From the NCBI RefSeq assembly GCF_004570845.1, contig NZ_SPQZ01000001.1, positions 558,001-622,000 of the forward strand: DNA of 64,000 nt. The letters run 5' to 3'. Numbering within the stretch: the stretch's first letter is position 1; the number at the start of each line of letters is the position of its first letter. The translations under genes and the position numbers were made by a program. This DNA comes from Orlajensenia leifsoniae. GTDB lineage: Bacteria > Actinomycetota > Actinomycetes > Actinomycetales > Microbacteriaceae. Below, one piece after another: positions 1-64,000 of this stretch. The notes under the pieces are model-generated. The model was not told the DNA's origin. It was given only the letters and a program-made list of their open reading frames with translations, and did not search any database.

Positions 1-1
1 C

Positions 2-139
2 CGCAATCATTGGGCGACGGATGCCGCCATCGAGGTGTACCCGTTCAACGAGCACGAGGGCGGCCAGGGCCACCAGTGGGTGAGGCAGGCGGCGTGGCTG
101 GCCGATCGGCTCTCCACGATCGGGGCGACGTCAGCCTGA
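2..139 (+). CDS. C-terminal end of an acetylxylan esterase / cephalosporin-C deacetylase-like hydrolase (partial)
   Basis: Only the last 45 codons lie in the window; the 5' part is cut off by the window edge. The visible residues include VYPFNEHEGGQGHQW. The pattern of a Tyr-Pro pair, then Asn-x-His-Glu-Gly-Gly, matches the end of AXE1-family (carbohydrate esterase 7) alpha/beta hydrolases, where this histidine is the catalytic base of the Ser-Asp-His triad. The family removes acetyl groups from xylan or xylo-oligosaccharides. The stop TGA is followed 21 bp later by the sugar kinase on the same strand, so the two may form a glycan-use operon. The call rests on a short tail, so substrate is not determined. 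Confidence 0.6.
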   Translation, partial: RNHWATDAAIEVYPFNEHEGGQGHQWVRQAAWLADRLSTIGATSA

Positions 140-160
140 GGGTCGGAGGGCAGCGGCCCG

Positions 161-1129
161 GTGCCTGCCGACTACGATCGACGGGTGACTTCTCCCGCGC
201 CAGCCTCGCATTCCGCTCTCGCCATCGACGCCGGTCAGACCGGCATCAAGGTGCGCCTGGACGGAGCTGACCGCACGCAGCAGGACTTCGAGTTCACCGG
301 CATCCGCACCGACCGTCCGCTCATCCCCCAGCTCGCCGGCATCGTGGTCGCCGTGGCCGAGGAGACCGGCAGCGATGTCGATGTCGTGAGCTTCGGCGTC
401 TCGGGACTCACTCCCGACCAGACCCGACCCGAAGAGCTGCTCTCGGCGCTGAAGCCGTTCCGCGTGCGCGAGGTGCGCCTGACGCACGACTCCATCGGCG
501 CCTACCTCGGGGCCCTCGGAGCGTCGCGCGGTGCCGTCGTGGCATCCGGAACCGGCGTCGTCACGCTCGGAGTGGGAGCGACGACCGTGGCACGCGTCGA
601 CGGGTGGGGGTACCTCATCGGCGACGCCGGCAGCGGCTACTCCATCGGCCGGGCCGCCCTCGACGCCGTGATGCGCGCCTACGACGGTCGCGGCGCGGAG
701 ACCGCCCTCACCGCGGTGGTGCAGCGCGAGTTCCCCGAGCTCGAAGAGGCCTACATCGACCTGCAGTCCGACGACGGCCGGGTGCGACGAATCGCCGCCT
801 ACGCCGCCGTGGTCGGCGAGCTGGCGGCGTCGGATGCCGTGGCGGCAGGCATCATGACGTCCGCCGGTCGCGACCTGGCGCTCTCGGCCCTCACGGCGCT
901 CCGCCGCGTCGGCGAAGACGCCAACCCCACCGCGAGCGTGCGCGGCATCGGCGGAGTGTTCCGCTCCCCCGAGCTGGCCGACGCCTTCGGGGCATCCGTT
1001 CGCGAGGTTCTGCCGGATGCCGACATCCGGACCGGCTCCGCGCATCCGCTCGACGGCGTCGCGCTCCTGCCGTCGGTCTCCCTCGACGGCCCGTTCGGCC
1101 CGCACATCGCGGTGGCGGGCGATCGCTGA
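161..1129 (+). CDS. N-acetylglucosamine kinase-like sugar kinase (BadF/BadG/BcrA/BcrD ATPase family)
   Basis: 322 aa cytoplasmic kinase of the actin-like ATPase fold. The phosphate-1 loop IDAGQTG is at residues 22-28, a second glycine motif ASGTGVVTLG lies near 127-136, and WGYLIGDAGSGYSIG near 149-163 is the family signature. Members phosphorylate GlcNAc, glucosamine or related amino sugars at C6 using ATP. The GTG at 161 is preceded by GGAGGG with 10 nt spacing; an internal GTG at 185 lacks a ribosome site, so 161 is preferred. The upstream esterase fragment suggests a carbohydrate-salvage context, but substrate specificity cannot be read from sequence alone. Confidence 0.8.
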   Translation: MPADYDRRVTSPAPASHSALAIDAGQTGIKVRLDGADRTQQDFEFTGIRTDRPLIPQLAGIVVAVAEETGSDVDVVSFGVSGLTPDQTRPEELLSALKPFRVREVRLTHDSIGAYLGALGASRGAVVASGTGVVTLGVGATTVARVDGWGYLIGDAGSGYSIGRAALDAVMRAYDGRGAETALTAVVQREFPELEEAYIDLQSDDGRVRRIAAYAAVVGELAASDAVAAGIMTSAGRDLALSALTALRRVGEDANPTASVRGIGGVFRSPELADAFGASVREVLPDADIRTGSAHPLDGVALLPSVSLDGPFGPHIAVAGDR

Positions 1130-1161
1130 GCAGCTTCTCGCGCCGAGCGATCCCGCGCTCG

Positions 1162-1167
1162 TAGAGT
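1162..1167 (+). promoter_or_regulatory. -10 hexamer for a leaderless esterase mRNA
   Basis: TAGAGT ends 6 nt before the ATG at 1174 and no Shine-Dalgarno sequence is present, the usual arrangement for leaderless actinobacterial transcripts. Confidence 0.55.
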
Positions 1168-1173
1168 GGGCCC

Positions 1174-1911
1174 ATGGCCCTGATGCAGTGCAGCTTCTTC
1201 TCGGACGTGCTCGGCGTGACGACCCACGCGAACGTGATCCTCCCGCAGGAGGCGACCTTGGCAGGCGGGCGGTTGCCCGTGCTCTACCTGTTGCATGGGC
1301 GGTCCGACGACGAGACTGCCTGGCTGCGCTGGAGCGCCATCGAGCGCCACGCCACCGAGCACGGCATCGCCGTCGTGATGCCGAATGCGGGGCGCAGCTT
1401 CTACACCGACCAGGTCGTGGGTTACGACTACTTCAGCTTCATCTCGGAAGAACTGCCCCGCGTGATGCAGGGCTTCTTCCCCCTCTCGAGCGAGCCGGCG
1501 GACACCTTCGTGGCCGGGCTCTCGATGGGCGGCTACGGTGCGCTCAAATGGGCGCTGAACAAGCCGGACTCCATAGCAGCGGCGGCGAGCCTGTCGGGCG
1601 CCCTCGACATCGTCGTCCGGGAGCGGGAAGGCGAATGGCTGGCGAACCACGGCAGCCTCGAACAGGCGCAGGCCAAGGGTGACGACCTGTTCGCTCTGGT
1701 GGCATCGCTCGACCCGGCATCCCTGCCATCGCTCTTCGCGTGGTGCGGGACCGAGGACCACCTCATCGAGGAGAACCGCCGGTTCCGCGATGCCGCGGAT
1801 GGCGCCGGCCTGCCGCTCACCTACAGCGAGGGCCCCGGCGGGCACGATTGGGCGCGCTGGGACGAGCAGATCCAGCGCGTGCTGGAGTGGCTGCCACGGC
1901 GGGAGCGCTGA
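1174..1911 (+). CDS. Putative esterase, tributyrin esterase / antigen-85 fold (PF00756-like)
   Basis: 245 aa alpha/beta hydrolase. The nucleophile elbow GLSMGGYG is near residues 115-122, the acid is probably Asp in CGTEDHL near 192, and the base is His in GGHDWARW near 224, giving a full Ser-Asp-His triad. LYLLHGRSDDETAW at 45-58 supplies the oxyanion-hole region. The family cleaves short-chain esters (tributyrin esterase EstA) or S-formylglutathione. No signal peptide is visible, so it is cytoplasmic. The gene starts 45 bp after the sugar kinase and appears to have its own promoter. Which ester is the natural substrate cannot be told. Confidence 0.8.
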   Translation: MALMQCSFFSDVLGVTTHANVILPQEATLAGGRLPVLYLLHGRSDDETAWLRWSAIERHATEHGIAVVMPNAGRSFYTDQVVGYDYFSFISEELPRVMQGFFPLSSEPADTFVAGLSMGGYGALKWALNKPDSIAAAASLSGALDIVVREREGEWLANHGSLEQAQAKGDDLFALVASLDPASLPSLFAWCGTEDHLIEENRRFRDAADGAGLPLTYSEGPGGHDWARWDEQIQRVLEWLPRRER

Positions 1912-2042
1912 CTTCGCGAACTGTCCACGTCCCCGGCAACGGGTGTAGTCGGTACGCGCCCGTTCCTCGCGATCGCTATCGTTATTTCAGGCGCGCGACG
2001 GCAAAACTACCGCGCGGACGATCGACCGAGCGGTGATAAACG

Positions 2043-2082
2043 AGGAAGGGCCCCGCATCCGAGTGGATGCGGGGCCCTTCCT
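2043..2082. terminator. Bidirectional terminator hairpin between esterase and rpoC
   Basis: Perfect 18-bp stem (AGGAAGGGCCCCGCATCC and its complement) with loop GAGT. It sits 15 bp after the rpoC stop and also downstream of the convergent esterase gene. Confidence 0.85.
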
Positions 2083-2096
2083 GGTGTGACTCGTGC

Positions 2097-6014
<3,918 letters not shown>

Positions 6015-6060
6015 TTTCTCTCCTTGGAAAGTTTCCGAAGTCTTCAATTGGTGAGGTGGC

Positions 6061-9552
<3,492 letters not shown>

Positions 9553-9708
9553 GGAAATAACCTCCGTGGACCCCGTCAGGTCTCGTTACGATCGGTAATG
9601 ATGGAGTACTCGTAGACCCTCTGATGCGTGGGGACCGGTATATGTACCCGATCACGCAGAGCCGACCGCAATATGAAGGCAGAGTGATGTCTAGGAGCGC
9701 AAAGAAAA

Positions 9709-9737
9709 AGCATAACCGTTGGATCACGATATGTCCA
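9709..9737 (-). promoter_or_regulatory. rpoBC promoter
   Basis: On the minus strand TGGACA (-35, plus coordinates 9732-9737) and TATGCT (-10, 9709-9714) are separated by exactly 17 bp, a near-consensus SigA promoter. Predicted leader before rpoB is about 150 nt. Confidence 0.65.
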
Positions 9738-9745
9738 GCGGTTTC

Positions 9746-9774
9746 TTGACCTCTTTTGCTTCTTCCGGTATAAC
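9746..9774 (+). promoter_or_regulatory. Divergent promoter toward the spermidine-synthase-like genes
   Basis: TTGACC (9746-9751), 17-bp spacer, TATAAC (9769-9774). The -35 boxes of this promoter and of the rpoBC promoter are only 8 bp apart. A second candidate -10, TAGGGT at 9827-9832, lies 6 nt before the ATG at 9839 and would give a leaderless mRNA. Confidence 0.6.
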
Positions 9775-9838
9775 CGCGAGGTCTGCTGTCTATTCCCGCC
9801 GTCGCTCCCCCGTGATTCCGCCCGAGTAGGGTCGGAGG

Positions 9839-10564
9839 ATGGACCAACGGATGCGGCTCGACGAGGATCCGTTCGTCCCCGGCAGCTTCATCCTGAGCGT
9901 CGACGGCATCCGTCAGTCGCATGTCGACCCCGCCGATCCGACGCGGCTGTTCTTCGAGTACACCCGGCGCATCGGCCATGTCATCGACCTGGTCGCCGAC
10001 CCCGGCCAGCCGATCCGGGCGCTTCACCTCGGCGGCGGTGCACTCACCCTGGCCCGCTACGTCGCCGCCACCCGGCCCGACTCGGAGCAGGTCGTCGTGG
10101 AGATCGACCGGGAGCAGACCGACTTCGTTCTCGAGCGGATGCCGCTGGCCGACGCATCCGGGATCACGATCGTGTTCTCCGACGCCAGGCAGGCACTGGC
10201 GCGACTCGAGGAGGATGGCGAGATCGCCTTCGACGTGATCGTCGTCGACATCTACCTGGCGCTGGAGTCGCCGGAGTACGTCGGGCTGCGCGGATTCTTC
10301 GACGAGGTCGCCCCGCTGCTGGCGCTCGGCGGCGCGATCGTCGTGAACGTGGCCGATGGTCGCTCGCAGATCCAGACGCGCGCGCAACGCCTCGAGCTCG
10401 GTCGCGTCGTGGAGGCCACGCTGGCCACGGCACCGCCGAGGGTGCTCGCCGGCGAGGAGCTCGGCAACATCGTGCTCGTGGGGGCCGATGCCGACCGCAT
10501 CGCCGAGTGGGCTCCGGAGCTGCAGCAGCGCGGGCCGCATCCGGCCGCTGTCGACCTCGGGTAG
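9839..10564 (+). CDS. Spermidine synthase-like protein (Rossmann methyltransferase fold), copy 1
   Basis: 241 aa. The SAM/dcSAM-binding loop is ALHLGGGALTLARYVAATRP near residues 60-80, followed by the acidic strand-2 end VVVEID and the DVIVVDIY strand. This is the layout of spermidine synthases and related class I methyltransferases. It lacks the N-terminal tetramerisation region of true SpeE, so aminopropyl transfer is not assured; such short actinobacterial proteins are usually annotated only by fold. GGAGG directly before ATG is too close to be ideal, consistent with leaderless start from TAGGGT at 9827. The next gene is a clear paralogue. Confidence 0.7.
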   Translation: MDQRMRLDEDPFVPGSFILSVDGIRQSHVDPADPTRLFFEYTRRIGHVIDLVADPGQPIRALHLGGGALTLARYVAATRPDSEQVVVEIDREQTDFVLERMPLADASGITIVFSDARQALARLEEDGEIAFDVIVVDIYLALESPEYVGLRGFFDEVAPLLALGGAIVVNVADGRSQIQTRAQRLELGRVVEATLATAPPRVLAGEELGNIVLVGADADRIAEWAPELQQRGPHPAAVDLG

Positions 10565-10644
10565 AGATCTGCTCGCAGAGGTCCGGACGGAGTCCACGAC
10601 CGAAGCGCGTCGGCCGCGGCCTCCGGCAGGGCCTCGGCGAGCGG

Positions 10645-10650
10645 TAGTTT
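10645..10650 (+). promoter_or_regulatory. -10 hexamer for leaderless copy 2
   Basis: TAGTTT ends 6 nt before the ATG at 10657. Confidence 0.5.
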
Positions 10651-10656
10651 TGAGGG

Positions 10657-11541
10657 ATGCGCGCCACTCGGGATGACAGTTCGGCCCCGACTCGCACCCT
10701 CTCGGCCAGCGGCTTCACCGCTCGCCTCGACGAGGACCGCCACGAACCCGGCGTCTGGACCCTCGTCGTCGACGGCACTCCCCAGTCGAGCGTCGACATC
10801 GAGCACCCGGAGGTGCTGCACTTCGAGTACGTGCGCCGCATCGGTCACGCCATAGACCTCGTCGCCCCCGAAGGGCAACCGATCACGGCCGTGCACCTGG
10901 GCGGCGGCGCGCTCACCCTCCCCCGCTACGTGGCCGCGACACGGCCGGGCTCGCGTCAGCAGGCCGTGGAGCTCGAGAGCGACCTCGTCGACTTCGTGCG
11001 GGAGAACCTGCCGCTGCCGCGGAACGCCCAGCTGCGCATCCGGCACGGCGACGCCCGCGAGGTGCTCGCCAAGCTGCCGAGCGGGCTGCACGGGTCGGTC
11101 GACCTGGTGGTGGTCGACATCTTCTCGGGCGCCCGCACCCCCGCCCACGTGACCAGCCGCGAGTTCTACGGTCTCATCGCTCCCCTGCTGTCGGCATCCG
11201 GAATCGTCGCCGTGAACGTGGCCGACGGCGCCGGCCTCGCCTTCGCCCGCGGGCAGGCCTCGACGCTGCAGAGCGTGTTCCCGCATGTGGCCATCGCCAC
11301 GGACACGCAGATGCTCAAGGCCAAGCGGTTCGGGAACGTCGTGATGTTCGCCTCGGAGGCCGAGCTGCCGTTCGATCGGATGCCGCGCCTGCTGGCCGCC
11401 GATCCGGCCCACGCCAAGCTGGTGAGCGGGCGGGAGCTCGAGAACTTCATCGCGGGGGCTCCGATCGTGACGGATGCCACAGCCATCCCCTCGCCTCCGC
11501 CGGCACGTTCGATCTTCCTGACGAAGCCGGGCGGGCGCTGA
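10657..11541 (+). CDS. Spermidine synthase-like protein (Rossmann methyltransferase fold), copy 2
   Basis: 294 aa. It shares with copy 1 the segments EYVRRIGHAIDLVAPEGQPI and HLGGGALTLPRYVAATRPGS, so the pair arose by tandem duplication. The glycine loop HLGGGALTL near residues 79-87 and the VDLVVVDIFSGARTP strand near 148-162 give the nucleotide-binding fold. It has a longer N- and C-terminus than copy 1. The actual reaction (polyamine synthesis or methyl transfer) is unknown. It ends 28 bp before the convergent flavoprotein gene. Confidence 0.72.
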   Translation: MRATRDDSSAPTRTLSASGFTARLDEDRHEPGVWTLVVDGTPQSSVDIEHPEVLHFEYVRRIGHAIDLVAPEGQPITAVHLGGGALTLPRYVAATRPGSRQQAVELESDLVDFVRENLPLPRNAQLRIRHGDAREVLAKLPSGLHGSVDLVVVDIFSGARTPAHVTSREFYGLIAPLLSASGIVAVNVADGAGLAFARGQASTLQSVFPHVAIATDTQMLKAKRFGNVVMFASEAELPFDRMPRLLAADPAHAKLVSGRELENFIAGAPIVTDATAIPSPPPARSIFLTKPGGR

Positions 11542-11569
11542 CGCCAGCCATCACCGGGCGCGGGTGCGC

Positions 11570-13264
11570 TCAGCGCCCCGATGCGCGCTCGGCGAGCACG
11601 GCGTGCACCGCCGAGACGACCACGGAGCCCTCGCCGACAGCCGAGGCCACGCGTTTCACGGAGCCGCGGCGCGCGTCGCCGACGGCGAACAGCCCCGGCA
11701 CCGAGGATTCGCCCTGCCGTGGAGGTCGCTCGAGCGGCCACGCCCTCCGGCCGCCCTCGGTCAGCACCTCGTCGCCGGTAATGACGAAACCCCACCGGTC
11801 GCGGAGCACGGCATCGGGAAGCCAGGCCGTGTGCGGGCTCGCGCCGATCGTGATGAACAGGGCATCGCTGCGCACCTTCTCGTCACGCCCCGTCGCGACG
11901 TCGCGCAGCAGGATGTGGTCGAGCCTGTCGGCACGGTCGGCGGAGCTGCCGCCTCCGACGACCCGCGCCTGCGTGCGGATGCGCACGCCGGCTTCCTCCA
12001 ACTGCTGCACGAGGTACGCCGACATGCTGTCGGCGAGCTCGCGCCCCCGAATGATCAGGGTCACCGACTCCGCGTAGCGACCGAGGTGCAACGCGGCCTG
12101 TCCGGCGGAGTTGCCGCCGCCCACCACGTGCACGATGCGACCGGTCTGCGCCCGAGCCTCCACGGCCGCCGCACCGTAGAAGACGGCCGTCCCGACGTAC
12201 GGCGACAGCGATCCCACGTCGAGTCGTCGGTACGTCACCCCCGTCGCGAGCACGACGGATCGCGCGAGCACGGTCTCATCGGGAGCGACGGCGACCCGGA
12301 ACCCGTCGTCGGTGATCTCGAGGCCCACCGCCTCGCGGGTCAAGGCGAAGCGGGCGCCGAAGACCCAGGCCTGCTGGTACGAACGCTGGGCGAGGTCCGC
12401 TCCCGAGACGCCGCGCTCGAAGCCGAGGTAGTTGCGGATGAGCGAGCTCGACCCGGCCTGCCCGCCCACGGGGCCTCGCTCGACGACGAGCGTGCTGAGG
12501 CCCTCGGATGCCGCATAGACGGCGGCGGCGAGGCCACCCGGTCCTGCACCGATGACGGCGACGTCGACCTGCTCGGCCGGCACGTCGGTGCTGAAGGCGA
12601 ACGCCCGGGCGAGCTCGGTGTCGGTCGGGTCGACCACGGCGCGTCCGTCGACCAGCCGCACGACGACGGATGCCGGGCTCGTCGATGAGGCATCCGGCTC
12701 CTCCACCGTGTGGGTGATGCCGAACCGGGCGAGCTGGGCGACGACCTGGTGCGTGCGCGGCTGTGCCGACGCCCCGATCACCGTGACCGACGCCGCGGTG
12801 GAGGCCACCACCTCGGCTCGTTGCCATTCGAGCAGGAACTCGGTGATGCGCCGGTGGAACGCCTCCTCCGGCGAGCGCAGGGGGCGCACGACGTAGTAGT
12901 GGATCTCGAGCGCCGACATCAGGCGGTAGACGGCGTCGGCGACGGCGGGCTCGTCCCAGCTGCCCCACTCGATGAGCAGGCACCGCCGCACCTCGGGGAA
13001 CAGCGCCCGGGCCAGGGCGAACAGGCTGGGCTCGCCCGGCGCGGGCGGCGACACCGCATCGCTGAGAAGCAGCGCCACTGTCCGGCCCGCCGCTGCGATG
13101 TCGCGGAGAGCGTTGGCAGCGGCATCCGTCGTCTCCGCCGTCACGACCCTGTAGTCACCCGCGTACCGGCGCTCGATCTCGCGCACGACGTCGGCGCGTG
13201 CTGCAGCATCGGTGATGCCGAGCAGGATCACGGGCTCGGGTGTCGCGTTCCGTTGCGTATCCAT
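11570..13264 (-). CDS. Thioredoxin-reductase-like FAD/NAD(P) oxidoreductase with an N-terminal receiver-like extension
   Basis: 564 aa, about 250 longer than a classical thioredoxin reductase. Residues 1 to about 165 resemble a response-regulator-like domain (VILLGITD strand, LLLSDAVSP). From about 235 the FAD loop VAVIGAGPGGLAAAVY, GGQAGSSSLIRNYLGF and the NAD(P)H loop VVGGGNSAGQAALHL near 378-392 follow, and the C-terminal GDARRGSVKRVASAVGEGS binds FAD. The redox CxxC expected before the GGGNSA loop is absent: the aligned stretch reads VFYGAAAVEA. It is therefore unlikely to reduce thioredoxin through a disulfide. The ATG at 13264 has AGGAGG upstream. Fusions of this type are known in actinobacteria, but I know of no assigned function. 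Confidence 0.75.
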   Translation of the reverse strand: MDTQRNATPEPVILLGITDAAARADVVREIERRYAGDYRVVTAETTDAAANALRDIAAAGRTVALLLSDAVSPPAPGEPSLFALARALFPEVRRCLLIEWGSWDEPAVADAVYRLMSALEIHYYVVRPLRSPEEAFHRRITEFLLEWQRAEVVASTAASVTVIGASAQPRTHQVVAQLARFGITHTVEEPDASSTSPASVVVRLVDGRAVVDPTDTELARAFAFSTDVPAEQVDVAVIGAGPGGLAAAVYAASEGLSTLVVERGPVGGQAGSSSLIRNYLGFERGVSGADLAQRSYQQAWVFGARFALTREAVGLEITDDGFRVAVAPDETVLARSVVLATGVTYRRLDVGSLSPYVGTAVFYGAAAVEARAQTGRIVHVVGGGNSAGQAALHLGRYAESVTLIIRGRELADSMSAYLVQQLEEAGVRIRTQARVVGGGSSADRADRLDHILLRDVATGRDEKVRSDALFITIGASPHTAWLPDAVLRDRWGFVITGDEVLTEGGRRAWPLERPPRQGESSVPGLFAVGDARRGSVKRVASAVGEGSVVVSAVHAVLAERASGR

Positions 13265-13381
13265 GACGCCTCCTGAGGCGTGGCCGATCAGGATGTTCCG
13301 CTGTCACACAGGAGTGTACTCAGCACGCCTGGCGCCCTCGACTCTGGACGCGACGGGTTCACCGAGAACAGACTGTGCTGC

Positions 13382-15982
13382 ATGACACCCAGAGCGGGAC
13401 GCATCCGCACACCCGATCAGCGACTGCGTGTCTTCGTGAGTTCCACCCTCCAGGAGTTGGCGGCCGAGCGCCGTGCCGCCCGTTCCGCGATCGAGGAGCT
13501 GCGGATGGCGCCGGTCATGTTCGAGCTCGGCGCGCGACCGCATCCGCCTCGTGACCTCTACCGGGCCTACCTCGAGCAGAGCGACGTCTTCGTCGGCCTG
13601 TACTGGGAGCGGTACGGCTGGGTCGCGCCCGACGAGGAGGTGTCGGGCCTCGAGGACGAGTACAACCTCGCGCCGACCGCGATGCCCAAGCTCATCTACA
13701 TCAGGCACTCGTCGGCACGGGAACCGCGTCTGACTGCGCTGCTCGACCGCATCCGTTCCGATGACACGGCCTCGTACAAGTCCTTCAGCACCGCCGACGA
13801 GCTCGGCGAGTATCTGCGAGGCGACCTCGCGACGATGCTCGCCGAGCGCTTCGATGCCAGCAGGGCTCCGTCTCCGGGTGGCGCGACGCCGCCTCCCGAG
13901 ACACGCCTCACCAGGCTTCCGTCTCCCCTGACGGAGCTGATCGGCCGTCGACGCGAGGTCGATGAGCTGGTGGACCTCATCGGCACGGCCGGAGCACGGC
14001 TGGTGACGATCATCGGGCCGGGAGGGATCGGCAAGAGCCGGGTCGCGATCGACGCCGCCGAGCGCCTGCAGGACCGGTTCGACGGCCACGTCGCGTTCGT
14101 CGACCTCGCATCGGCCACCCAACCGGCACTCGTGATCGCCGCGATGGCCCAGGCGCTGGGGGTGCGCGACACCGGGGACGCCCCCCTCGCCGACAAGGTC
14201 ACCATGGCCCTCGGAGGTCGGCGAAGCCTGCTCGTGCTCGACAACTTCGAGCAGGTGCTCGATGCGGCACCGCTCCTGTCGACGTTCCTCTCCGAGATCC
14301 CCGGACTCAGCTTCCTCGTCACCAGCCGATCACTGCTGCGGGTCTCGGGCGAGCACGCCGTCGAACTGGCCCCACTGGCGGTTCCGGATGCCGACGACGT
14401 CGACGACCTGCCTCGGCTCCTCGCCGTGCCGTCCGTCGCGCTCTTCGTCGCGCGGGTGCGAGCGGTCAAGCCTGACTTCGAACTGACGCCGGGCAACGCG
14501 GCGGCGGTCGCCGGAATCTGCAGGGCGCTCGATGGCGTGCCGCTCGCCCTCGAACTCGCGGCCGCCCGCGCGCGGGTGCTCGGGCCGAAGGCGATGCTGA
14601 AGCGCCTGGACCGCCAGCTGCCCCTGCTCGTGGAGGGGGTGCGCGACCTGCCGGAGCGCCAGCGCACCCTGCGCGGGACCATCGAGTGGAGCACGAGACT
14701 GCTCGGCGAGGCGGAGAACGGCCTGCTGGCTCAGCTCGGCGTGTTCGCGGGCGACTTCTCCCTCGACGCTGCCGAGGCCGTGCACGCCGAGATGGGTGGC
14801 GACGCGGACGTGCTGCTGCTGTTGGGCGCCCTCGTCGACAGCAGCCTCGTGCGACAGCGCGAGCGCGATGACGTATCGCTGTTCTCCCTGCTCACCACGG
14901 TGCGGGAGTACGCGCTGGAACGGCTCGAGGCCGATGGAACGCTGGAGGCGGCTCGGCGTGCGCACGCCGAGTACTACCGTTCGCTGAGCGAGGAGATGAG
15001 CTCGGCACTCACCGGACGGCTGCAGGCGGAGAGCGTGCGCCGGCTCGCTCGAGAGTACGACAACCTGAGGGCGGCCATCCGGTACCTGATCGACGCCGGA
15101 GAATTCGACGCCGCGGCCCGCTTCGCGTGGAACCTGTACATCTTCTGGTGGGTCGACGGCCATCTCGGCGAGGTGCGCGGACTGATGGCTGAGCTCCTTC
15201 GGACGGACGCCGCCATCTCCGACGTGACCCGGGCGACTGCGCTGTACTACACCCGCGCGATCGTGTTCTGGCAGGACCCCGATGAGGTCGTCGTGCCGGG
15301 ACTCTCCGAGAGCGCCGAGCTGTTCCGCAGCTCCGGCGACCCGTCGGGGTCTGCGCTCGCGCTCATCTCGCTCGCTCTCGCCCTGCTCTCAGCTCGGGAA
15401 CCCGACCCTGTGAGGGCCGACGAGGCCCTGGAGACGAGCCTCGGGCAGTTCCGCGACGCCCATTTCCGCTGGGGAGAGGCCATGGCGCTGGTCACCCTCG
15501 GTCGCGTCGCCCTGCTCGCGCGCAAGGAGCACGCCGCCCTCAACAGGTTCGAGGAGAGCCTCGCCCTGGCCGAGTCCGAGCGCGACGACCTCGGCATGGC
15601 GATCGCACTGCATCACCTCGGATGGGCGCACCTGCTGCTCGGGGCGATCGACCATGCCCGGCACTGCTTCGAGCGGAGCCTGACGGTGTCGGCCGGGCTC
15701 GGGCACGACGAGGGGGTGGCCTACGGACTCGAGGGCCTTGCGGCCATCGCCGCAGCAGCCGGGGACGTCGAGCGCGCCGGTCGGCTCGCCGGTGCAGCCA
15801 CATCCCTGCGGGAACGCAGCGGTCTCTACAACGCGCCCACATTCAGCTTCCACGAGGCGTACCTCGCGCCGCTGCGGGGATCGGATGCCGCCGACACCCT
15901 CGCAGCAGCCGTCGCCGAGGGAGAGCGGATGAGCTCCGAGACGGCCACCGCCTACGCGCTCGCGCCGGAGGCCGCGTCGTGA
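13382..15982 (+). CDS. DUF4062-STAND ATPase with TPR repeats (AfsR/LAL-like NB-ARC core)
   Basis: About 866 aa from the ATG at 13382. Residues 14-110 are a DUF4062 domain (RLRVFVSSTLQEL, VFVGLYWERYGW, PKLIYIR). An NB-ARC-type ATPase follows with Walker A IIGPGGIGKSR near 212-222, Walker B LLVLDNFEQV near 282, and the LPLALELAAARARVLG sensor region. The remainder is helical with tetratricopeptide-like repeats. No DNA-binding domain is visible, so it is a signalling or defence-type STAND protein rather than a classical regulator. The open frame extends back to 13280, but that GTG has no usable ribosome site and the 34 extra residues carry no domain. The next gene overlaps the stop by 4 bp. Confidence 0.75.
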   Translation: MTPRAGRIRTPDQRLRVFVSSTLQELAAERRAARSAIEELRMAPVMFELGARPHPPRDLYRAYLEQSDVFVGLYWERYGWVAPDEEVSGLEDEYNLAPTAMPKLIYIRHSSAREPRLTALLDRIRSDDTASYKSFSTADELGEYLRGDLATMLAERFDASRAPSPGGATPPPETRLTRLPSPLTELIGRRREVDELVDLIGTAGARLVTIIGPGGIGKSRVAIDAAERLQDRFDGHVAFVDLASATQPALVIAAMAQALGVRDTGDAPLADKVTMALGGRRSLLVLDNFEQVLDAAPLLSTFLSEIPGLSFLVTSRSLLRVSGEHAVELAPLAVPDADDVDDLPRLLAVPSVALFVARVRAVKPDFELTPGNAAAVAGICRALDGVPLALELAAARARVLGPKAMLKRLDRQLPLLVEGVRDLPERQRTLRGTIEWSTRLLGEAENGLLAQLGVFAGDFSLDAAEAVHAEMGGDADVLLLLGALVDSSLVRQRERDDVSLFSLLTTVREYALERLEADGTLEAARRAHAEYYRSLSEEMSSALTGRLQAESVRRLAREYDNLRAAIRYLIDAGEFDAAARFAWNLYIFWWVDGHLGEVRGLMAELLRTDAAISDVTRATALYYTRAIVFWQDPDEVVVPGLSESAELFRSSGDPSGSALALISLALALLSAREPDPVRADEALETSLGQFRDAHFRWGEAMALVTLGRVALLARKEHAALNRFEESLALAESERDDLGMAIALHHLGWAHLLLGAIDHARHCFERSLTVSAGLGHDEGVAYGLEGLAAIAAAAGDVERAGRLAGAATSLRERSGLYNAPTFSFHEAYLAPLRGSDAADTLAAAVAEGERMSSETATAYALAPEAAS

Positions 15983-16863
15983 CACGCGACCAGCGCCACG
16001 GACGCTCCGACGACGCGCGGCCCGCGGTCTCGGCATCCGTTCCCGACGATCGCATCCTGCCGTTCACGTGGTGGCTATCGCTCGCGATCATCCCGTTCCT
16101 GGTCGTGGCGAGCGTGCTGCTGTACCTCCTCCCCGGCAGCACGGAACAGACGTTCGCCTGGACCATCACCCCCGATATCACCGCGATGTTCCTGGGATCC
16201 GCCTATGTGGGCGGCATCTGGTTCTTCACCCAGGTGCTGCGGGTGAAGAAGTGGCACCGCATCAGTCACGGCCTGCCCGCCGTCTTCGTGTTCGCCACGC
16301 TGTTGAGCATTGCGACCTTCCTGCACTGGGACAAGTTCCACTTCGGCCACATCTCGTTCATCACCTGGGTGACGCTCTACGTCACGACTCCGGTGCTCGT
16401 GCTCGTGGCCGGGCTGCTCAACCGTCGCACCGACCCGAAGACGCCGGACGAGATCGACACGGTGATCCCGGGTGCGGTACGCGCGCTTCTCGTCGTCGTG
16501 GGCGTTCTCGCGTTCATCACGGGCGCCGTGCTGTTCGCCTTCCCGAATCTGCTGATCGGCGCGTGGGCGTGGGAGGTCACGCCGCTCACGGCCCGGGTGG
16601 TGGGAGCCGTGCTCACGCTGCCGGGCACCGTCAACATCTGGATGCTGACCGACGGCAGGTGGAGCGCCTTCCGCTGGGTATTCCAGGCGCAGATCGTGAG
16701 CCTGGTGTTCATCGTGATCGCGCTCGTGGTGCGACGCGACGACCTGGTGTGGGAGCATCCGGCAGCGTGGGCGTTCACGATCGGCATCGGGTTCTCACTC
16801 GTCGCCTACGTGGCGTTCTACGTGCTGATGGATCGGCGACGCCGCCCGACCGCCGCGTTGTGA
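15979..16863 (+). CDS. Integral membrane protein with about eight helices, unknown function
   Basis: 294 aa starting at the GTG of a GTGA overlap with the upstream STAND gene, so translation of the two is coupled. Hydrophobic segments are near residues 27-50, 60-85, 98-117, 125-148, 165-190, 198-222, 228-250 and 256-280. No transporter or enzyme motif was recognised. The tight coupling suggests it works with the DUF4062 protein, perhaps as a membrane partner, but this is inference. It ends 4 bp before the convergent pxpC. Confidence 0.7.
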   Translation: MTRDQRHGRSDDARPAVSASVPDDRILPFTWWLSLAIIPFLVVASVLLYLLPGSTEQTFAWTITPDITAMFLGSAYVGGIWFFTQVLRVKKWHRISHGLPAVFVFATLLSIATFLHWDKFHFGHISFITWVTLYVTTPVLVLVAGLLNRRTDPKTPDEIDTVIPGAVRALLVVVGVLAFITGAVLFAFPNLLIGAWAWEVTPLTARVVGAVLTLPGTVNIWMLTDGRWSAFRWVFQAQIVSLVFIVIALVVRRDDLVWEHPAAWAFTIGIGFSLVAYVAFYVLMDRRRRPTAAL

Positions 16864-16867
16864 CGGG

Positions 16868-17734
16868 TCACCGGGCGTGCCGGAATCGCACCTTCTGGCC
16901 AGGCCTCAGCTGGGCGAAGGCGTCCAGGGACGCATCCGTCACCACGGCGATCACGGGGTAGCCGCCCGTCACTGGATGATCGGCGAGCAGCACCGTCGGC
17001 TGGCCGGATGGCGGAACCTGCACCGATCCCGCGAGCATGCCCTCGCTCGGGAGTTCGTCGTCTCCTCGGCGGGCGAGCACCGGACCGGTGAGGCGCAGGC
17101 CGATGCGATTCGAGTCGGCCGAGACTGACCACTCCTCCTCGAAGAACGCCGCGACTGCCGCCGGAGTGAAGCCGTCGGCGCGCGGAGCCGGGTGCGCCTG
17201 GATGTCGACGGCACCGTCGGTGGGCGCCCAGAGGGTGAGTGGGTCGAGCGCGGGAATCGGGGCGGTTGCGGTGTCGCCGACACCGAGCACGTCGCCCGCT
17301 GCGAGCGCGGCCGGCCCGAGCCCCGACAGCGTGTCGGTCGAGGACGAGCCGAGCACGACATCCGTCTTGAGACCGCCCCGCACGGCGAGGTAGTAACGCA
17401 GGCCGTGCTCCGCCGTGCCGAATTCGATCACGCTGCCGGATGCCGCCCGCCGGGCGTCGTCGAGGCTGATGCGGCGCCCGTCGAGCAGCACCGGCCCCCA
17501 CGCGCCTGTCACGGCGAACCAGATCGGGTCCCCGACGCGCAGCCTGAGGCCGCCCAGGGTGACCTCGATGCCGGGAGCACCCTCGGGATTGCCGACCAGG
17601 CGATTGGCGAGCCTGAGGGCACCGCGATCGAGGGCCCCCGACGCTCCCACGCCGAGGTGGGCGAAACCGGGCCGCCCGAGATCCTGCACGAGGCTGAGGG
17701 GTCCGGCGTCGACGACGGTGATGCTCGTCGTCAT
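16868..17734 (-). CDS. pxpC: 5-oxoprolinase subunit C (biotin-dependent carboxyltransferase family)
   Basis: 288 aa. The N-terminal LVQDLGRPGFAHLGVGASGALD and the internal RYYLAVRGGLKTDVVLGSSSTD are hallmarks of the allophanate hydrolase subunit 2/PxpC family. With PxpA and PxpB it hydrolyses 5-oxoproline (pyroglutamate) to glutamate at the cost of ATP, clearing a spontaneous glutamine/glutathione breakdown product. The ATG at 17734 overlaps the pxpB stop by 4 bp (ATGA). It is the last gene of the operon. Confidence 0.9.
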   Translation of the reverse strand: MTTSITVVDAGPLSLVQDLGRPGFAHLGVGASGALDRGALRLANRLVGNPEGAPGIEVTLGGLRLRVGDPIWFAVTGAWGPVLLDGRRISLDDARRAASGSVIEFGTAEHGLRYYLAVRGGLKTDVVLGSSSTDTLSGLGPAALAAGDVLGVGDTATAPIPALDPLTLWAPTDGAVDIQAHPAPRADGFTPAAVAAFFEEEWSVSADSNRIGLRLTGPVLARRGDDELPSEGMLAGSVQVPPSGQPTVLLADHPVTGGYPVIAVVTDASLDAFAQLRPGQKVRFRHAR

Positions 17735-18393
17735 GGCACGGCCTCGAAGCGCACGGTGCCACCCGGGACGAGAAGAGCCGGTGGCGCGGCAGCGGTGTCC
17801 CACAGCACGGTCTCGGTGGTTCCGATGAGCTGCCAGCCACCCGGGCTGCTGCGCGGATAGATACCGCCGAACTCGCCGGCGAGGCCGACCGACCCGGCCG
17901 GAACGCGCGTGCGGGGGCTGGCGAGCCGCGGCACGTCGTGAGGCCAGTCGGCGCTCACGAGATAGCCGAAGCCCGGGGCGAAGCCGCTGAACGCGACGCG
18001 CCAGGTGGCGGCCTGATGGCGGGCGACGAGCTCGGCGGGCTGCAGGCCCAGCACGGCGGCCAGCGAAACCAGGTCGGGGCCGTCGTAGCGCACGGGGATG
18101 ACGACGGGCTCCGTCCGCTCCACGGCGACGTCGGCGGGTGGTGCCTCCGCCGCCCGGTCGACCCAGCGCCTCGCCTCGGAGAGGGACAGCTGCGCGGGAT
18201 CGACGGTGACGAGCACGGTGCGGGCCGCCGGAACCAGGTCGATGACTCCGCTCGGTCGCCCGTGCTGCAGCGCCGCGTGCAGCGCGAGGACGGCGTCGAG
18301 CGAGTCGAGTTCGATGAGGAGCGCGCGATCGCCCATAGGCAGGAAGCGAGGGACGATCGGGGCCACACGGGTCGAGGCATCCGCGGGGCTCAT
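17731..18393 (-). CDS. pxpB: 5-oxoprolinase subunit B
   Basis: 220 aa of the allophanate hydrolase subunit 1/PxpB family: FLPMGDRALLIEL at the start, IPVRYDGPDLVSLAA in the middle, and FSGFAPGFGYL with RVPAGSVGLAG and YPRSSPGGWQLIG toward the end. It forms a complex with PxpC that activates and cleaves 5-oxoproline. The ATG at 18393 overlaps the pxpA stop (ATGA), and its own stop overlaps pxpC, so all three are translationally coupled. Confidence 0.92.
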   Translation of the reverse strand: MSPADASTRVAPIVPRFLPMGDRALLIELDSLDAVLALHAALQHGRPSGVIDLVPAARTVLVTVDPAQLSLSEARRWVDRAAEAPPADVAVERTEPVVIPVRYDGPDLVSLAAVLGLQPAELVARHQAATWRVAFSGFAPGFGYLVSADWPHDVPRLASPRTRVPAGSVGLAGEFGGIYPRSSPGGWQLIGTTETVLWDTAAAPPALLVPGGTVRFEAVP

Positions 18394-19145
18394 GCGAACG
18401 ACCTGATGTCGACGTTCGCGTCGGCGAGTGCCTCGCGCACGGCTGCGGCGAGCGCCGGCGCTCCGGGGGTGTCGCCGTGCAGACACAGCGACGAGGCACG
18501 GATCGCGATGCGACTGCCGTCGATGGCCCGGATGCCGCGACCGGTGGCGATCGCAACGGCGCGCTCGGCGACGAGATCGACGTCGGCGATGAGCGCTCCC
18601 GGAAGCGAGCGCGGCGCGAGTGAACCGTCGGGGAGATACGCGCGGTCGGCGAAAGCCTCGGGGACGTAGTCGATGCCCTCACGGGTGGACGCCCGCTCGA
18701 GAGCGCTGTCGGGCAGGCCGAGGAGGGCGACATCGATGTCGCCGCTGTTCGCGCGGGCCATCTTCGAGCTGAACAGCCGGGCCAGGTGATCGTCGACCTG
18801 CAGGCGGTTGTAGAGCGCGCCGTGCGGCTTCACGTAGGCCAGTACTCCGCCTGCCTCGGCCGCGGCGACTCGGACGGCGTCGATCTGAACCGACCACTCG
18901 ACGAGAAGCGTGGCATCGTCGACCTCCAGCGCCCGGCGCCCGAAACCCTCCCGGTCGTTGTACGACGGATGCGCCCCGATGGCCACGCCGTTCAGCACGG
19001 CGAGGCGGCAGCTCTCGGCGATCGTCTCGGCATCTCCCGCGTGGAATCCGCAGGCGATGTTGGCGCTGGTGATGAGCGGGAACAGCGCGGCGTCATCGCC
19101 GACGCCCTCGCCGAGATCGCAGTTGAGATCGATGATGTCGCTCAC
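18390..19145 (-). CDS. pxpA: 5-oxoprolinase subunit A (LamB/YcsF family)
   Basis: 251 aa. The motifs DLNCDLGEG, NIACGFHAGD, IGAHPSYNDREGFGRR, VKPHGALYN and LCLHGDTPGA are all intact, as in the LamB/YcsF family. It is the first gene of pxpABC. I chose the GTG at 19145 because a CAGAAT hexamer lies exactly 7 nt upstream, matching the leaderless pattern seen elsewhere here; an ATG three codons earlier (19154) is the alternative. Confidence 0.93.
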   Translation of the reverse strand: MSDIIDLNCDLGEGVGDDAALFPLITSANIACGFHAGDAETIAESCRLAVLNGVAIGAHPSYNDREGFGRRALEVDDATLLVEWSVQIDAVRVAAAEAGGVLAYVKPHGALYNRLQVDDHLARLFSSKMARANSGDIDVALLGLPDSALERASTREGIDYVPEAFADRAYLPDGSLAPRSLPGALIADVDLVAERAVAIATGRGIRAIDGSRIAIRASSLCLHGDTPGAPALAAAVREALADANVDIRSFA

Positions 19146-19152
19146 GCCTTCC

Positions 19153-19158
19153 ATTCTG
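19153..19158 (-). promoter_or_regulatory. -10 hexamer for leaderless pxpABC mRNA
   Basis: CAGAAT on the minus strand, 7 nt before the GTG at 19145. The same CAGAAT-N7-start layout precedes the EVE and Nudix genes. Confidence 0.5.
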
Positions 19159-19209
19159 GCCACTCGCGTTGCGGGGGCGCGACCCGCAGACTGGAGGTGG
19201 GAGGCAGCG

Positions 19210-20376
19210 ATGACGACACGGACGCACGGCGCCGCGGTCGCTCTCGCCCTCGGCACGGCCGCGGTCCTGGCCGCCACCCTCGCGGCGTGCAGTCCCGGAG
19301 GAGGTCCGTCGCGCGCGCCCAGTCCATCGCCCCCTGCCTCGTCGGCCGCCCCGCGACCGACGGGCACCTCGACACCGGATCCGGTGCTGCAGCCCGTGCA
19401 GGTGACCGGCGAGCCCGTCGAACTCGCCTCCGGGCTCGACGCCCCGTGGTCGATCCTCAGACTGGCGAACGGTGCGACGCTCATCAGCGAACGGGATACG
19501 GCGAACGTGCTCGAGCTCCTCTCCGACGGCAGCACCCGTCTGGTCGGCCAGGTGGCCGATGTCGTGCCGAACGGCGAGGGCGGACTGCTCGGGCTGGCCG
19601 CGCTGGAGGATGCGGCATCCGTCTGGATCTATGCGTACTTCACCGCTGCAGACGACAACAGGATCGTACGGATGCCGCTCTCGGGCGCGGCGGGATCGCT
19701 CGGCCTCGGCGCCCCCGAGCCCGTGCTCGACGGCATCGCGAAGGCGGGCAATCACGACGGCGGCCGCATCGCGTTCGGCCCGGACGGCATGCTCTACGCC
19801 ACGGCCGGAGACGCCGGCGACGGAGGCAGATCTCAGGACCCGGGGTCGCTGAACGGCAAGATCCTGCGGATGACTCCGACAGGCGGCGTGCCTGACGGCA
19901 ACCCCTTCGGCACCCTGGTGTGGAGTCTCGGGCACCGCAATCCGCAGGGCATCGCCTGGGACTCCCGAGGGCGGATGTGGGCCAGTGAGTTCGGTCAGAA
20001 CACGTGGGACGAGCTCAACCTGATCACCCCGGGGTCGAACTACGGCTGGCCCGTCGTCGAGGGGGCTGCAGGCGACCCGGCCTTCGTCGATCCCGTGCAG
20101 CAGTGGGCGACGACGGATGCGAGCCCCAGCGGTCTCGCCATCGTGAGTGACACGCTCTTCCTGGCCTCCCTCCGCGGCGAGCGCCTGTGGACCGTCTGGC
20201 CGGACTCCGGACGTGCGCCCGCGGCTGCGTTCGAGGGTGCCTACGGGCGCATCCGCGACGTGGTGCCCGGTCCGGACGGGACTCTCTGGTTCATCACCAA
20301 CAACACCGACGGCCGGGGCGACGCCCGCGACGGAGACGATCGGCTGCTGCAGGTGGGCCTCGGTCCGGTCTCCTGA
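19210..20376 (+). CDS. Glucose/sorbosone dehydrogenase-like beta-propeller lipoprotein (PQQ-dependent sugar dehydrogenase family)
   Basis: 388 aa. An N-terminal signal with lipobox LAAC places the lipidated Cys at residue 27; a Ser/Pro-rich linker follows. The propeller shows the family motifs LDAPWSI, PNGEGGLLGLA, AGNHDGGRIAFGPDGMLYAT, GDAGDGG, SLGHRNPQGIAWD, ASEFGQNTWDELN and GSNYGWPVVEG. Members oxidise aldose sugars with PQQ as cofactor on the outside of the membrane. GGGAGG lies 5-6 nt before the ATG. No PQQ synthesis genes are in this window, so cofactor supply is unknown. It is divergent from pxpA. Confidence 0.88.
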   Translation: MTTRTHGAAVALALGTAAVLAATLAACSPGGGPSRAPSPSPPASSAAPRPTGTSTPDPVLQPVQVTGEPVELASGLDAPWSILRLANGATLISERDTANVLELLSDGSTRLVGQVADVVPNGEGGLLGLAALEDAASVWIYAYFTAADDNRIVRMPLSGAAGSLGLGAPEPVLDGIAKAGNHDGGRIAFGPDGMLYATAGDAGDGGRSQDPGSLNGKILRMTPTGGVPDGNPFGTLVWSLGHRNPQGIAWDSRGRMWASEFGQNTWDELNLITPGSNYGWPVVEGAAGDPAFVDPVQQWATTDASPSGLAIVSDTLFLASLRGERLWTVWPDSGRAPAAAFEGAYGRIRDVVPGPDGTLWFITNNTDGRGDARDGDDRLLQVGLGPVS

Positions 20377-20414
20377 CCTGTGGAGACGGCGTCGATCGTG
20401 TCGGTCGGCGGGTT

Positions 20415-20420
20415 TATCCT
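20415..20420 (+). promoter_or_regulatory. -10 hexamer for leaderless SprT-like gene
   Basis: TATCCT ends 6 nt before the ATG at 20427. Confidence 0.5.
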
Positions 20421-20426
20421 CATCCC

Positions 20427-20924
20427 ATGGCCGAACTCGATCGGGTGAAGGTGTGGGCGAACGCGCTCATCGCGCTGCACCTCGACCCCACTGTGTGGTC
20501 ATTCGGCTTCGACAACGCGAAGAAGCGAGCCGGCCTCTGCAACTTCACGGAGAAGCGCATCACGGTCTCCCGCTATCTGGCCGCACGCTACGACGACGAC
20601 GAGATCCACCAGGTGCTGCTGCACGAGGTGGCCCACGCCATCGCCGGGGCCCGCGCCGCCCACGGCGCCCGGTGGCTCTCGATCGCGCGCGACCTGGGCT
20701 ATGAGGGCCGTCGCACCCACGACGGTGAGATCGCACACGAGCTCGCGCCGTGGGTGGGGGTCTGCCCGGCCGGTCACGCGCACTTCCGCTATCGGGAGCC
20801 CGCGCGCCAACTGTCGTGCGGACTGTGCTCGCGCGGGTTCAACCAGGCCAACGTGATCAGCTGGTCTCGCCGCGACATCAGCGCTGCCGCCCGACGACGC
20901 GCGGCCGCGGCAGCGGCCGAGTAG
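20427..20924 (+). CDS. SprT-like zinc metalloprotease-domain protein
   Basis: 165 aa. The zinc-binding HEVAH motif is at residues 67-71, within QVLLHEVAHAIAG, as in SprT/Spartan-type peptidases. A second metal-binding region is likely toward the C-terminus (CPAGHAH and CGLCSRGF). The end is Ala/Arg-rich. Eukaryotic Spartan repairs DNA-protein crosslinks; the bacterial role is not established. Cytoplasmic, no signal peptide. Confidence 0.82.
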   Translation: MAELDRVKVWANALIALHLDPTVWSFGFDNAKKRAGLCNFTEKRITVSRYLAARYDDDEIHQVLLHEVAHAIAGARAAHGARWLSIARDLGYEGRRTHDGEIAHELAPWVGVCPAGHAHFRYREPARQLSCGLCSRGFNQANVISWSRRDISAAARRRAAAAAAE

Positions 20925-20997
20925 GGTTCCCTCCGGCTGCAGCTCGGTCGCGGACTTCGTCCGGACCTCGGCGACCGGAACAGGCTCCGTAACCGAC

Positions 20998-21003
20998 TAC
21001 CGT
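20998..21003 (+). promoter_or_regulatory. -10 hexamer for leaderless CGNR gene
   Basis: TACCGT ends 6 nt before the GTG at 21010. Confidence 0.45.
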
Positions 21004-21009
21004 GGTTTC

Positions 21010-21630
21010 GTGCCATCGACCACAGCCGCCGCCCCTGCCTCACCCAGCGTTCCCACGGGGCAGTGGTTCACGACCCGCGACGGCAAGCCGTGGTGGTTCG
21101 ACTCCGGCGCTCCGTCGCTCGACTTCGCCTACACCGGCGACCTGGGCCTCGGGCATCCCGAGTGGGAGCAGCTGCACTCCCCCGAGGATCTGGCCGCCTG
21201 GATCCTCACGCGCTTCCCCGACAGCGACGGCATCGTGCACCCGCGTCACCTCACCGACGGCATAATGCTGCGCGACGCCATCGGCCGCCTCACCGTGCGG
21301 GCCAGTCGGCGCGAGGCCTTCGATCCGCGCGACGTCGACGCCGTCAACCTGTTCGCCGCGACACCCGACATCCCCCCGGCGCTCGAGGGCGGGTCACGCC
21401 GGGCCGGCCGACAGACCACGAGCACCAACCAGGCCTTCGCCACCCTCGCCCGCGATGCCGTCTCGGTCTTCTCCGCCGATGCCGTCGGGCGCGTGCGCGA
21501 GTGCGCGGCCGAGGACTGCGCTCTCGTCTACGTCGACACGTCCCGGGCCGGAACCCGCCGCTGGTGCTCGATGCAGCGCTGCGGAAACCGCGCCAAAGTG
21601 CGCAAGTTCCGGGCGGCTCAGGCCGGGTAG
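21010..21630 (+). CDS. CGNR zinc-finger protein (stress-induced transcription factor-like)
   Basis: 206 aa. The C-terminus carries the zinc-finger pattern CAAEDCALVYVD ... RRWCSMQRCGNRAKVRKFR, the CGNR signature, with four cysteines. The N-terminal half is the ABATE-type domain (FDSGAPSLDFAYTGDL) thought to bind a small ligand. Such proteins are regarded as one-component regulators; the target is unknown. The last 13 bp overlap the convergent ComB-like gene. Confidence 0.85.
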   Translation: MPSTTAAAPASPSVPTGQWFTTRDGKPWWFDSGAPSLDFAYTGDLGLGHPEWEQLHSPEDLAAWILTRFPDSDGIVHPRHLTDGIMLRDAIGRLTVRASRREAFDPRDVDAVNLFAATPDIPPALEGGSRRAGRQTTSTNQAFATLARDAVSVFSADAVGRVRECAAEDCALVYVDTSRAGTRRWCSMQRCGNRAKVRKFRAAQAG

Positions 21631-22214
21631 GTCCGCAGCATCCGCAGCTCGTCCGAAGAACCGAGCGCCGCTGCGCGCCTGATGTCGGCGGTGGCGACTC
21701 CGGCCGCGATGAGTTCCTGGGCGCCGGCCGAGGCCGTGGCGAGGTGCGCGACCGCTCCGCGCAGGCCTGTGAAGGCGGCACAGGCCGCTGCGGCCTCGGG
21801 TGAGCAGTAGTCGAGCCCGACTGCGGCGAGAGCGTCGATGACGGCCCCGGCACCGAGGAGGTCCTCGACGCTGAAGCGGAGGGCGTCGGATGCCGCGACC
21901 TCGTCGGTCGTTCTCCCGTCCTGCCGCGCTCCGGCTGCGACGACGCCGATGAACACACGGCGGCCGAGCTGGACCTGCAGCTCGAGCACCCGTGCGGCGA
22001 CGACGGCGGCATCCGTCAGCCCACCCTCGACGAACTCGGCCTGCGGGAGCTCGGCGAAGAGGGATGTGGGGGCGCCGTCATCGGCTCCGCCCAGCACGTC
22101 GACCCAGACGATGATGTCGGCATCAGCCCCGATGCGCACGGCGCCGGAGCGGCCCCAATCGAACCGCACCTGGTACTTGGACTGGGAGAGGGGGCTGGGT
22201 GCGGCGTCGGTCAC
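21618..22214 (-). CDS. 2-phosphosulfolactate phosphatase family protein (ComB-like)
   Basis: 198 aa. The N-terminal YQVRFDWGRSGAVRIGADADIIVWVDVL and the later FIGVVAAGARQDGRTTDEVAASDALRFSVEDLLGAG region match the ComB fold (PF04029). True ComB makes sulfolactate for coenzyme M, which actinobacteria do not need, so another phosphatase substrate is likely. The GTG start has TACGAT exactly 6 nt upstream (22221-22226). Confidence 0.75.
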   Translation of the reverse strand: MTDAAPSPLSQSKYQVRFDWGRSGAVRIGADADIIVWVDVLGGADDGAPTSLFAELPQAEFVEGGLTDAAVVAARVLELQVQLGRRVFIGVVAAGARQDGRTTDEVAASDALRFSVEDLLGAGAVIDALAAVGLDYCSPEAAAACAAFTGLRGAVAHLATASAGAQELIAAGVATADIRRAAALGSSDELRMLRTYPA

Positions 22215-22220
22215 TCCGCC

Positions 22221-22226
22221 ATCGTA
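22221..22226 (-). promoter_or_regulatory. -10 hexamer for leaderless ComB-like gene
   Basis: TACGAT on the minus strand, 6 nt before the GTG at 22214. The facing gene has its own hexamer, TACGCT, at 22267-22272. Confidence 0.45.
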
Positions 22227-22266
22227 GGCAACGGCGCAAGCCCTCGCATGCCGGATGACGGCGGCC

Positions 22267-22272
22267 TACGCT
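22267..22272 (+). promoter_or_regulatory. -10 hexamer for leaderless SRPBCC-like gene
   Basis: TACGCT ends 7 nt before the ATG at 22280. Confidence 0.45.
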
Positions 22273-22279
22273 TGCGGCC

Positions 22280-22789
22280 ATGAAGGTGATGCTGAAGCTC
22301 GTACTGGACTGCGACCCCGACGCAGCGTGGCGGGCGATCCGCAGCCCCGCCGTGCTGCGCGAGGTCGCGGCTCCCTGGCTGGGCTTCGACTCCCTCGAGG
22401 ACGGCGGCTTTCCGACCGTGTGGCCTGCCGGACCCCATCGAGTCGACGCGCTGGCGCTCGGCGCGATTCCTGTGGGCGAGGAGGTCATCGACCTCAGCTT
22501 CCCGGGCGGCCTGCCCGACGGCGTGCGGATGCTGAAGGACGGCGGAGGCGGGCGGAGCGGCGTGATGGCAGGCATCACTCACTGGAACCACCGGATGGCG
22601 ATCTCGCCCGATCCGGCCGGTTCGGGCGGGACGCTCTACAGGGATCGGCTGGAGTTCAGCGCCGGCGCGTTGTCGGCAGTGGCCTGGTACCCGACCTGGG
22701 TGTTCTGGCAGTGGCGGGGACTTCGGCTGAGGCAGCTCGCCCCGACGTGGGCGTACGACATCGGAGTGGACGCCGAGATCGTCCACTGA
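22280..22789 (+). CDS. SRPBCC-like (START/Bet v1 fold) hypothetical protein
   Basis: 169 aa. The start MKVMLKLVLDCDPDAAWRAI resembles the first strand and helix of polyketide-cyclase/START-like proteins, and the body has the expected alternating strands with Trp-rich C-terminal helix (AWYPTWVFWQWRGLRL). No catalytic residues are known for this group, which binds hydrophobic ligands. Function unassigned. It converges on the EVE gene with a 22-bp gap. Confidence 0.55.
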   Translation: MKVMLKLVLDCDPDAAWRAIRSPAVLREVAAPWLGFDSLEDGGFPTVWPAGPHRVDALALGAIPVGEEVIDLSFPGGLPDGVRMLKDGGGGRSGVMAGITHWNHRMAISPDPAGSGGTLYRDRLEFSAGALSAVAWYPTWVFWQWRGLRLRQLAPTWAYDIGVDAEIVH

Positions 22790-22811
22790 GCGTCAGCTGA
22801 CCCCTGGGCGG

Positions 22812-23267
22812 TCAGCGGTACGACGGCGCTCGCATCTGCGCCCTGATGACGTCGAAGTCGTGGCGGCTCAGTTCGATGAGGCCGCGCCGGAGCTGATAAC
22901 CCCAGTTCGGCGATGACGTGGTGAAGTCGAGCGTTCCGACCAAGGGGCGGATCGACACGGCATGCGCCTCGCGGTCGTAGTCGATGCGTCGGCGCCAGGG
23001 CCGGAACGTGTCACCCGTGGCGGTGGTCATCTGGCCGTCGGCCGCCTGATAGACGCTGTCGTCGGCGACCCGGCCGAGAGCCGTGAACTCGCGCAGCACA
23101 TCACCGTCGGGAAAGCTGACCCTCGGCGAGTAGTAGATGAGGCCGTCGGCCTCCCTGAGGCGCGACACGTCGGCCTTCGAGCCGTGATTGAACTGGGCGA
23201 TGCCCTGCGCGACACCGTGCAGCACGTGATCGCGCTGCACCACTCCGAGCCAGAATCTGATCGCCAC
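22812..23267 (-). CDS. EVE-domain protein (UPF0310)
   Basis: 151 aa. The pattern FWLGVVQRDHV, VAQGIAQFNHGSKADVSRL, LIYYSPR and FRPWRRRIDY fits the UPF0310/EVE family (PF01878), a PUA-like fold that binds modified bases in nucleic acids. The GTG at 23267 is chosen because it begins the conserved domain and because CAGAAT lies exactly 7 nt upstream. It may act on RNA or modified DNA; no restriction nuclease is adjacent. Confidence 0.78.
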   Translation of the reverse strand: MAIRFWLGVVQRDHVLHGVAQGIAQFNHGSKADVSRLREADGLIYYSPRVSFPDGDVLREFTALGRVADDSVYQAADGQMTTATGDTFRPWRRRIDYDREAHAVSIRPLVGTLDFTTSSPNWGYQLRRGLIELSRHDFDVIRAQMRAPSYR

Positions 23268-23274
23268 GACTCCG

Positions 23275-23280
23275 ATTCTG
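23275..23280 (-). promoter_or_regulatory. -10 hexamer for leaderless EVE gene
   Basis: CAGAAT on the minus strand, 7 nt before the GTG at 23267. Confidence 0.45.
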
Positions 23281-23315
23281 GTGCACGCATCCGACACTCT
23301 CGCCACGTCGAGGGT

Positions 23316-23321
23316 TAGCGT
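23316..23321 (+). promoter_or_regulatory. -10 hexamer for leaderless DUF1684 gene
   Basis: TAGCGT ends 6 nt before the ATG at 23328. Confidence 0.45.
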
Positions 23322-23327
23322 GGCGGC

Positions 23328-23957
23328 ATGGGGTCGACTCTGGGTGCTCTTCAGGTGACCGACTGGCGTCGTCGCGTCTTCGGTCTCTACGCCGGTGTGC
23401 GGCAGTTGAGCGTGCACGACCCGGCTGCCGGTCACGAGCTGTGGCGCTCGGGCCGCGACGAACTCTTCGCGGGGCATCCGTCGTCCCCGCTGCTTCCCGA
23501 TGACCGATCCGCCTTCACCGGACTCCCTGTCGCGCCATACGACCCCGACTGGCGATTCGAGTTGGAGGTGCGCCGAACCGAGGAGCCGCATCGGCTCTCG
23601 GTCGAGACCGGCACCGACGGCGTCGTCACGTTCGCGCTGGTCGGCACCGTGCGCCTGCCCTATGTCGGCACGCTCGACGTCTGGCGGCACACGGGCTACG
23701 GCGGCGGCCTGTTCCTCCCCGTCCGCGACGGCCTCGCCGGCCAGCCCGGCGGAACCTACGGCGGCGGGCGGTATCTCCTCGACACCATCAAGGGTGCCGA
23801 CCTCGGCCCGGGTGCAGGCGACGACACCCTCGTGCTCGACTTCAACTTCGCGTACAACCCGTCGTGCGCCTACGACCCGTCGTGGGAATGCCCGCTCGCC
23901 CAGCCGGGCAACACCGTCACCACACCCATCCCGGTGGGCGAGCTCTACTCCCGCTAG
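23328..23957 (+). CDS. DUF1684 family protein
   Basis: 209 aa. Family features include WRRRVFGLYAGVR, HELWRSGRDELFAGHPSSPL, LPYVGTLDVW, GGGRYLLDTIKGAD and the C-terminal LDFNFAYNPSCAYDPSWECP. The domain is a conserved beta-rich fold of unknown biochemical role. A hairpin at 24008-24048 follows it. Confidence 0.85.
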   Translation: MGSTLGALQVTDWRRRVFGLYAGVRQLSVHDPAAGHELWRSGRDELFAGHPSSPLLPDDRSAFTGLPVAPYDPDWRFELEVRRTEEPHRLSVETGTDGVVTFALVGTVRLPYVGTLDVWRHTGYGGGLFLPVRDGLAGQPGGTYGGGRYLLDTIKGADLGPGAGDDTLVLDFNFAYNPSCAYDPSWECPLAQPGNTVTTPIPVGELYSR

Positions 23958-24007
23958 ACGATGGCGTCTCGCGGGCAGAAAGCGCGGCCTGTCGCGGGCA
24001 GAAAAAT

Positions 24008-24048
24008 GGGGCTCACCCTGGTCCGACCCGAACGGACAGGGGAGCCCC
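24008..24048. terminator. Terminator-like hairpin after the DUF1684 gene
   Basis: Near-perfect stem joining GGGGCT...CCCTG.TCCG with CGGACAGGGG.AGCCCC. No strong T-run follows. Confidence 0.6.
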
Positions 24049-24312
24049 CGCTACACCCGTAAGGGTGATGAGCGCAGTTAGATGCTGCCACGAATCGAAC
24101 TCCCGACGCCACAAATGCGATTCGACGCGCCGGGGAGAACGCTGAATTACGGCGCGCCACGGCCGTACTTATGCAGTATTGAGGGATCCTCGCCTCTTTC
24201 TGCCGAGCTACGCGCACTTTCGAGCGCGTGCAGAGCCGGGTCACCCGCGTTCGGGTGACGGTCGCGAACGGGGAGCCCCGGCGCTCCCAGCGCGTCGTCA
24301 GGACGGATCCGC

Positions 24313-24318
24313 TAGAGT
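24313..24318 (+). promoter_or_regulatory. Candidate -10 for the DEAD-box gene
   Basis: TAGAGT, about 215 nt before the start codon, implies a leader of roughly 205 nt. Long leaders are common for cold-inducible RNA helicases. No clear -35 box was found. Confidence 0.35.
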
Positions 24319-24531
24319 GGAACAACTTGCGAACGTATTGCTGCGTTCCCTGCGTCGTAGAACGCTTTCTTTGCGATGCGCGCCGGGCCCATCCGCCCCG
24401 CTGCATCCAGCGATCGACAATTCATACGGCGAACGGATGTGCCCACTGGCACCTTCGCCACACTTCTGAACGAAGCGCCGTCGCTTTCGATGCGATCGAT
24501 CGCGTTCAGAGCAGCCTGAAAGGCACCTCCC

Positions 24532-26085
24532 TTGACTGACAACACCACAACGTTCGCCTCGCTCGGCGTTCCCGCACCGCTCGTCGCCGTGCTCGCCAAG
24601 CAGGAGAAGGCCACCGCCTTCCCCATCCAGGTCGACACCCTGCCCGACACCCTGAAGGGCCGCGATGTGCTCGGCCGCGGAAAGACCGGCTCGGGCAAGA
24701 CGCTCGCGTTCTCGCTCCCGCTCGTCGCCCGCCTCGGCGGAGAGCTCTCCGGCGGCCGTCGCCGTGCCGGGCGCCCGCTCGCCCTCGTGCTCGCTCCGAC
24801 CCGTGAGCTCGCCACCCAGATCACCGCGGTCATCGAGCCCCTCGCCGACGCGTACGGACTGAAGAGCACCACCATCTACGGTGGCATCAACCAGAAGCGC
24901 CAGGTCGACGCGCTGAACGCCGGCGTCGACATCGTCGTGGCCTGCCCCGGCCGCCTCGAGGACCTCATGAAGCAGGGCTTCATCACCCTCGATGCCGTCG
25001 AGATCACCGTCCTCGACGAGGCCGACCACATGGCCGACCTCGGCTTCCTGCCCGTCGTCACCCGCATCATGGACAAGACGCCGCAGAGCGGACAGCGCAT
25101 GCTGTTCTCCGCGACTCTCGACAACGGCGTGGACAAGCTCGTCAAGCGCTACCTGCACAACGAGATCATGCACTCCGTCGACGAGGCCAACTCCCCCGTC
25201 GCCGCCATGACCCACCACGTCTTCGAGGTCAGCGACCTCGACGCCAAGAAGCGCCTCGTCGAGACCCTCGCCAGCGGCACCGGTCGCCGCATCCTCTTCA
25301 TGCGCACCAAGCACCACGCCAAGAAGCTGGCCAAGCAGCTCACCGACTCCGGCATCCCCTCGGTCGACCTGCACGGCAACCTGTCGCAGCCGCAGCGCGA
25401 CCGCAACCTCGCCGCGTTCTCCGAGGGCTCGGCCCGGGTTCTCGTGGCGACGGATGTCGCAGCGCGCGGCGTGCACGTCGACAACGTGGAGCTGGTTGTG
25501 CACGTCGACCCGCCCATGGAGCACAAGGCGTACCTGCACCGCTCGGGCCGTACCGCCCGCGCCGGCAGCGAGGGTGACGTCGTCACCGTCATCACCCCCG
25601 GACAGAAGCGCGACGTCGAGCAGCTCATGCGCAAGGCCGCCATCCAGGTGAAGCCGCAGCAGGTCACCCACGAGTCGGCAGCCGTCTCCGCCCTCGTCGG
25701 CGACGTCGCCGCCTACGTCAAGCCCGCTCCCCGCGCCGCTGCCCAGCAGCAGGGTGGCGGCGGTCGCTCGCAGGGCGCCAACGCCCAGCGAAAGCGCGCC
25801 AACCGCGATGAGCGCACGGGCGGAACGGATGCAGCGGCTCGTCCGCGCCGCGACCGTTCCGGTCGCCCGGCCGAGCAGGGCTCCGGCGCCGGCCGTTCGC
25901 GTTCCTCCGAGCAGGGCCAGGGGCGCTCGCGCTCCGGCGCTGCGACCGGCGGCTCCGGTCGCTCGGGCGGCACCGGCGGCTCCGGCGGCGGACGCTCCGG
26001 TTCGGGTCGCTCCGGCGGCCTGACCGTCGGCAGCGTCGTGCGGTCGAACTCGCAGGGCCGCGGCCCGCGTCGCGCCCAGGGCTAG
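24532..26085 (+). CDS. DEAD-box ATP-dependent RNA helicase
   Basis: 517 aa. Motif I GKTGSGKT is at residues 50-57, Ia is PTRELA, motif II DEAD is near 161, motif III is SAT, and motif VI HRSGRTARAG is near 336. It unwinds structured RNA, as in ribosome assembly or RNA turnover. After residue 400 a disordered tail rich in Arg, Gly and Ser follows (RSGRP, GGSGGGRSGSGRSGG), as in cold-adapted actinobacterial helicases, probably for RNA binding. The TTG start at 24532 has GAAAGG 8 nt upstream. The sequence before it is a long untranslated leader. Confidence 0.93.
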   Translation: MTDNTTTFASLGVPAPLVAVLAKQEKATAFPIQVDTLPDTLKGRDVLGRGKTGSGKTLAFSLPLVARLGGELSGGRRRAGRPLALVLAPTRELATQITAVIEPLADAYGLKSTTIYGGINQKRQVDALNAGVDIVVACPGRLEDLMKQGFITLDAVEITVLDEADHMADLGFLPVVTRIMDKTPQSGQRMLFSATLDNGVDKLVKRYLHNEIMHSVDEANSPVAAMTHHVFEVSDLDAKKRLVETLASGTGRRILFMRTKHHAKKLAKQLTDSGIPSVDLHGNLSQPQRDRNLAAFSEGSARVLVATDVAARGVHVDNVELVVHVDPPMEHKAYLHRSGRTARAGSEGDVVTVITPGQKRDVEQLMRKAAIQVKPQQVTHESAAVSALVGDVAAYVKPAPRAAAQQQGGGGRSQGANAQRKRANRDERTGGTDAAARPRRDRSGRPAEQGSGAGRSRSSEQGQGRSRSGAATGGSGRSGGTGGSGGGRSGSGRSGGLTVGSVVRSNSQGRGPRRAQG

Positions 26086-26095
26086 TCCTTCTCTC

Positions 26096-26144
26096 CCACG
26101 AACGCGCGGTTCCTCCCTCGGGAGGGGCCGCGCGTTCTTCGTGG
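26096..26144 (+). terminator. Terminator hairpin after the helicase gene
   Basis: Outer arms CCACGAACGCGCGG and CCGCGCGTTCTTCGTGG pair with one bulge, and an inner CCTCCC/GGGAGG stem closes the loop. Confidence 0.7.
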
Positions 26145-26200
26145 TCGGTCGCTGACCTCAGGACGGAGGGGGCCGATTTCGTGTTGGCTGGACGCCGCTC

Positions 26201-26206
26201 TAGTCT
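26201..26206 (+). promoter_or_regulatory. -10 hexamer for leaderless GNAT gene
   Basis: TAGTCT ends 6 nt before the ATG at 26213. Confidence 0.5.
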
Positions 26207-26212
26207 CATTCC

Positions 26213-26704
26213 ATGAGCACCGAAGTAGTTGTTCGCCCCGTCCGCGACGTCGACGCCGAGATGCTGGGGCGAGTTCACGCGACCTGCTGGCACGAGGATT
26301 ACGACACCCTCGTGAGCACCGCCGTGCTCGAGAACCTGTCGCCGCGTCGCATGGCCGAACTGTGGACGCACTGGATGAACCAGGGCGAGTCGTACACGCA
26401 CGTCGCCGCCCTCGTCGACCACGAGATCGTCGGCTTCGCCGGCTCCGGTCCGGCCCGCGACGATGACGCCCCGCGAGAGCGCGAGCTGTTCTTCATCCAC
26501 CTCCTCGACGCCTGGCACGGTCACGGGATCGGGCAGCAGCTCTTCGACGCCGTCATCCCCGAGGGCCCTGCCTACCTGTGGGTGCCCGAGGCGAACACGC
26601 ACGCCATCCACTTCTACGAGCGCAACGGCTTCACCGCCGACGGCGCTTCGCATGACGAGCCGTTCCTCGGCGAGATCATCCACGAGATCCGGCTCGTCCG
26701 CTAG
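26213..26704 (+). CDS. GNAT family N-acetyltransferase
   Basis: 163 aa. FIHLLDAWHGHGIGQQLFDA is the acetyl-CoA pyrophosphate loop (a variant of R/Q-x-x-G-x-G/A), and ANTHAIHFYERNGFTADG near the end is the standard GNAT motif B. Substrate unknown. The nucleoside hydrolase begins 3 bp after its stop, so the pair is an operon. Confidence 0.85.
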   Translation: MSTEVVVRPVRDVDAEMLGRVHATCWHEDYDTLVSTAVLENLSPRRMAELWTHWMNQGESYTHVAALVDHEIVGFAGSGPARDDDAPRERELFFIHLLDAWHGHGIGQQLFDAVIPEGPAYLWVPEANTHAIHFYERNGFTADGASHDEPFLGEIIHEIRLVR

Positions 26705-26707
26705 AGC

Positions 26708-27646
26708 ATGGGCACCGCCGTCATCCTCGACGTCGACACCGGAGTCGATGACGCCCTCGCCATCCTGTTCGCCGTCGCCCACCCCGACATCGACGTACGC
26801 GGCATCACCTGCGTCGCGGGCAACGCCGGACTCGAGCAGGTCGTCGCGAACACCCTGCGGATCCTCGACGCCGCGGGTGCGCCCGACATTCCCGTGGCGG
26901 CTGGCGCACGGCGCCCGCTGATCGAGGCCGCGCGCTCGGCGACGCAGGTGCACGGCGCCGATGGTCTGGGCGGTGTCGAGCTCGCGGCATCCGCCCGCCA
27001 GCCGACGCCCGAGGGGGCGGTCGGCCTGATGCGGCGACTGCTGCTCGAGAGCACCGTGCCGCTGACGCTCGTCGCGCTCGCGCCGCAGACCAACCTCGCC
27101 CTCCTGCTGCGGACCCACCCCGAGGTCATCCCGCACATCGAGCGCATCGTCTTCATGGGCGGCTCGGCGAGCGTGGGGAACGCCACCGCGGTGGCCGAGT
27201 TCAACGTCTGGCACGATCCGGAGGCGGCAGCCATCGTGCTCGACTCCGGAGTGCCCTGCTACATGTACGGCCTCGACGTGTTCAACCACGTCTCCGTGCC
27301 GTTCGAGACCGCCAGGGCCCTCGCTGCCCGCGCTGACATCGGCGGCCGGGTCGTCGGCGAGCTTCTCGGCAATCGTGTCAAGGCCGCCGGCGACTACTCG
27401 GGGCTCATCGGCGATGCCGGCGCCGTGTGCGCGATCGTCGATCCGGAGGCCGTCGGCACGCAGGTGCGCCCGGTGCGCGTCGAGCTCTCCGGATACTCTC
27501 GCGGGCAGACCGTCGTGGACCGGCGCGAGGCCGCCGGAGAGGACGTGCTGCACGGCTCGGCGGCGTCGACCGTCGGCGTCGAGGTCGCCCTCGCCGTGGA
27601 CGCCGAACGGATGCTTCGGCTCTTCCTCGCGACTGTCGCACCGTAG
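26708..27646 (+). CDS. Inosine/uridine-preferring nucleoside hydrolase family protein
   Basis: 312 aa. The calcium-binding N-terminal motif ILDVDTGVDDALAI is at residues 6-19, and the substrate-site segment VAEFNVWHDPEAA near 160-173 is present. The family splits the N-glycosidic bond of purine or pyrimidine ribonucleosides to give base and ribose for salvage. Cytoplasmic. Co-transcribed with the GNAT gene. Confidence 0.9.
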   Translation: MGTAVILDVDTGVDDALAILFAVAHPDIDVRGITCVAGNAGLEQVVANTLRILDAAGAPDIPVAAGARRPLIEAARSATQVHGADGLGGVELAASARQPTPEGAVGLMRRLLLESTVPLTLVALAPQTNLALLLRTHPEVIPHIERIVFMGGSASVGNATAVAEFNVWHDPEAAAIVLDSGVPCYMYGLDVFNHVSVPFETARALAARADIGGRVVGELLGNRVKAAGDYSGLIGDAGAVCAIVDPEAVGTQVRPVRVELSGYSRGQTVVDRREAAGEDVLHGSAASTVGVEVALAVDAERMLRLFLATVAP

Positions 27647-27796
27647 ACACCCGCCAGAACGGCCGAAAGCACCCCCCGAACGGGGACGTTCCGCGTGTCG
27701 CGACCTCCCCCCTCCCCCTGAGTTCATGGGAGCATGGCCGCGGCGGACCCGGCCGCCGCGCCATCGTCGACGCGAGACCGACTGAAGGAGTCCGAC

Positions 27797-29089
27797 GTGA
27801 GTGAGCTGCTCCCCGCTGTGCGCCCCCGCGGCCGGCACGCGAATCCCGACGTCGCCGTCGACGCTCCGAGTGCATCATCGGTCGCGTCTGCACCGGTCTC
27901 CGAACCCATCACCCTCGCCACGCCGGTCGCAGAGCCGGTTGTGGTCGCGATGCCCGAGACCGTGCAGCCCGAACCGACTGGGCCCCACGATTCCGAGGCC
28001 GACGCAGACCGCGACGACGCCGAGGTAACCGACACCATCGACGCCGAAACCACCGACGCCGAGCTCATCGACGACGCACCTGCAGCTCCGGAGGTCGGGG
28101 CCGACGAGGTCGCCGACGAGGCCACCGCTGGCGAGGCCACTGTCGAGAAGACCGTCACCGTGCCGGATGCCGCCCCCGAGGAGCAGGCATCCGTCGTCGT
28201 CGCAGACACCGCCACCGAGGCCGCACAGCCGACGCCCTCCGCCTGGGCACCGCCGCCGTGGGACGCTCCCGCAGCGCCGGTCAGCGCGCCTGCCGCCGAG
28301 GCCGCAAGCGCACCTGCCGCCGAGGCCGCCCACACGCCCATCGACTCGGCCGAGGCGCCGGGCTTCAGCTCGTTCGCACCGCCTGTGGCCACCGCCGTGC
28401 TCGACGGCCCATCGCCGGAGGTGGCACCGCTCCCCGCCCCGGTACCCGCGGTCTCGGGCACCCCCTCGCCCGTCTTCTTCGGCCTGGCACCCACCCCTGC
28501 GGCCGGTGCGGCCGCCAATGCCGAGACGGCGACCATCGTCGCCGACCCGATCACCGCCCCGTCAGCCGATGCGCCCATCGACGGTCCGTCCGAGCCGGCC
28601 GCGGCGATCGCCGCCCCGACCACCGCCCCGACCGCCGCGCAACGGAGACGTCGCGGACGCGTCGCTCGTGGCGTGCTGCTGTCGCTGCTGATCATCCCCG
28701 TGGGAATCGCCGCATGGGTTCTGCTCTGGAGCTACGGCTTCATCACCTCGGTCCTCGCCTTCGGCATCTCCTGGGGCGCCGTCGGGCTCTACAGGCTGGG
28801 CTCGCGCGCCCGCGTGACGACCGGTGCGTTCTGGGCGCTCACCAGCGTGATCCTGGTGACCCTGGCGCTGGCCTTCGTCGGCGCCGTCGCCGCCGACGTC
28901 GTCACGACGATGGGCCTCGACCCTCTCGTCGCCGCCACCTCATCCGAGTTCTGGTCGGCGTTCCTGTCGGCGCTGTCGACTGCCGAGCTGTGGCAGACCT
29001 ACGCCATCAATCTCGCCGTGGCCGTGCTGTTCGCCGGCCTGGGACTGTTCAGCGTGCTGAAGAGCCTGCGACCCGAATCCCGGGCGTAG
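27797..29089 (+). CDS. Membrane protein with long acidic Pro/Ala-rich N-terminus, unknown function
   Basis: 430 aa. The first 290 residues are low-complexity (Ala, Pro, Glu, Asp, Val) and disordered. From about 295 the basic RRRGRVARG is followed by four hydrophobic segments near 300-320, 325-345, 355-385 and 410-425. The GTG at 27797 has AAGGAG with 6 nt spacing, so I prefer it over the ATG at 27734. Topology suggests a cytoplasmic or external stalk attached to a small membrane anchor. No homologue recognised. Confidence 0.7.
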   Translation: MSELLPAVRPRGRHANPDVAVDAPSASSVASAPVSEPITLATPVAEPVVVAMPETVQPEPTGPHDSEADADRDDAEVTDTIDAETTDAELIDDAPAAPEVGADEVADEATAGEATVEKTVTVPDAAPEEQASVVVADTATEAAQPTPSAWAPPPWDAPAAPVSAPAAEAASAPAAEAAHTPIDSAEAPGFSSFAPPVATAVLDGPSPEVAPLPAPVPAVSGTPSPVFFGLAPTPAAGAAANAETATIVADPITAPSADAPIDGPSEPAAAIAAPTTAPTAAQRRRRGRVARGVLLSLLIIPVGIAAWVLLWSYGFITSVLAFGISWGAVGLYRLGSRARVTTGAFWALTSVILVTLALAFVGAVAADVVTTMGLDPLVAATSSEFWSAFLSALSTAELWQTYAINLAVAVLFAGLGLFSVLKSLRPESRA

Positions 29090-29125
29090 ACCCGACCGCT
29101 GGCCACTCCGTAGCGTCAGGCGAGG

Positions 29126-29665
29126 TCAGCGCAGGGCACCGACCGAGGCGAGCGCCTGGCGGAGCAGCACGCCGCGCCCTCCCTCCATCTCCGACACGAT
29201 GGCGTCGGATGCCGCTTCGACGGGAGTCATCCAGGTGATCTCGAGCGCATCCTGTCGAGGATCGCAGGTACCCGTGACCGGAACGACGTAGGCCAGCGAG
29301 ACGGCATGCTGGCGCTCATCGGTGAACGCCGAGATCCCCGGCAGGGGGAAGTACTCCGCGACGGTGAACGGCACCGGGCTGAGAGGCAGCTGGGGGAAGG
29401 CCATCGGGCCGAGGTCCTTCTCGAGGTGCCTGAAGAGGGCGTCCCGCAGGGTCTCGCCGTACATGACGCGTCCCGTGACGAGCGTGCGCGTGATCTCGCC
29501 CACGGAGTTGGCCCGCAGCAGCGCTCCGACCTCCGTCACCTGGCCCATCCCGTCGACGCGCACGGGCACGGCCTCGACGTAGAGGAGAGGGAGGCGACGC
29601 CGCGTCTCGGCGAGCTCCACATCCGTCAGCCAGCCGGGATTGGGGTCGGGGGTGCGCACGCTCAT
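29126..29665 (-). CDS. Nudix-like hydrolase, DUF4916 family
   Basis: 179 aa. NPGWLTDVELAETRRRLPLLYVEAVPVRVD opens the domain in two pieces, followed by VTGRVMYGETLRDALFRHLEKDLG, which takes the place of the Nudix box but is a degenerate version (GETLRDALFRHLEKDLG). Catalysis on a nucleoside diphosphate is therefore uncertain. The ATG at 29665 is chosen because CAGAAT lies exactly 7 nt upstream; an ATG three codons earlier is possible. Confidence 0.78.
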   Translation of the reverse strand: MSVRTPDPNPGWLTDVELAETRRRLPLLYVEAVPVRVDGMGQVTEVGALLRANSVGEITRTLVTGRVMYGETLRDALFRHLEKDLGPMAFPQLPLSPVPFTVAEYFPLPGISAFTDERQHAVSLAYVVPVTGTCDPRQDALEITWMTPVEAASDAIVSEMEGGRGVLLRQALASVGALR

Positions 29666-29672
29666 GCCAGCC

Positions 29673-29678
29673 ATTCTG
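29673..29678 (-). promoter_or_regulatory. -10 hexamer for leaderless Nudix gene
   Basis: CAGAAT on the minus strand, 7 nt before the ATG at 29665. Confidence 0.45.
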
Positions 29679-29786
29679 GCACCGCTGCCTGCACGCGGCT
29701 CGTCGACGGGGCCGAACACCCCGCGGCAATGGAAGGATTGACGTCGTCGATGCACTCCCCGCGTCGACCCGACGACGGGCACCGAG

Positions 29787-30452
29787 ATGACAGAAGAATC
29801 AGCCGAACGAGGCCCGCTCCAGGTCGACGATCGTGCGGTGCTCTGGTCGGCGAGTACGGCCGACCGCGCTGGCCGGCCTCTGCTCGTGCTGCTGCACGGC
29901 TACGGCTCGCACGAGGGCGACCTCTTCGGATTGGCGCCCTATCTGCCGCTCGAACCCGTTCTCGCGTCCCTGCGCGCTCCCATCGCGATGGGACCGGGCA
30001 ATGCCTGGTTCCCCCTCCACGACTCTCCGTCGGGGTTCACGTCCACTCCGGCCGACATCACCGCGGCGACGGATGCGCTGCTCACGTGGATCGACGACCT
30101 CGAGGTGGCGCCGTCATCCGTCGGCCTGCTCGGCTTCTCGCAGGGCGGCGCCATGGCGCTCGAGCTGCTGCGTGCGCGACCGGGGGACTTCGCCTACGCG
30201 GCCGTTCTCGCCGGCTTCGTCGCTGATCTGCCCAACGGGAACGACGCCGCTCTGGCCGAGGTCGCGCCGCCGGTGTTCTGGGGCCGCGGCACAGCCGACG
30301 CCGTGATCGCACGCGACCGCATCGACCGCACGCAAGCGTGGCTGCCCACGCACTCCACGCTCACCGAACGGATCTACGAGGGGCTGGGCCACTCGGTGTC
30401 CGAGGCCGAACTCGGCGACCTGACGCGGTTCCTGCGGGAGCAGTACGCCTGA
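29787..30452 (+). CDS. Phospholipase/carboxylesterase-type alpha/beta hydrolase
   Basis: 221 aa. LLHGYGSHEGDLFGLA gives the oxyanion hole, GFSQGGAMALELL near 112-124 holds the nucleophile Ser, Asp in WGRGTADAVI and His in EGLGHSVSEAEL complete the triad. This is the short-chain carboxylesterase/lysophospholipase (YpfH/acyl-protein thioesterase-like) family. No signal peptide. Substrate unknown. Confidence 0.82.
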   Translation: MTEESAERGPLQVDDRAVLWSASTADRAGRPLLVLLHGYGSHEGDLFGLAPYLPLEPVLASLRAPIAMGPGNAWFPLHDSPSGFTSTPADITAATDALLTWIDDLEVAPSSVGLLGFSQGGAMALELLRARPGDFAYAAVLAGFVADLPNGNDAALAEVAPPVFWGRGTADAVIARDRIDRTQAWLPTHSTLTERIYEGLGHSVSEAELGDLTRFLREQYA

Positions 30453-30482
30453 CGGCTCGCTGCCGCTCGGGCTCCGTCAGGC
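30447..30482. terminator. Hairpin between convergent hydrolase and DUF5997 genes
   Basis: GCCTGACGG and CCGTCAGGC form a 9-bp stem with an 18-nt loop, overlapping the hydrolase stop codon. Confidence 0.4.
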
Positions 30483-30492
30483 CGTCAGCCCG

Positions 30493-31002
30493 TCAGCGGG
30501 AGGTGTCGGCGGCGCGGCGCGCAGCGCGCTCCGCGTCGCGCTCCTTCACGCGCACCTGCTCGGCACGCACCTCGGCCTGCGTCGCACGCTCGGTGACGAG
30601 CCACGCGGGCGGCTGCTGCAGCAGTGCGCTGATCTCGGCCGTGGTGAGGGCCTCGGTGATGCCGGCGCGGGCGAGTCCCGACGTCGAGACGCCGAGCTTT
30701 CCGGCCATGACGGGGCGGGGGTGCGGTCCGTTCTTGCGCAGCTCCTCGAGCCAGGCAGGCGGGTTCGCCGCCCACTCGTCGAGCTGCTCGCGCGAGATCT
30801 CGACGTCGGTGAACTCGGCGGGAGCCGCCGCCAGCAGGATGCCGAGCTTCTTGGCCGCCGTCTCGGGCTTCATCGTCTGCGTCTTCTTCGGGCGCTTCGG
30901 CTTGGGCTCGGGGAACTCGTACTGCGGAGTCGCCGCTTCCGTCTCGGGCTCTGGGGCGTTCTCGGACGGCTGGTCTTGCGGGGTCTCGGGTGCGGTACTC
31001 AC
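30493..31002 (-). CDS. DUF5997 family protein
   Basis: 169 aa. The conserved domain begins at MKPETAAKKLGILL and continues with WLEELRKNGPHPRPVMAGKL, GVSTSGLARAGI and TEALTTAEI, typical of DUF5997. The first 45 residues are acidic and disordered. The GTG at 31002 has TACGCT 7 nt upstream (31010-31015) and is taken as a leaderless start. It is divergent from a DNA-binding-domain-less LysR-type sensor, a pairing I believe to be common in actinobacteria. Function unknown. Confidence 0.75.
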   Translation of the reverse strand: MSTAPETPQDQPSENAPEPETEAATPQYEFPEPKPKRPKKTQTMKPETAAKKLGILLAAAPAEFTDVEISREQLDEWAANPPAWLEELRKNGPHPRPVMAGKLGVSTSGLARAGITEALTTAEISALLQQPPAWLVTERATQAEVRAEQVRVKERDAERAARRAADTSR

Positions 31003-31009
31003 AGTGCCC

Positions 31010-31015
31010 AGCGTA
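31010..31015 (-). promoter_or_regulatory. -10 hexamer for leaderless DUF5997 gene
   Basis: TACGCT on the minus strand, 7 nt before the GTG at 31002. Confidence 0.45.
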
Positions 31016-31069
31016 TAGCCTGAGACCGGCGGAGGGGCATCCGTCACCGGCGGAACGGAAGGCGCTCGC

Positions 31070-31771
31070 ATGCTGAAGCTGGCCTTCGTCGCCGGAGTCA
31101 CGCCCACGAAGTGGCTCAGGGCCTGGAACGATCGACACCCCCGTGACCCGCTGGAGGCCTTCCGCACCGAGCCGGCCGAGCAGACCGCCGTGCTTCGCGA
31201 CCAGCGCGCAGACCTCGCCATCGCTCGTCTGCCCGTCGATGACGACACCGGGCTCAGCGTCATCCGCCTCTACGACGAGGTGGCGGTCGCGGTCGCCCCG
31301 AAGGACCATGCCATCGCAGCAGCCGACGAGCTCACCCTCGCCGACATCGCCGACGAGAAGCGCGTCGATGACATCGACGCCATGGACGGCGACATGGTGA
31401 TGGAGCTCGTCGCCGCCGGTGTCGGCATCGTCGTGGTGCCGCACTCCATCGCCAGGCTCTACGCCCGCAAGGACGTCATCTCCCGCACCGTGACGGATGC
31501 GCCTGTCACGCAGATCGCGCTCGTCTGGCCGACTGCGGCGACGACGCCCGACGTCGAGGAATTCATCGGCATCGTGCGCGGACGGACCTCGAACAGCTCG
31601 CGCGGCTCCAGTGGGGAGCAGGCGGCCGAAGCCAAGAAGGCCGCCGAGGCGAAGGCGAAGGCCGCGAAGGCGAAGAAGAAGGCCGCGCAACCGGCGAAGA
31701 AGCAGCGCACCGCGGCCGAGATCCGGGTGGCCGCAGCGCGCAACTCCCGTGGGAAGAAGCGTCGGAACTAG
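31070..31771 (+). CDS. LysR-type substrate-binding domain protein without a DNA-binding domain
   Basis: 233 aa. The protein starts directly in the sensor fold (MLKLAFVAGVTPTKWLRAW) and shows both lobes (DLAIARLPVDDD, VAVAVAPKDH, ELVAAGVGIVVVPHS). The usual N-terminal winged helix is absent. After residue 170 a Lys/Ala-rich tail (KAAEAKAKAAKAKKK) ends in RGKKRRN and could bind nucleic acid or a partner. GGAAGG precedes the ATG. The amidotransferase follows 4 bp later. Confidence 0.8.
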   Translation: MLKLAFVAGVTPTKWLRAWNDRHPRDPLEAFRTEPAEQTAVLRDQRADLAIARLPVDDDTGLSVIRLYDEVAVAVAPKDHAIAAADELTLADIADEKRVDDIDAMDGDMVMELVAAGVGIVVVPHSIARLYARKDVISRTVTDAPVTQIALVWPTAATTPDVEEFIGIVRGRTSNSSRGSSGEQAAEAKKAAEAKAKAAKAKKKAAQPAKKQRTAAEIRVAAARNSRGKKRRN

Positions 31772-31775
31772 CACG

Positions 31776-32498
31776 ATGACAGCCCGATTCCTCCTGGTCA
31801 CGATCAGGCCAGAGCTCGATGCCGCGCGCGACGAGTACGAGTCCATGCTGGCCGCCACCGGTCTGCCGGCATCCGCTCTCTCGCAGCATCTCCTCGCCGA
31901 CGAGCCGCTCGGCGACGCCCTCGACGGCGTGGCCGGGGTGATCGTCGGTGGCAGTCCATTCAGCGTGACGGATGCCGCCAAGACCTCATCGCAGCGGCGT
32001 GCCGAATCCGGGCTGCGAGTCATCGCGGCGGCATCCGTCGACCACGGCCTCCCTGTGCTGTTCACCTGCTACGGAATCGGCGTGGTCGCCCAGGCCTACG
32101 GCGGATCCGTCGGACGCGAGCACGGCGAACCGACCTCGGCCGTGCCGATCACCCTCACCGCAGCGGGCGTCTCCGACCCGCTGCTCGGGACCCTGCCGAC
32201 CACCTTCGACGCCCTCGTGGCGCACAAGGAGGCCGTGAACACCCTTCCCACGGGTGCCGTGCTGTTGGCCGGCTCCCCCTCGTGTCCGGTGCAGGCCTTC
32301 AGACTCGGCACCCACCTCCACGCCGTGCAATTCCACCCGGAGGTGACGGCTGACGACCTCGCCGCACGCGCCGCCATCTACCAGCACCACGGCTACTTCG
32401 ATGCGCACGAGTTGCACGTGGTGCAGGCCCGTCTGGCGCAGACATCCGTCACGGTGCCCCGGCGGCTCCTGAAGGCATTCGTCGACCTCCACGGCTAG
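31776..32498 (+). CDS. Class I glutamine amidotransferase-like protein
   Basis: 240 aa. The nucleophile Cys lies in LFTCYGIGVVAQ near residue 98, and the His-Glu pair is in AVQFHPEVT near 187, as in GMP synthase-type glutaminase domains. IVGGSPFSV near 50 matches the oxyanion region. Stand-alone proteins of this kind hydrolyse glutamine or a glutamyl conjugate; the acceptor is unknown. It forms an operon with the LysR-type sensor. Confidence 0.83.
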   Translation: MTARFLLVTIRPELDAARDEYESMLAATGLPASALSQHLLADEPLGDALDGVAGVIVGGSPFSVTDAAKTSSQRRAESGLRVIAAASVDHGLPVLFTCYGIGVVAQAYGGSVGREHGEPTSAVPITLTAAGVSDPLLGTLPTTFDALVAHKEAVNTLPTGAVLLAGSPSCPVQAFRLGTHLHAVQFHPEVTADDLAARAAIYQHHGYFDAHELHVVQARLAQTSVTVPRRLLKAFVDLHG

Positions 32499-32546
32499 AC
32501 GGATGCCGCGGGCCGATCCGGCTGACGGTGGCGCTTCTCGGACAAC

Positions 32547-32586
32547 GAAGAACCCCCTCCGATCCGAAGGCCGAAGGGGGTTCATT
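32547..32586. terminator. Bidirectional terminator between amidotransferase and cold-shock gene
   Basis: GAACCCCCT and AGGGGGTTC arms close a hairpin, with a T-containing run on both sides. Confidence 0.8.
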
Positions 32587-32601
32587 CATGAAGTCTCGTA
32601 A

Positions 32602-32805
32602 TTAGACGGGACGGATGTTCTCCGCCTGCAGACCCTTGGGGCCACGTGCCGTCTCGAACTCAACCCGCTGGTTCTCCTCGAGGGAGCGGAACCCGCTCGA
32701 CGCGATGGCCGAGTAGTGGGCGAAGACGTCGGCAGAGCCGTCGTCAGGAGCAATGAAACCAAAGCCCTTTTCCGCGTTGAACCATTTGACGGTGCCAGTT
32801 GCCAC
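32602..32805 (-). CDS. Cold-shock protein
   Basis: 67 aa, the standard size. RNP1 [10 protein letters not shown] and RNP2 DVFAHYSAI are present, and the fold binds single-stranded RNA as a chaperone. The GTG at 32805 begins the canonical ATGTVKWFN. The longer open frame upstream reads through a strong hairpin and is not coding. Two bidirectional features frame it: a terminator just after the stop and a hairpin in its leader. Confidence 0.95.
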
Positions 32806-32830
32806 AGTCTTTCTCGCATTCTTCTTCAAT

Positions 32831-32851
32831 GAACCCCGCCTTTCGGGGTTC
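32831..32851 (-). promoter_or_regulatory. Leader hairpin of the cold-shock mRNA
   Basis: Stem GAACCCC/GGGGTTC with a 7-nt loop, 25 nt before the GTG start. Position suggests a role in leader folding, not termination, because no T-run follows. Confidence 0.45.
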
Positions 32852-33106
32852 AAAGTCATAGTGTCCACAGTTCGCTTTCACGCTCGCGACTTGGGTCACA
32901 AGAAATGCGCAACACAACAACTTCAATCAATCTATCGCATTTACATGGTATGCGGCTGTACGAGTTTGAGATCGGGTCAATTCGTTACGCATTTTCCGCG
33001 TCTGTGGACGCTCTGCGGAGCGCTCGTCCGTTGCTCGCATCACGTAGCCCAATGACGGCTGTGTCAAGGTGGATGCCGCAATCGGCGGCATCCGCCTCGC
33101 TCTGAG

Positions 33107-33112
33107 TACAGT
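33107..33112 (+). promoter_or_regulatory. -10 hexamer for leaderless DUF1206 gene
   Basis: TACAGT ends 6 nt before the GTG at 33119. Confidence 0.5.
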
Positions 33113-33118
33113 GAGGCC

Positions 33119-33922
33119 GTGACCTCGACAGCGAAGGACGCGGCCCGCTCCGCGAAGGACTCCACCGTACTGAAGGTGCTCGCCAGGCTGGGCTTCGTCG
33201 TGAACGGCGTGCTGCACCTGCTCATCGGCCTGATAGCCATCGGTGTGGCCGTCGGCAACAGTGGGGAGGCCGACCAGTCAGGAGCGCTGCAGCAGCTCTC
33301 CGGCGCGCCCGGGGGAGTATTCCTGCTGTGGTTCGTCGTGCTGGGCTTCGTCGCCCTCGGCGCGTGGCAGGTTGTCACGGCGGTGCTTCCGCCGCGCGAC
33401 AGGAACACCAAGCGCGCCGTCCACGTGGTGAAGGAACTCGGCAAGGGCATCGTCTACCTCGCCCTCGCCGGAACGGCGTTGACCTTCGCTCTCGGCGGAA
33501 GCTCGAGCAGTTCCCAGTCGAATCAGCAGTTCAGCGCCAAGATCCTGGCCGCTCCCGGTGGCGTCTTCCTCATCCTCCTCATCGGAGTCGTCATCGTCGG
33601 GATCGGCGGCTACTTCGTCTACAAGGGCATCACCGCCAAGTTCACCGAAGACATCGTCCCGCCGGCTGGCACTCTCGGGAAGGTGACGCTGATCGTCGGA
33701 CGGGTCGGCTACATCGCCAAGGGAATCGCGCTCGCCATCGTCGGCGTCCTCTTCGGTGTCGCCGCTGTGACCCATGACGCCAGCAAGGCGACGGGCTTGG
33801 ATGGCGCGCTCAAGTCGCTGGTGGAGCTGCCGTTCGGCGTCGCCGTGCTCGTCGCAGCTGGCGTCGGGCTCATCTTCTACGCGGTGTACCTGTTCTTCCG
33901 CGCGCGGTACGCCAAGCTCTGA
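33119..33922 (+). CDS. DUF1206 membrane protein
   Basis: 267 aa with six helices arranged as three helix pairs (near 25-45, 65-88, 110-125, 143-165, 190-215, 235-262), each pair beginning with a G[RF]xG[FY]xxxG-like element (LARLGFVVNGVLH, LGKGIVYLALAG, VGRVGYIAKGIAL), the internal repeat of DUF1206. Function unknown, often linked with general stress response. The GTG is leaderless by position. Confidence 0.85.
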   Translation: MTSTAKDAARSAKDSTVLKVLARLGFVVNGVLHLLIGLIAIGVAVGNSGEADQSGALQQLSGAPGGVFLLWFVVLGFVALGAWQVVTAVLPPRDRNTKRAVHVVKELGKGIVYLALAGTALTFALGGSSSSSQSNQQFSAKILAAPGGVFLILLIGVVIVGIGGYFVYKGITAKFTEDIVPPAGTLGKVTLIVGRVGYIAKGIALAIVGVLFGVAAVTHDASKATGLDGALKSLVELPFGVAVLVAAGVGLIFYAVYLFFRARYAKL

Positions 33923-33946
33923 CGCCGGCTCCGCTCCACACAGGAA

Positions 33947-33995
33947 CGACAGAAGCCGATGTCCCCGCTGAGCGCGGGGACATCGGCTTCTGTCG
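33947..33995. terminator. Very strong bidirectional terminator
   Basis: Perfect 22-bp stem with 5-nt loop TGAGC, between DUF1206 and the convergent DUF6458 gene. Confidence 0.9.
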
Positions 33996-34009
33996 AGGTG
34001 GAGACGAGC

Positions 34010-34264
34010 TCAGACGAGCGGGTCGCTCTCGGAGGTCCGCTTGGTGACGGCCTCGCCGCTGGCCGGGTCGACGGCCGAACGAGTCGTGGAGACCGAGGTG
34101 CGGCGACGCGTGATGAGCACGATTCCGAGGATGATGCCGACGACGCCGGCGATCATCAGGATGTAGCCGATGAGGTGGAGGTCGACCCAGTCCACCTGGA
34201 TGTTGACGGCGAACGCGAGGATCGCGCCGATGATGAAGAGGACGATGCCTGATCCGAGGCTCAT
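34010..34264 (-). CDS. DUF6458 small membrane protein
   Basis: 84 aa with two hydrophobic segments: MSLGSGIVLFIIGAILAFAV and LIGYILMIAGVVGIILGIVLI, joined by the conserved IQVDWVDLH. A polar tail follows. AAGGAAC lies before the ATG. Such proteins occur widely in actinobacteria; role unknown. It follows a 54-aa hydrophobic protein on the same strand. Confidence 0.82.
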   Translation of the reverse strand: MSLGSGIVLFIIGAILAFAVNIQVDWVDLHLIGYILMIAGVVGIILGIVLITRRRTSVSTTRSAVDPASGEAVTKRTSESDPLV

Positions 34265-34316
34265 AGAGGTTCCTTACTGTCGAATGTGATCGTGCAGGCG
34301 TTCAGTGCTGGGGCGC

Positions 34317-34481
34317 TCAGACGCGGCGGTTGCCGGTGATGAAGCGCAGCAGGAAGACGACTGCAGCGATGACGAGCAGCACGATGCCCACCCAGAGGAG
34401 GAAGTTGAGCGACGACACGAATCCGCCGGTGAGGAGGAGGATGACGGCGATGATCGCGATGATGATGACGAGGAGGTTCAT
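34317..34481 (-). CDS. 54-aa hydrophobic protein, two predicted helices
   Basis: A short frame reading MNLLVIIIIAIIAVILLLTG, then a second hydrophobic segment (LLWVGIVLLVIAAVVFLL) and the basic end RFITGNRRV. The two-helix layout echoes the neighbouring DUF6458 protein, with which it shares strand and spacing (52 bp). Codon third positions are G/C-rich, as expected for a real gene. Ribosome site is weak. Function unknown. Confidence 0.6.
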   Translation of the reverse strand: MNLLVIIIAIIAVILLLTGGFVSSLNFLLWVGIVLLVIAAVVFLLRFITGNRRV

Positions 34482-34547
34482 GATGATCCATTCAGTGGTG
34501 GTGGAGGACGGCGTCGTACCGACCCCGTCGTGCTGATCATCATGACC

Positions 34548-34566
34548 GCTAGTTCATTTGTCTAGC
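34548..34566. promoter_or_regulatory. Inverted repeat upstream of the small membrane genes
   Basis: GCTAG, 9-nt AT-rich spacer, CTAGC. It shares the TCTAGC half-site with the repeat at 35123-35143 next to marR, so the same regulator may bind both. Confidence 0.4.
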
Positions 34567-34596
34567 AATGCGTTGACAAACGACTGCGAAACGTGC

Positions 34597-35103
34597 TTAG
34601 GACGGGTCCTTGCCCCGGTGGCCGATTCGGTCGACGGTCTCCCGCATCCGTGAGAGGAAGCTCGTCACGACGACGGCCTCCTCAGGGGTGAGTTCCTGGG
34701 TGGCATCTGCCATCTGGGCATTGGCGACGGCGAGCATGGGGCCGGTGTCGCCTTCGGCCGCCGGCGTCGGCACGACCTCGATGGACCGCCGGTCGACGGT
34801 GCTCGGGCGACGCTCGACGAACCCGCCGCGCTCCAGTCTCGTCAGCAGCACGCTAGTCGATGCGCTCGAGATGCCGAGGTACTCGGTGATGTCCTTCGGC
34901 GCCGTCACGCGCCCGGCGGCGTGGTTGTCGAGTACGAAGCGGAGGGCGAGGATGTCGCTCTCCCCCAGCCCCATCGCAGCGCCGGTGCGACGCCGCATGG
35001 CGGCCTCTGCCGCGCGGTAGACCTGGAGCGCCTCGAGCACGTTCGGGCCATCGCCCTGGGGCGCATCGACGCCTGCCTGAGCGGGCTCGTCGGAAATCGT
35101 CAC
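34597..35103 (-). CDS. MarR family transcriptional regulator
   Basis: 168 aa. Winged helix-turn-helix with DITEYLGISSASTSVLLTRLE as recognition region and GFVERRPSTVDRRSIEV as wing (the D-x-R signature). It binds DNA as a dimer and releases on ligand binding. GTG start at 35103. The inverted repeat TTCGTTAGA-TTC-TCTAGCGAA 20-40 bp upstream is a likely autoregulatory operator, lying between this gene and the divergent kinase. Confidence 0.88.
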   Translation of the reverse strand: MTISDEPAQAGVDAPQGDGPNVLEALQVYRAAEAAMRRRTGAAMGLGESDILALRFVLDNHAAGRVTAPKDITEYLGISSASTSVLLTRLERGGFVERRPSTVDRRSIEVVPTPAAEGDTGPMLAVANAQMADATQELTPEEAVVVTSFLSRMRETVDRIGHRGKDPS

Positions 35104-35122
35104 CCGTCAACTGAAACGCATA

Positions 35123-35143
35123 TTCGTTAGATTCTCTAGCGAA
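35123..35143. promoter_or_regulatory. Probable MarR operator
   Basis: TTCGTTAGA and TCTAGCGAA are inverted repeats (8 of 9 positions) separated by TTC, in the divergent region between marR and the kinase gene. Confidence 0.55.
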
Positions 35144-35190
35144 CCGGGAACGCTGTGAGCCAACTCACGGGTAGTCGACGTGGTCTCGGG

Positions 35191-35219
35191 TTGGATCGGG
35201 CGACCACTGCGCTTAGGGT
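35191..35219 (+). promoter_or_regulatory. Kinase gene promoter (leaderless)
   Basis: TTGGAT (35191-35196), 17-bp spacer, TAGGGT (35214-35219); the ATG at 35227 lies 7 nt after the -10. Confidence 0.6.
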
Positions 35220-35226
35220 CGGTGGA

Positions 35227-36717
35227 ATGAGCGCCGGCGACCATCAACGCATCGGCCAGGTCCTCGCTGATCGGTACGAACTGACGGATGTCGTCGGTCG
35301 CGGGGGCATGGCCACCGTCTATCGCGCTCGCGACAGGAATCTCGGGCGCTTCGTCGCCGTGAAGTTCTTCGCTCCCGGCACCGCACTCGACGATGCCCGC
35401 CGACGCGCCGAGGTCGATCTGCTGGCTCGCGTGAATCACCCGAACCTCGTCGCCCTCCATGACGCTCAACTCGCCCCGGCCGACTCGGAGGACCCGAGCT
35501 ACATCGTCATGGAGCTGGTCGAGGGCCCCGATCTTCGCGCTGTGCTCGATGCCGGGCCGCTCTCGGGCCCGGCCACGGCTCTGCTGGCTGCGGAGATCGC
35601 CGAGGCGCTCGCTGTCGTCCACGCCCAGGGCATCGTGCACCGCGATCTGAAACCCGCCAACATCCTGCTCGCGCCGACGGGCCTCCCCTCGCCCAAGTAC
35701 CACGCTCGGCTCACGGACTTCGGCATCGCCCACCTCGTCGGAGCCGACAGGGTCACGACAGCGGGCACCGTCATCGGCACGGCCGCCTACCTCAGCCCCG
35801 AGCAGGCAGCGGGAGCCGACCCCGGACCGCAGTCCGACATCTACGCCCTTGGCCTGCTCCTTCTGGAGTGCCTGACGGGTGTTCGCGTGTATTCGGGAAC
35901 CGTCATCGAGGCGATGAGTGCGCGGGCCGCACGCGACCCTGCCATTCCCGACGGCCTCCCGGTGGAGTGGGCGAGCCTGTTGACGCAGATGACGTCGCGG
36001 GACCCGAGTCTGCGCCCCTCGGCGATGGACGTCGCGATCAAGGCCCGTAAGGATGCGCCGGCACTCGACGGCTGGAGCTCCGTCGCCGCCCAGAACGGTG
36101 CCGACGGCACTGAAGCGACGGCCGCGATGCCCGCGCCCACGCGATTGCTGCCACCGGCCACCGCGGCCACGGTCGACCTGGCTTCGCCGTCTCCGGTGCC
36201 GGTCGCGGCCTCTCCGGCGGTCGAACGCCCGCGCCGAGGTCTGGCTGTGGCTGCGGGCGTCGTCGTGCTGGCTGGTGCCGTCGTAGCAGGCACCGTCTTC
36301 ATCGCGTCAGGTGCCGGCTCGCCGAAGGAGCCTGCGGACACGCCTGCCGCCACATCCGAACCCTCGCCGGTTCCGACCACCGATGCCCCGCAGCCGCCCG
36401 CGACCGTCGACCCGGTGGTCGAGGAGCCGACGGAGCCGGAGACCGGTAATCCAGGCAAGGGGAACGGGAACGGCAACCCCGGCCCCGGCCCCGGACCCGG
36501 ACCCGAAAAGGACAAGAAGGACAAGGACGACAAGGGCAACGGCAAGAAGCAGCCCGACTGCCTGCCGGACCACGTCTCAGTGCTCGCGGCGGCGGACCGG
36601 CGGCATCCGTTCTACTGCAGGGCTGAAGTAAGCCTGGCCACGCCATCGAGGAAGGTGGCGGATGCCGGCTCCTTCTCCCACTCCTCGAGGGTGAGCCGGC
36701 GACCGGCGTCGCGGTAA
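35227..36717 (+). CDS. Membrane-anchored Ser/Thr protein kinase (PknB-like)
   Basis: 496 aa. Glycine loop VGRGGMATVYRARD near 23-36, VAVKFF with the ATP lysine, catalytic HRDLKPANILL at 138-148, DFGIAH, and SDIYALGLLLLECLTG. A transmembrane helix at about 338-359 is followed by an outer Pro/Glu/Gly-rich tail (PGPGPGPGPEKDKKDKDDKG) with no PASTA repeats. Residues after about 445 are encoded over the 3' end of the convergent cardiolipin synthase gene (106-bp overlap) and look like unselected sequence, which suggests loss of an earlier stop codon. The leaderless start fits the -10 at 35214. Confidence 0.88.
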   Translation: MSAGDHQRIGQVLADRYELTDVVGRGGMATVYRARDRNLGRFVAVKFFAPGTALDDARRRAEVDLLARVNHPNLVALHDAQLAPADSEDPSYIVMELVEGPDLRAVLDAGPLSGPATALLAAEIAEALAVVHAQGIVHRDLKPANILLAPTGLPSPKYHARLTDFGIAHLVGADRVTTAGTVIGTAAYLSPEQAAGADPGPQSDIYALGLLLLECLTGVRVYSGTVIEAMSARAARDPAIPDGLPVEWASLLTQMTSRDPSLRPSAMDVAIKARKDAPALDGWSSVAAQNGADGTEATAAMPAPTRLLPPATAATVDLASPSPVPVAASPAVERPRRGLAVAAGVVVLAGAVVAGTVFIASGAGSPKEPADTPAATSEPSPVPTTDAPQPPATVDPVVEEPTEPETGNPGKGNGNGNPGPGPGPGPEKDKKDKDDKGNGKKQPDCLPDHVSVLAAADRRHPFYCRAEVSLATPSRKVADAGSFSHSSRVSRRPASR

Positions 36718-38084
36718 CCCTGCTCGACGGCGCGCATCTGATCGACGAACGGGAGGCCGCGCACCAGCAGCGTCACCTCGGAGTTGAGGGCGAACGAGCG
36801 GATGTCCATGTTGCTCGAGCCGATGACGGCGACGTCCTCGTCGATCGAGAGGTGCTTGGAGTGCAGGATGTACGGCGCCGGGTACAGCCAGATCTGAACG
36901 CCCGCCCGCAGCAACGGGCCGTAATAGGACCGCTGCGCGTGCCAGACCGAACCCTGGTCGCCGATCTCGGAGACGAACAGCTGCACGTCGAGGCCACGCT
37001 CGCACGCCGAGGTGATGGCGTACATCATCGCCTCGTCCGGCACGAAGTACGGGCTCGTGATGATGACCTTCCGCTGCGCGGACGTGACCAGGGTGAGGAA
37101 CTGGCGGAGGTTGTTCTCACCCGCATAGCCCGGCCCGCTGGGCACGACCTGGCACACCACGGCATCCGCCGACGTGTCGGCCGGGATGTCGACGGCACGC
37201 ACGTTCGCGTCGTCGCCGAGGAGTTCATCCGTCTCCAGGTACCAGTCGGAGATGAACACGGCGTTCGTCGCGGCGACGATCGGGCCCGTGACGCGGGTCA
37301 TCAGCTCCTGCCACTGCAGTCCGCGCTTCAGGTTCTTCGGAGTGTTGTAACTCCGGTCGATGAGGTTCTGCGAGCCCATGAAGCCCACCAGGCCGTCGAC
37401 GACGACGAGCTTGCGGTGGTTGCGGAGATCGGGCCGCTGGTACTCGCCCTTCAGAGGGCGCACCGGCAGCATCCAACTCCACGTCACTCCGATGCGGTCG
37501 AGTTCCGCGAAGGTCTCCGTGCTGGCCACGGCCTTCTTCGAGGCCACGTAGTCGGCGAGGAGTCGCACAGTGACGCCACGCTGGACCGCTCGCTCCATCG
37601 CGGCGAAGAATCCCTTCGTCGTGGCGTCGAAGGAGACGATGAAGAACTCCACGTGCACGAAACGCGTGGCCGTGTCGATCTCAGCCGCCATCGCATCGAT
37701 CGAGGTCGTGTAGTCGCCGATGAGTGTCGCGGAGTTGCCGCCGACGGCGGGGAGGGCGCCGAGTTGTTGGTTCTGCCGCACGAGCGAGGCAAACCAGTCC
37801 GGCCACGTCGAGCGGTCGTCGACGAGATCGATGGACTTCGCACGGTCAGCGATCATGCGATCGAGCTCGTCCTGCTTGGCGCGGCGCTTCTTCGGCAGCT
37901 TCGAGTTGCCGATGACGAGGAAGAGGATGATGCCGACGAACGGGATGAGGAAGATGGCCAGGAGCCAGGCCATGGCCGCCGTCGGCTTGCGATCGCGCGG
38001 CACGATGATGAGGGCCGCGATGCGGATGGCGAAGTCGAGGATGACCAGCACCCAGCCGATGACGGATGCGAGCTCACCGTTCAT
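36612..38084 (-). CDS. cls: Cardiolipin synthase (phospholipase D superfamily)
   Basis: 490 aa. Two N-terminal helices (residues 5-27 and 35-58) and two HKD catalytic motifs: HRKLVVVD with GSQNLIDRSYN near 225-245 and HSKHLSIDEDVAVIGSSNMD near 405-425. It joins two phosphatidylglycerol molecules, or PG and CDP-diacylglycerol, to make cardiolipin in the membrane. The 3' end overlaps the convergent kinase gene. Start ATG at 38084. Confidence 0.93.
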   Translation of the reverse strand: MNGELASVIGWVLVILDFAIRIAALIIVPRDRKPTAAMAWLLAIFLIPFVGIILFLVIGNSKLPKKRRAKQDELDRMIADRAKSIDLVDDRSTWPDWFASLVRQNQQLGALPAVGGNSATLIGDYTTSIDAMAAEIDTATRFVHVEFFIVSFDATTKGFFAAMERAVQRGVTVRLLADYVASKKAVASTETFAELDRIGVTWSWMLPVRPLKGEYQRPDLRNHRKLVVVDGLVGFMGSQNLIDRSYNTPKNLKRGLQWQELMTRVTGPIVAATNAVFISDWYLETDELLGDDANVRAVDIPADTSADAVVCQVVPSGPGYAGENNLRQFLTLVTSAQRKVIITSPYFVPDEAMMYAITSACERGLDVQLFVSEIGDQGSVWHAQRSYYGPLLRAGVQIWLYPAPYILHSKHLSIDEDVAVIGSSNMDIRSFALNSEVTLLVRGLPFVDQMRAVEQGYRDAGRRLTLEEWEKEPASATFLDGVARLTSALQ

Positions 38085-38289
38085 CGCGTGCGTCCATGGC
38101 TGTGGTGGCTGGCAGGAGGCGCAGCCTTCGACGATCCCGGTGCACTGGCGTGGAGCATGCGTCCATCTCCCTGGTGTCGGCCCGCCTCACGGGCTTCGTC
38201 GCCGCAGTCGGGATGGTGGAAACGAGTATGGCAGTCGGCACGCGTGTCGCGGCGAAGAATTCGGCCCGCGTCGCGGTCGGTGTCCGGCC

Positions 38290-39372
38290 TCAGAGAAGGT
38301 AGGCGACGGCATCCGTGGGCCTGAACGCGAGCCACACCCTCGCGCCGGAGCTCAGATCGAGATCGGCGACGACGCCAGGTGTTACGTCGGCGGCCAGGTG
38401 GTCTGTGCGCACGCGGATGAGGTCACCCCTCGTCTCGAGGTCGATGATCACGCCGGGCAGGATGTTGAGGGCGGGGTCGAACGGCTCGGTGGCACTGACG
38501 GAGACGAGAGCCGGCCGGATCGCGACGCCGACGCGGGCACCCTCGGGGAGCGACTGGCCGACGGGCACGGCGACGTGGCTGCCGGCATCCGTTCGAATGC
38601 CGTAGGCGGATGCTGTTCCCAGGAGCAGGTTCAAGGCGGCGAGCCCGGCGGCGAACTGGGTCGACGGCCTGTCGAGCACCTGACGCGTGGGACCGATGTC
38701 GACGATGCGGCCGGCCTCGAGCACGACGACGCGGTCGGCGAGCGTGAAGGCATCGAGCACGTCGTGGGTGACGATGACGGCGGTGCGATCGGCGAGGACG
38801 TCGCGCAGCATGCGACGGATGGCGGGCGCGACCGAGACGTCGAGAGCGGCCAACGGCTCGTCGAGAAGCAGGAGGCCGGGATCGGATGCCAGTGCTCGTG
38901 CGACGGCGATGCGCTGGCCCTGGCCGCCCGACAGCTGGCCCGGCTTGCGCGCGCTCAGCTCGGCGGCATCGACCCTGCGCAGCCAGCCGTGCGCTCGGGC
39001 ATCGGCTTCGGCGCGGTGGACTCCAGCGCTGCGCGGACCGAAGGCGACGTTGTCGAGCACGGTGAGGTGCGGGAACAGCAGGGCGTCCTGCGCGAGCAGG
39101 GAGACGCCGCGCGCGTGCGGCGGCATCCATCGGCTCCGGATGGCGTTGCTCGCCGCTCTGGCGCCCTGTGCGTCGGCGGGCACGTCGAACAGCACCCTGT
39201 CATCGAGCACCGCCCGCCCGGAGTCCGGCCTGATGAGTCCGGCGATGAGGTTCAGCAGGGTGGACTTGCCTGCGCCGTTCGGCCCGAGCAGCGCGACGGT
39301 CTCCCCCTCCGCGATCGTGAGCTCGACGTCGAAGCCGCGCTCGGCGAGCGTTGCGGCGAAGGTGAAGGTCAC
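38290..39372 (-). CDS. modC: Molybdate ABC transporter ATP-binding protein
   Basis: 360 aa. Walker [11 protein letters not shown] near 29-38, signature [15 protein letters not shown], Walker [14 protein letters not shown]-loop VTHD. A C-terminal TOBE/Mop-like domain follows ([13 protein letters not shown]). It powers ModB. Its ATG overlaps the modB stop by 4 bp. Last gene of the modulon. Confidence 0.9.
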
Positions 39373-40190
39373 GAGCTCGCCCCTCGTCGGAATCCGGTGA
39401 ACTCCCCAGCCTGATGGGCGAGGCCCACGACGACCACCGCGACGATCACCAGAACGAGCGACAGGGCGACGGCGGCATCCGGATCGGTCTCGCGTTGCAG
39501 GTAGATCTCGAGGGGAAGGGTGCGCGTCACGCCCTGCAGGCTGCCCGCGAAGGTGAGGGTGGCGCCGAACTCTCCCAGCGCCCTCGCGAAGGAGAGCACG
39601 GCGCCGGAGATGAGCGCCGGGAGCACCAAGGGCATGGTGATGCGGCGGAGCACCGTGGTGGGGCGGGCGCCGAGCGTTGCTCCGACGGCTTCGTAGCGCG
39701 TGCCCACGGTGCGGAGTGCGCCCTCGAGGCTCAGCACCAGGAACGGCAGGGCGACGAAGGTCTGGGCGAGCACGACGGCCGTCGTGGAGAACGCGATCGT
39801 GACGCCGAGCATCTCGAACGACTGGCCGAGGAGGCCCCGCCGACCGAAAGTGTAGAGCAGGGCGATGCCGCCGACGACCGGCGGCAGCACGAGAGGCAGC
39901 AGCACGAGGGAACGCAGCACCTTCTGGCCCCAGAACTCGGCCCGGGCGAGGACGACGGCCATCGGAATGCCGAGCACGATGCAGAGCGCCGTAGCCGCCA
40001 CCGAGGTGCGCAGGCTCAGCAGCAGAGCGGCGACAGAGGACTCCGAGGTGATCAGCGGGATGAACTCGGCCCAGTTCACGCGCAGGATCATGGCGGCCAA
40101 CGGCAGCACCACGAACGCCGCACCGATGACGGCCACGATCACGACCCAGCCGGGGATGCCGGCGTAGGAACTGCTGCGTCGTCCAGGCAT
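39369..40190 (-). CDS. modB: Molybdate ABC transporter permease
   Basis: 273 aa with six hydrophobic segments and the cytoplasmic EAA loop [20 protein letters not shown] that docks on ModC, plus [20 protein letters not shown] near the C-terminus, typical of ModB. Ends overlap modC; the gap to modA is 5 bp. Confidence 0.92.
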
Positions 40191-40195
40191 GAGGG

Positions 40196-41047
40196 CTAGG
40201 GCTTCCCGAATCCGGCGGACTCGAGCACGTACCGGCCGACGTCGCCGCTGACGTAGTCGACGAAGGCCTGCGCGACGTCGGCGGACTTCGACGCCTTCAC
40301 CACGGCGATCGGGTAGGTGTTGACCGCCTCGCTCGATTCGGGGAAGGGGATGCCCGTCACGGCGTCGCCGGCGGCGATCACGTCGGTCACGTAGACGAGC
40401 CCGGCATCGGCCTCGCCTGAGGTGACCTTGCCGAGCACATCCGTCACCGACGACTCCTCGCTCACTGGTGCGAGCGTGACGCCCGTGGCCTGCTCGACGG
40501 TGACTGCGGCCGATCCGCAGGGCACCTGGGGTGCGCAGACGACGGTCTTCACCTCGGGCTTCGCCAAGTCGGCGAAGGTGGCGATGCCGGCGGGGTTCGT
40601 CGGCGGCACGGCGATCTGCAGCACGTTCGTCGCGAAGTCGACGGGTGCATCGGCGTCGACCAGCCCGCCGTCGGTGAGTTCGGCCATGTTCTTCTCGTCG
40701 GCCGAGGCGAAGACGTCGACGGGCGCGCCCTCCGTGATCTGGGTGACGAGGTCGGACGAGCCGGCGAAGTTCAGCGCGATGGTCGCGTCGGGGTTGGCCG
40801 TCTCGAACTCGGCAGCCAACTCGGTGAAGGTCGACTTGAGGGACGCCGCGGCGAAGACCGTGATGGAGCCCTCGAGGCCGGATGCCGCTGTCGACGACGC
40901 GCTGGTCGCCCCAGGCTCCTCGGCGGTCGGGCTCGAGCAGGCGGCGAGCGCGACGGCTGCCACGGCGGCCACGGCGGCGATGGCCAGGACGCCCACGGAA
41001 CGCCTGCGGTTGCGGCTACTTTCGTTCGTGCGGTTGCGGACGCTCAC
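40196..41047 (-). CDS. modA: Molybdate-binding lipoprotein
   Basis: 283 aa. Signal peptide with lipobox ALAAC; after it [29 protein letters not shown] and [12 protein letters not shown] form the oxyanion-binding site as in ModA, and [20 protein letters not shown] lies near the C-terminus. It captures molybdate or tungstate outside the cell. The GTG at 41047 overlaps the regulator stop (GTGA), so expression is coupled. Confidence 0.92.
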
Positions 41048-41454
41048 TCGTGGGCCTTCCCGGCCGGGGTCTCGATGATGACCGTGGTGGCCTTCACGAC
41101 GGCGATGGCGACGGAGCCCAACTCGAGGCCGAGGTCGCGCACGGCCTCGCTGCTCATCAGCGAGACGATGCGATGCGGACCGCACTGAAGTTCGACCTGG
41201 GCCATGACCTTGTCCATCGTGATCTCGGTCACGAGACCCACGAGGTGGTTGCGCGCCGACCGACCGATCTCCGAGGGGTCGGCCGGCAGCACGGCGTTCC
41301 TGCGTGCGAGGTGCGCGAGTGTCAGGCCATCGACGACGCTCCGGCCCGAGGCATCCTTCGTGCTCTCCAGCAGCCCGTTGTCGATCCAGCGGCGCACGGT
41401 GTCATCACTGACGCCGAGAAAGCTGGCGGCATCCTTGATCCGAATCTGCGACAT
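41044..41454 (-). CDS. Molybdate-responsive regulator (HTH plus Mop/TOBE domain)
   Basis: 136 aa. Residues 1-55 form an excisionase/MerR-type helix-turn-helix (IRIKDAASFLGVSDDTVRRW). Residues 66-130 form one Mop domain (SARNHLVGLVTEITMDKVMA, IVSLMSSEAVRDLGL, VIIETP) that binds molybdate. It is the first gene of the mod operon and likely regulates it. The start has TAGAGT 7 nt upstream, hence leaderless, and a palindrome lies just above that. Confidence 0.85.
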   Translation of the reverse strand: MSQIRIKDAASFLGVSDDTVRRWIDNGLLESTKDASGRSVVDGLTLAHLARRNAVLPADPSEIGRSARNHLVGLVTEITMDKVMAQVELQCGPHRIVSLMSSEAVRDLGLELGSVAIAVVKATTVIIETPAGKAHE

Positions 41455-41461
41455 GAGAGCA

Positions 41462-41483
41462 ACTCTATATCCGCGAACGCGGA
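41462..41483 (-). promoter_or_regulatory. mod operon -10 and palindromic operator candidate
   Basis: Minus-strand TAGAGT (plus coordinates 41462-41467) is followed upstream by the perfect palindrome TCCGCGTTCGCGGA (41470-41483; central pair TT/AA), which would sit between -10 and -35. Confidence 0.5.
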
Positions 41484-41513
41484 ATTAGAGCGCTAGTTGT
41501 CCCGATGCCGAGA

Positions 41514-42155
41514 TCAAGCCGCCAGATGAAACGTAGTCGCGAAGCGGTCGAGGAGGGCGACGCGCCCACGCACCACCTCGACGACGCCGGACGCGATGGC
41601 GAGGTCCGCGGCCATCTCGCCTGAGATGAGGCGACGGATGCCGGAGTCAGTGACGAAGGCGAGATCAGCCGGCCCATCGCCGCGCGTCACGTCGAGATTC
41701 GAGCCGTCCACTCGGATGAGCAGCTCGGTCTGACTGAAGCGTGCCGCATACGCGGTCGGCGGCAGAGTATCCGCCACCTGTGGTCGGAAGGCCGTGCGCA
41801 GATCCATCGTCATCGAGTCTGGGGTGATGACCTGTTCGTCCCGCGGGTCACTCAGCGCCTTGTAGCCCCAGGCTCCCAGAGCAAGCACGACGGGTTCGAG
41901 CTCGCGCCCATACGGGGTCAACTCGTAGACGATGATCCGCGAGCGGGGTGCTCGGCGGATGACGCCGGCAGCCTGCAACTCCTTGAGTCTCGCAGCGAGG
42001 ATGTTGGTCGGGATGCGCGCGAGCCCTGCTGCGAGTTCGCCGTAGCGGCGCGGCCCGACGAGGAGGTCGCGCACGATGAGCAGCGCCCAGCGTTCGCCGA
42101 CCAGCTCGAGGGCTTGGGAGAGGCCGCCGTACTGGCCGTAGTCGCGTGCAGCCAT
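41514..42155 (-). CDS. HxlR-type transcriptional regulator with C-terminal SCP2-like region
   Basis: 213 aa. The HxlR winged helix is clear: ALELVGERWALLIVRDLLVGPRRY then GELAAGLARIPTNILAARLKELQ. Residues 120-213 resemble a sterol-carrier-protein-2-like ligand fold. It follows the VOC gene by 11 bp on the same strand and probably controls it through the palindrome at 42636-42654. Confidence 0.87.
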   Translation of the reverse strand: MAARDYGQYGGLSQALELVGERWALLIVRDLLVGPRRYGELAAGLARIPTNILAARLKELQAAGVIRRAPRSRIIVYELTPYGRELEPVVLALGAWGYKALSDPRDEQVITPDSMTMDLRTAFRPQVADTLPPTAYAARFSQTELLIRVDGSNLDVTRGDGPADLAFVTDSGIRRLISGEMAADLAIASGVVEVVRGRVALLDRFATTFHLAA

Positions 42156-42166
42156 GGGCCTCGGAC

Positions 42167-42592
42167 CTACGCGTTCGCGGCGGCCTCGGCGCCCTGGGCG
42201 GCGGCCGGGTCGAACCATCCGAACTCGAGGATGTTGCCGTCGGGGTCGTTGAGCTGGCGCTGGTACATGAAGCCGAAGTCGGTGGCGTCGTGCGGCTCCA
42301 CGCCCCCCGCGGCGATGCCGACTGCGAGAGTCTCGTCGACAGCGTTGCGACTGTCGAGGAAGATCGCCGTCGATACCGACGGATTCGCGGCAGGGTCGCC
42401 GATCGGGAGATCGGTGAAGGTCTGGAAGTAGTCGCGAGTCAGGACCATGACGTAGCTGTGGCCGTCTTCGACCACGAAGCAGGCACCGTTGTGATCCGAC
42501 ATCGCCGGATTGAGGGTGAAGCCGACCGCCGAGTAGAACGCCTTCGAACGCTCCAGGTCGGTCACCGGCAGGTTGACAAACATCGCGGTCAT
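42167..42592 (-). CDS. VOC family protein (glyoxalase-like)
   Basis: 141 aa. The start MTAMFVNLPVTDLERSKAFY and the DPDGNILEFGWFDP end form one VOC (betaalphabetabetabeta) repeat pair, with metal ligands expected at His/Glu positions. The exact enzyme (glyoxalase, dioxygenase or antibiotic-binding) is not clear. AAGGGAG precedes the ATG at 42592. It is followed by the HxlR gene. Confidence 0.85.
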   Translation of the reverse strand: MTAMFVNLPVTDLERSKAFYSAVGFTLNPAMSDHNGACFVVEDGHSYVMVLTRDYFQTFTDLPIGDPAANPSVSTAIFLDSRNAVDETLAVGIAAGGVEPHDATDFGFMYQRQLNDPDGNILEFGWFDPAAAQGAEAAANA

Positions 42593-42635
42593 GGTGGACT
42601 CCCTTGTCAAGGTCCCGTGTGGGAACAGAAACCAA

Positions 42636-42654
42636 CACTTGCAAAAAACAAGTG
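42636..42654. promoter_or_regulatory. Probable HxlR operator
   Basis: Perfect inverted repeat CACTTG, 7-nt A-rich spacer, CAAGTG, 44 bp before the VOC start codon. Confidence 0.5.
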
Positions 42655-42696
42655 ATTCGTCAAGAGATCGTCCCGGCCCATCGCCACTCCGGGCCG

Positions 42697-42730
42697 CCGA
42701 TAGCCCGATCGCAGGCATTCGGGCTATCGG
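42697..42730 (-). terminator. Hairpin after the lipoprotein gene
   Basis: Perfect 12-bp stem CCGATAGCCCGA with 10-nt loop, 6 bp beyond the stop at 42736. No T-run. Confidence 0.6.
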
Positions 42731-42735
42731 CATGT

Positions 42736-43158
42736 TCAGCTCGGCGGCCTCACAAGGATGGCGTCAGCGGACCTCGTGACCGTCAAGGACGTGTCCAAGG
42801 GCAGGACTTTCCATTCCGTGTCCGAACAGAAGTCGACCTCGTCGCGCGGGATCTCCGCGTGGGAGGTGACCTCACCATCGCCGACAACGGCGACGGTCTG
42901 TCGATCATCACGGTTCGAATAGTCGGGAGCGCCGGCCCACGTGAAGCCCAGGCGATCAGAGATGGACCCGACCGACTCGTAGGGGCAGACGACCAAGAAG
43001 GTCGATCCCTCGATCTCACTCAGGCTGGACAGCGCGACGGTGCCGTCCGACTCCCTGAGTGCGGTGTTCAACTCCGACTGCCACGACGGGGCGGTCGTGC
43101 ATCCGGCAAGCAGGAGTGACGACGCGGCGATGACGACGACCCACGGGGGAATCTTCAC
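42736..43158 (-). CDS. Small predicted lipoprotein, unknown function
   Basis: 140 aa. Signal sequence VVVIAASSLLLAGC has lipobox LLAGC with the lipidated Cys near residue 20. Two further cysteines (VVCPYES, DFCSDTE) could form a disulfide outside the cell. The remainder has no known domain. GTG start. Confidence 0.7.
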   Translation of the reverse strand: MKIPPWVVVIAASSLLLAGCTTAPSWQSELNTALRESDGTVALSSLSEIEGSTFLVVCPYESVGSISDRLGFTWAGAPDYSNRDDRQTVAVVGDGEVTSHAEIPRDEVDFCSDTEWKVLPLDTSLTVTRSADAILVRPPS

Positions 43159-43248
43159 CTGCTCAGCGCAATCGGCGACATGCGGTGACTCTCCGGCGCC
43201 ATAGGGCCGACTTGCGCCACGTACGCGAGCCGGCCCAGATGACGATCG

Positions 43249-43953
43249 TCAGCCTTCGACACTGAGGGCGCTCTCGGCGGCATCGTCGATGACGTCGGAG
43301 ACGACCCCGGCTTGGGTCAGGTACACCGCGTGGCTACCCGGCGTGGTGGTGATCTTCGCGCCTGAGCGCTGCGCCATGTGCTGGAGCATCGCCTGGTCGA
43401 AGGCCTTGTCCTCGGTGGCGATCACGGCCCAGCTGGGCTTGTCGTGCCATGCCGCCCTCGTGACGGCGACCCCGAAGACGGACATGTTCACCGGAACTTG
43501 CGAATCACGCAGGAACTCGGCGTCGGCATCACTGGCGTCGGCGGCGAAGCCGACCTTGAACTTCTCCTGATCGAGGACACCGAACCCGTCGTCACCGATG
43601 TTGATGACGAAGTCCGGCGTGGCAGCGAACCCCTCGTACTGCTGCCCCGACGTCTCGCCCGTGTCGGGGATGAGGGCGGCCACATAGACCAAGCCGGCCA
43701 CATTCTTATGCGAGCCGGCCTCGCTGATGACCGTGCCACCCCAGGAGTGTCCGACCAGGATGGCAGGTCCATCGAGCTTGTCGAGGACCCGGTTGGTCGC
43801 GGCCACGTCGTCGTCGAATGACGTGAGCGGATTCTGCACGATCGTCACCTTGTACCCGCGGTTCGTCAGGTTGTCGTAGACCCCTCGCCAGCCTGACCCG
43901 TCCGCGAAAGCTCCGTGAACGAGCACAACATTCTCGATTCCGTCCTGGGTCAT
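43249..43953 (-). CDS. Alpha/beta hydrolase (esterase/salicylate-esterase-like)
   Basis: 234 aa. NVVLVHGAFADGSGWRGVY gives the oxyanion region, ILVGHSWGGTVISEAG the nucleophile Ser, and AVIATEDKAFD plus TTPGSHAVYLTQ the acid and His. Plant salicylate-methylester esterases and bacterial relatives share this shape. I prefer the second of two adjacent ATGs because AAGGAGG is then 5 nt upstream. It is divergent from a GntR regulator and resembles the hydrolase at 56671. Confidence 0.85.
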   Translation of the reverse strand: MTQDGIENVVLVHGAFADGSGWRGVYDNLTNRGYKVTIVQNPLTSFDDDVAATNRVLDKLDGPAILVGHSWGGTVISEAGSHKNVAGLVYVAALIPDTGETSGQQYEGFAATPDFVINIGDDGFGVLDQEKFKVGFAADASDADAEFLRDSQVPVNMSVFGVAVTRAAWHDKPSWAVIATEDKAFDQAMLQHMAQRSGAKITTTPGSHAVYLTQAGVVSDVIDDAAESALSVEG

Positions 43954-44027
43954 CATGTCCTCCTTGTCCGGCCTCCCGCCCGATCGCGGTCGAGGCTGCT
44001 TCATCAGCGCATTTCGCCTTGTGATGT

Positions 44028-44058
44028 GTAACATATTGCATACCATGCGCTATTCCAA
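44028..44058 (-). promoter_or_regulatory. Hydrolase promoter overlapped by a GntR repeat
   Basis: Minus-strand TTGGAA (plus 44053-44058) and TATGTT (44030-44035) are 17 bp apart. The repeat AACATATTGCATAC (44030-44043) covers the -10, so the regulator could block it. Confidence 0.5.
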
Positions 44059-44094
44059 GCGTCCGCAATTTGCTTGGGAGGCCGCGGTGTGCGC

Positions 44095-44108
44095 AACATA
44101 TTGCATGC
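44095..44108 (+). promoter_or_regulatory. Second copy of the GntR-site repeat
   Basis: AACATATTGCATGC repeats the element at 44030 with a single difference. Its core GCAACATATTGC is an inverted repeat. It overlaps the proposed start codon of the GntR gene. Confidence 0.5.
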
Positions 44109-44764
44109 CAATCCCATCTGACACCGCCGGAGTGGGTCGCTCGCTTCTGCGAGACGACGTGTACAGACGACTCCGTGATGCGATCGTCGATGGAACTTTC
44201 ACGCCGGGCGAGCAGTTGAAGGATGGTGAACTGGCCGCCTGGCTCGGGGTGAGCCGCACGCCCATCCGGGAGGCCCTGCTGCGTCTTGGCAACAGTGGAC
44301 TGGTCGTTGCACTGCCGGGCCGGTCGACGACCGTGAGCGCCATCAACGCTGCGGCCGTTCGAGATGCACGCGACGTGATAGCGGCGATGCACTCGCTGGC
44401 GGTGCGCGAGATGGCCGGGCGGCTTCTCGACGACGACGTGAAGCGGATGCGGGAGGCGAACAGGCGGTTCGTCGAGGCAACGAAGGCAGGCGACGTCGCA
44501 GCCGCTCTGGATGCCGATGAAGAACTGCACAACATCCCGGTGGCCGCGCTCGGCAACGGCGCCCTGGCATCAGTGATCGAGCATTTCGGTCCGCTGGTGC
44601 GCCGAGCGGAACGGACTCGCTTCAGCGGCGACGGCAGCACCTCCGGGGAGGCTCACGAACAACTGATCGATCTACTCGAGTCAGGAGACGCGGAGCGAGC
44701 AGCGGCGGTCGCGTTCGATATCTGGCACAGCCTTCCCGCTGAGGATGGCGCCGACGAGAAATAG
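44105..44764 (+). CDS. GntR family transcriptional regulator (FCD-type)
   Basis: 219 aa. The winged helix DDVYRRLRDAIVDGTFTPGEQLKD followed by ELAAWLGVSRTPIREALLRL is canonical; residues 85-210 are helical with the FCD-type ligand pocket (IAAMHSLAVREM, DEELHNIPVAALGN). ATG at 44105 is chosen; an in-frame ATG at 44045, with CATATT 7 nt before it, would add 20 residues. Probably represses the adjacent divergent hydrolase gene. Confidence 0.85.
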   Translation: MPIPSDTAGVGRSLLRDDVYRRLRDAIVDGTFTPGEQLKDGELAAWLGVSRTPIREALLRLGNSGLVVALPGRSTTVSAINAAAVRDARDVIAAMHSLAVREMAGRLLDDDVKRMREANRRFVEATKAGDVAAALDADEELHNIPVAALGNGALASVIEHFGPLVRRAERTRFSGDGSTSGEAHEQLIDLLESGDAERAAAVAFDIWHSLPAEDGADEK

Positions 44765-45128
44765 CTCGCCCAACTGGCTCGCACCGAGATCACGGCCAGA
44801 AGCAGGAAAGGCCCTCGCATGCGAGGGCCTTTCCATGGCCATGGCGGCGCGTCCGTGTTGGCCGTGGAGTAGGCCGAGGAGGAAGAGGCTTGGAATCTTT
44901 TCCCCTCGCCATACTCATTTTTTTCCTCCGCGCAGCCTGCCGAGTCACTGGAATTGGCCGGAATCGCGCGGAAGTTGCACCATGGCACGAGGCGTTAGGA
45001 TCACATGGCGCATGTGGTTCTGCGCCGGCACCGGTCCACGACAGGGCACCGCGGCTGTCTTCAGCCGGCTTACTTCAGCCGTTAAGTGGGCAAGACCGTC
45101 CAGGGTGGCGAAGTAGGCGGCGCGGCTT
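44765..45128. other. 364-bp intergenic region
   Basis: Apart from the palindromic terminator at 44805-44834 nothing recognisable was found. A T-rich run (about 44925-44940) and several short frames without codon bias are present. Confidence 0.5.
44805..44834. terminator. Perfect 30-bp palindromic terminator
   Basis: GGAAAGGCCCTCGCA and its reverse complement, 41 bp after the GntR stop, ending in TTTCC. Confidence 0.8.
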
Positions 45129-45323
45129 TCACCGGGACGTCGTCTTCTTCCGCTTCAGAGCTGCTGCCGCCGCGACTGCGAACAACCGATCCGAGTATTG
45201 ATTCGCCTGTTCTCGCACCCAGTCGTCCCGAACTATCAAGAGCCATAGGAGCGCGAGCGCCACTTGCAGCGCCGCGGATGCCGCAGTGGCGATGGTGTTC
45301 TTGGCGCCGAAAACGGGGCTCAT
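45129..45323 (-). CDS. Small predicted membrane protein
   Basis: 64 aa from ATG 45323. One helix near 14-34 (SAALQVALALLWLLIV), then a charged segment RDDWVREQANQYSDRLF and a short Ala-rich helix ending in KRKKTTSR. A GTG four codons earlier is an alternative start. No known domain; coding status is moderately likely from codon use. Confidence 0.45.
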   Translation of the reverse strand: MSPVFGAKNTIATAASAALQVALALLWLLIVRDDWVREQANQYSDRLFAVAAAAALKRKKTTSR

Positions 45324-45471
45324 ACCCTTGCCCACCGCAATCGTCTTGGTGGGATGATCGGCCCATGAGACAGAGGCGCGAATGGTCTGGGTCGGGGTCC
45401 TGCGGGGTGTGCGCGCCGGGTCAAACGCTCCGCAGCTGTGAGGCTTGGACGTGCAATCCCGAGGAGGATCG

Positions 45472-46881
45472 ATGAAAACCTATCGGACGCTGTTGGAGCA
45501 CGTCACGTCCACGACGGGACCCGCGCGGACGGTGCTCGACCCCGCGACGGGCGGGCTCATCGGTTCCGCCCCGCAACAGGGCGTTGCCGAACTCGAGGCC
45601 GCCATCGAGCGCGCTGTCGCGGCCCAGCCCGCGTGGGCCGCCCTCAGCCACGAGGAGCGCGGCGTCGTCCTCTGCCGGGTCGCCGATGCGATCGACGCCT
45701 CGTCCGAGGCTCTGGCCGAACTACTCTCGCGCGAGCAGGGAAAGCCCCTGAACGGCCCCAACGCACGCGTCGAGGTGGGAGCCTGCTCCGCGTGGCTGCG
45801 CGCCACGGCCGCGATGTCGCTGCCGGTCGAGGTCGTCATCGACGATGGCGAGAGCTACGCGGAACTGCATTACCGCCCGATAGGCCTGATTGGTGTCATC
45901 TCGCCGTGGAACTTTCCGATGATGATCGCGATCGGGCAGATCGCCCCTGCGTTGCGGATGGGCAACGCTGTGGTGGCCAAGCCCTCGGAGTACACCACCC
46001 TCAGCGGTCTGGCCTTGGTTTCCGTGATGAACGAGGTGCTCCCCGCTGGCGTCCTCGGCGTAGTCGCGGGCGCGGGAGACGTGGGAGCCGCATTGTCGAC
46101 CCATCCAGCGTTCGGAAAGATCATGTTCACCGGATCGACGGGAACCGGTCGTCGCATCATCGAGGCTTCGGCGGGCAACATCACCCGGCTCACCCTCGAG
46201 CTCGGTGGCAACGACGCCGGCATCGTGCTGCCCGACGTCGATCCGCAGGCCATCGCTCACGACCTCTTCTGGGGCGCCTTCATCAACACCGGCCAGACCT
46301 GCGCAGCCCTGAAGAGGCTCTATGTGCACGCCGACGTCTACGACGCGGTCTGTGACGCCCTCGTCGCGGTCGCCGCCGCCACGCCGATGGGGATCGGGCT
46401 TGACGAGGCGAACGTGCTCGGACCGCTGCAGAACCGCATGCAGTGGAACGTGGTCGACCGCCTGGTGGAGGCGGCGAAGGTTGGAGGCGGACGGGTGCTG
46501 GTGGGAGGAGACCCTGATCGCGGGGCTGTCGGCAACTTTTACCCGACAACTCTCGTTGCCGACATCGACCCGCAGAATCCGCTGGTGATCGAAGAGCAGT
46601 TCGGACCGGCCCTGCCGATCGTGCGCTACACCGATCTCGACGAAGCCATCGCCCTGGCGAATGGGCTCGACGTCGGGCTCGGTGCCTCGGTCTGGTCGGC
46701 CGATACGAGTGCTGCCCGTTCCGTTGCGGCGCGCATCCAGGCGGGAACGGTGTGGATCAACTCGCACGGCGGGGTGCATCCGATGATCCCGTTCGGCGGG
46801 GTGAAGGGTTCCGGGTACGGCCTCGCGTGCGGCGTGGCAGGGCTCAAGTCGGTCGCGCTTCCGCAGGTGATCAACAGCTGA
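45472..46881 (+). CDS. NAD(P)-dependent aldehyde dehydrogenase (succinate-semialdehyde type)
   Basis: 469 aa. Motifs: GVISPWNFPMM (substrate/NAD region), KPSEYTTLSGL, FTGSTGTGRRI, the catalytic Glu in LELGGNDAGIV and the nucleophile Cys in NTGQTCAALKRL, plus EEQFGPALPIV and NSHGGVHPMIPFGGVKGSGYG at the end in two pieces. It oxidises aldehydes to acids. RBS GAGGAGG lies 5 nt before the ATG at 45472. The exact aldehyde is unknown. Confidence 0.9.
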   Translation: MKTYRTLLEHVTSTTGPARTVLDPATGGLIGSAPQQGVAELEAAIERAVAAQPAWAALSHEERGVVLCRVADAIDASSEALAELLSREQGKPLNGPNARVEVGACSAWLRATAAMSLPVEVVIDDGESYAELHYRPIGLIGVISPWNFPMMIAIGQIAPALRMGNAVVAKPSEYTTLSGLALVSVMNEVLPAGVLGVVAGAGDVGAALSTHPAFGKIMFTGSTGTGRRIIEASAGNITRLTLELGGNDAGIVLPDVDPQAIAHDLFWGAFINTGQTCAALKRLYVHADVYDAVCDALVAVAAATPMGIGLDEANVLGPLQNRMQWNVVDRLVEAAKVGGGRVLVGGDPDRGAVGNFYPTTLVADIDPQNPLVIEEQFGPALPIVRYTDLDEAIALANGLDVGLGASVWSADTSAARSVAARIQAGTVWINSHGGVHPMIPFGGVKGSGYGLACGVAGLKSVALPQVINS

Positions 46882-47215
46882 ATGTGGGCCTTGCGGGTCG
46901 CCGATCCTCCGCCGTCGCGCTGCAATCAGCGAGCTCCTTCCTGCCTGGTCCACGGGGTGCCGTTCACGCCGATCCCGTTTCCCTCTCTGGTCTGGTGCGA
47001 TCCGGCAGCAGCATTACTTTGGCACCGCGCATCGTCCGCACCCGCTGCGCAACCGTTGCCCTCGACGCAACGCATCTCTTGGACGAGGTATCTGGGTGGA
47101 CAATCCCGCCTCTCAGAACCGTTTTGGAGTGTCCAGAATCCTCTCCGCTTACGCCTTGCACCTATCCCCGACGGACACCGCCGCCGAACGGGCGAAGCGG
47201 TCTCGACGTGGACAG

Positions 47216-47243
47216 TTCACACTCAGGGAGTAACTGGTAGCAT
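47216..47243 (+). promoter_or_regulatory. Leader promoter of the ABC-F gene
   Basis: TTCACA (47216-47221), 16-bp spacer, TAGCAT (47238-47243). The -10 ends 6 nt before the GTG at 47250, the same leaderless spacing seen at many genes here. Confidence 0.6.
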
Positions 47244-47249
47244 CCCTTC

Positions 47250-47279
47250 GTGCTTACCCTAGAAATCGACAAAGCCTAG
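47250..47279 (+). CDS. Candidate leader peptide MLTLEIDKA
   Basis: A 9-codon ORF with GTG start, TAG stop, placed at the transcript 5' end by the -10 at 47238. It ends on the first base of the hairpin at 47279, so a ribosome stalled in it would cover that hairpin's 5' arm. Translation is inferred, not shown. Confidence 0.5.
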   Translation: MLTLEIDKA

Positions 47280-47298
47280 CCACCGAACTCTCGGTGGC
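47279..47298 (+). promoter_or_regulatory. Leader hairpin 1
   Basis: Perfect 8-bp stem GCCACCGA/TCGGTGGC with loop ACTC, directly after the leader ORF. Its 3' side contains TGGCGGC (47295-47301), the exact complement of GCCGCCA in the next hairpin. Confidence 0.55.
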
Positions 47299-47361
47299 GG
47301 CTCCGCGACATCTCTGCGCCTTGCTCCTTTTGAGCGGCGCCGTTGTCTGTGCTGCCGCGTG

Positions 47362-47394
47362 GCCGCCATTGGCGGCTGGTTTCTGATCGTTTTC
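47362..47394 (+). terminator. Attenuator-like terminator hairpin
   Basis: GCCGCC, loop ATT, GGCGGC (47362-47376), followed by TGGTTTCTGATCGTTTT. Short stem and T-rich tail fit an intrinsic terminator 44 bp before the ABC-F start. Confidence 0.5.
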
Positions 47395-47437
47395 GCTCCC
47401 GCCATTGCGGTTGAGCGCACGCAAGCAAAGGGTAGTC

Positions 47438-49072
47438 ATGTCATCCAACAACGCAGCCATCGTGCTGTCGAATCTCTCGTTCACCTGGCCGGATGGGGTG
47501 CCAGCGATCGCAGGCATCACGGGGAGTTTCACCGCCGGGCGAACCGGTCTCGTCGGATCTAACGGCGCCGGTAAATCCACCCTCCTGAGGCTTATCGCCG
47601 GAGAAATCGTCCCGACGTCCGGAGCGTTCAGCGCGACTGGTGAGGTCGGCTACCTTTCGCAGTCGCTGACTTGGCACGACTCGACCACGATGGCCGATCT
47701 TCTTGGTATCGCGCCGATCGTTGCGGCGATCAGGGCGGTTGAGAGTGGGGACGTCGATGAACGTCATTTCGACACGATCGGCGACGACTGGGACATCGAA
47801 TCACGGGCCGACGAGCAGCTTCGCCGGGTCGGCTTCTCCGCCCATGATCTCGACCGGAGCGTGAGCGAGCTTTCTGGGGGCGAAGTGATGCTCATCGCGA
47901 TCACCGGGCTTCGGGTTCGGCGATTGCCGATCACACTGCTCGACGAACCGAGCAACAACCTCGATCGAGCCGGAAAAGCGATGCTGGCTGACATGCTCGA
48001 GACGTGGCCCGGCACGCTCGTAGTCGTCAGCCACGATCTCGATCTCCTCGATCTGATGGATCAAACGGCCGAGTTGTACGACGGCCACCTCACTGTCTTC
48101 GGCGGCCCATACACGGAGTGGAAAGAGAACCTGGATCGGCAGCAGGCCGCGGCCGTGCTGGCCAGTCAGGCGGCAGAGAACGCGGTGAAAGCCGAACGAC
48201 GCCAGCGCGACGAAGCCGAAAGCAAGCTCGCCAAGCGTGCCCGTTCGGCCAAAACGGCGAACGAGAACAAGCGCGGGTCCAAGATCTTGATGAACGGACT
48301 GGCTTCACGCGCGGAGAACTCGGCGGGCAAGCTCCGTTCAGGTCTCGATGACCGGCTGGACGCTGCACGCGACGCGAAGGCGGCAGCGGCCGCGCGTGTG
48401 CGACCTGACCAGCGCATCAGTCTCAACCTCCCTGACCCGCAGGTTCCGGCGAGCAGGCGTATCGCCGAACTCCGCGGCGTCAACCGCTCGTTCGCCATCC
48501 AAGGCCCAGAACGCATCGCTCTGGTGGGCCCAAATGGAGTCGGGAAGACCACCCTCATCGAGACCCTTCTCGGCCTGCGTTCGGCGGAGCCGGGCCGCGC
48601 GTCCGCGACCCTTCACACAGACCGTGTCGGCTACCTCAGCCAGCGCTTGGACGGCCTCGACGAAGGCGCGACTGCGCTGGAGAATATCCGTCTGGTCGCA
48701 CCTGGGATCAGTGATGCGCAGATACGCAACCAACTGGGGCGCCTGCTCATCAAGGGCGACAACGTCAATCGACCCGTATCGACGCTCTCCGGCGGCGAAC
48801 GCTTCCGTATCTGCCTCGCACGTCTGCTGCTTGCTGATCCACCGGCCCAGTTGCTCGTGCTGGACGAACCTACGAACAACTTGGATGTCGTGAGCGTCCA
48901 CCAGCTCGTCGACGCACTGAACAGCTACCAAGGTGCCCTCGTCCTCATCAGCCACGACGACCGGTTCCTCGCGCGACTCGGTCTCACCGTGATGCTCACG
49001 CTCGACGCCGCCGGTCGCCTGGATGAGATCGCGGCCGGTGCCGGTGCCGGTGCCGGTGCCGGTGCCGCCTGA
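47438..49072 (+). CDS. ABC-F subfamily ATPase (ribosome-protection or translation factor type)
   Basis: 544 aa. Two ABC domains without membrane segments: Walker A GSNGAGKST (about 45-53) and GPNGVGKTT (about 366), signatures LSGGEVMLI and LSGGERFRI, Walker B TLLDEPSNNLD and LVLDEPTNNLD. The P-site tRNA interaction linker between them is basic and Ala-rich (KRARSAKTANENKRGSK). Members displace antibiotics from ribosomes or tune translation. ATG at 47438 has AAAGGG 6 nt upstream. It ends in a repeated GAGAGAGAGAA tail encoded by a hexamer repeat. The leader before it suggests antibiotic-inducible control. Confidence 0.9.
   Translation: MSSNNAAIVLSNLSFTWPDGVPAIAGITGSFTAGRTGLVGSNGAGKSTLLRLIAGEIVPTSGAFSATGEVGYLSQSLTWHDSTTMADLLGIAPIVAAIRAVESGDVDERHFDTIGDDWDIESRADEQLRRVGFSAHDLDRSVSELSGGEVMLIAITGLRVRRLPITLLDEPSNNLDRAGKAMLADMLETWPGTLVVVSHDLDLLDLMDQTAELYDGHLTVFGGPYTEWKENLDRQQAAAVLASQAAENAVKAERRQRDEAESKLAKRARSAKTANENKRGSKILMNGLASRAENSAGKLRSGLDDRLDAARDAKAAAAARVRPDQRISLNLPDPQVPASRRIAELRGVNRSFAIQGPERIALVGPNGVGKTTLIETLLGLRSAEPGRASATLHTDRVGYLSQRLDGLDEGATALENIRLVAPGISDAQIRNQLGRLLIKGDNVNRPVSTLSGGERFRICLARLLLADPPAQLLVLDEPTNNLDVVSVHQLVDALNSYQGALVLISHDDRFLARLGLTVMLTLDAAGRLDEIAAGAGAGAGAGAA
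49033..49068 (+). repeat. In-frame hexanucleotide repeat
   Basis: Five to six tandem copies of GCCGGT encode an Ala-Gly tail at the ABC-F C-terminus. Copy number can change without breaking the frame. Confidence 0.85.
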
Positions 49073-49097
49073 CCGAGTCCATACAAGACGCGTAGCG

Positions 49098-49128
49098 CCG
49101 GGACCGTGGAGCACAGCCACGGTCCCGG
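49098..49128 (+). terminator. Hairpin after the ABC-F gene
   Basis: Perfect 12-bp stem CCGGGACCGTGG/CCACGGTCCCGG with 7-nt loop, 26 bp after the stop. No T-run. Confidence 0.65.
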
Positions 49129-49359
49129 GGCTTGTCGCAGCGACAGCGCTGACACAACTCGAGACCAAATCTCTGACCGTCGCCAATGCGCTGCCCCCGA
49201 TGGTTCTCCAGACTGCTGAAGTCCACATGACGGGTCGCATCCCAAGTGAGCGCTGACGCACGTCTCGATCCCCGTGTATGGCCTAGGGACTCTGACGGGC
49301 GCCACGCGTCTCTCAACGCGACAGTGTTGAGGCATCACCTGATGCGAAGGGATTGTCCA

Positions 49360-50022
49360 ATGAATACTGAGACGGATTCGAAGAGAACGGGCGCAGCGGA
49401 GGCCGCACGGGTTGTCATGAAGCTGGAAGTCGTCGTTCTCCCGGTCTCCGACGTTGATCGTGCCAAGGCCTTCTACGAAGATCTGGGCTGGACGTTGGAT
49501 GTCGACCTGCCGGTCTCAGCGGGCTATCGGGTCGTCGAGCTCACTCCCCCCGGGTCGCCGACCTCGATCATCTTCGGATCAGGAGTCACCGACGCTGCGG
49601 CGGGGTCGGCTCGCGGACTCCAATTGGTCGTCTCCGACATTGAGACGGCCCGGACTGAACTCGTCGCAAGAGGCGTCGAGGTGAGCGAGATCTTCCACGA
49701 CACCACCGGCGTATTCCACCATGCTGGAGTGACAGCTCGCGAGCCGGGGCCAGCACCACAACGACGCTCGTACGGTTCCTTCATCTCGTTCCAGGACCCC
49801 GACGGGAACGAGTGGATTGTGCAGGAGGTCACCACGCGCATCCCTGGTCGCATCGTGCAGACCCGGTTCGATTCACCGGAGGAACTTGCTGTTGCACTCC
49901 GTGCAGCTGCTGCCGCGCACGGTGTACATGAAGCGCGCATCGGCCATGAGGACGCGAACTGGCCCGAGTGGTACGCCGAGTACATGGTGCGTGCCGCGGC
50001 CGGTCAAGAGGTGCCGGAGTGA
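49360..50022 (+). CDS. VOC family protein with a C-terminal helical extension
   Basis: 220 aa. VOC domain at residues 20-150 (MKLEVVVLPVSDVDRAKAFY ... ISFQDPDGNEWIVQEV). The extra 60 residues (LAVALRAAAAAHGVHEARIG, then NWPEWYAEYMVR) recur as a stand-alone protein at 58852. AAGGG lies 8 nt before ATG 49360. The next gene overlaps its stop by 4 bp. Confidence 0.82.
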   Translation: MNTETDSKRTGAAEAARVVMKLEVVVLPVSDVDRAKAFYEDLGWTLDVDLPVSAGYRVVELTPPGSPTSIIFGSGVTDAAAGSARGLQLVVSDIETARTELVARGVEVSEIFHDTTGVFHHAGVTAREPGPAPQRRSYGSFISFQDPDGNEWIVQEVTTRIPGRIVQTRFDSPEELAVALRAAAAAHGVHEARIGHEDANWPEWYAEYMVRAAAGQEVPE

Positions 50023-50468
50023 CAGCTGATGTGGCACCACTCGAAAGGCTCATCGCGATTGAATCTCTCCGGATGTTGCAGGCACGCCTCTGCCGTTCTG
50101 CCGCCCGACGCGCATGGGACGAGTTCAATGGTCGCTTTACCGAAAACGCCCAGTTGCGTGTCTACGGTGTCAACGGTGCATTGGATTGCTTCGCCTTCGG
50201 CTCTGAGATTGGCCATGTGATCAACGCACGTCTGGGATCCGGTCAGTTGACCGTCCGAGCGGGCTGCGAGGAACTCACCGTGCTCTCGGCCACCCGTGCG
50301 GAGGGCATCTGGGCAGTGGAATATTTCGTGCCACCGTCCGGAAAGCGGGGTGGACTACACGGGATCGCCGAACTGCACCAGACCTATGAGCAACACTCTG
50401 GGAGGTGGTTAATCCGCTCCGTTGACCTTACGCATCCGATTCTCGAGGCGAGGATATTGCCTACGTGA
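50019..50468 (+). CDS. NTF2/SnoaL-like small protein
   Basis: 149 aa. The N-terminal helix pair (LERLIAIESLRMLQARLCR, AWDEFNGRF) and the later strands ending in YEQHSGRWLIRSVDLTHP resemble SnoaL-like/NTF2-fold enzymes or binding proteins. The GTG at 50019 is in a GTGA overlap with the upstream VOC gene. Ligand or reaction unknown. Confidence 0.7.
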   Translation: MTADVAPLERLIAIESLRMLQARLCRSAARRAWDEFNGRFTENAQLRVYGVNGALDCFAFGSEIGHVINARLGSGQLTVRAGCEELTVLSATRAEGIWAVEYFVPPSGKRGGLHGIAELHQTYEQHSGRWLIRSVDLTHPILEARILPT

Positions 50469-50489
50469 TCGGCGAATACAGGAGGTACC

Positions 50490-53339
50490 ATGGCGCCCAT
50501 GGCGCATATCGAACCGCGTCTGACACTCGTCGGGCGTAGCCGCGAGTGCGACGCGATCGAACGAGTGATCGCGAGTCTGCGAGGTGGCCAGAGCCGTGCG
50601 CTCGTTATCAGAGCGGACGCGGGCGTTGGTAAGAGCGCCATTCTCGCCTGGGCGGCCGACAGGGCCAGCGGATGCGAGGTGCTGCGGGCAACGGGAATGG
50701 AATCCGAGATGGAGCTCCCGTATGCAGGACTGCAGAGTTTGTGCGCTCCTGTTCTGCAGGGTCTCGACGCGCTGCCGCCACCACAAGCTGAGGCTCTGAG
50801 TGTCGCTTTCGGTTTGCGTTCTGGGGAAGCGCCCGACCGCTTTCTTGTGGGTCTGGCCGTTTTGAGTCTGCTTGCGATCGCGGCCGAGTCGAAGCCGCTG
50901 TTATGCCTGGTCGATGACGCGCATTGGCTGGATCAGGCATCGGCCAGCGTGCTCGCGTTCGTTGCACGTCGATTGGTTGCGGAGTCGATCGGGCTCGTCT
51001 TCGCCGTGCGGGAACCCGTCCCTGAGGACTTCTTCGGCATCGAGGACCTCATCGTCGGCCCGTTGGATGATGCGGACGCGCGCGTTCTGCTCTACCAGAT
51101 GGTCACGGGGCCCATGGACGCGGCGGTGAGGGAGCGCGTCATCGGGGAGTCCCGCGGCAATCCGCTTGCACTGATCGAACTACATCGAGGAATGAATCTC
51201 GTCGAGATCGCGGGCGGATACGGACTCTCCACACGTCCGGCGCTGACAAGCCGCATCGAGAACAGCTTCGTGCGCCGAATCGCGGCACTCCCCGCGGATA
51301 CCCGGCTCATCCTGCTGGTCGCCGCGGTGGAGCCGGTCGGCGACCCGGACCTGGTGATGACGGCAGGCAGCTCCCTCAAGCTCAACCCCGATGCGATCAT
51401 CCCCGCACTCGAAGGAGGCTTGGTTGAGCTCGGTGCGAAGCTGAGGTTCCGGCACCCGCTGATGCGTTCGGCCGCGGCCAGGTCCGGCTCGCTCGAGGAA
51501 CGTCGGGCAGCACACCGCGCACTGGCTGAGGCGACGGACCCCGCTGCTGATCCCGATCGGCGTGCGTGGCATCGCGGTGAAGCCACCATCGGCTTCGATG
51601 AAGACGTCGCGGCGGACCTGATTCGCTCAGCTGAACGGGCGCAGAGTCGCGGTGGATTGACTGCGGCCTCGATCTTTCAAGCCCGGGGAGCAGAACTGAC
51701 TCCCGAACCGCAGCTGCGATCCCGTCGGGCGCTCATGGCAGCCGAGGACGCGTTCCGTGCCGGTGCGATGCACGACGCCCTGCGCCTGCTCGAACTGGCA
51801 GATTCACGCCTGCTGGACGACCATGAGCGCGCCCGCACCCAGCTGGTCCGAGCTCATGTGATCTACAACACCACACGGGGCCGGGAGGCGCCTTCACTTC
51901 TCTTGGCTGCTGCGCGCAGCCTCGAAGCACACGACAGCGAGGCGGCTCTGGCGACCTATGTCGACGCTTTCATTGCCGCGCTGAGCGCCGGCACCTTCGC
52001 GGCAGGGATCGGCATCGAGGATGTCGCGGAAGCGATCTTGAACCGACAGCACATCGATTTGGCGGATTCCTGGTCGCAGTCCACCGCAGCCGGCCTCCGC
52101 GGACTTGGACTGCTGGTCACCGAGGGATACACACGGGCGGCACCGGATCTTCGCGATGCGCTCGACAAGCTGCTCGCACAGCTCCACCATCAGGGAGAGA
52201 CGAACTCCGTCTACCCTCGCGAACCCGGACGCGGTCTCGGCACCGACCTGAGTTCGACCGACAGAGCTCCGCGCTGGATGCCGCTTGCCTGTCTGATCGC
52301 CCGCATCCTCCTGGACGATGAGGCCCACGAGAGACTCAGTCAGGAGTTCATGCGGCTCGGCCGTCGCGAAGGCGTCTTCTCGTTCCTTCCACTGGCGACC
52401 GCTGAGCGCACGTCAATACTTCTCCTGAGCGGACGGATCAGTGACGCGGAGGCGCAGGTCGGTGACGGCCGGCTGGTTATCGCCGCGACTTCCGCCCCTG
52501 CTTCGATGACACGAGGGTGGTGGATCGCCGCCTTCAGAGGCGACGCTGAAGCGAAGTCCGACCTCACAAAGCAGCTGCAAGGCGAGATCCTCGATAGCGG
52601 CGAAGGGCAATGGTTCATCGCTGCGGCATGGCTGGACGCATTCTTGTTCAACTCGCTCGGCCGGTACTCGGAGGCCCTCTCCGCGATGGACGCGGCGGCC
52701 GGGCACCCGTTTGATATCGGGGTAGCGGGTTGGGCGTTGCCACAGCACATCGAGGCGGCTGTCCGCTCCGGAGAGACGGAACGCGCATATGCACCCCTCA
52801 AGCGCTTGAAGGAGCTTGCGCAGGCTTCTGGCACAGACTGGGCGTGCGGCGAAGCGGCACTCTCGGCCGCTCTTCTCGCCGAAGATGATGCTGCTGAGAC
52901 GCTCTACCGGGAGGCGCTGGAGCGATTGACCCGAACACGCGTGCAGACGCGACTCGGGCACGCCCGCGTCTTGTTCGGCGAGTGGTTACGACGCCAGAAT
53001 CGACGCGTGGACGCGAGAGAGCAGCTGCGACTGGCCCACGCCATGTTCATTGAGATGGGCGCACACGCGCTGGCGGATCGAGCAGGACGGGAGCTGGCGG
53101 CCACCGGAGAGGTCGTGCCGAAGAGAACGCCCGGAGCTGCTGACGAGCTGACAGCCCAGGAGCGTCAGATCGTTCTGCTGGCCGCCGGCGGAAGCACAAA
53201 CCCCGAGATCGGCGCGCAGCTGTATCTCAGCCCCCGAACCGTGGAATGGCACCTGCGGAAGGTGTTCACCAAAATGGGCATCACCTCACGCCGGCAGTTG
53301 GCGAGCGCGCTGAGGGAGGCGCCTCTCCCGGGCGCGTGA
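50490..53339 (+). CDS. LuxR family LAL-type regulator (AAA/ATPase plus TPR plus HTH)
   Basis: 949 aa. Walker A RADAGVGKSAI near 41-51, Walker B LLCLVDDAHWLD near 135-146, then about 600 residues of helical repeats, and a C-terminal LuxR helix-turn-helix: LTAQERQIVLLAAGG then EIGAQLYLSPRTVEWHLRKV. LAL regulators sense a small ligand (for example maltotriose for MalT) and activate transcription. GGAGG is 4 nt before the first ATG. It follows VOC-SnoaL as the third gene of a possible operon. A close relative begins at 62988. Confidence 0.9.
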   Translation: MAPMAHIEPRLTLVGRSRECDAIERVIASLRGGQSRALVIRADAGVGKSAILAWAADRASGCEVLRATGMESEMELPYAGLQSLCAPVLQGLDALPPPQAEALSVAFGLRSGEAPDRFLVGLAVLSLLAIAAESKPLLCLVDDAHWLDQASASVLAFVARRLVAESIGLVFAVREPVPEDFFGIEDLIVGPLDDADARVLLYQMVTGPMDAAVRERVIGESRGNPLALIELHRGMNLVEIAGGYGLSTRPALTSRIENSFVRRIAALPADTRLILLVAAVEPVGDPDLVMTAGSSLKLNPDAIIPALEGGLVELGAKLRFRHPLMRSAAARSGSLEERRAAHRALAEATDPAADPDRRAWHRGEATIGFDEDVAADLIRSAERAQSRGGLTAASIFQARGAELTPEPQLRSRRALMAAEDAFRAGAMHDALRLLELADSRLLDDHERARTQLVRAHVIYNTTRGREAPSLLLAAARSLEAHDSEAALATYVDAFIAALSAGTFAAGIGIEDVAEAILNRQHIDLADSWSQSTAAGLRGLGLLVTEGYTRAAPDLRDALDKLLAQLHHQGETNSVYPREPGRGLGTDLSSTDRAPRWMPLACLIARILLDDEAHERLSQEFMRLGRREGVFSFLPLATAERTSILLLSGRISDAEAQVGDGRLVIAATSAPASMTRGWWIAAFRGDAEAKSDLTKQLQGEILDSGEGQWFIAAAWLDAFLFNSLGRYSEALSAMDAAAGHPFDIGVAGWALPQHIEAAVRSGETERAYAPLKRLKELAQASGTDWACGEAALSAALLAEDDAAETLYREALERLTRTRVQTRLGHARVLFGEWLRRQNRRVDAREQLRLAHAMFIEMGAHALADRAGRELAATGEVVPKRTPGAADELTAQERQIVLLAAGGSTNPEIGAQLYLSPRTVEWHLRKVFTKMGITSRRQLASALREAPLPGA

Positions 53340-53354
53340 ATGTCGTTGCCTCTC

Positions 53355-54014
53355 TTACTTGTCGCGCGAGAACAGCCCGACGAACAGGAGGAAGACATTC
53401 AGGATGTCCAAGAAGATCGATGCGGCGAGGAGCGGAGCCGACTCGACGTCCGATGAGCGCCTGAGACGTTGGAAGTCGAACAGTGTGTAGCCCGCGAAGA
53501 TGACCAGCCCGACGACGGAGTAGATGATCGAGCCACCCGGGATGGCGAAGAAGAGGACGACGATTCCGAAGACGATCAGCCCCAGCAGTGCCCATGAGAG
53601 CACCCGGGCGAGCGCAGTGAGGTCCACGCGAGTGTTCCAGCCTGCGATGCCGAATCCGGCGATCAAGAGGGCTGTGGCCCAGCCCGCCTGCCATAGGGCG
53701 GTCGGATCGGCCCGCGCGTAGTCGGCCAGAGTGGGAGCCACAGCCAACCCGAGAGTCAGACCGAAGGCGGCAAGCAGAGCGACGGTTGTGCGCATGTTGG
53801 CTTTTTGCGTACTGAATTGCATCCCGATCAGGCAAGCCAACGAGGCGATGAACGCCAGAATGCCGACACCGCCTGTCAGGTTCTGCCCGAGGTACGCGCC
53901 ACCGGCGAACAGCGCCGCGGTGAGGGCCACGAACCCCATCGTCTGTGCGAAAACCGATCGCGTTCGATCGTGGGCAAGACTTGGTGACTCGGAGCGGGTT
54001 TGTGGGTTGGTCAT
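53355..54014 (-). CDS. Bax inhibitor-1/YccA family membrane protein
   Basis: 219 aa, seven hydrophobic segments between residues 24 and 215, with the conserved end GYTLFDFQRLRR and ASIFLDILNVFLLFVGLF. The family forms pH-sensitive calcium leak channels or protease modulators in membranes. GAAAGGA precedes the ATG at 54014. It converges with the LAL gene and follows the LtrA gene by 14 bp. Confidence 0.88.
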   Translation of the reverse strand: MTNPQTRSESPSLAHDRTRSVFAQTMGFVALTAALFAGGAYLGQNLTGGVGILAFIASLACLIGMQFSTQKANMRTTVALLAAFGLTLGLAVAPTLADYARADPTALWQAGWATALLIAGFGIAGWNTRVDLTALARVLSWALLGLIVFGIVVLFFAIPGGSIIYSVVGLVIFAGYTLFDFQRLRRSSDVESAPLLAASIFLDILNVFLLFVGLFSRDK

Positions 54015-54028
54015 GGTGAACCGTCCTT

Positions 54029-55312
54029 TCAATCTTGGTGGGGAGCGAGTGCGTTGTCGGTCGTCGTAGCCGTGTGGCTGAGAAGCTGAACTTTCGATGC
54101 AGTAATCGACCGGTTGTTGAAAGCTGCCGTCACGAGGGCGATTGCGGTGACGAGACCTAATGTTGCGGCTGCTGGAATTGCCGTCGTCGCAGCACCAGCG
54201 ATGAAGCTGGCCAGTGCGCCGAGTATTGGAGAGCGTGCCCACGTTCCTAGCGCGCTTCGTCGGAATAGCTGGATGCCGACCAGGTAGACAGCCACACCGC
54301 CAGCGAGTGCGACGACGGCAACCGGCTGAGCTGGTCGCAGTGGCTCAACGGCGATCTCGTCGACAATCAAGCTGATACCCAAGGCTGCGAACACGACTCC
54401 GCAGATCAACGGAAAGTTCGACAAGGTGTAGGCGTCGCGCGCTAACGCGGGCCGTTGCGAAGGTGTCGCCTGGGAGAGCACGCGCTCCGCCGCATCCGAG
54501 AGCCCTCCGAAATAGCACCACCACAAACCGACGACGAGTAGAAACGCAAGCACTGCTGCACTCAAAGTGAGCGCGTTCGAGGTTGCTGCGCTGATTTTGG
54601 TCCCCGCTGAGAGCAGGGTCTCTCCGAGCGCGATGAGGAGGACGAGGGCGTGTCGTTCGACGAAGTGTCCTGGCCTGCCGACCCGCCATCCGTTGTACCG
54701 CGACACGAGCCTTCCGATGCCGAAGTCGATGAGGAAGGCGCTCGCCCAGAGGATCGTCTGGATGCTCCCTCCGAGTGCGGCACCCACGAGGAGGAGCGCA
54801 GTGGAAAGCACCTGAATGACCGAGTCGATCAGAATCTGGGTGCGCAGCCGGTCGTCCTCCCGAGACGCCCTGATGAACATCACCAGGTAGCTGCATCGGA
54901 CCACCGTGAATGCGAGCGCCAGGATGATCGCGGGATTCGGCGCGTCTTCACGCGGATCCCATCCCACGGGTATCACCAGAGCAGCGACAAAGATTGCCGT
55001 CATCACGACCAGCATGCCGACGAGGTAGTGGCCGCAGTCGAGCCTGACACGGTTGCCCAGCCAGATGAAGGCGGTCCACACCCACCACAACAGAACCAAT
55101 ATCAGCAGTCCGTGGGCCAGGGATTCGACGCCCGGGTCCTCTTCCATGAGATCGATCACGCGGGTGAGGGCGAAGACGAACACAAGATCGAAGAAGACCT
55201 CGAACATCGTCGTTCTGTCGTAGCGGGCCGTTGCATTGTTGACGCTTCGAGGTTGCGGCTCGCTGTATCCAGTCGGCCTTGGCGAGTCTTCACATTGCCC
55301 CGACGAGCTCAT
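54029..55312 (-). CDS. Low temperature requirement protein A (LtrA) family membrane protein
   Basis: 427 aa from ATG 55312. Hydrophobic segments fill residues 40-410. Family signatures: MFEVFFDLVFVFALTR at the first helix and ERHALVLLIALGETLL in the middle. LtrA proteins were named from a cold-growth locus in Listeria; transport function is unproven. The frame is open far upstream, but the family domain starts near residue 37 of this call. Start is moderately uncertain. BI-1 follows on the same strand. Confidence 0.82.
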   Translation of the reverse strand: MSSSGQCEDSPRPTGYSEPQPRSVNNATARYDRTTMFEVFFDLVFVFALTRVIDLMEEDPGVESLAHGLLILVLLWWVWTAFIWLGNRVRLDCGHYLVGMLVVMTAIFVAALVIPVGWDPREDAPNPAIILALAFTVVRCSYLVMFIRASREDDRLRTQILIDSVIQVLSTALLLVGAALGGSIQTILWASAFLIDFGIGRLVSRYNGWRVGRPGHFVERHALVLLIALGETLLSAGTKISAATSNALTLSAAVLAFLLVVGLWWCYFGGLSDAAERVLSQATPSQRPALARDAYTLSNFPLICGVVFAALGISLIVDEIAVEPLRPAQPVAVVALAGGVAVYLVGIQLFRRSALGTWARSPILGALASFIAGAATTAIPAAATLGLVTAIALVTAAFNNRSITASKVQLLSHTATTTDNALAPHQD

Positions 55313-55368
55313 CCCTGCAGGCGTGCTCAGCCCTGCGCCTTCCGGGCCAGGGTGACTTGTGCGCCGTT

Positions 55369-55776
55369 TCACGAGACTGGCCATGCTTGCCTTGGGTGGC
55401 CGTTGATCGTCTCGATGCGACCCTGCACTTTTCGGTCGTTGGCGTTCTCTCTTGCCCGCCCACGGTCGATCGCGCTCGGATCGAGCGCGTCGGACTGAGC
55501 GGCTGACCGGTTGAGGTTCCGCGGGCGGCTGTCCGTCGGCGGGTCGGAGTCGTTCTCGGCTGCCGCGGCGAATCGTTCGAAGAGAATGTCCAACTGCGCC
55601 GGGGTCAGCTTCGCGAACGCCTCCACTCCGTAAGCTTCGATGGTCGATGACGGCGCGAAGCGGAGCATCCGTTCGTAACGGTCCACCGCCACGGCGTCGG
55701 CACGGGCAACTCCGTCCGGTATCGACTCCACGGGGAGGTCTCTCTTTCGCCCCAGAATCCAGTCGAGAAGGCTCAT
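55369..55776 (-). CDS. Small unknown protein, paralogue 1 of 3
   Basis: 135 aa. N-terminus MSLLDWILGRKRDL, then AVAVDRYERMLRFAP, STIEAYGVEAFAKLTPAQLD and ILFERFAAAAE match the proteins at 56291 and 59600. After SAAQSDALDP the sequence loses similarity and lacks the hydrophobic C-terminus of the others, so it may be truncated. AAGGAG lies 7 nt before the ATG. No known domain. Confidence 0.65.
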   Translation of the reverse strand: MSLLDWILGRKRDLPVESIPDGVARADAVAVDRYERMLRFAPSSTIEAYGVEAFAKLTPAQLDILFERFAAAAENDSDPPTDSRPRNLNRSAAQSDALDPSAIDRGRARENANDRKVQGRIETINGHPRQAWPVS

Positions 55777-55862
55777 TGTTTTCGCTCCTTGCGCTCGTAT
55801 TGCTGCCGCTCCCCGACCCGGGCCTCCGGACAGTTGTGTGGGTTGGTGTTGGCTCAATGGGG

Positions 55863-56291
55863 TTACGGTGATGGACGTCCCGGCTCCCCGAGTGAGCCAT
55901 CCGGAGCGCGCCACATGTCCCACAGGACCGACGGGGTTCCGTAGGGTGAGAAAACGAATGCATGGGCGCCGGCTGCAGCCCCCCACCACGACAGGCCGGT
56001 GACGACTCCACGGAGCATTCGAGCGAGGATGCCTGAGCTCTTCCGGCCACTTGGGCGCGCTTCGGATGATTCGGTCGCTGACACGTATCGCCGGTACAGC
56101 TCGTCAAGTTGAGCGGTGGTGAGTTTCTCGAACGCCTCCACGTGGGCGCGTTCGATTGTTGGACTCCTGCTTTCTCGCAGCATGGACTCGTACTCATCGA
56201 CCGCGCGGGCGTCCTCGAGTGGCACGGTTCCCTTCCGGGGTTCAACCGAACGATGCGACCTCGTGCTCAGGATGCGATCAAACCGTCGCAT
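55863..56291 (-). CDS. Small unknown protein, paralogue 2 of 3
   Basis: 142 aa. MRRFDRILS, ARAVDEYESMLRES, TIERAHVEAFEKLTTAQLDE and LYRRYVSAT align with its relatives. The C-terminus has a hydrophobic stretch (GVVTGLSWWGAAAGAHAFVF) that may insert in or contact membranes, then a Pro/Gly-rich end. A purine-rich sequence precedes the ATG. Function unknown. Confidence 0.65.
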   Translation of the reverse strand: MRRFDRILSTRSHRSVEPRKGTVPLEDARAVDEYESMLRESRSPTIERAHVEAFEKLTTAQLDELYRRYVSATESSEARPSGRKSSGILARMLRGVVTGLSWWGAAAGAHAFVFSPYGTPSVLWDMWRAPDGSLGEPGRPSP

Positions 56292-56670
56292 GGTCTTCTC
56301 TCTTCTGCGCCGCGTTTGGATCCGCGAAGCTGGACTCATTTGCCGCCGACCGAGCGGAGCATGGGACCGTCCACTTGGTCTCTGCCTGTGGTAGCGCCCA
56401 CTTAGCGTCTCTCGGCAGCCACCGCCGTCGAACCCGGGTGATACCCCGGTGCGCGCACTGGTCCAGCGTCCGCTCCAGGGTCTGTCACCGGCCATCACTC
56501 GGCCACGCGAGATGCTGTGCAGAAATCGGCCAGAGTTTGTCGGCGTGGCGATACGGCTGCGCGGGGAACGGCGCGAGCGGCGACAATCCACACCGCGCCA
56601 ACCTCCACGCCGGCCGCCGTTGCACGCCAGCTCGGCGGCACTGCCGCGAGCATCAGTGAGACCTCTTGTG
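56292..56670. other. 379-bp intergenic region
   Basis: No gene, repeat or hairpin of note could be supported. Presumably it holds the promoter of the small gene at 56291 and the 3' end of the hydrolase mRNA. Confidence 0.5.
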
Positions 56671-57408
56671 TCAGAACTCGCCTGAAACCGGTCCGGTGAG
56701 GTGTGTCACCGCGGCGGCGATGAGGCTCGCCACTGCGTCCGGGTGGGAGACCATGACGGAATGGGATGCTCCGCCGATTTCGACGGTGCTCAACGACCCG
56801 GCGCGCTCAGCCATGAACCGTAAGCCTGCCGGCGGGATGTTTTTGTCTGCCGACCCGTAGATGAACCAGGTCGGCAGGGTCTTCCAAGATGCGTGCGGCG
56901 CTGGTTGCGGCTCATTCAGGGCGAAGTCGCGGATCGGGCGTTGCGTGATGGCAGCGATCTGAGCCTCCGCCGGTGGAATGTCGGCGGCGAACTGTTCCGG
57001 GAAGAGATCTCTGTCGACGACGAGATCGTTCGTGCCGTCGTCGAGCGGAATAGCACGAATTGTGTCGCCGAGGGTGCTGCCGGGGAACTTGTTCGTCAGA
57101 CCCAGAGATGTCTCGCCGTGATCGGGTGCGAAACCGGCCACGAACACGAGGCCCTTGACGTTGCGGTCGTCGGCGGCCGCCTCGGTGATGACCGTTCCTC
57201 CGTAGGAGTGGCCGACCAAAAGCACCGGCCCTCCGAGCGAATCCACAATGCGCCGCACGTTCTCAGCGTCGGTGGTCACGCTGCGCAAGTGGTTCGGCGC
57301 TGCAACGGCGGCGATCCCGGTGCTGTGCAAGTGTGTGAGCACACCATTCCAGCTCGCGGACTCGGCGAAGGCGCCATGCACGAGGACAACGGTGATGGTC
57401 TCAGGCAT
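56671..57408 (-). CDS. Alpha/beta hydrolase (esterase-like)
   Basis: 245 aa. TVVLVHGAFAESASWNGVL, VLLVGHSYGGTVITEAA with the nucleophile Ser, FIYGSADKNIPPAGLRFMAE for the acid, and GGASHSVMVSHP for the His. It belongs to the same family as the hydrolase at 43249. The start overlaps the end of the oxidoreductase gene by 8 bp. Substrate unknown. Confidence 0.86.
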   Translation of the reverse strand: MPETITVVLVHGAFAESASWNGVLTHLHSTGIAAVAAPNHLRSVTTDAENVRRIVDSLGGPVLLVGHSYGGTVITEAAADDRNVKGLVFVAGFAPDHGETSLGLTNKFPGSTLGDTIRAIPLDDGTNDLVVDRDLFPEQFAADIPPAEAQIAAITQRPIRDFALNEPQPAPHASWKTLPTWFIYGSADKNIPPAGLRFMAERAGSLSTVEIGGASHSVMVSHPDAVASLIAAAVTHLTGPVSGEF

Positions 57409-58855
57409 GGGTCATCTCTTCTCTGCTCGCTACGGATCGGGCGGCAGGTCGGCCGTATTGCTCCAGCAGACGCAGCCAGATCTCACTGATGGTTGGGTAG
57501 GCGGGGACAACATGCCACAGCCGGTCGATCGGAACTTGGGCGACGATCGCAGTGGTGGCTGCGTGCAAGAGTTCGGCGACGTCTGGCCCCACGAAGGTGG
57601 CGCCGACCACGACGTTGTGTTTGGTGTCGACGATCATTCGAGCGGTGCCGTTGTAGTCGTCTCGGGAGAGGCTGGCGCCCGCGACGAAACCCAGGTTGTA
57701 GTCGAGGACGCGAATCTCCATGCCTGCTGCTCGAGCTTGGTCAGCGGTTAGACCGACTGCGGCGATCTCCGGGTCGGTGAACACGACCTGAGGCACGGCA
57801 ACGTGGTCGGCGGTTGCGACATGCGTTCCCCATGCCGTGTCGGAGATCAGCAGCCCCTTGGCGCGTGCGGCGATCACATCTCCCGCAGCTCGTGCTTGGT
57901 ATTTGCCCTGGTGGGTCAGGAGCGCCCGACCGTTGACATCCCCGACTGCATAGAGCCAGTCGTATCCAGGGACCCGCAAGGTGTCGTCGGTGGCGAGCCA
58001 GTGACCGGGTGAAAGGCCGACAGTTTCGAGGCCGAGGTCGTGGGTCGCAGGCGCTCGGCCGGTAGCGATGAGAACCTCGGCGGCGGTGACGGTGCCCCTG
58101 GTGGTTTCGATCACGACACCGTCCGCGGTGCGGTCCAGCCGGATGGTGCCCGTACCGGTCTGAACGCGGACGCCGCTGGAGCGCAGCGATTCCGCGACGC
58201 GATCGCCGACGAAGGGTTCGAGACTTTCTAGGAGGTTGCCTCGCGCGATGATCGTCACATCTGCCCCGAGGGATGAATACGCTGTCGCTATTTCGGTGGC
58301 GATCACGCCACCTCCGATGATGGCGAGGCTTGCGGGGATGCTGTGTGTGCTTGTTGCTTCTCTACTCGTCCAGGGTCGTGCGGCACTGAGCCCTGGAATG
58401 TCGGGCATGCTCGCGATGGATCCGGTTGCGATCGCTATAGCATGACGAGCGCTGATGACCACGGCTTCGCCGTCGGCGGTGACGGTCACTTCGCGCTCTC
58501 CGCTTATGCGTCCGCGGCCGCGAACGAGTCCGATGCCCGCACCCTGAAGCCACCGCACTTGGCCGGTGTCGGACCAGTTGTGGGCGAATGCGTCACGCCT
58601 CCGCAGCACTTCGGGCACGTTCAACGTGCCCGTGACGGCTTCGGCGGCGCCGGGCACCGCCTGGGCGGCGCGCAGCGCTTGGCCAGGACGAAGAAGCGCC
58701 TTGGACGGCATGCACGCCCAGTAGGAGCATTCTCCTCCGACCAGGTCTTGCTCAACGATGACGGTCTCGAGCCCGCCTTGCACGGCCCTGTCGGCGACGT
58801 TCTCACCGACAGGGCCGCCACCGATCACGACAACGTCCACGTGGAGGTGTCTCAT
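57401..58855 (-). CDS. Pyridine nucleotide-disulfide oxidoreductase (lipoamide dehydrogenase/mercuric reductase-like)
   Basis: 484 aa. FAD loop VVVIGGGPVGENVADRAV, redox motif GGECSYWACMPSK with the CxxxxC pair near 42-47, NAD(P) loop LAIIGGGVIATEIATAYSSL, second FAD motif YAVGDVNGRALLTHQGKYQAR, and a dimerisation domain ending in HVVPAYPTISEIWLRLLE. A second Cys pair as in MerA is absent. The His-Glu pair near the C-terminus is present. It fits stress-type NAD(P)H disulfide reductases. The start overlaps the upstream 64-aa gene by 4 bp. Confidence 0.88.
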   Translation of the reverse strand: MRHLHVDVVVIGGGPVGENVADRAVQGGLETVIVEQDLVGGECSYWACMPSKALLRPGQALRAAQAVPGAAEAVTGTLNVPEVLRRRDAFAHNWSDTGQVRWLQGAGIGLVRGRGRISGEREVTVTADGEAVVISARHAIAIATGSIASMPDIPGLSAARPWTSREATSTHSIPASLAIIGGGVIATEIATAYSSLGADVTIIARGNLLESLEPFVGDRVAESLRSSGVRVQTGTGTIRLDRTADGVVIETTRGTVTAAEVLIATGRAPATHDLGLETVGLSPGHWLATDDTLRVPGYDWLYAVGDVNGRALLTHQGKYQARAAGDVIAARAKGLLISDTAWGTHVATADHVAVPQVVFTDPEIAAVGLTADQARAAGMEIRVLDYNLGFVAGASLSRDDYNGTARMIVDTKHNVVVGATFVGPDVAELLHAATTAIVAQVPIDRLWHVVPAYPTISEIWLRLLEQYGRPAARSVASREEMTHA

Positions 58856-59046
58856 GAGTCAGCCTTTCCGATTGTGTAATCCCTTGCAGCGAGCCCATGA
58901 GTCATGTGGTCGGCGTACCACGCAGCCCACTGTTCGTCGTATCGGCCGGCGAGTTGCTCGGCTTCGTACGTGCCGTGCGCGGTGGCAGCGTGGGTGAGAA
59001 GGCTCTGAAGCAGCGCCCCGATTTGTTCTTCGGTCAGGTTCGTCAT
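58852..59046 (-). CDS. Small stand-alone version of the VOC C-terminal module
   Basis: 64 aa. LLQSLLTHAATAHGTYEAEQ followed by QWAAWYADHMTHGL mirrors the last 60 residues of the VOC protein at 49360 (AHGVHEA..., WPEWYAEYM). An ATG at 59067 is an alternative start (GAAGG directly adjacent). Stop overlaps the downstream oxidoreductase by ATGA. Function unknown. Confidence 0.6.
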   Translation of the reverse strand: MTNLTEEQIGALLQSLLTHAATAHGTYEAEQLAGRYDEQWAAWYADHMTHGLAARDYTIGKADS

Positions 59047-59123
59047 CTGCGTTCTGGGCGCCGTCATCCTTCTTGGATCGATTTCGGGGCGTGCCGGGAG
59101 TGGCTCCGGCAGGTTCGCGCGCC

Positions 59124-59600
59124 TCACCACCAGTCCCCCAGGTCGCCCCAGCCACCGAGGCCGGAGCTCCCGGCGTCCCAATCGACCCAGATAGCCGACG
59201 CGAGTGAGTATTCGGCGATTGTGTAGAGGAGTGAGGATTGCATCCAGGCGTCCGCGCCGGGGTTGTCCGGGTTGCCGCCGAGTATGCGTCTGAGCGTGCC
59301 GGGCTTACGCACCTCCGTTTGGGCTGCAGAGCGTGCGAGGCTGCGCGGGTGGGCGTCGGCGGGTCGTTCGGTCCTGCTAGGTGCGGCTGCGGTGAAGCGG
59401 TCGAACAGCAGGTCCAGCTGGGCGGGGGTGAGCTTTTCGAAGGCGTCAATGTGGACCTGCTCGATGGTGGACGTTGGGGCGGTGCGCAGCATTCGTTCGT
59501 ATTGCTGGACCGCCAGCGCGTCTTGGCGGGTCGGGCCTTCCGGCGGCTGCTCTTGTACCAGGTCTGCTTTACGTCCGAGGATGCGGTCGATGAGGTTCAT
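59124..59600 (-). CDS. Small unknown protein, paralogue 3 of 3
   Basis: 158 aa, the fullest copy. MNLIDRILGRKADL, ALAVQQYERMLRTAP, STIEQVHIDAFEKLTPAQLD and LLFDRFTAAAP define the shared part. RSLARSAAQTEV and a C-terminal segment rich in Ala, Trp and Gly (ending DAGSSGLGGWGDLGDWW) follow. It lies 17 bp after the VOC gene on the same strand. No enzyme motif. Confidence 0.68.
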   Translation of the reverse strand: MNLIDRILGRKADLVQEQPPEGPTRQDALAVQQYERMLRTAPTSTIEQVHIDAFEKLTPAQLDLLFDRFTAAAPSRTERPADAHPRSLARSAAQTEVRKPGTLRRILGGNPDNPGADAWMQSSLLYTIAEYSLASAIWVDWDAGSSGLGGWGDLGDWW

Positions 59601-59617
59601 GTCGTCGCTCGTCTCGT

Positions 59618-60061
59618 TCAGCGCCCGGGCGCCCGGGTGACGATCTGCTGAAGCGTCCATCGGTTGCCGTCGGGGTCGGCGAAAGACGCGTAGGTACCGT
59701 AACTGTCCCTGTCTGGGTGCGGTCCGGGGATACGATTCGTCTCCCCAGCCCAGTGGAAGACACCATCAGCGTCGTGCCAGAGGTCGCTGACTGCTACACC
59801 CCGGCGAAGCAGCTCGTCTCTCGCCTCGACGATGTCGTCGGTGATGAGGTGAAGACCGTCCGCGGTCCCCGGCGCAGCGTCGGTGAGATGCGCTCCGAAG
59901 ATGATCGACGCCTCGGAGCCCGGGGGCGTGGCCTGGACGACTCGCAATCCTTTCGCGGACACGAAGTCCGCATCGAGTCGGAACCCGAGCTGCTTGTAGA
60001 ACGCTTTGGAGCGGTCCGCGTTCGCGACAGGGATGACGACGACTTCGAGTTTCAGTTCCAT
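59618..60061 (-). CDS. VOC family protein
   Basis: 147 aa. MELKLEVVVIPVANADRSKA and FYKQLGFRLDADF start, YASFADPDGNRWTLQQI near the end: one VOC unit. Closely related to the VOC proteins at 49360 and 62526 (shared IIFGAHLTDAAPGTADGLHL and GVFHWAG elements). Role unknown, possibly binding or removing a reactive small molecule. Confidence 0.85.
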   Translation of the reverse strand: MELKLEVVVIPVANADRSKAFYKQLGFRLDADFVSAKGLRVVQATPPGSEASIIFGAHLTDAAPGTADGLHLITDDIVEARDELLRRGVAVSDLWHDADGVFHWAGETNRIPGPHPDRDSYGTYASFADPDGNRWTLQQIVTRAPGR

Positions 60062-60093
60062 GCTTTTTCCGATCTCGTGGCGGCGGTGGCCGG

Positions 60094-60522
60094 CTACTTG
60101 GTTTTCAGAGGCTGGCGGAAGGACTTCGCCAATGTGGATGGACCCACGATCGGCAGCAGTGCGGCGAGCAGTTTGCCGGAGAAGGCCGTGGGGGTGCGGG
60201 TCAGTTCCACGTCGATCTGGGTGCCGCCGACGATTGGGGTGAGCTGGAAGACCCAGCCGCCACCGGGGCCGAACACTTTGGAGTCGTGCGTGGTGATTTC
60301 GACCCGACGCTTAGCGGGATCCCATTCGTAGCGGGCGCGTTCCCATGCGGCGGCGGTCCCTTCGGTCACCTCCGCCCAGGTGTCACCGAGCTCGTGCACT
60401 GTGAAGTGTTCGGCGTCGATCGAGGGCCAGTTCTTCGGGCGGTCCGAACTGAAGTCGGTCAGCACGGCCAGTGCTGCATCGGGGGAAAGGGTGGAGGTGA
60501 GCTGGAATCGTATGACGGTCAT
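60094..60522 (-). CDS. SRPBCC family protein
   Basis: 142 aa with the START-like layout (FQLTSTLSPDAALAVLTDF, GDTWAEVTEGT, FQLTPIVGGTQIDVELTRTP). It binds a hydrophobic ligand. GAGGACACC precedes ATG 60522. It follows the carboxylesterase by 80 bp and precedes the VOC gene. Confidence 0.78.
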   Translation of the reverse strand: MTVIRFQLTSTLSPDAALAVLTDFSSDRPKNWPSIDAEHFTVHELGDTWAEVTEGTAAAWERARYEWDPAKRRVEITTHDSKVFGPGGGWVFQLTPIVGGTQIDVELTRTPTAFSGKLLAALLPIVGPSTLAKSFRQPLKTK

Positions 60523-60602
60523 GGTGTCCTCATCGTCGGCAGGTACTGTTTCGGGCGGTCGGATGGGGCCGCTGACCCCAAACGGATCAGCGGCCCCGTA
60601 GT

Positions 60603-62294
60603 TCATCGGAGGTTGGTCAGCGCGACCCCGCCCCAGAACAGGCAGTGGTGCTGAGCGGAGAAGTTGGTCTCGACCTTCGACGTGGGCGCCTGGAGCGAGA
60701 GCACCCGCTGGTGGAGGACGTCGAACTTCGGCCAGTCCTGCCCTGCTGTTGCGGGCGACCCGGTCGCGGCGAACTTGGTCCACGCCGCCCGCATGGTGGT
60801 TGCGAGCGCCTCCTGGTCGGTGTTGAGGGTGGCGGGCAGTGCGTTGGGCAGGTCGAAGAGGTACTGCAGCTCCGACTGGTGGGTTGCCGTCGTGGGGAGC
60901 GGCGGGGACGGGATGAAGCGCTCGGGTGCAGTGTTGTCGTTGAAGTCGTACGCGTAGGTAGGCACGTACAGTGACGCTGCGGAGTCGACCGCGAGGGCTG
61001 GGCACGAGAAGTTCGCGTCGGAGTTCGCCGCGCTGAACGCGAGAGCCGGCTGTGCGTACTTCGAGAGCGGGTACTGGGCCGCGATCGCCGCCGCGGTGGC
61101 CGAGGAGACACCGAAGTTGGACGCGAGAGTCGCCTTGTAGTTGGCGGCTGTGATTCCCCCAGCCGGCAGCACGCTGGTCGCCCCGTTCGTGACGCTCAGG
61201 CCGATCCCGGTAAAGAGTCGCTCTTCTTCGGTGTTCGAGCCATTGATGATCGGGACCCGGTTGAACTGGCCCTTGGCGATGGCGCCCAGCACGGACTGCT
61301 TGAGAACCGCCCCGTCGATGATTCCGGGGGTCACCGACAGCGGCTGGTTTGCCACCAGCGTCGCCACGGGAACCTGCCTGAGGCAGTCAGCGCTCTGGTC
61401 GGCGCAGCCAACTGCGGTTGCGCTCGCCTGACCGGCGGCCTCGGCTGTTGCCAGCGAAAGCTGCTTCGGCGCGAATGCACCGCTCTCGATGATCGCCCGC
61501 TGGAACAGGCCCTTGGCGCTCGGCGAAGCCAGCTGCGCGAGCACCGACAGACCGCCTGCGGACTGCCCGTCGATGGTCACGTTGTGTGCGTCACCGCCGA
61601 ACTGGGCGATGTTGGCCTGGACCCAGCGGAGTGCTGCCTGCTGGTCCATGAGACCGTAGTTTCCGGCCGGACCGCCGGGCTTGTCTGCCAGCGCCGGGTG
61701 CGCAAGGAACCCGAGCAGCCCCAGCCGGTAGTTGATCGTGACCACGACTGCGCCCGCTTTCGCGAGCTTGGTGGCGTCGTAGTCCGCTCCCTCACCGAGT
61801 TCGAATCCGCCACCGTGGATGAAGAAGATGACGGGCAGAGGGCCGCCCTTCGAGCGGGCGCCGTCCGGTGTCGTGACGTTGAGGTAGAGGCAGTCCTCGC
61901 TCTGCCCGTTCGGGCTCGGCGGCTGCTGCGGGCACACCGGCGAGAACGTCGAGGCGTCCCGTGCACCGGTCCACTTCGCCGCGGGCTGCGGGGCGCGCCA
62001 CCGCAGGTTCGCGGTGGGCGGTGCAGCGTAGGGAATGCCGCGGAACTCGGTCACGCCATCGCCGATGATGCCCTTCAGCTGGCCGCCATCCGTGTCGACG
62101 ACGGCTGGGCCGGCAGGAGACTGTTCGGCCGCTCGCGCGGAGCCAGGGGCGAACGCCCCGCCGGCGATGATGAAGGTGAGAGCTGCGAGCGCAGTGAGGG
62201 CACGCAGACGTGAGCTGCGTGAGACGGTCGAGCGGCTAGCTGCCGCTGACGCCTGGGGGGACGATGGGCCGGGTGAGTAATCGATGGGATTCAT
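60603..62294 (-). CDS. Secreted type-B carboxylesterase
   Basis: 563 aa. Sec signal (residues about 28-55, ending GSARAAEQ). FRGIPYAAPP, EDCLYLNV, FFIHGGGFELGEG (oxyanion), TIDGQSAGGLSVLAQL (nucleophile Ser), Glu in GSNTEEERLF, His in TATHQSELQYLF complete the triad. It hydrolyses esters outside the cell. Type-B proteins take many substrates, so none is named. Divergent from the VOC gene at 62526. Confidence 0.92.
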   Translation of the reverse strand: MNPIDYSPGPSSPQASAAASRSTVSRSSRLRALTALAALTFIIAGGAFAPGSARAAEQSPAGPAVVDTDGGQLKGIIGDGVTEFRGIPYAAPPTANLRWRAPQPAAKWTGARDASTFSPVCPQQPPSPNGQSEDCLYLNVTTPDGARSKGGPLPVIFFIHGGGFELGEGADYDATKLAKAGAVVVTINYRLGLLGFLAHPALADKPGGPAGNYGLMDQQAALRWVQANIAQFGGDAHNVTIDGQSAGGLSVLAQLASPSAKGLFQRAIIESGAFAPKQLSLATAEAAGQASATAVGCADQSADCLRQVPVATLVANQPLSVTPGIIDGAVLKQSVLGAIAKGQFNRVPIINGSNTEEERLFTGIGLSVTNGATSVLPAGGITAANYKATLASNFGVSSATAAAIAAQYPLSKYAQPALAFSAANSDANFSCPALAVDSAASLYVPTYAYDFNDNTAPERFIPSPPLPTTATHQSELQYLFDLPNALPATLNTDQEALATTMRAAWTKFAATGSPATAGQDWPKFDVLHQRVLSLQAPTSKVETNFSAQHHCLFWGGVALTNLR

Positions 62295-62366
62295 GTCACT
62301 GAGGCTCTCGGTACTGGCGAGGTCGTCGCACCCGTGTCTACCCCCGGGCGACACACGTGTCCTCCG

Positions 62367-62446
62367 GTCGACTCGCGGGGAAGTCGACGAGAACAGCCCC
62401 CTTCACGCCCGCTTCCTGCGCAGGAAAGACCAGTGACAGTCACTGG
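62367..62446. promoter_or_regulatory. Cluster of three inverted repeats in a divergent promoter
   Basis: GTCGACT-N8-AGTCGAC (62367-62388), the 14-bp palindrome TTCCTGCGCAGGAA (62413-62426), and CCAGTGA-CAG-TCACTGG (62430-62446). They lie between the carboxylesterase and VOC/LAL genes. Confidence 0.55.
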
Positions 62447-62525
62447 CGCGACCGGTTTGGCGTTCCGGAAGAGTAGGGCTGGTTCGGGCCGTGTTGGAGT
62501 CCGCGTAGCTAGGAGTGAATTGTTG

Positions 62526-62987
62526 ATGGAAATGAGACTCGAGATCGTGGTTCTGCCGGTGTCGGATGCCAGTCGCGCGAAGTCGTTCTATGTGGCGTTG
62601 GGCTGGCGCATCGATTCCGACACCACGAGCGAGGACCTACGCGTCATTCAGATGACTCCGCCTGGGTCGCGCTGCTCGATCGTGTTCGGTGTGGGCGTCA
62701 GCTCCGCCGCTCCGGGAAGCGCACAAGGACTGATGCTGAGCGTCACCGACATCGAGGCGGCCCGTGCCGACTTGCGTGCCCGCGGCATCGACATCAGCGA
62801 GATCTTCCACGACGATGGCGGCGTATTCACTCATGCGGACCCGCTATACCGGGTTCCGGGGCTCGACTCGCTGCGTCGGAACAATACGTCGTTCGCGTCC
62901 TTCGCCGATCCCGACGGCAACGGATGGCTACTTCAGGAGAACACAGCACGGATCTTCTCCGCAGCTGACCGCGTCCCGCATGCTTGA
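62526..62987 (+). CDS. VOC family protein
   Basis: 153 aa. MEMRLEIVVLPVSDASRAKS, IVFGVGVSSAAPGSAQGLML, ISEIFHDDGGVFTHADP and FASFADPDGNGWLLQEN match the VOC proteins at 49360 and 59618. AGGAG is 10 nt before this ATG; TTG codons at 62520/62523 are nearer alternatives. The following LAL gene begins directly after its stop (TGAATG). Confidence 0.85.
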   Translation: MEMRLEIVVLPVSDASRAKSFYVALGWRIDSDTTSEDLRVIQMTPPGSRCSIVFGVGVSSAAPGSAQGLMLSVTDIEAARADLRARGIDISEIFHDDGGVFTHADPLYRVPGLDSLRRNNTSFASFADPDGNGWLLQENTARIFSAADRVPHA

Positions 62988-64000
62988 ATGACGCCCATGT
63001 CGGTTTACTCAGATTCCCCGCCCCGGGCTGGAAGCGTGGGGCATGATCTGATCGGGCGGGAGCAAGAGTGTGCCCGGCTGGCCGATCTCGTTGCCCGCGT
63101 CCGCGGAGGCAACAGCGAAACCCTCACGCTCATCGGCGAAGCCGGTATCGGCAAGTCCGCCCTCCTCGACTACGTGGGTGACCGTGCGCGCGGCCTCTCC
63201 GTCATCGGAGTCGTCGGTGTCGAATCGGAGATGGAACTGGCGTACGCCGGTGTGCATCAGCTCTGCGCCCCTCTGTTGGAGCATGTAGATGGCATTCCCG
63301 AGCCCCAACGCGAGGCTCTCACCACCGCATTCGGGATCTCCAGCGGTCGAACTCCGGATCGTTTCCTGGTGGGGCTGGCTGTGCTGAGCCTCCTCTCGGA
63401 AGCCGCGCAACAGCTCCCCGTCATCTGTCTCGTGGATGACATACAGTGGCTCGACGAAGCCAGCATCCAGACCATTGCGTTCGTCGCACGTCGGTTGCGG
63501 GCGGACGCCGTTGGCATCGTTCTCGCTCAGCGTGACACGGCTGTCCAAGCAGATCTCACCGGCCTGCCTCGACTTCCGATCCGCGGCCTCTCCGATGTGG
63601 ATGCGCGCGCGTTGCTCACCTCGGTTGTTACGGGACCACTCGACGAGAGTGTGCGCGAGCGGATCGTTGCCGAAACGGGCGGGAATCCGCTGGCAATTCG
63701 TCAGCTGCCTCTCGGGCTCAAGTCAGACGAGATGGCCGGCGGCTTCGGACTCTCGGGGCTCGGCGCACTGAGCGCGCGGATTGAGCAGAGCTTCCGGCGA
63801 CGCCTCGAGCCGATGCCGGCGGCAACCCGCCGATTGCTGCTCGTGGCTGCCGCTGATCCTGGGCAGGACGCCGTCTTGATCTGGCGTGCGGCTGAGCAGC
63901 TCGGCGTGGTGCCGGCAGATGCTGATCCCGCCGTCGCCGACGAGTTCGTCAGTTTCAGTGGCCAGGTGCGGTTCTGCCACCCTCTCGCGCGATCAACCGT
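62988..64000 (+). CDS. LuxR family LAL-type regulator, N-terminal part (cut by the window end)
   Basis: About 337 residues visible, no stop before the end. IGREQECARLADLVARVRGG, Walker A IGEAGIGKSALLDYV, VESEMELAYAGVHQL, Walker B VICLVDDIQWLDEAS, and RDTAVQADLTGLPRLPIRGL align closely with the LAL protein at 50490. The C-terminal HTH is outside the window. ATG 62988 follows the VOC stop with no gap; ATG 62997 is the alternative. Confidence 0.87.
   Translation, partial: MTPMSVYSDSPPRAGSVGHDLIGREQECARLADLVARVRGGNSETLTLIGEAGIGKSALLDYVGDRARGLSVIGVVGVESEMELAYAGVHQLCAPLLEHVDGIPEPQREALTTAFGISSGRTPDRFLVGLAVLSLLSEAAQQLPVICLVDDIQWLDEASIQTIAFVARRLRADAVGIVLAQRDTAVQADLTGLPRLPIRGLSDVDARALLTSVVTGPLDESVRERIVAETGGNPLAIRQLPLGLKSDEMAGGFGLSGLGALSARIEQSFRRRLEPMPAATRRLLLVAAADPGQDAVLIWRAAEQLGVVPADADPAVADEFVSFSGQVRFCHPLARST

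Follow-up and report, generated by a model that had tools for sequence, protein, structure and literature searches.

A nine-codon upstream ORF (uORF) that encodes MLTLEIDKA, starts directly behind a promoter, and runs with its stop codon into a perfect hairpin precedes an ABC-F gene in the window (the whole stretch of DNA analysed, 64,000 nt), and this layout recurs upstream of orthologous genes. Our reading, to which we give a probability of roughly one half, is that a nine-codon leaderless uORF here serves ribosome-mediated attenuation of an ABC-F (ribosome protection) gene of the ARE5 type. That the uORF is a translated regulatory leader of the ABC-F gene is very likely. The conserved layout suggests that the cell probably uses the uORF to sense stalled ribosomes and to switch the resistance gene on. 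The elements concerned are the following.

47216 to 47243, + strand: promoter TTCACA-N16-TAGCAT with TG before the −10 box (TTCACA at 47216-47221, TAGCAT at 47238-47243, spacer 16 nt), from a sequence scan
47250 to 47279, + strand: predicted leaderless uORF, MLTLEIDKA-stop, GTG to TAG, conserved in orthologous leaders
47279 to 47298, + strand: P1, a perfect 8-bp hairpin, GCCACCGA-ACTC-TCGGTGGC, from folding and covariation
47293 to 47301, + strand: candidate anti-terminator strand, the P1 3′ arm plus GGC, pairing with 47361-47370
47360 to 47394, + strand: candidate intrinsic terminator, GCCGCC-ATT-GGCGGC with a weak T-rich tail, from a terminator scan
47427 to 47432, + strand: AAAGGG, the Shine-Dalgarno sequence of the ABC-F gene, 5 nt before the ATG at 47438
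47438 to 49072, + strand: ABC-F gene, ARE5 clade, two ATP-binding cassettes, from a profile match

The ABC-F product comprises 544 residues and scored 325 bits against the NCBIfam profile ribo_prot_ABC_F, which is below the cut-off of 380. The end of the gene consists of a GGTGCC tandem repeat (49036-49068) and gives the protein a Gly-Ala C-terminal tail. A close relative (E below 1e-100) was present in 105 of 400 genomes of the family, about a quarter, and in none of the three other congeneric genomes searched at that threshold; all 17 Streptomyces genomes searched contained a relative at 44-48% identity. Among the leaders of the Streptomyces relatives represented in the protein tree (see below), 16 carried an uORF of the are5sc type, TTG CTC GTC TGA (MLV), and one, L105, an uORF of the tiaA type (MVGEDDISG). 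Because these correspond to the published uORFs of are5sc (MLV) and tiaA (MVGDDDISG; PMC12421871), the gene would belong to the ARE5 clade, which contains LmrC, TiaA, and Are5sc, or be a close neighbor of it, a placement made via the uORFs of its relatives. It appears to be of the antibiotic-resistance type, with a predicted role in resistance. An Rfam scan of the whole window at gathering scores returned no match.

The uORF had been proposed before from the letters of the DNA alone, and it was recovered at 47250-47279 both by reading and by a re-scan (GTG CTT ACC CTA GAA ATC GAC AAA GCC TAG). Its core, x-x-x-E-[IVA]-D-[RKS]-[AIL]-stop, is located upstream of 18 orthologous ABC-F genes, all from Microbacteriaceae (Leifsonia, Mycetocola, and Agreia among those named). 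When the 400 family genomes were searched with the motif GARATHGAYARRGCNTAR (E-I-D-[RK]-A-stop), eight matches were obtained (three for the reversed-pattern control), each of them within a nine-codon ORF immediately ahead of an ABC-F gene; the peptides were MLTLEIDKA, MLTPEIDRA, MLIDEIDRA, MIIDEIDRA, and MEIDEIDRA. When named genomes were scanned, Leifsonia sp. TF02-11 and Agreia pratensis (MLSPEIDSA) came in as new members, and Leifsonia shinshuensis and three Mycetocola species could be named as carriers; the pattern used included CCNYC after the stop and is thus biased towards the hairpin, a bias of which the family search is free. The leaders of 133 oriented orthologues contributed MEIEVDRA, MEIEVDRI, MEIEVDRL, MDIEVDRA, MDIEVDRI, MLIPEADRL, and MELIEVDIRA, and the ORFs of this kind (type A) measure 8, 9, or 10 codons. 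In L131, the motif is kept and both stop and hairpin are lost. Across 16 aligned uORFs, the core codons are GAA/GAG, ATC/ATA/GTC/GCA, GAC only, AGA/AGG/AAA/AGC, GCC/GCG/ATC/CTC, and TAG/TAA, with synonymous changes at the E, I/V, R, and A codons within the conserved peptide. Matches from farther away were discarded as chance: the sole one outside the family in a class-wide search has TGG in place of the stop, and those from Lachnospiraceae, planctomycete, and other MAGs lie at the ends of long ORFs or have no intact uORF.

Between 47100 and 47500, the promoter was the only promoter-like match (shuffle mean 0.1), and the spacing noticed earlier is correct, the GTG at 47250 following TAGCAT by 6 nt. 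Transcription would thus start at or near 47250. A TAnnnT box ending 6-9 nt before the uORF start was found in all 18 orthologous leaders, compared with 13 of 1,771 (0.7%) other ATG or GTG codons of the same loci, which served as the background. A Shine-Dalgarno-like stretch preceded one of the 18 type A uORF starts, as opposed to 12 of the 18 main-gene starts. In the type B uORFs of sister orthologues (see below), the picture was reversed, with the −10 box in 2 of 49 and a Shine-Dalgarno-like stretch in 38 of 49, counts for which the Shine-Dalgarno word list differed slightly from that used for type A. Because the −10 box lies 6-9 nt from the start in every leader and Shine-Dalgarno sequences are almost missing, the type A uORF is likely to be leaderless. 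The sequence-only reading had seen, in front of the ABC-F gene, a short leaderless ORF acting as a sensor and had proposed a search for a conserved ORF and stems in orthologous leaders; this search strongly supports it, with ORF, start-adjacent promoter, and stop-anchored hairpin retained in 15-18 leaders.

P1 begins on the last base of the uORF stop codon, as described earlier, and folds with −14.0 kcal/mol (z −5.7). In ∼15 of the 17 stop-keeping leaders, a hairpin GCCRCCG...CGGYGGC begins at the stop codon or beside it; the exceptions, L004 and L123, fold otherwise, the hairpin of L123 being weak. When 17 P1 sequences were aligned, 92.4% of the cells were paired and five were changed on both sides, the compensatory changes being A-U to G-C and C-G to U-A. 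Two of 500 shuffles scored as high in covariation, and sliding-arm controls were much lower; because related sequences inflate such shuffles, the covariation is taken as support, not as proof. ORFs of 8, 9, and 10 codons all keep P1 at the stop. Thus, P1 is tied to the stop and not to the start, and the ribosomes able to open it would be those at the end of the ORF. Since promoter, ORF, and P1 are conserved in orthologous leaders, they are not there by chance; the second hairpin, taken alone, could be.

This second hairpin, GCCGCC-ATT-GGCGGC at 47362-47376, was the sole terminator-like match in the region (0.4 ± 0.8 in shuffles). The GC hairpin with a T-rich tail described before at 47362-47394 does exist, but its own score is unexceptional against shuffles (p = 0.17), the local fold is ordinary (z 0.23), and the T-tract, GGTTTCTGATCGTTTT, is weak and interrupted. 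Among the orthologues, terminator-like elements reached p 0.02-0.07 at best (L120, L064, L139, and L067), and a search of the leaders L065, L071, L072, and L080 revealed no terminator-like hairpin. TGGCGGC (47295-47301) and GCCGCCA (47362-47368) are indeed exact complements over 7 nt. Pairing of the P1 3′ arm with downstream sequence was equalled or bettered by 5 of 200 shuffles for the window and by 1 of 200 for each of two Leifsonia leaders; it was weak in L124 (13/200) and L066 (26/200). For Leifsonia, the strand that pairs is a neighbor of the terminator-like stem and not part of it. When the window leader was folded under constraints, the prediction showed the exchange between hairpin and terminator that the sequence-only reading had envisaged. 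Its proposal that stalling frees TGGCGGC to break the terminator finds support in the window and Leifsonia but is not significant in most other leaders, and four leaders are missing a terminator-like hairpin. As a switch for all type A leaders, 3′-arm/terminator pairing was rejected, being significant in the window and the two Leifsonia leaders only; there, terminator and pairing are credible, and across the set they are not conserved.

In the mechanism that we favor, 70S ribosomes would initiate at the 5′ end of the mRNA and translate the uORF. If a drug or another stress held up a ribosome on the final codons or at the stop, the P1 5′ arm would be covered by that ribosome, and the freed 3′ arm could pair with the terminator 5′ arm, letting RNA polymerase read through into the ABC-F gene. 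In the absence of a pause, P1 and the terminator would both form and ABC-F expression would stay low. This wiring (pause at the ORF end, P1 opened, terminator broken) is tentative and falls a little short of an even bet; the weak hairpin of L123 and the motif without stop or hairpin in L131 speak against it. On the ARE5 uORFs tiaAL and are5scL1 of Streptomyces, lincosamides, streptogramin A, and pleuromutilins stall ribosomes at the start codon (PMC12421871); a ribosome stalled there would not reach P1. Arrest on MsrDL occurs at its stop codon (PMC10314930). Because the MsrDL arrest stands against these start-codon stalls and the polarity reported for whiB7/wblC and lmrC, arrest or pausing at the ORF end is favored and the inverse polarity is kept as a serious rival.

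With the inverse polarity, full translation of the uORF would keep P1 open and lead to termination, and drugs blocking initiation or the first peptide bonds would keep ribosomes off the stop codon and thereby let P1 form and the gene be read. The published wblC/whiB7 model works this way, full translation favoring termination (PMC11550727), and lmrC became constitutive once the start of its uORF2 was mutated (PMC8546547). A ribosome stalled at the start would leave P1 uncovered, and the free MFE structure of several leaders has uORF sequence paired to the T-rich region downstream. This pairing, however, was not significant overall (Fisher p = 0.10 over leaders), and general pairing between uORF and downstream leader is unproven as a switch. 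In addition, the P1 3′ arm of the window complements the terminator 5′ arm, so that P1 formation should favor termination, and conservation is found in the last five codons rather than in the first ones. The inverse polarity is considered unlikely. Attenuation of translation, in which the uORF RNA would hide the ABC-F Shine-Dalgarno sequence until this is exposed by a ribosome held where the leaderless ORF begins, is improbable. Complementary stretches were found in the window (TTACCCT, 47254-47260, with AGGGTAG; p = 0.07), in G354 (GACCCCT with AGGGGTT; p = 0.19), and in G306 (TTGACGAGA with TCTCGTCAA; p = 0.07), but such pairing attained p 0.03-0.07 at best in single leaders and was mostly non-significant, and the stop-anchored hairpin would be left unexplained.

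The codon before the last sense codon is AGA or AGG in 14 of the 16 aligned uORFs, across lineages and in high-GC genomes, compared with 41 of 928 Arg codons (4.4%) in the ABC-F genes themselves. The leader could, thus, sense slow decoding of these rare codons (arginyl-tRNA supply or general translation stress) instead of a drug-specific arrest, and whiB7/wblC also answers amino acid starvation (PMC11550727). Yet, the position is occupied by AAA (Lys) in the window and AGC (Ser) in Agreia (and by CGG in L082, which is outside the 16), and conservation extends to E, D, and the stop, which makes rare-codon sensing a poor candidate too. A functionless chance ORF and hairpin, for which the weak terminator statistics alone speak, is ruled out by conservation (eight of eight motif matches before ABC-F genes, 18 of 18 promoter boxes, and P1 covariation).

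On a tree built from 132 ABC-F proteins, the leader types clustered (23 changes versus a shuffled mean of 65). Type A fell into a single group of 31 rows with weak support, which also contains some type B and some rows of no recognised leader type; type B surrounds this group, tiaA is far off, and the backbone is poorly resolved. Most likely, type A took the place of type B on one or a few occasions. The type B uORF was observed in L005, L007, L010, L070, L127, and ∼50 other orthologous leaders; it is led by a Shine-Dalgarno sequence and has CGCTGA at its end (for example, MKFFDGFAPQSAR and MKILDGFTPRSAR, each followed by a stop). Several type B leaders contain GCGCTGAC, the complement of GTCAGCGC, which immediately precedes the ABC-F Shine-Dalgarno sequence, and the type is also found outside Microbacteriaceae (L015-L017). 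It looks like a widespread ARE5 attenuator. Type C leaders (L132, L134, L135, L136, and L138), which constitute one well supported clade, contain a two-codon uORF, TTG ATC TGA (MI-stop), preceded by a GGAAGTCC stretch. In L084 (G344), a three-codon uORF, GTG AAG CTG TGA (MKL-stop), is located ∼211 nt before the ABC-F match and 7 nt after TAGCCT; it also looks leaderless. One orthologous resistance gene whose sensor was swapped several times (MLV, MVG[DE]DDISG, and types A, B, and C) amounts to a natural experiment on leader-peptide evolution.

A second leaderless-looking uORF family, MGTLI[FY]x-stop (MGTLIFL, MGTLIYS, and MGTLIFQ), precedes ABC-F genes in L056 (G000:C2:106205-108054), L057 (G000:C1:281048-282885), L188, and L189. 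Two of the genes led by it are in the window's own genome and are TlrC/CarA/OleB/SrmB-like (683 and 674 bits). Across 300 genomes, the pattern gave four matches, all before ABC-F genes, and the control none. With its LIF core, the peptide is reminiscent of MsrDL (MYLIFM), a sensor of macrolides; downstream of the uORF comes a GTCGAGCnnnGCTCC[AG]CGG-like hairpin. It is conceivable that x-x-x-E-[IV]-D-R-A-stop is an undescribed arrest peptide on leaderless mRNA (70S initiation), and that leaderless uORFs are a general design in Microbacteriaceae, shared by ARE5 genes and those of the MGTLI[FY]x/TlrC/OleB type.

Ribosome-mediated attenuation of ABC-F genes, ARE5 included, is already known, and uORF attenuators have been suggested for mycobacteria, where leaderless mRNAs are abundant (PMC4633059). 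New here would be the different peptide, the missing 5′ UTR, and a hairpin tied to the stop codon. A search of the open PMC literature yielded no description of an ABC-F gene led by a leaderless uORF, nor of an MLTLEIDKA-type peptide; the characterised ABC-F leader uORFs found there are preceded by a 5′ UTR or a ribosome binding site. If true, a conserved leaderless sensor ties drug sensing to 70S initiation at the mRNA 5′ end, and the fixed peptide core with its kept rare codon makes arrest directly testable.

Among known systems, tiaA/are5sc of Streptomyces coelicolor resemble the window in belonging to the ARE5 clade and in having a short uORF and a proposed terminator/anti-terminator (PMC12421871); tiaAL also has nine codons, and its L105 copy has an inverted repeat overlapping the stop. 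In contrast to the window, their peptides are MVGDDDISG and MLV (not MLTLEIDKA), ribosome binding sites are present, and toeprints are at the start codon. Homology of type A with tiaAL, considered in view of shared acidic residues, a small C-terminal residue, and the bridging peptide MELIEVDIRA in L082, is unsupported by the tree. The lmrC gene of Streptomyces lincolnensis is likewise an ARE5 gene under ribosome-mediated transcription attenuation, but its uORF overlaps the terminator, and translation of the uORF is needed for termination (PMC8546547). In MsrDL/msrD of streptococci, as in the window, an ABC-F gene is preceded by a very short leader peptide, and stop-codon arrest on MsrDL releases the terminator; its peptide (MYLIFM) differs, is macrolide specific, and is not described as having a leaderless start (PMC10314930). 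The mycobacterial cysteine-rich uORFs, candidate attenuators, are short, conserved, and from actinobacteria in which leaderless translation is common, but they precede amino-acid metabolism genes and use cysteine codons (PMC4633059). The uORFs of whiB7/wblC are actinobacterial attenuators as well, responsive to drugs and starvation; unlike the window, their target is a transcription factor and the reported polarity is opposite (PMC11550727).
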